Origin: Zelonia costaricensis
Lineage: Eukaryota; Euglenozoa; Kinetoplastea; Trypanosomatida; Trypanosomatidae
Length of the DNA stretch: 24,389 bases
Assembly (NCBI GenBank): GCA_030849075.1
Contig: JASAOO010003137.1
Span: forward strand, 1 to 24,389
Direction: 5' to 3'
In this document: piece by piece, positions 1-24,389 of the stretch
Layout of the letters: every line of letters begins with the position of its first letter
Numbering within the stretch: the stretch's first letter is position 1
Position numbers and translations under genes: made by a program
Notes under the pieces: model-generated
Told to the model about the DNA's origin: nothing
Seen by the model: the letters and a program-made list of their open reading frames with translations, nothing else
The model's database searches: none

Positions 1-220
1 GGCCGAAGGAGCCAGTACCGAGCGTGTTCTTCATGTCGAAGTCCGTCAACTTCCAGCTGGACGTGTCCGGCTTCTCGAAGGAGTAGGCAGACTTGACGTT
101 TGGCTTCGCGTTCGCCTTGGATGGGTCCGGCAGCTTTGGCACCGACTTGGGCGACGACGAGTCGTCCTCCTTGTTCATTCGTGACGAGTACGTCACATCC
201 CCATTTGTAGCAGACGACAT
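1..220 (-). CDS. PKAC1: Protein kinase A catalytic subunit, N-terminal part (cut by window edge)
   Basis: Only the first 73 codons are present; the gene continues past position 1. The protein is a cAMP-dependent-type AGC Ser/Thr kinase catalytic subunit. It opens with a polar, Ser/Lys/Asp/Pro-rich leader of about 55 residues. The start of the kinase fold follows, with W56-K-L-T-D-F-D and the glycine loop GTGSFG (residues 68-73), the GxGxFG form typical of AGC kinases. The start is the ATG at 218-220. No other ATG lies between it and the predicted SL acceptor at 545/546. Residue 2 is Ser, so the N-myristoylation Gly of mammalian PKA-C is absent. The PKA call rests on the sequence just before and in the glycine loop. 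The symbol PKAC1 rests on remembered gene order beside 4E-IP1 on Leishmania chromosome 35 and is less certain than the family call. No other catalytic motifs can be checked here. Confidence 0.88.
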   Translation of the reverse strand, partial: MSSATNGDVTYSSRMNKEDDSSSPKSVPKLPDPSKANAKPNVKSAYSFEKPDTSSWKLTDFDMKNTLGTGSFG

Positions 221-544
221 GTTGTGCAGCTGTTGCAACCTCTATCGTCCTCCTCTTCGTGGCCCGGGTTCCAACTCTGTGGAGTACCCTGTGCGCACCG
301 CAAGGTCGGCCGCGCGACCGTGCCGTACAGTCACCAAGAAAGAGTTTTTTCGTGTGTTGGTGGTGTAAAGGCGCGTCCAGGCCTGCGAAGGGCACGCGCA
401 CAAGATCACTGAAATCGATCCGCCGAAACGGAGACGAGCTGTGCTGGGACTGATGCGTCTCTGGTGTCCGCCTGCGTGTATACGACGGCAACGTCCAGAC
501 GCGGGATATGAAAGTCCGCAGAGGATCGGGTGGAAGGGGACGGG
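221..544 (-). other. 5' UTR of the PKA catalytic subunit gene
   Basis: This is the stretch between the predicted acceptor and the ATG. It has mixed composition and no ATG on the minus strand in 324 nt. The plus-strand open frames here are not gene-like. Confidence 0.5.
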
Positions 545-635
545 CTCAAAAGAGTGGAGAAAAGCGGCAGGAGGGCGGAAGAAGAAGAGCGGTCAGGAAT
601 GGACAGGGCGTCCAGTGTGGCCGAGTCAAGGCGCT
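545..635 (-). promoter_or_regulatory. Predicted SL trans-splice acceptor of the PKA catalytic subunit gene
   Basis: On the transcribed (minus) strand, a C/T-rich tract at about 600-547 is followed by the first AG (plus-strand CT at 545-546). The preceding 87 bases (633-547) contain no AG. The mature leader would be 324 nt (544-221) and contains no upstream ATG. The layout fits trypanosomatid trans-splicing, but AG-free stretches this long also occur elsewhere in this purine-biased window, so the call is inferential. Confidence 0.5.
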
Positions 636-2585
636 ATACACACACACACACACTCTTTGCAGAGGCGCGCGAAGGTCAACACCTGCACTGGTGGGGCGGG
701 GGAAAAGTGAGGAGGCAGCAAAAAAAGGTTGAGTCGTGCTCCAGCGAAGCGGGTGACAGAAGAGGGGCGCGGGGAGTTTGGGAAACACAGAACTCGAAAG
801 CAGCGGTCGCCTCAACACGAAAGTGTGCAGAAAGAGAGAGACACGACTCTGGCCAAGGACACACAACTTCGCACAGACAAGGAGACGCTCACGCGGTTGC
901 GCGTCAGCGCGCTTGCACAACGAGGGGGGGGAAGGAAGAGGTGCAGCGCTCCAGGGTGATGACGGGCAAAGGGGCCGGAGGTCTCCTGTTGCGGCAGGTT
1001 GGTCGCAGTTGCGAATTCGATGGAGAAGGGGGGAGGAAAGAGGGCAAAGGCAAGAGCAGCAGCCTCACGCTTGGTCAGCGCTTGAAGAAAAGAAAAAAAG
1101 CGGAGGCGACTCAATTACGGAGCTCTTCTGCTTGTTTGTGCTTTGTTTCTTGCTCCTCGTCCTTTGTGTTGGTGCTCGGATACTGCTGTGGAGTTTTCTT
1201 CTTCTCTTTTTTTCTTCGCGAGAATGGGAAAGGAAGGATATAAGGGAGGGGGCGCGTTGGTGCAGGGCGCTCGGGGAATATGTGTCGTACCGCGCCGGCG
1301 TGCGTTGCTGTTGTGCTGCGGGCGGACGAGGCCATGCATGGACGAGGTACAAGGGAGGAGGTACAGCGAGGAAGGTTGAAGAGGAGGTTGAAGAGGAGGG
1401 CGGGGAAATGGGGAGGGTGGCGGGGGTTGAAGCGCCGGTCGTGCACATGCGCACCGCCAGGCACCTCTTTCTCTTCGCCTTCGGCCTCGCGTAGTCCAAG
1501 CGGCACTGCGAGACGTCAGGACGCAAGGAATACGGAGCAGAGGCGCCACTGCGAGGCGCGACGGCCCTTCAGCGCGCCAGAGTGCACCGCTGCGGTGTTC
1601 GCGCGCTTTTGCCCTTCGCACTGGACCACACCTCTGTTCACGCAGCCGCGGTCACGCCGGCGGTCAAACTCCGCTTTCTTCTCTCTTTTTGTGTGTGTGT
1701 ATGTGTATTTGCTTAGCGTTGTCAGACACCCTTTTTTTTTCCTTTTTTAGCCTGGAGACAGAGAAACAAACACATACCTATATGTATACCTGGCTGGTAT
1801 GTCGATCACTGCGCCCGCTCCGCCACAAAAGACATCGAAGAGTAGCACACCCGCTTTCGCCGCCGAAATGAAAACGCAGGCAGAAAGCACAAAAAAATCG
1901 TATCGACAAGTGCAACGACAACGATGCCGCGCTTCGAAAACGGCGCTCTCCACGCATCCTCTTGCTTTGTGTGCTTCTTTTCGTTCTCGGCGTCAAGCTC
2001 TCTCCCTCTGCCTCGTCCATGCATAATCACAAGACGACCGAGCACAAAAACCTGACCGCAGACACACACGAGAGAAAGGGCGAGAAAGAGCAACACGATC
2101 ACGTGCACGTCACAGTGCCAAGAGGGGGTGGGGAGCGCGGAAAGCTGCCACAAGCTACTAAAAAAAAAAAAAAGGGACGAGGTGATGAAAGGGAAGCCAC
2201 GGCAAGAGGCATGGAAGAGGAGATGAGGTGACGAAAGAAAAAAGGAAAAAGATCGGGCAGTCGCAGGACGACACCGAGCTCAAGCGGCCACGAGAGAAAG
2301 CTCCATCAGCGCGTCTCCTACGTGCACGCGTGGGCTGGAGGGCATCAGCAGGGAGAAAAGAAGCGCAAAGCGGGCCTGTGTGCACTCTGAGCCACCCGCC
2401 GCGCAAACGCCTCCTTCGGGGAAGGCGGGGATACAGCGAGCGACACACAAAACAGGCGGCGCGGTTGCATAGAAGTGGGGGAATGAAGTAGGGCCGTTCC
2501 GTCCCCTCCCCAGCTTCCCTCCGTTTTCTTCTCGAGCTGAGCCAACGTGGGGCGAGGCGCGAAATAACTAAAAAAAAGGAGGGCT
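636..2585 (-). other. Intergenic spacer; probable 3' UTR of the TPR-kinase-HECT gene
   Basis: No gene is supported. The right-hand part is probably 3' UTR of the gene ending at 2586; the poly(A) site cannot be placed. Contents: a CA run (about 636-653), a 12-bp unit (GGTTGAAGAGGA) repeated twice at 1374-1397, plus-strand pyrimidine tracts at about 1180-1215 and 1670-1750, an A13 run at 2160-2173, and a GC-balanced island at about 1480-1670. Open frames on both strands are low in complexity and overlap one another. Confidence 0.6.
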
Positions 2586-5500
2586 CTAGACGACGTGGAA
2601 GCCATCCGCTGCGTGGGCAAGGGCGATCTCGAGCTTCTCCTTGATGACTTGCTTGTCGTCGTAGTCAGGCAGGTCGAGCTGGTTCGTGCACCCGTGGCCA
2701 ACCGGCAGACGCCTTTCATCGGCGCACCGCATCACCTTGATCTTCTTCATCGCCCCGCTTGCGGGCACGGTGGCTGTGGCGGTGCACAGCTGCAGAAAGC
2801 GGCGCAGGTTGTTCTGCGACATGTCCATCAACACCTCCTTGAGGAACTTGGGCGTGTTGGAGGTGCGGCTGAAGCCTTGGAAATCAAGCGCGTCAACAAT
2901 CACCTGCGCCGAGACGTGCAGCTGGCCGCACAGCAGCAGCAGCAGGTCCGATGGCGACAGCAGCTTTAGATGGTGCTCGATGGTAGGCTCGCAGAAGAAG
3001 CCGCGCTTCATGGCCTCGAGCGCGGTGCGGCGGCGCTCGACAAGGTCGAACTTGACGCGCAGGTCGATGTAGTCGCCCACGTTGTCGGGAGTCAGCGACG
3101 ACTCCATCGTGTAGCGGTCGGCAACCTGCGCCCGCAGGAACCCCGGCGTGAAGTGCGAGAAGTCAAGCCCGGCGCTCTCGAGGTCGGCGGCGGAGAGTAG
3201 CCGCAGCCGCTTGAGCGTGTTCGCGAGGGTCGCGTCGTACTCCTCGAGGTCGACGAAGGAGGGGTCCGCGCCACACAGGAACTTGAGCACCGCCGAGCTG
3301 AGCTGCAACGGCAGCTGCCGGTTCTCGATGATCGTCTTGAGCAGCACCTTGCCCAGCACGACGAAGAGGTCCGGTGCAATGCCGTCGGCGTCGGCGGCCG
3401 GCAGGTACGGCACGGTGGAAAAGAGCGCCGAGACGCTGCCGCCACTTGTGGGGGTTGCCGTGGCTGCGGCGGTGGCTGACCCGCCGGTCCCAGCCGTGGG
3501 GGCAGTGGGCGAGGCAGACCGCTCCCTCGGGGAGGTGGCGTCGGGGGAGCCGGTCACCGCCCGGGACGCTGCCCCGCCGTCCTCGGCGTCAGCGCACACC
3601 AGCGCCTTCTTGACCAGGATCATCTGGTCGAAGAAGAGGTTCAGCATCTCGGTCGTCAGGGCGCCCTCGTCGATGCCGGCCTCGCCCTGAAAGACCACCA
3701 TGATGGGTGAGAGAAGCTCCTCGCTGCCGAGGTGCTGGAAGATGTCGCGCACCGACTCCACCATGCGGTCGCGCGAGACGGACACGAGCACCTTCTGGTT
3801 GTGGATGCGGCGGACGGCGTGGATGTAGGAGCGCACCGCGTCGATGCGCTCGTCGCTCTTGGCCAGCGCGCTGCTGTTCTGGTTACTGGTGCGGGAGCTG
3901 ATGCTGGAGCTGAAGTACGGGTGCGCCAGCAGGTCGTAGGCGGTGGCGCGGTTCGACGGGTTCGCGACAAGCGTGGACGTGATGGCATCGGCCAGCTTCT
4001 CGTCCCCACCGACGGCCTTCACGGGCACCTCGATGCGCTGCTGCTCCGGTAGCAGCAGCGGCAGCGTCGGCTTGCCGAGCGACTGGTCGTGGAAGAAGGC
4101 GTTGTGCAGCGCCACCTCCAGCATCGTCACCCCCAATGCCCACATGTCCGACATGCCGGTCGACTTGGTCCGGTGCGAGCCGGGCTCACGCAGCAGCTGC
4201 TCCGGCGCCATGTACTGCAGCGTCCCCGCAACACCACCGCTGCCGCTTGTGCCGGTCGCCGTCAGCGTCGTCGTCAGCGTGGCATCGGCCACGCCGAGTG
4301 CGCCGTGGTCCTTGGCGATGCCGAAGTCGGCGATTACGGGTCGCCCGTCGTCGGCGATGAGGACGTTCGACGGCTTCAGGTCACCGTGGACGATGCCGCG
4401 CTCGTGCAGGTAGGCGACGCCGCTGGCGAGCTGGCGGAACAGGTCCTGCACGGCGACCCACGACATCGGCTCCTGCTTCGAGAGCTGCGCCCGCAGGCTG
4501 CCGCGGTGGTAGTACGGCAGCAGGATGTAGGCAAACGGGCCGTCGAAGAAGACGCCCTTGATGCGGATGATGTTGGGGTGTGTGCAGCCCGAGACGATGT
4601 TCACCTCGCTCTGGAAGCGCCGCCGCGCCGCCTCGTCGTCGATGGACACCTCTTTCACCGCGACGTGCTCGCCGCGCCGCGTGGCGTGGTACACCTTGCT
4701 GTTCACCGTCGACGACAGCGTCGAGACGATCTGAAAGTCGGAGAAGGACAGATTCTGCCACAGCCCGCTGCCCTTGACAAGGCGCAGGATACGGGAGCCG
4801 TTCGCCATCGACTTCCACGCGAGCTCGGGGTGGTCCTGGTTGACCAGCTCCATGATGCGCATCTGCACCGCCTTCTGCTTCTCGTGGATCGCGGCGATGC
4901 GCTGCTGCAGCTGCCTCACCTGCATCTTGAGGCACTCGATCCGGCTCTCCGGCTCGTCGCGCACCTTGTACCACTCGATCTCAGCCTGCACCTGGATGCG
5001 CTGTCGCTCCTGCAGCAGCCGCTGCTGCTCCAGCTTCGCCTCCTCGTCCAGCAGGTGGTCGCCCTCGCGCATCGTCCGCATAAAGGCGTCCTTGTCCGCC
5101 TTGACGCGGTCGACGAGGCTGCTGATCTGGTCCAGCGCCTGCAGTCGCGTATCCGACAGCTCCTTCGTCGTCGTCTGCGCCACCTGCCGCGCGTGCGCCT
5201 CTAACTGCGCGTCCAGCTCTGCAGCCTCGGATAGCAGCGGCTGCACCTCCGCCATGGCCGCCGCCTCGGCTCGCAGGGCGTGCAGGAAGGCCTGCGCCGC
5301 CACGTCTGTCGCAGCGAAGCACTTCTGCGCCTTGCGCACCGCCACGCTGATCTCGTCGCGGCGGCGCAGCAGTTGGCTGAGCTCAGCTTCGGCACTCCTC
5401 GCTGTCGGCGTCGATGGCGGCTGCGGCGGTGGTGACGGTGCGGCGGCCCCTTCCGCCGGCGTCGTCGGTGAGCTGGCGGGCAACGTCTCGACCGCGCTGA

Positions 5501-6911
5501 CGGGCTCTGCGGCTGAGACAGAGCCAACCTTGGGCGACGTCGTCGCACTCGCCGCGTCGGCCTGCGAGGAGGAGGTGCCTGGTGCGGCGCCGAAACGGCC
5601 AAAGAAGTGCTGCTCCTCCTTCGCAATGCTCTTGAGCTGCGCGATGGCGGCCTCCGCCTTGGCGGCGGTGTCCCACAGTTTGCTCAGCGTGAGGTCGCGC
5701 TCACGGCGTGCGTCGTGGTAGGCGTTGCTGTCTTGCTGCTGCACGGCTCGCCGCAGCTGCGCCTGCCGCTCCTCGACCTCCTTCGACAGCGCCGACAGCT
5801 CGCTCGACGTGGCGACGCCCAAGAGTGCCTTGATCTTGTCCGACCGCTTGCCGCACTCCACAATGACGTCCTGCGCCGCGTGTTGGTCCGCGTACTGCGC
5901 CGTCGCACCCCGCAGCGCCGACGCAGACTTGAGTTCCGTCTCCAGCTCTGTGAAGGGCAGCCCGCTCGTGGCGCCCCCGGTCGCCGGTGCCGCCTCTGAT
6001 GCGGCAGCGCCGGCGACCCTGACACCGCTCGCGTCGCCCGGTGCGGCCGGCCACGTCGAGGGCGCGCCAATCCCGCTGTCAGTGCGCGGGCTGCCGGAGG
6101 AGCTTTCCGGGCTCGTGATCAGCGGCGTGACCGGCGCCCTCGCCATCTTGGACTCGCACTTCGAGATGGCGACTCGAACGGCGTCCTTGTTCGCCTCCGG
6201 GGCGAGCGCCCACGCCTTGCGCAGGCTCTCCATCGCGCGGCCGAAGTCGCCCAGGCTCATCTGCGCCAGCCCGAGGCGGTAGTGCCCCTTGAAGAAGTTC
6301 GCGTTCAGCTCCACCGCCTTGGCCGCGTCGGCCGCCGACTTCTCGAACTCGCGCACGTTGAAGTAGGCGAAGGCGCGGTTGGTGTAGCTGAGCTCCGAGT
6401 CGGGGTCCACCTCGATGGCCTGCGTGTAGAAGCGGATGGCTTCTGCAAAGCGGCCGGCCTTGAAGGCCTGGTTGCCCTCTTCCCGCAGCCGCGTCGCGTC
6501 AAAGTTGGGGCTGCCCGTCGCGGAAAACTGCAGCGGGATGCGCTGCTGCTCCCGCTGAATCCACGCCATGGGCGGAATGCCGCCGTTGTAGACGCTGCCA
6601 GGCGACGCGGACTGCGCGCCAGCCATGCTGGGCGAGGCCGCCCCAGCGGTGCGCCGCGTCGGGTCCATCGTGACGCCGAAGCCGGGGCCGCCGCCGAAGA
6701 CGATGTTCGGCCCGAGCGCCTGCAGCATGGAGAGAGGGTTCATCTGCGAGTTGCCATCTGTTGTGAAGGTCACCATCGTCGGCCGCCCACCGCCGCCGTC
6801 GCCGCCGCCGCTACCGCCGCCGCCGCCGCTGCCGCCACCACCGCTCCCAGCATTGCCGTCGCCCTGCATGATGCTACGCAGGAACGACTCGAGTGGATTG
6901 CCAGAGCTCAT
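2586..6911 (-). CDS. TPR - coiled coil - protein kinase - HECT E3 ubiquitin ligase fusion protein
   Basis: The protein has 1441 residues, starting at the ATG at 6909-6911 and ending at TAG (2586-2588). Order: Gly-rich N-terminus (21-42); three TPR repeats (about 139-240) of the STI1/HOP type with clamp-like residues R143, N147, N178, K208, R212; coiled coils (about 320-435 and 505-700) split by a Ser/Pro/Ala linker; a protein kinase domain (about 725-1000); and a HECT domain (about 1035-1441). Kinase residues seen: K753 in VAVK, E769, HGD at 842-844, K846, N849, DFG 862-864, APE 902-904, D922, R988. The glycine loop is degenerate and the HRD Arg is Gly. The HECT N-lobe has the F-Q-G-E-x-G-I-D-E-G motif (1074-1083) and a 59-residue Ser/Thr/Pro/Ala insert (1107-1165). 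The C-lobe has C1408 in GHGCTNQLDLP, 33 residues before the end, as in known HECT ligases. Predicted activities are phosphotransfer and ubiquitin thioester transfer; substrates are unknown. Databases may list it simply as a protein kinase. Confidence 0.93.
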   Translation of the reverse strand: MSSGNPLESFLRSIMQGDGNAGSGGGGSGGGGGSGGGDGGGGRPTMVTFTTDGNSQMNPLSMLQALGPNIVFGGGPGFGVTMDPTRRTAGAASPSMAGAQSASPGSVYNGGIPPMAWIQREQQRIPLQFSATGSPNFDATRLREEGNQAFKAGRFAEAIRFYTQAIEVDPDSELSYTNRAFAYFNVREFEKSAADAAKAVELNANFFKGHYRLGLAQMSLGDFGRAMESLRKAWALAPEANKDAVRVAISKCESKMARAPVTPLITSPESSSGSPRTDSGIGAPSTWPAAPGDASGVRVAGAAASEAAPATGGATSGLPFTELETELKSASALRGATAQYADQHAAQDVIVECGKRSDKIKALLGVATSSELSALSKEVEERQAQLRRAVQQQDSNAYHDARRERDLTLSKLWDTAAKAEAAIAQLKSIAKEEQHFFGRFGAAPGTSSSQADAASATTSPKVGSVSAAEPVSAVETLPASSPTTPAEGAAAPSPPPQPPSTPTARSAEAELSQLLRRRDEISVAVRKAQKCFAATDVAAQAFLHALRAEAAAMAEVQPLLSEAAELDAQLEAHARQVAQTTTKELSDTRLQALDQISSLVDRVKADKDAFMRTMREGDHLLDEEAKLEQQRLLQERQRIQVQAEIEWYKVRDEPESRIECLKMQVRQLQQRIAAIHEKQKAVQMRIMELVNQDHPELAWKSMANGSRILRLVKGSGLWQNLSFSDFQIVSTLSSTVNSKVYHATRRGEHVAVKEVSIDDEAARRRFQSEVNIVSGCTHPNIIRIKGVFFDGPFAYILLPYYHRGSLRAQLSKQEPMSWVAVQDLFRQLASGVAYLHERGIVHGDLKPSNVLIADDGRPVIADFGIAKDHGALGVADATLTTTLTATGTSGSGGVAGTLQYMAPEQLLREPGSHRTKSTGMSDMWALGVTMLEVALHNAFFHDQSLGKPTLPLLLPEQQRIEVPVKAVGGDEKLADAITSTLVANPSNRATAYDLLAHPYFSSSISSRTSNQNSSALAKSDERIDAVRSYIHAVRRIHNQKVLVSVSRDRMVESVRDIFQHLGSEELLSPIMVVFQGEAGIDEGALTTEMLNLFFDQMILVKKALVCADAEDGGAASRAVTGSPDATSPRERSASPTAPTAGTGGSATAAATATPTSGGSVSALFSTVPYLPAADADGIAPDLFVVLGKVLLKTIIENRQLPLQLSSAVLKFLCGADPSFVDLEEYDATLANTLKRLRLLSAADLESAGLDFSHFTPGFLRAQVADRYTMESSLTPDNVGDYIDLRVKFDLVERRRTALEAMKRGFFCEPTIEHHLKLLSPSDLLLLLCGQLHVSAQVIVDALDFQGFSRTSNTPKFLKEVLMDMSQNNLRRFLQLCTATATVPASGAMKKIKVMRCADERRLPVGHGCTNQLDLPDYDDKQVIKEKLEIALAHAADGFHVV

Positions 6912-7118
6912 TTTTCTCGTTTGGCTTTCGGCTTGTGACAGTCACAATTGTCTTCGGGTTGTGTGTGTTTGTTTGTTTTTTCTTTTTTTTTTGGTCGTTT
7001 GTTTGAATTCTTGCCGGGGATGCGCAGCCTCTTGCCGAGGTGTATCTGTGACGCTGCGTGCAGGACGCGTGATGCTTGTCACCGTTGGGGTAAACGAGGA
7101 ACACTCGCTGCACTCCCG
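6912..7118 (-). other. 5' UTR of the TPR-kinase-HECT gene
   Basis: The predicted leader is 207 nt with no upstream ATG on the minus strand. It contains an A-rich run on the transcribed strand (plus-strand T-run at 6968-6992). The start-codon context on the minus strand is AAAAATGAGC, with A at -3. Confidence 0.5.
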
Positions 7119-7206
7119 CTGTTTAAGAATCGGCAAACAAGAACGAAAGGAGAACAAGGAAAAGAAGGGATGAGAAACGGAAAGAGGGCGGCGGCGGAGC
7201 ACACCT
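7119..7206 (-). promoter_or_regulatory. Predicted SL trans-splice acceptor of the TPR-kinase-HECT gene
   Basis: On the transcribed strand a strong CT tract (about 7195-7137) is followed by the first AG at plus-strand CT 7119-7120. The 84 bases from 7204 to 7121 contain no AG. Confidence 0.6.
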
Positions 7207-7684
7207 GCAGACACACACAAGCACGCACACAGACACACACACTCTCGCACACACGCAGACAAGGAGCACGAGACGGATTTGCAAGAAGAGCGCTCGCCAG
7301 TCAGACCTGGGCGCAAAAAGCGGGGGTTGGGGGGGCGGAGAAGCCGCAGAGAGGCGGGCGAGAAAACGGTCGCTCGGAAAACAGAAACCGTCTTCCGGCA
7401 CGACGGCGACAGGAAATGTCCTCCGCCGACACTCAAAAGAGAGAGAGAGAGAGACGCAACCAGGAGAGGTGGGGCGGCTCAAACAGAACACACGAGCAAC
7501 GAGAAGAAAAACACGATCAGCCGGAATGCAAAACGACTGACTCCGCTCTCTGCGCTCTTCGTCTTCGTTCTTGTTTTTTTTTTTGCCCCCTACACCAGTA
7601 CGCGTCTGCTCTCTCCGTCTCGTTGCGTCTATATAGTCTGATACAGCGGCTCAAGAAGAATCCTGTCAGAGTGTCCTTGTCTAG

Positions 7685-7688
<4 letters not shown>

Positions 7689-7719
<31 letters not shown>

Positions 7720-7747
7720 TTTGTTTGTTTGTTTGTTTGTTTGTTTT
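7689..7747 (+). repeat. Compound microsatellite (GT)n-(TTTG)n
   Basis: About 14 GT units run directly into about 8 units of the tetranucleotide TTTG. On the transcribed strand this reads CAAA and AC repeats. Confidence 0.95.
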
Positions 7748-8892
7748 TCTGCCCTTGTGCGCGCACGTGCGTCTGATTGCTGCCAGTCCAAAACTACTCG
7801 CAGAGAAGAAGAAAAAAAGAAAGGAGTGCTGGTCACAGGCTCGCCGTTGCAAGAGGGGCCGGACACCGTGACAGAGCTCCTTGCCAACACCAGCGCCAAT
7901 CGCGCCAACAAAGCCCCACAGGTTGCAGGGACGCACACACGCACAGGGTGAAGAAGGAAAAGCGAAACGAGAAGGAGAAGACAGGAGACAGGGAGTGATG
8001 CCCGAAACGCCCAAGTAAGACAACACGACCCTTGACGGCGTCGCAAGCAGAGAAAGCGGGTGAAACGGAAGCGGCCCTGAGGGGGGAGGGGAGGGGGGGG
8101 GCAGGACAGCACCACAGAAGGTGAGACGACCCGACGTGCTTTGGTCGAGCCCGTCGCGAGGCGGACTCCCCTGAGAAACCACCAGTGCGGCCGCCGAAAT
8201 CCGACGAAGAAAAACAAAACAGCACACGGGAGAAAAAGGGGGGAGGAACAACGACGTGACAGCGGTCGAAAGTGGTGCACGGAAGTCAACGGAGAAGGGA
8301 AGATGATACCGCCGCCTTCCACTTCCCGACAGAGGCGCTAGAGTGGGGAATGCTGGGGCTGTTGGGGGTGGTGATGATGCCTGCACAACAATGAGTTCGG
8401 TTGTGTTATCACACGCTCCACTGAGCGCCCACTAAGGCTCTGCTTCCGGACGCCACTGTGTGTGTCCTTTTTAGTCGTTGTCGTTTTTTTTTGGGGGGGA
8501 GGTTGGTGTGTGAGAGTGTGTGCGCGCGTGCGGGCGCGGGTACGTGGGAGCGTGTGTGAGTTTGGGTTCGCGCGCGCGTGCTGAGGAGACGCGGGTGGGG
8601 AAAGGGGCGTTGGCGTTGACACGGCGTGCCGCAACTTGAGCGGGTGTCGCAGTGCTTGGGGTGGTCCTTGAACACCACTTCAGGGGCTCCTCGGGCAAGG
8701 TGCACGTGATTTATGAGGACCGTCACGTTGCCTTGCGCAGAGGAGCGACGGAGAGCGGAGGGAGAAGGGGCTGCACGAGGAGGAATTTGAAGGGGCGGGT
8801 AAGGAGAGTGTGACTCCCAATAATGTGCACGCAACAGCAGTGCACTCTTACGCGTTTGCAGCGAGAATAAACCGTGCGCCAGCAGACACAAC

Positions 8893-8965
8893 GGCACACA
8901 CACGCACACACACACAGAGATACACTCCCTACTCACGCACACACGCACCCACACACACACACACT
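8893..8965 (+). repeat. Interrupted CA microsatellite
   Basis: Several CA runs are separated by short interruptions (CACACGCACACACACACAG, then a second run from about 8938). No coding role is visible. Confidence 0.9.
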
Positions 8966-10345
8966 CAGCAGAGGAGGGAGAGAGGGGAGGAGGAAGAGAC
9001 ACACCCAAAGGCAGAAAAACAAAAACAAAAAAAAAAGAAGGCGTGGAAAGAGCAGAGAGAGAGAGGGACGGAGGGGGGAGGGCGACGAGGTGCAAGGGCA
9101 AGAGGCGGTGTGCCTGCAGCGCTTTCACTCGAGGCACGTGGCGCGGGTGTAGTGGCACGTGTGCGTGCGTGTGCGCAAAGCAATAGAAGGCGGCGGTGTG
9201 GGATGGGGGAGGGTTCACAGGAGACCCGAACGTGGCGGCTCTCTTCCAGGTTGTATGACTACACTTCTTTTTTCTTCTTGTCGCTTACGGTGAGGAAAAA
9301 AGGGGGAAGGGAAAAACGAGAAACTAGGTGAGCGCTAGATTAACTGAACTGTGCTCTGGCGCAGGGAGAAGGGCGCGGAGGTGGTGCAGAACGCGCGAGT
9401 GGTGCGTGGGGTGTGTGGCGGTGTGAGGCACGCATAAAAAAGTGACGCAAAGTGTCAAGAGAAAGGGGAGGGCGAGAAGGAGAGAGAGCCAGAAGCAGTG
9501 AAAGAGGAGCAACCTTGGAAAAACAGAAAGCTGGCACTCTGTATATGCGTGCATTGCACTTGCGTGGTGCCGTCAGTGGTGCTGTGGTTGTGCACTCACG
9601 GACGACTCACTGACACGCCTCCTCAACGGCCCGCGGTGCGAGAGATCGACAGAGCCTTCCAACAAACGAGCAAGACTGTTGCAAGAGAGGGGAGGAGGCT
9701 TTGCTGGGTGCGAAGCGCGCTGTCGCGCGTGTACAGCCGCGCCCCCTTCTTTTCAGAACTTCTCTTGCTTGCGTGTGTGCGTGTGTCTTTGTGTCTTTTT
9801 CATTGAACTGCGTTTGCGGCAGATCAGCGAAGAAGCTCCCCAAACGCCAACAGAGTAGGCGCCCTGTACAGACAAGAAAGACGCGCGGCGGCAGGTGAGA
9901 CACAGAGCGCGACGGATAATGGAGAGTGGGGGGGGGCGCGGGAGCTTTGCTCGGAGGCAGCCGCTGCCCACCCACCCACCCCCCTGGTGAAGAAGAGAGA
10001 GGGAAGTGAAGAAAGCGGCGCCGACAATTTGCAGTTTTTCTTTTTTTTCTCAGACACCGACACGGAAGAGAGAGAGAGACGGCGTACCAAAAAGGCAAAG
10101 GAGCGGTAAGGCGAGGCACTGTCTTTGCGCCGGTGCGCACAGCACAGCAGAAGACCAGCTCGCAAACACAAAAGAAAGCCGCGATGGCGACACGCATGGG
10201 CGCGCACACAGCGTCCCACGCGCCACGCACACACACGCGAAGAGATGAGCCAGACTATGGCGCGAACGTGACTGCGTCGCTGCCACCTCGTCTCTTGCCC
10301 GTTGATGCGCCCGCGGTTCCCCGGTCAACTCGTTGCCTCGCCGCC

Positions 10346-11416
10346 TCACTGCCACCTCGACTTGAGCAGCTCAAAGAGGCCCATGGTAATGGCAGCGTTC
10401 GGTGCCGTATAGACGACGCGCGAGCCGGTCCCCTTCCACAGCGCCCGCACGCCTTCGTCCCGCATCAGGGCCGATAGGCCGTCAAGCAGTCCGTGGTACT
10501 GGTACGCGAAGAGCGCCGGGCTCGCCACCCCGGCCTGGCGCATGTGCAGCACCGCGCGCTGGACCTGCAGACGCGTCTTGACCAGCTCCAGCGGGTTCGT
10601 GACCAGCGACGCGACAACGTTGCCGCCCGCGCCAGCGAGGAGGGCCACCGTAAACTTGGCTGACGGCGGCAGCTCGGGTTGCGCCGACGACGGGGACTCT
10701 GCACCGACTGCGGCGGCGACGCGGGGCGGCGGTGCTGCGTACCGCCGCCCCAGCACGCTCGTGAAGTACTCGTAAGACACGAAGTAGACGGCGGAGAACG
10801 GGCCAAAGCTGGCAAGGGTGGAACCGTACCCCTTGTAGAGGCCGCGCAGTCCCTCGTGCGTCAGTATGCGCCGCAGCGCGTCCACACTGCTGGTGTAGCG
10901 CCCCGCAAGGGTCGGCGGCTGCGACTGCAGGCGCTCCTTGGACACGTCCATGGGGACCCACACCACGCAGCTCACCGCCTCGGCGGCCAGCCCGCACACA
11001 AAGTAGCGCAGACTGGCCGGCGTCGCCGCGGCAGCAGCGAGGAGAGGCCGCGGGAGGGCGCCAGCCGCGTCACCGCCTTCAACGCCGCCGTTGTTGCCGG
11101 CGCGCTCGCCCAGGGCGGCCCACGTCGTGCTGCACCAGTCGTACGTGGTGAGGTAGAGGGCCACCCCAGGCGCCGCACCGAGGGCCGCGATGCCAACGCC
11201 GCGGTAGAAGCCAGCGATGCCCTCACAGGCCCAGATCGCACGCGCCGACTGCGCAAACGACGGCCGCGTCGGGGACGGCAGGGAGGCCGCTGCCGCCGCA
11301 GAGGCGGTCAGGTGATCGCCGGCAAAGCCGGTGAAGGTGACGGTCTTGATGGTGTCCAGTGGATGGCACACGAGCCGGGCGCACATGCCGGCAACAGCCG
11401 CGCAGAGCATCTCCAT
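10346..11416 (-). CDS. Mitochondrial carrier family (SLC25-type) protein, substrate unknown
   Basis: The protein has 356 residues from the ATG at 11414-11416 to TGA at 10346-10348. It should be a six-helix inner mitochondrial membrane transporter built from three repeats. The carrier signatures P-x-[DE]-x-x-[KR] are PLDTIK (residues 19-24), PMDVSK (155-160) and PLELVK (275-280), each in the expected place about 120-136 residues apart. Following motifs such as EGxxGFYRG, EGLRGLYKG and EGVRALWKG complete each repeat. Loops at about 108-132 and 226-252 are longer than usual and Ala/Gly/Pro-rich. The open frame extends 36 codons further to a GTG at 11524 just after an in-frame TGA, but it holds no ATG. 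The first ATG after the predicted acceptor is the one chosen, and helix 1 begins there. The first repeat has Val-Thr after the signature Lys-Thr where many carriers have Arg-Leu-Gln. I cannot assign a substrate. Confidence 0.9.
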   Translation of the reverse strand: MEMLCAAVAGMCARLVCHPLDTIKTVTFTGFAGDHLTASAAAAASLPSPTRPSFAQSARAIWACEGIAGFYRGVGIAALGAAPGVALYLTTYDWCSTTWAALGERAGNNGGVEGGDAAGALPRPLLAAAAATPASLRYFVCGLAAEAVSCVVWVPMDVSKERLQSQPPTLAGRYTSSVDALRRILTHEGLRGLYKGYGSTLASFGPFSAVYFVSYEYFTSVLGRRYAAPPPRVAAAVGAESPSSAQPELPPSAKFTVALLAGAGGNVVASLVTNPLELVKTRLQVQRAVLHMRQAGVASPALFAYQYHGLLDGLSALMRDEGVRALWKGTGSRVVYTAPNAAITMGLFELLKSRWQ

Positions 11417-11613
11417 ACTGCGCGCTGACGGACTCGCTCTCTCTCTTGATGAAGTGCGGCTCTTTGCCCGTGCGGGAGGCTCGCCTGGACTAGGTGGCAG
11501 GCGTATGTCCACAGCCGAGGCCACTCAATTTACACGCCGTTGAGAGTCACGGGGACGCACACACGGGCCTCGGAAAACGACGGGGTGTAGTCCGCGGTCC
11601 CCCGCTGCACTCT
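11417..11613 (-). other. 5' UTR of the mitochondrial carrier gene
   Basis: The predicted leader is 197 nt with no ATG on the minus strand. Its 3' part (11417-11524) is open in the carrier frame and would encode an Arg/Ser/Pro-rich extension if a non-AUG start were used. Confidence 0.5.
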
Positions 11614-11770
11614 CTGTGTTGGCGGGGGGGGGGGGTGAATAGACGAATTCAGATGATAGAGAAGCCGCGAGTCGCCGCAGGAGGGGGGAGAGGCGGTTGG
11701 TGGACGGCGGGCGGCGACGTCGGTGAGTGGTGGCGAGTGTACAAAGCAGGTAGGACACGCAGGGCCGCCT
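11614..11770 (-). promoter_or_regulatory. Predicted SL trans-splice acceptor of the carrier gene, with a poly-C tract
   Basis: The first AG (plus-strand CT at 11614-11615) comes after 153 bases (11768-11616) with no AG on the transcribed strand. The nearest pyrimidine run is a stretch of about 12 C residues (plus-strand G at 11624-11635) rather than the usual U-rich or mixed tract. Confidence 0.5.
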
Positions 11771-12993
11771 TGTGTGGTGCCGTGCGCGGTGCCAGTGGCG
11801 GAGAGGAAGCGGGGAGGGAACAGACACACAAACACGAGAGGTCGGAGCGAGGAGAGAGGAGGGTATCCTAGGGGAAGAGAGGCGGCTAACAGCGGCAGCT
11901 GCGCGGCCTACAGGTACATGCTTGGAAATGCGCATCCCTAGTTTGCGGGGGCAGCAGGGTGGGGGGGCGGAGGTGAGGAGGAGGAGGGGGGCAGAGAAGA
12001 AGCCTGCGGGAAAGAGGCGGGGGAAAGGGCACATGGACTCGGTATCCCACTCCCCCCGCCACCCCCGCCACCCTCCTCTCTTGCCATAGAGGCACACACG
12101 TCAGCAGTTGTCGCCAGGAATGCTGGCACTCGGGAGCCGGCCGTCCCGAGAGGCTGCGGGGCTGTTCGACGCTGTGTTGTCGCTCATTCTTTTTGTTTTA
12201 ACCTTTTTTTGTTCCTCTCGCCATTCGTGGCCTTTGTGAACCAGACGCGACGATCGTGGAACACAAAAACAGCGAGTGAATTGATTACCGGCTATGTCGA
12301 CGACAGCATTCCTGAACAGAAAAAAGGAGGTGGGGAAGGGAAATACCGAAGAAGAAGAAAAAAAAGAGGTGGAAAAACGATGGCGAAGAAGGAGCTGGGC
12401 CATCTTTGAGAACACAAATGAAAACAAGAAACGAAGGGCGGTGCGTTCCTTGACCATGGGCACGTAAACGAAAGGCGGAAGGAACGGGGAGAAGAAGCTG
12501 CGACTACGCCAACGCGACGGGCGAAAAGGGAAAAAAAGTGACAAGGAGGACGAGCAAAGGAGTGTGAGCGAGTTGTGAGCATGCAGAGCGAAAAAGGAGA
12601 GACAAGACGTCGAGCAGAGAGGAGGGCGCGCGACGAGCTCGAGCGCATTCACTGCGCAACGAGCGTGCAAGATCGAGGAGACCGAGACGAAGAGGAAGAA
12701 CAGGCGCGAGACACCACAGAATCAGTCGCAATGGAATATGCAACCGAGAACAGCATATGCTCGCTGTCGAGGTGCAATGTCTGGGGGGCTTTCGATAACC
12801 TCTAGTGCCTTGCGTTGGACCAGGCGCGTCGCCTGCCTTCTGGTTTCGCTTTTCGCATCCTCTCAGGCAACCTAGCTCCCTGCAGCCCTCGCGGCCATCG
12901 CGCAAGCTCTCACTCTCTCACACTGCATCTCTCGCGCGACACTCTGCGCCCACTCTCGCCTGCCACGCTCGAAACTGAGCCTGTCCTTGCGCC

Positions 12994-13014
12994 GCACACA
13001 CACACACACACACA
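12994..13014 (+). repeat. CA microsatellite
   Basis: About ten consecutive CA units. Confidence 0.9.
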
Positions 13015-13154
13015 AGCATCAAGGCGCGTTGGCAGGTGATGGTCGGTTCCTCGTAACTCTTGGTCGCTGCGGCCGAAGCGACGAGCGACGAAAACGGCGA
13101 TGACGACTCGTATCCACGCACAGGTGTGCCGCCTCACGTACACGCGAGCAAACA

Positions 13155-13177
13155 CACACACACACACACACACACAG
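13155..13177 (+). repeat. CA microsatellite
   Basis: About eleven consecutive CA units, 140 bp from the preceding CA run. Confidence 0.9.
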
Positions 13178-15510
13178 ATTCGAAGATGGGGCTTGAATGA
13201 GTGCCCTGGGGTACATCACACCCGATGCTGTTCAAAACATGCGAGCGCGGCCTTTTTTTCTCACTCTCCCCGATCCAGGTGGCACGATGAAGAAAAAAGG
13301 AACAGAAAAAAAGAGGGAGAAAGCCTGAGCGACTCGGTCTCGCGAAGACGTACGCACCGGCAGCGAGAAACGTTTCATACAAAAGGGGAGAGGGGCGGTT
13401 TGAGGGAGTGAGGGAAGGGGGGGGAGTTGCACAGCCAGCCGATTGAGCACCCGTCGAGGAGGGGGGGAGTGACGGCAAGTTGCGGGTTGGCGTTGAGAGG
13501 AGGCGACGGGATGTGGATGCGCGAGGCGCCCCAGGCTGAGCAGAAGCAGGAGTGATAAGAAAAATCAAGATGAAGTGGCGAATGCGTGCTCTACTTGCCG
13601 CGTCTCCTGCCTCCACATCAGCAAACAAAGAGGGCACACAAGTGTGTAAGAGAAAGGCGACGGGAGCAAGAGAAGAAAAAGAGAATGACAGGACGAGCAT
13701 CCGCGCGGCGCCGAGGAGGAACAGAGATTGGCCACATGAGGATGTCCTCGGGGTGGGGGGAGAGGGGAGGACGCACGCCATAGGGCGCGGAAAAGAAAGG
13801 GCAGAACATGCGAGAAAAAAAAAAGGCGTCGGCGCAGGTAAGATGCACCCAAGTAGTAATCGACACGAAGTGAGAGCTCGACGTGAGGAAACGAAAAAAA
13901 CAAAGACCGAAACGCAAGAAAGGGCGCAAACGGCAGGAGCCGCGTTGGTGTTACGCTTCACTGTAGGGGGAAAGTGGTTTGTTGACGCGCTGCTTTCAAG
14001 TTCTTCGTTTCGGGCTCGTGCCCCATCGCGGGGGCAATGGTGCTCGCCGTGTGCGTGACGAGGTGAGCGACGGAGGGGGAAAAGCAGAAAAAAAAAAAAA
14101 GGACAGCGCTGCAATACTTTTTTTTTTTGAAGGGAACGATCCTCTTGGATCGAGGGGCCTGAAAGGGAGACAGGGGAAAGGGAGTGGTCGCGCAAGCCGC
14201 TGCGTGTACGCGGGCGCACGTGAGTGCAGCCCGGCTGGCAGCGCGGGTGTCAGCGATGCTGTCTGTGAAGGGCGACGGGCGAACACGCACAGATGGCGGA
14301 CGGGGGCCACCAAATGAAAGCCACGCCGATAGAGAGCACGCAAGATGACAGGTAGAACGGGCGAGGCTCAAATGCGGAGGGAGGCGGGAGGAAAAGGGCG
14401 CAGGGAGGAGAGAGCGCCAGTGGGGAGGGGGGGACAGCTGGAGGGCAGGGATGGAAGGAGGAGAAGGAATAGGGTCTACGATATGGGTAGAGGTGAATGC
14501 ACCGCGCACGGCGCCGTCCGCGCGCGTATACGTCTCACCCACACCAGCACAGGGTGTTCTCTTGAAGGCGGAGAGGTTGAGACTGACAAGGAAAAAAAAG
14601 GGAGCATGCGGCCCCCGGTGCGCGAGAGAAGGCAGAGACCAGAAAGGCCACGCAGAGAGCAACCAAGAAGATGAGAAACAAAGACGGGCGAAGAAGTCAC
14701 AAAATCGCAGAGAAGCCGGAGAGGGTAAAAGTGTGGGCCATGAAAAGGAGCTCTTTTCTGTGGGGGGGGGACGCTCGCGTGCCAAGCTCAGCTCCAGCAG
14801 GTCGCAAGACTACACACACGACAAAGCGGTCCGCTCCGTCCTGTGAGATTGGGGACAGTGCAGGCTGCACACACATACACACGTGCACACGCACTTGATC
14901 AAAACGCAAAAAAAAAAAAGAGAAGACTCGTGTGCGGTGTGTATCATGGCTCCATCGATCGGCCTCCATGTCCGTTGCTCGCGACGCATACGCCGCGACG
15001 ACGGCCTTCGTCTGTGCATGTGCGTGTGTGAGTGTTTTGTTTATGGCATGCCTGTGGGGGCAGACTCCGCACCTTCGCGGGTCCCTATTGCATCTTTGCT
15101 CGAGAGCCAGGGGCCTCGCGGCGGGCGGGCATGAGATATCAGAACAACAAAAACAAAAGCCGTCGCTGGGCCCGACACGCGGCAAGCATGCAGTTGCCGC
15201 CCCGTGCGGCGTGGCCAGGCGAGCACCAGAATGGAGTACACTGAAGTGGCCGAACACAAAGCGGTGGCAATGCTGGCGAAGAACCACGCAGTGGCAAGGA
15301 GAGGCTGTGCAGCTGGGGGTGGACTCGTCAGCGGCCAGGCACACGTGCCTTTGACCGAGCAGACATGCACGCACACACGCGCGCGTGCCGAGGGGGGCCG
15401 CATCAGGAAGCTCTACTTACACTAGACCACGCCCCGTCAGGCGAGGGAAAAGAGTGAAATGAGGTCGACGGCACCATGGCAAAACACGCATCGGGCCGGC
15501 AGGCCGCCGC

Positions 15511-15540
15511 GACTATATATAGACGTTTATATATAGACTG
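15511..15540. repeat. Short direct repeat TATATATAGAC, spacer 3 bp
   Basis: The 11-bp unit occurs at 15514-15524 and again at 15528-15538. The first copy with its flank (GACTATATATAGAC) is nearly self-complementary. It is an AT-rich island inside purine-rich spacer DNA. Confidence 0.85.
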
Positions 15541-16696
15541 GAAACAAATGGAGGAGGGACGAGGAAGGCAGCTACCATGGAGGAGGAGGAGATGGGGAAA
15601 AGGGGCGGCAGTAACGTGCAAAGCAACTAGCAAACAGAAAGAGAGACAAGGCGGGAAGACAACGAGGGGAACAAAAGAAAAGGGAGAGGGGGAAGGGGCG
15701 GGGGGCAATTCGAAAAGGTCGTGGAGCTGAAAGCTACCAGGACGCGCAAATCGTGATGATCGTTTCCTTTTTTTTTTCTTGTAGAGTGTCTTCGCGGTGA
15801 TACTGGGGCTTTCGTGGCAGAGACGGATGCGGAAGAGATGAGTCAAGGAAAGCCCAGCATTGCCACGTCGATATTTGCGCAAATTGGGAGATGCCACGCG
15901 CACCTAAACAGTGGAAAGAAAAACAAAACAGAGGAGCCACACGCGCAAGAAAAAAAATGCTCACAAATCAATGAATCTGACGCCACACAACAGGTACCTC
16001 GACGGCGCACAGGGAAGAGAAGTAAAGGTGGTTGGGTTGAGGTGGACTGGGCACTTGTGTGTGTGTGTGAGTGCGGAATTGAGAAACAGCAACGCTCGCA
16101 CACGCACACACACAGACAGACACGTACGCAGTGATAGCACACCCGTCCACACAAGCTGAACATGATTCGACGCACGAGCTGCGTCCGTGAAAGGTCAATG
16201 TGGACTCGAGCAAAAGAGGTGAACACAGCAAGACGAGATGGGGAAAAGCCCCTAAAGAAGGACAACCAAGACAAGTAGATGCGCACACACACGGTGGAAA
16301 GAGGCGCAAAGCGAAAAACACGAGCACGATAGGGCAAGAGAGACCACACACACACACACACACAAAAGCACGCGCACGAAAGCATGACGGCACACACGTG
16401 CAAAGAAACAACAACCGAAACACGCACGCGTCTAAGCAGAGGCACGACAACACCAGAGCGAGGGATACAGACGGACGCAAGTGCACAACAGTGTCCGAGA
16501 AGAGGGGGGAGGTTGGCTGCATCACGGAGACACGCAAGAGGAAATGGGGGATGGAGGAAAGCACAAAGCGAACAAAAACAAGAAAACGCGCAACACAAAA
16601 GGAGGGAGAGAAAGAAAGAGAGAGAGAGTCCCGGAGGGGGGGAAAGAAGGAGGAAGGGCCAGTGACGCAGTTCGGGAACGCCGCGAAGGTCGACAT

Positions 16697-16987
16697 GCGC
16701 AGAGAGGCCAGCTACCGAAGGGGGATAGAAGACCCACGGCATGTGCAGAGTGAGCCAGCCACAACTATGTAGAGTGGAATAAGGAAGCGTGAGGTTTGAG
16801 GTCAGATCACGCGCTGGGGTGGAGCCGTGTGCGGCGTGCAGCTTCTCCGTTGAGGTGTAAAAGCGACGAGGTGGGGGACTGCCGAGGGGTGGGGGGAGAA
16901 GAAAGGAGGGGGCAAAGGAGACCTGGTGCCGTCGCGTTGTTATCGAAAGGCACACACACAGACACGCACACACCACGCAAAGAAAGA
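16697..16987. repeat. Tandem duplication, copy 1 (291 bp)
   Basis: This block starts GCGCAGAGAGGCCAG and ends in ACCACGCAAAGAAAGA. It is nearly identical to the block starting at 16989. By eye I count three substitutions and one 10-bp length difference. It lies in the 4E-IP1 downstream spacer. Confidence 0.95.
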
Positions 16988-16988
16988 N
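16988..16988. other. Ambiguous base N at the junction of the two duplicated blocks
   Basis: This is the only undetermined base in the window, and it sits exactly between the two copies. It may mark an assembly join rather than a simple sequencing ambiguity. Confidence 0.95.
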
Positions 16989-17289
16989 GCGCAGAGAGGC
17001 CAGCCACCGAAGGGGGATAGAAGACCCACGGCATGTGCAGAGTGAGCCAGCCACAACTATGTAGAGTGGAATAAGGAAGCGTGAGGTTTGAGGTCAGACC
17101 ACGCGCTGGAGTGGAGCCGTGTGCGGCGTGCAGCTTCTCCGTTGAGGTGTAAAAGCGACGAGGTGGGGGGACATTGGGGACGAGGGAGGGGTGGGGGGAG
17201 AAGAAAGGAGGGGGCAAAGGAGACCTGGTGCCGTCGCGTTGTTATCGAAAGGCACACACACAGACACGCACACACCACGCAAAGAAAGA
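16989..17289. repeat. Tandem duplication, copy 2 (301 bp)
   Basis: This copy follows the single N at 16988. It differs from copy 1 by CC for CT near the start, two changes around the GACCACGCGCTGG segment, and an extra 10 bp in the G-rich part (about 17165-17192). It runs on into AAAG units after the end of homology. Confidence 0.95.
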
Positions 17290-17453
17290 AAGAAAAAAAG
17301 TGAAGGGATCACACAAGCAGGCCTTGAGGGCACGAGCACATAAAAGAAAAAGGAGGGGCACACATCCGACATACGATGAAAAAGATGGCAGAGGAAGGGG
17401 AAGAGACGGAGGGGGGAGGGGGGCCCAGCTCGAAAGCCTGCACAGCCTTGCAT

Positions 17454-17454
<1 letters not shown>

Positions 17455-17504
<50 letters not shown>

Positions 17505-17507
17505 CAC
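17455..17507 (+). repeat. Long CA microsatellite in the 4E-IP1 3' UTR
   Basis: About 20 uninterrupted CA units are followed by two shorter runs separated by CG steps. The tract lies 80 bp downstream of the 4E-IP1 stop codon, so the mRNA would carry a GU-repeat. Confidence 0.95.
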
Positions 17508-17587
17508 GCCAACAAGACAAAAGGAAATCGGCGAGTGAAGAGGGCGGGACGCGAGTGTGCGTGGCAGAAAAGAGCGGCCGTGGGGTC

Positions 17588-19990
17588 TCAGCGGCGCTGC
17601 TGCTGCTGCTGCTGCTGTTGTTGTTGGAAGAGGAACTGGGCGTTGGTGCCAAAGGGGTTGAACTGCGGCTGCGGGGCCGGCGGGGCCTGTTGCATGGGCG
17701 GCTGGGCCATAGGCGGGGCTTGCATGAAAACGGTTCCATCCGGGCGGCGGTACATGACCGGCTGACCGGGCATGTAGAGGCGCTGCAGCTGGGCCGGGTC
17801 GACGAAGAACTGCCCAGGCGCGTTCATGCGCATCGGCACCTGCGTCGGGCTCGGCAGCATCGGCCCCGGCTGCGGCATCTTGGCGGCGACCGCCTGCTGC
17901 GGCGGGGTGTTGTGCATCGGGCTGATCGTGCCGTTAGGCTGCGGCTGCGACTGAGGCGGAAGCGGAACGGCAGTCGGGCCCTGCGGCGGACGCTGCATCG
18001 CCATCCACGGCGGAAGCTGCTGCTGCTGCTGCTGGGGCTGGGGCTGAGGCTGCGGTGGAAGCGGTGCGGCGGCCTGCAGCTGCTGGGGCTGAGGCTGCGG
18101 CGGCTGGGGCCCGAGGAGCTGCGACCACTGCGGCGGCATCGGCGGCTGCGGCTGGGGAAGCATCCCCTGCTGCGGCATCGACTGCGACGGCGAGGGTGGC
18201 ATCTGAGGCGGTGACGGGGGCATCTGCAGCATCTGCGCCGGCGCCGGTGGGCCCTGGGGGGAGGGCTGCGGCTGCTTTGGCGGCTGGTTGAACCACGCGG
18301 GCTGCTGCGGCGGCTGCTGCGGCGGTGTGTTGACCTGCGACGGCGTCTTCACCTGCGGCGGTGACAAAGGCACAGCAGGGGCCGACCCCTCTCCACCCTG
18401 GCGGGCCCGCTGCTTGAGCATGTTCTCCAGCTCCGCGGCGGCGATGGGGGTCGCCTTCGTCGCCGCCATCGGAGGCGCCGGACCCGTGGAGACGACGGCG
18501 GCGCCCTTCTTCAGCAGCTGCTCGAGGTCTGCGGCGGTCCACGCGCGCGAGGTGATCGCCTCCGGCCCGGCCTTGGCCGGCGCAGCGGCGGGGCGCTGTG
18601 GGGCGGCGGCAGCGGCGGGACCCGTCTTGAGGCCCATCGCGGCGGCCACGTTTGTGCCGAGGCTGCCGTTTACGGCGCCGTGCGCAGCGGCGTTTTGTGG
18701 GGCGGGGGCGGCGACCGGCGGGGCGGCGCCAGGGCCCTTGCCCGGCGGGGCCTGGGGCTGCGACGCCTTGGGCTGCGCCGGCGGCGACGTCGTCGTCGGG
18801 GTGGACTGCGGCTGCAGAGACTGCTTGAGGGCGCTTGCCATCGATGGGGCAGTGCTCCAGAGGTTGGGATCGTTCTTCGTGGAGGACCACGGCCCGGCCG
18901 CGTAGCCAGGCGTGCCGCTGTTCGCGGGGGTGGCGAAGAGGCTGGGCTGCGAGGCCGACGTTGGGGCGGGCGAGGCGGTGTTCGACGTGGCCGTGGACGG
19001 GGCAAAGGAGTGCAGGCCCGCCGTGAAAGCCGGCGCCGGTGGCGCCATCGCCGCCGCAGTGGAGGCCGCCTTGGCACCGGCGCTGGCCGACGTGGCCGAA
19101 TGCGGCGGCTCGGCGCTGGGCGGCGCCATCGGGCCCTGCGCGGAGAAGAAGCGGGACCGCACAACGGTGCGGGGCGACTCCTCGACCATCGAGATGCCCG
19201 CGAGCAGCCGCTCAATCTCGTCGGTTTCCTTCTTCTCCGCCTCGGCGGCCTCGAGGTTGGCGCTGCTGCCCTCCTGCTTGAACTTCTCCAGCGCCTGCTT
19301 GAGGTGCTCGCCCTTGCGCTCCTCCCTCTCCATCGTCTCGGCCACACGCTTCTTGTGCAGCGCCGCCTGCCGCAGCTCGTACTCGATGCCCTCTTCGAAT
19401 GTCTCCTGGTTGCGGTTGCCGCGACCGAAGCGGCCCTCTGGCGGAGCGAAGCGATCGTAGCCGGGCTGTTGCTGCTGGTGCTGGTGCTGCTGCTGGTGCT
19501 GCTGCTGACGGCGCCCATTCTCCTCGCGGCCGCCGCCGTTGTTGTTGCTGCTGTGGTTGTGGCTGTTGCTATTGTTGTTGTTGCCACCACCACGGCGGTT
19601 GTCCCCACCGCGACCACCCGCGCTGTAGGCGGGCGTGGCGTTCGAGGTGCCCGCGTGGCCGGCGCTGCCGCCGCCGTTCGCATTGTTGTTGTTGTTGCCG
19701 CCGTGGCCGCCCCTGCCTCCCGCGCCGTGGGGAAGAGGAGCCGCCGGAGGCGCCATGGTGCTCGTGCTGATGTTGTCTGTGAAAACACTGGCCGGGGCGT
19801 GGCCTGCGTTGCCGTTGGTGGTTGGCTTGGCGGCCGGCTCGGGCTCGCGGCGGCGCGGGGCCGGGGTGGGCTCGGCCACCTCAATCACGTCAAACTTCTT
19901 CACATCCACGAAGCCGAGATCCATCGCGCTGGCCAGCTCCAGGATGCGCAGCATCTCCTCCCGGGTGTACGTCGTGCGCTGAGGCGGCAT
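17588..19990 (-). CDS. 4E-IP1: eIF4E-interacting protein (Leishmania 4E-IP1-like)
   Basis: The protein has 800 residues, from the ATG at 19988-19990 to TGA at 17588-17590. Near the N-terminus, Y8-T-R-E-E-M13-L14 matches the YxxxxL-phi eIF4E-binding motif except for Met in place of the usual Leu. This motif, a length matching the roughly 83-kDa Leishmania 4E-IP1, and the PKA neighbourhood are the basis of the name. Established work describes 4E-IP1 as a binder of the cap-binding protein LeishIF4E-1. Most of the chain is low-complexity: Gly/Asn-rich with RGG-like steps (89-154), poly-Gln/His (161-176), a charged helical stretch (195-265), then Pro/Ala/Gln-rich to the end, with a terminal Q-run (789-798) and RR. 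Ordered-looking islands are 258-285, two related helices at 484-497 and 514-530, and 722-760. It probably acts in the cytoplasm as a translation regulator and may enter mRNP condensates; the latter is inference. Confidence 0.75.
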   Translation of the reverse strand: MPPQRTTYTREEMLRILELASAMDLGFVDVKKFDVIEVAEPTPAPRRREPEPAAKPTTNGNAGHAPASVFTDNISTSTMAPPAAPLPHGAGGRGGHGGNNNNNANGGGSAGHAGTSNATPAYSAGGRGGDNRRGGGNNNNSNSHNHSSNNNGGGREENGRRQQQHQQQHQHQQQQPGYDRFAPPEGRFGRGNRNQETFEEGIEYELRQAALHKKRVAETMEREERKGEHLKQALEKFKQEGSSANLEAAEAEKKETDEIERLLAGISMVEESPRTVVRSRFFSAQGPMAPPSAEPPHSATSASAGAKAASTAAAMAPPAPAFTAGLHSFAPSTATSNTASPAPTSASQPSLFATPANSGTPGYAAGPWSSTKNDPNLWSTAPSMASALKQSLQPQSTPTTTSPPAQPKASQPQAPPGKGPGAAPPVAAPAPQNAAAHGAVNGSLGTNVAAAMGLKTGPAAAAAPQRPAAAPAKAGPEAITSRAWTAADLEQLLKKGAAVVSTGPAPPMAATKATPIAAAELENMLKQRARQGGEGSAPAVPLSPPQVKTPSQVNTPPQQPPQQPAWFNQPPKQPQPSPQGPPAPAQMLQMPPSPPQMPPSPSQSMPQQGMLPQPQPPMPPQWSQLLGPQPPQPQPQQLQAAAPLPPQPQPQPQQQQQQLPPWMAMQRPPQGPTAVPLPPQSQPQPNGTISPMHNTPPQQAVAAKMPQPGPMLPSPTQVPMRMNAPGQFFVDPAQLQRLYMPGQPVMYRRPDGTVFMQAPPMAQPPMQQAPPAPQPQFNPFGTNAQFLFQQQQQQQQQQRR
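17591..17624 (+). repeat. CTG/TTG trinucleotide run encoding the C-terminal poly-Gln
   Basis: On the plus strand about seven CTG units followed by TTG units encode Gln 789-798 of the 4E-IP1-like protein. Such a run could vary in length between strains. Confidence 0.85.
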
Positions 19991-19998
19991 GGTTCCTG

Positions 19999-20101
19999 CT
20001 CACACGCGCAAGACAGGGGTAGGTAAAAATGGGGGAAAGGAAGCGCGACGTCAAAACACCAAAAAAAAGGAGGGAGAAAGAAGAGGGGAAGGGGATTAGT
20101 C
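19999..20101 (-). promoter_or_regulatory. Predicted SL trans-splice acceptor of 4E-IP1, with branch-like motif
   Basis: On the transcribed strand ACTAATC (20099-20093) is followed by a long pyrimidine tract (20092-20026). The first AG is at plus-strand CT 19999-20000. No AG occurs in the 98 bases between 20099 and 20001. The leader before the ATG would be only 8 nt (19998-19991), excluding the spliced leader itself. A second AG lies at 19996-19997. Confidence 0.6.
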
Positions 20102-20433
20102 TACAATACGCCAACAGGCGGAGGGGCAGCAGACCGGCGGAGGGGGGCAGGGGAACAGAATTGCGAGGAAGATGCTGCCTTGTGACAAGACAAGAAGACA
20201 AGGGTGGGGAGAGGAGACGAAGAAAAAGAGCGGAGAGAGGAGGGGGCGGGCAAGCGAAACGAGCCTTGAAAAGGGGGGAAAAAGGAGCGCACAGAATGTG
20301 CGGCGGGAGGGAATGGGGGAGAAGGGGGATGGGCGACGGCTACAAAATACACGACGCTCTTTGCGAGTGAGTTTCCTCTCACCGTGCTTCCTTTTTCACT
20401 TGCAGGTGGGGCTATGATGTGGTGGTCTCTTCG

Positions 20434-20468
<35 letters not shown>

Positions 20469-23400
20469 TGTCTGTCGCTTCGCCGTGGCGTGTCGTGTGC
20501 GCTTCTGCGGTCGACTGGGAAGGGGGAAAGTGCCGAGGAGCCGGGCGTGACCTTCTCGGACGGACTGCAACACAAGCAAACTGATGCGTCTCAGCTTTAC
20601 AAGAAGAAAGAGAACGCAGCCACAAGGCCGACACTTGCGTTCACGTCGTGTGTTTCACGGTCTGGTGCTTTTTTGTTGTTGTTGGTTTACTGTTGAGGTA
20701 GAACCGGCTTTCGTTTCTCTGCTCTTGGGGAAATAGTACGGTGAGTATGGGAGCGGTGAAAGCGTGGCGGCGACAAAAGGCAAAACGCGTTGGCGGGCAC
20801 TCGGTGCGAGCAGCGAGCCTTGAATCAAAGCAGCACACAGAGGCTAAAAAGAAAAGAGGAGAGAACCGAAAGGAAAGTGCACACGGCAGCGCAGACTGAA
20901 AGCCGACAAAGAAACGAAAAGGGTGAAGGTAGCAAGAACCACCAAACGCGCAGCGAAACGGCGAGGGGAAAGGCACAACAACACAGTCGCGTGTTACAGC
21001 ACGCACAGAGGAAGAGAAGAGCGGCGAACGCACTTAATGGTTGTCTTCCCTGACAACCAAAACACACACACGCACACTCGGTGTGACAGGGGGGAACACG
21101 CACAAACACGCAACAGCGAGCGAGAAAGGTGATGAGGATTGTCTTTTTTTTGTCTTCTTTGATGAAGCACACACAACAATAAAAAGAAAGAACGGGGGGA
21201 AGATGAGCACGCAAGAATCCGCACGAGGAGATGCAAAGGCAAAAAAAAAAGAGGTAGCGCACACGAAGGGCCAACGAGAAGGTTGAAACGCCACGCGGCG
21301 ACGCAAGTGCGTACGGGGTACTTGAGGGGAGCTCAAGAGGCAGGGGGTAGGAGTGAAGATGGGGGGGCCGACACAACGAGAAAAGACAGCTCGCGTGACG
21401 GGAAGACACACACACACACACGGCAGAAAGGAGTGGAAGTGGAGATGAGGGGAGGGAAAGACCACGCACACAACGGACCGAGGCGAGGAGGGTGGGGGAG
21501 GGTATGGGAGGGCGGAGAGGGAGGAGAAGCAATAACAGGTCGGCTGCAGCCAGCGACGTAAGACTGCTGTCAAAAAAAAAACACAAAAACGGAAATGAAA
21601 TAGAAACGGGAGGCCGGTCGAAGCGAAGACGACGGTGAAGTGAGCAGGACAGAGCAGGCGGTCCTCCACCAGAGTGGCGGCTGTGCTACGTCGAGACGGT
21701 GAAAAAATCAACAACAACTACGGAGGGGCACACTGGGAAAAACGAAACAGCACACACACACGCACACACAAAAAGGAGAAAGGTGAACTGTCCCTTGTGG
21801 GTTGGAGTGTATCAGAGCCCGGAAAACAAAAAAAAAATGCAGCACCTGAAAGCTGCTTGCTCTCCTTTGGTTACGGTGAGAGGGTAGGGAAGGGGGAGAG
21901 GGAAGTAAGAAATCCCTCTTGCGTGGCGGAGGGCAATGCTCGTGCGGACTCAGCACCGGTGTCTGAAAACTCTTTTTTTGTTTTGCTTCTTCTGTGTGTC
22001 TATCTCTTTCTTTATTGTGTTTTTCTTCTTCTTTGTTCCTTCGGTCTCGACTCGTGACTTGTGTGGTTCGAGAACTCGAAATGCACGTTGTCGCGTGTAC
22101 AAGCGTGAAAGAGACGGGCGCCTGCAATGCGACGGAATTTGCTGTGACCGAGAGCAGAAGAAGAACAGAAAAAGGAGCAGGAGCGCGACGAAAGAAGCCG
22201 CAGCTGCTGCGGTTGAAGGGCTTCCGTCACACTGCGACTCTCAGCGGCACACGCAAGCACACGCAAACACCGAAGGAGGAGACTTGCAGCGGAGTACGCA
22301 ACTTGTAGACGGTGAAGAAGGACGGGGAGGTGGAGACGTGAGAAAGGGTAGCGTGCGTCAAGAGCGAACGAGAACACAAGAGGAAGTGAGAGAACGAAAA
22401 GGCGAGAATGCAGTACACCGGATGCGGGAAGGCGATGCGTGACAACAAGATAGAAGAAGTGTGGTGAAGTGGGTGGGGGGGGGGGGGGTTCTTGCCGGAG
22501 AAGGGGGATGCGGGCAGAGAGCGAGATAGATCGAGTAGAGGGAAGAAACGGGATGTGATGGCAGGGGAAGTGTGGGGGGCACGGGAGAGGTGGGAAGGGG
22601 TTCACAGGTGCGCGTACACGCGGGGGAGGCACCTGATAAACAAGCGAACACCAAGAGGGAGGTGAAAAGCGATGAACAGACAACCACTCAAAACGGAAAG
22701 GGGAGAAACACTCGAAAGACGGAAAAGGCAAAGCGACAAAGCAAACTGTTGAGCTGCAGGCGGTCTACAAGGAGGGGGGGGCGGTAGCGAAAAGGAAAGG
22801 TGTAGACTTGTCTTCCTCTTTGGTTGCAGGGCAAGGGGGAGGGGGGGACACCTTCGAAAGGGGGAGGGGGCTAAAACAAAAAAAATGAAATGCAGGGCAA
22901 ACGATAGCGAAGAGAAGCGCGAGAAAAATGGAGAAGATAAAGTCAAGCACTCAAGTACACAGGGGGCGCGAAAGCGAAGCAAAAGGAAAAAGGGAGTGAA
23001 AGGAAAACACGCACGGAGGCAGGTGGTTCCTGTGGCGTGTAGAGGGAGGGGAGAGAGGAGGCAGAAAAGCCGCGAGGAGGAGGGCGAGAGAGAAGAGCGG
23101 CAGGGAGAAGAAAACAGCTAAGTAGCGGGCTAGGGTACGGGCAGGGTTCGAGATCACAGACGAGAAGTGGGGACTGCGATCGTGGCGACGTGTGAGGTTG
23201 CTTGTTTGAGGGAAGAGGGGGAGGGGGAGACGCTGAGAAGAGGACAACGCGACTAACAAAGAGGAAGAGTCACGCAGGCAGCCTACACAGAGGAGAAAGG
23301 AGGGGGGCGAGGACACACACGCACACGCGCGACACAAACAACGAAAAGAAAAGGAAGGCCACGTAAGACAGAAGACGGTCGCAGGCAGAAAAAGATGAAC

Positions 23401-24389
23401 AAGAGAGAAGGTTCGAATTCGAGAAAAAGGAAAAAGCGCGTCAGAGCGCTCGGCAGAGGAGCAAAGTGCGACGCAAGATGAAGATGATGGAGAGAGGAAA
23501 AGCGCTGGGAGGCCAAGAGAGCTCGAGGCAACGACACGGTGGGGGCACCAGAGCAATGCCCTTGCTTGTATGCACGAGCGAGCACCAAGAGACGGAGAAG
23601 GGGGGAGGCGGGAGAGCGAGATAGAGGAGGAGGGGAAAGAAAGGGAGTCCGCGCTCACGTTTGCGCTGCTCTTTACCGAGGTTTCCCACCGAGCTGCACA
23701 GAGTGGGCCTCTTTCTAAAGCACAACAGCAGAGGTCCGAGCAAAGCACGATGACGCAGACAGTAACGAGACAGGGAAGGGGGGGAGGCAGAAGGTGGGAA
23801 AAAAAACAAGCGGCAAACAGGAATCTAAAAAACGAGTGCAGACACGCGCAACACCACGGCCGAACGACGATCACCAATGGCAGCAGGAAAAAAGGGGGGA
23901 AGGAAGACAGGATGAAGGCAAAGGTACACGAGATAAGAAGAGAGAGACTCACAGGGGCGCGCGTCGCGAAGAGAATACCGAGAAGCTCGGGAAATCACCG
24001 ACAAGATAAAACAAACGCACACACAAGACAGAGCAATCAAGGGCACGGTGTAGGAAACGGCGAAAAAAAAAAAAAGAAATCACAAGTGCAGCTGGGGTGC
24101 GTCTTGATGCGACGTGGCCACGCTGAAGGAGATGTCGCCTGGGAAAAATGGAGCGAGAAGGCAGCGCGAGTGTCGAGCACGTTTCGTAGGCCTGAGGTGA
24201 TGCTCCTCGAAAACCAAAAAGAGAGAGAACGCTGTGCTTCTGAAGTGCTCGCTTGGCAGAGAGAGAGATGCCACAGCCTAGCTTCTGAAAGCTCACGCGT
24301 TTCGTCTGCGACGCACTCGCTAGAGTCGCTACGTATTTCACTCTTCGCTGTTTTGTGGGTGAGAATTTGTTTTGTTTTGTTTGTTGCGG
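20102..24389 (-). other. Intergenic spacer; probable 3' UTR of a gene outside the window
   Basis: No gene is supported in 4.3 kb. The plus strand is purine-rich throughout, with GT repeat 20435-20466, CA runs near 21063 and 21408-21422, a plus-strand pyrimidine tract at 21968-22060, and a G14 run at 22475-22488. I see no coding sequence at the right edge. The long minus-strand frame at 22951-23952 is Ser/Leu/Phe/Pro-rich and looks spurious. Confidence 0.6.
20435..20466 (+). repeat. GT microsatellite
   Basis: About 16 consecutive GT/TG units. Confidence 0.95.

Follow-up and report, generated by a model that had tools for sequence, protein, structure and literature searches.

A single gene on the minus strand of the window (the whole stretch of 24,389 nucleotides analyzed here) encodes in one chain a TPR domain, a protein kinase domain and a HECT domain. 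The fusion itself is real, and its architecture has been in print since 2005. The original prediction had hinted that the kinase-HECT join was unrecorded, and this was not borne out, since LmjF35.4000 of Leishmania major was already described with TPR, kinase and HECT in that year (PMC1266030). What we add to the 2005 record is a full five-position clamp in the TPR, a nucleotide loop free of glycine, and HGD in the catalytic loop of the kinase. The reading that we favor, at a probability of roughly 0.55, is that the protein is a chaperone-docked, CHIP-like E3 that would use HECT chemistry and carry a built-in kinase regulator.

Results

One reading frame spans the TPR, kinase and HECT domains

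The coding frame (Table 1) starts with the codon at 6911-6909 and stops at 2588-2586. It is open for 1,451 codons from stop to stop, the upstream in-frame stop lying 10 codons before the ATG, and its GC3 is 0.89 overall. Cut into 24 blocks of 60 codons, it has a GC3 of 0.77-1.00 in every block, and the signature carries on unbroken across the linkers. The single uninterrupted frame of 1441 codons that had been predicted therefore stands, on the minus strand and with a coding signature throughout, and the Pfam profile check gave HECT, Pkinase and TPR_1 matches that each exceeded the curated cut-off.

Table 1. Positions in the window of the TPR-kinase-HECT gene and its features, with the evidence for each.
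Feature	Position	Strand	Evidence or remark
TPR-kinase-HECT coding frame	2586..6911	minus	1,441 aa + stop, about 154 kDa predicted
Likely trans-splice acceptor region	7119..7191	minus	53-nt pyrimidine-rich tract 7139-7191, next AG 7120-7119
TPR domain, STI1/HOP-type, residues ~142-240	6192..6488	minus	Pfam TPR_1 8.2e-15, three stretches
Presumptive carboxylate-clamp residues R143, N147, N178, K208, R212	6276..6485	minus	Alignment with HOP TPR1
Coiled-coil-like heptad region, residues 655-694	4830..4949	minus	Crude heptad score 0.480
Protein kinase domain, residues ~722-1002	3906..4748	minus	Pfam Pkinase 1.9e-42, residues 737-1000
HECT N-lobe start, residues ~1043-1105, weak match	3597..3785	minus	E6AP 1c4z alignment, outside the Pfam hit
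Low-complexity Ser/Thr/Pro/Ala-rich stretch in HECT N-lobe, residues 1106-1178	3378..3596	minus	Several SP/TP motifs
HECT body and C-lobe, residues 1179-1440	2592..3377	minus	Pfam 5.5e-52, profile 36-305 of 306
Putative catalytic Cys C1408 in LPVGHGCTNQLDLPDY	2688..2690	minus	Aligned with the E6AP Cys in LPTSHTCFNVLLLPEY
F1438, Phe at position -4 from the C-terminus	2598..2600	minus	Read from the sequence

Because trypanosomatid genes are closely packed in polycistrons, one explanation for so composite a frame is that two genes were joined by an assembly error, or that trans-splicing yields two mRNAs from it. We consider this extremely improbable. The longest pure pyrimidine run within the coding sequence is 10 nt, and a scan of the window found no pyrimidine-rich tract of ≥18 nt on the minus strand from 2253 to 7138, whereas the flanks of the gene hold many such tracts on the same strand. 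In agreement with the single polypeptide originally predicted, the scan of the coding sequence thus gave no tract that would serve a trans-splice site between the kinase and HECT regions. GC3 stays high through the linkers, the window's sole N, at 16988, lies outside the TPR-kinase-HECT stretch, and an independent L. major gene, LmjF35.4000, holds the same three domains in the passages of the paper that describe it (PMC1266030). Taken together, the lack of internal tracts, the GC3 profile and the L. major gene lead us to reject two genes or trans-spliced halves. Judging from the way trypanosomatid genes are expressed, the AG at 7120-7119 is the likely spliced-leader acceptor and would place about 207 nt of 5′ UTR ahead of the start codon.

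Elsewhere in the window, on the minus strand, a frame at 10349-11416 matches the mitochondrial carrier family in three stretches (Pfam Mito_carr, 6.5e-60), and a frame of 800 aa at 17591-19990, which has no match in Pfam, shows a strong coding signature (GC3 0.87); the latter includes tandem-repeat rows with units of 45 and 39 nt at 18008-18103 and 18128-18203. No frame passes the coding-signature filter in the long stretches 7200-10300 and 12100-17100, where pyrimidine tracts and simple repeats abound; these are intergenic or UTR space, large for a trypanosomatid.

The TPR module has a presumptive carboxylate clamp

The claim of an STI1-type TPR domain was borne out by the three TPR_1 stretches. 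The HOP TPR1 pattern is followed at all five clamp positions, Arg standing in for the first Lys; Tom70 has Arg at the first clamp position. The five residues in Table 1 are what we take to be the carboxylate clamp of Hsp70/Hsp90 co-chaperones. PDB relatives of the TPR include HOP, PP5, CHIP, SGT and RPAP3 among the best 60 of 164 matches, and designed TPRs and OGT, which to our knowledge are not Hsp-tail binders, likewise rank high among the same 60. When the TPR was used as query against its own genome, it gave 20 further matches, spread over 13 open frames. The full [KR]NN[KR]R clamp was present in nine of these 13 and missing from those on contigs C348, C727, C702 and C755; in the C727 frame the first position is unaligned and the other four are present. 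This control is biased toward clamp proteins because the query itself carries a clamp.

The PDB chain 8ye5_A is identical to the TPR at 107 of 127 residues (84%; window 6120-6515) and has the same five clamp residues. The predicted structure of the TPR alone reached pLDDT 61.5 and pTM 0.48. With this model Foldseek ranked 8ye5 first, at a TM of about 0.35 and an rmsd of 11.8, so the match between the TPR and 8ye5 rests on sequence, and VIA-align returned mixed TPR-like helical arrangements. By its title, PDB entry 8ye5 concerns the reductive dehalogenase TmrC studied with a cell-free expression system, yet the chain is a TPR domain; possibly a protein from the host that supplied the extract was crystallized, or deposited, under the wrong name.

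The complete clamp, which the original prediction had not noted, points to a chaperone-docking ligase, and we judge from the residues kept that the TPR probably binds a chaperone tail.

A divergent kinase domain retains its catalytic residues

The kinase domain scored 146 bits with the Pkinase profile, against a cut-off of 31.7. Under their textbook names, its motif residues are K753, E769, H842-G843-D844, N849, D862-F863-G864 and the MAPE at 901-904. Identity at K753, E769, D844, K846, N849, D862-F-G and D922 extends to all six aligned paralogues from the same genome; MAPE is found in five of the six and MSPE in the other one. D862 was confirmed as the DFG Asp, and the catalytic-loop Asp is D844. 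In contrast, the nucleotide loop LSSTVNSKVY (732-741) has no glycine, whereas glycines are present there in six of six aligned paralogues, and the catalytic loop reads HGD where HRD is expected. The earlier description of a kinase with most catalytic residues thus holds for the Lys, Glu, Asp, Asn, DFG and APE elements but not for the glycine loop or the HRD.

Both departures recur in PDB chain 9gmp_A, a 'Map kinase kinase-like protein' that has the same LSSTVNSKVY loop and HGD and is identical at 241 of 280 aligned residues (86%). That chain is an isolated kinase domain, whereas the kinase here is part of a TPR-kinase-HECT chain. If the two PDB chains come from another species, the identities in the kinase (241/280) and the TPR (107/127) suggest constraint on both domains. 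An alignment-free structure prediction for residues 714-1441 gave pLDDT 36.2 and pTM 0.24, and the model was set aside.

Within its own genome the nearest kinase among the matches listed is 37% identical over 189 query residues, which is in line with the 'unique' class of Parsons et al. (PMC1266030). A kinase is held to be inactive, in the part of that paper that treats the question, when the Lys or either Asp is mutated; with the Lys and both Asp intact, the present kinase counts as active by the same criterion (PMC1266030). From its conserved residues we consider the kinase probably active, with less certainty than the original prediction implied.

Coiled coil and HECT domain

Two coiled-coil regions had been proposed. 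One region, at residues 655-694, outscored all of 100 shuffled proteins, whose best score was 0.429; the next best region, at 507-534, fell below the threshold.

The HECT match amounts to 177.7 bits in Pfam (cut-off 23.9), with the first 35 profile positions uncovered, and to 182.1 bits in the genome-wide profile search. Upstream of it, E6AP (1c4z) aligned with residues ~1045-1097 at 9.1 bits and an i-Evalue of 7, and the gap between the two E6AP-aligned pieces measures 85 residues here versus 29 in E6AP. The HECT domain had been called complete, with a canonical C-lobe; the body and C-lobe are as described, but the first 35 profile positions are only weakly matched and a low-complexity insert lies inside the domain.

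C1408, proposed as the HECT cysteine, does align with the Cys of E6AP. The same column is Cys in nine of the 12 other HECT rows of the genome; one row (L014) has Val, and two rows from one frame (L019 and L021) have a gap, possibly an effect of trimming or alignment. The -4 Phe has a role in other HECT ligases. E6AP (2.4e-20) and HUWE1 (7.4e-19) are the nearest solved HECT domains. These matches support membership among the HECT E3s, and the domain is likely to have ubiquitin-ligase activity.

Rarity of the fusion and published relatives

The genome gave at least 128 kinase matches at E ≤ 0.001 and at least 15 HECT matches, this frame being counted in both, and among the matches listed only this frame holds both domains. 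Three HECT contigs (C753, C669 and C688) have kinase matches too, yet at other places and in other frames.

As described in the passages of Parsons et al. that concern it, LmjF35.4000 is 'a Leishmania-specific gene' that combines a HECT domain with three TPR motifs and an ePK domain classed as unique; the same passages count a single kinase with HECT in L. major, record no such kinase for T. brucei or T. cruzi, and state that the combination was otherwise unseen in the genomes sampled there (PMC1266030). The legend of their Figure 8 calls the ePK domains shown predicted active, and the passages do not make the place of LmjF35.4000 among them explicit (PMC1266030). The present gene has the same set of three TPR stretches, kinase and HECT, and by this domain set it is very probably the orthologue of LmjF35.4000.

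By its gene number, we infer that LmxM.34.4000 is the counterpart of LmjF35.4000 in L. mexicana. The main text of Baker et al. 2021, including its table of required kinases, does not mention LmxM.34.4000; that table does include LmxM.34.4010 (PKAC1) and LmxM.34.4050 (KKT3). The same text refers to 17 kinases unique to Leishmaniinae and names a mutant phenotype for LmxM.25.1560 alone, which, if the TPR-kinase-HECT gene is among the 17, speaks against a strong role in the life cycle as far as that text goes. Passages of Burge et al. 2020 report 14 HECT genes, 12 of them with a catalytic Cys, find none of the tested HECT genes essential in promastigotes, and defer the account of the hect12 mutant to a separate publication (PMC7647121). 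As a guess, L. mexicana HECT12 may be the TPR-kinase-HECT gene, given that its mutant could stem from the kinome project.

The terms HECT, ubiquitin and TPR had no match in Jones 2014, and passages of Parsons 2005, Baker 2021, Burge 2020 and Damianou 2020 contain no functional account of the gene. Among 28 NCBIfam families the best 25 were all under their cut-offs, Rfam gave no hits at gathering thresholds, and in viral contigs two stretches matched a pattern, neither of which encodes a relative.

Chaperones in the assembly

The genome has a single Hsp90 match, with the C-terminus EADL. No chaperone ending in EEVD was found among the frames printed, the two longest per locus, for one Hsp90 and eight Hsp70-family loci (L024-L032); the closest C-terminus among the Hsp70-family frames was AEDVD. 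Spliced-leader exon patterns had no match in the assembly either, and the two results together suggest that repeat arrays may be missing from the draft of 755 contigs, so that the tandem arrays of cytosolic chaperones may be absent from it. The missing spliced-leader match also runs counter to a simple trypanosomatid test, but a kinetoplastid origin is supported by the paraflagellar rod family, which was matched three times here and not at all in 14 control genomes.

Discussion

In our favored reading, the three-repeat TPR clamp would dock a partner, probably cytosolic Hsp70 or Hsp90 by way of its acidic C-terminal tail, and the central coiled coil may allow self-association. The divergent kinase most likely binds ATP and would act either on its own ligase or on the docked client, the SP/TP-rich HECT insert being a candidate phosphorylation site, while the C-terminal HECT domain would pass ubiquitin to the client via C1408.

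The docking step competes with the possibility, which we hold to be real though not the likelier course, that the TPR binds some other acidic peptide, or else a substrate dedicated to it, instead of Hsp70/Hsp90 tails, leaving a ligase with no link to chaperones. The missing EEVD end among the printed chaperone frames of the assembly speaks for such a ligase and against the chaperone-docked E3, as do the lean of the clamp control toward query-like proteins and the high rank of TPRs from outside the co-chaperones, such as designed TPRs and OGT, among the best 60 of 164 PDB matches. Set against these are the five of five clamp positions kept both here and in 8ye5_A. The kinase part of the favored E3 is weakened by the loop, which lacks the glycine that all six aligned paralogues have, and one may ask whether the domain is a pseudokinase that acts only as a scaffold or regulator, in which case the protein would be a TPR-targeted HECT ligase. 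We think this unlikely: the glycine-free loop, common to 9gmp_A, and the replacement of HRD by HGD argue for it, but the domain retains its Lys, Glu, catalytic Asp, Asn, DFG and APE, and neither the Lys nor either Asp, whose loss marks inactivity in the relevant part of Parsons et al., is missing. Their Figure 8 points the same way to the extent that its predicted-active ePK domains include LmjF35.4000, which the passages leave inexplicit (PMC1266030).

Whether the kinase and ligase of the favored E3 work on each other is a further matter. Functional coupling of the two is doubtful, being argued by analogy, with no sign of it in the sequence. That they share a chain for co-localization only, each with its own targets, is likewise a minority view in our assessment; the same fusion in L. 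major, as the description of LmjF35.4000 has it (PMC1266030), and a kinase-HECT linker of just about 40 residues count against it. Still less probable, in our estimation, is a lineage-restricted triage enzyme that docks on Hsp70/Hsp90 and in which phosphorylation by the kinase, be it of the client or of the enzyme's own HECT insert, would switch on ubiquitin transfer. If such an enzyme exists, it would link degradation to both chaperone state and phosphorylation with no need for a separate degron-reading ligase. If the modules are coupled at all, the protein would be a natural kinase-ligase in cis on the chaperone system, so far from one parasite lineage, and a compact system in which to ask whether one enzyme marks and ubiquitinates a client. 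Should the modules prove uncoupled, a HECT ligase fitted with a CHIP-like TPR would still provide a testable rule for how these parasites pick their targets for degradation.

CHIP/STUB1 resembles the present protein in having an N-terminal TPR clamp and a C-terminal E3 (TPR match, E about 3e-16); its E3 is a U-box, not a HECT domain, and it is not known to have a kinase. E6AP has the same catalytic Cys motif, and we know of no kinase or TPR in either E6AP/UBE3A or HUWE1. A kinase and a ubiquitin ligase do occur in one chain in MEKK1 (PHD/RING-like plus kinase) and in the plant U-box kinases, whose ligases are RING-like or U-box and have no catalytic Cys, and whose kinases belong to other families.
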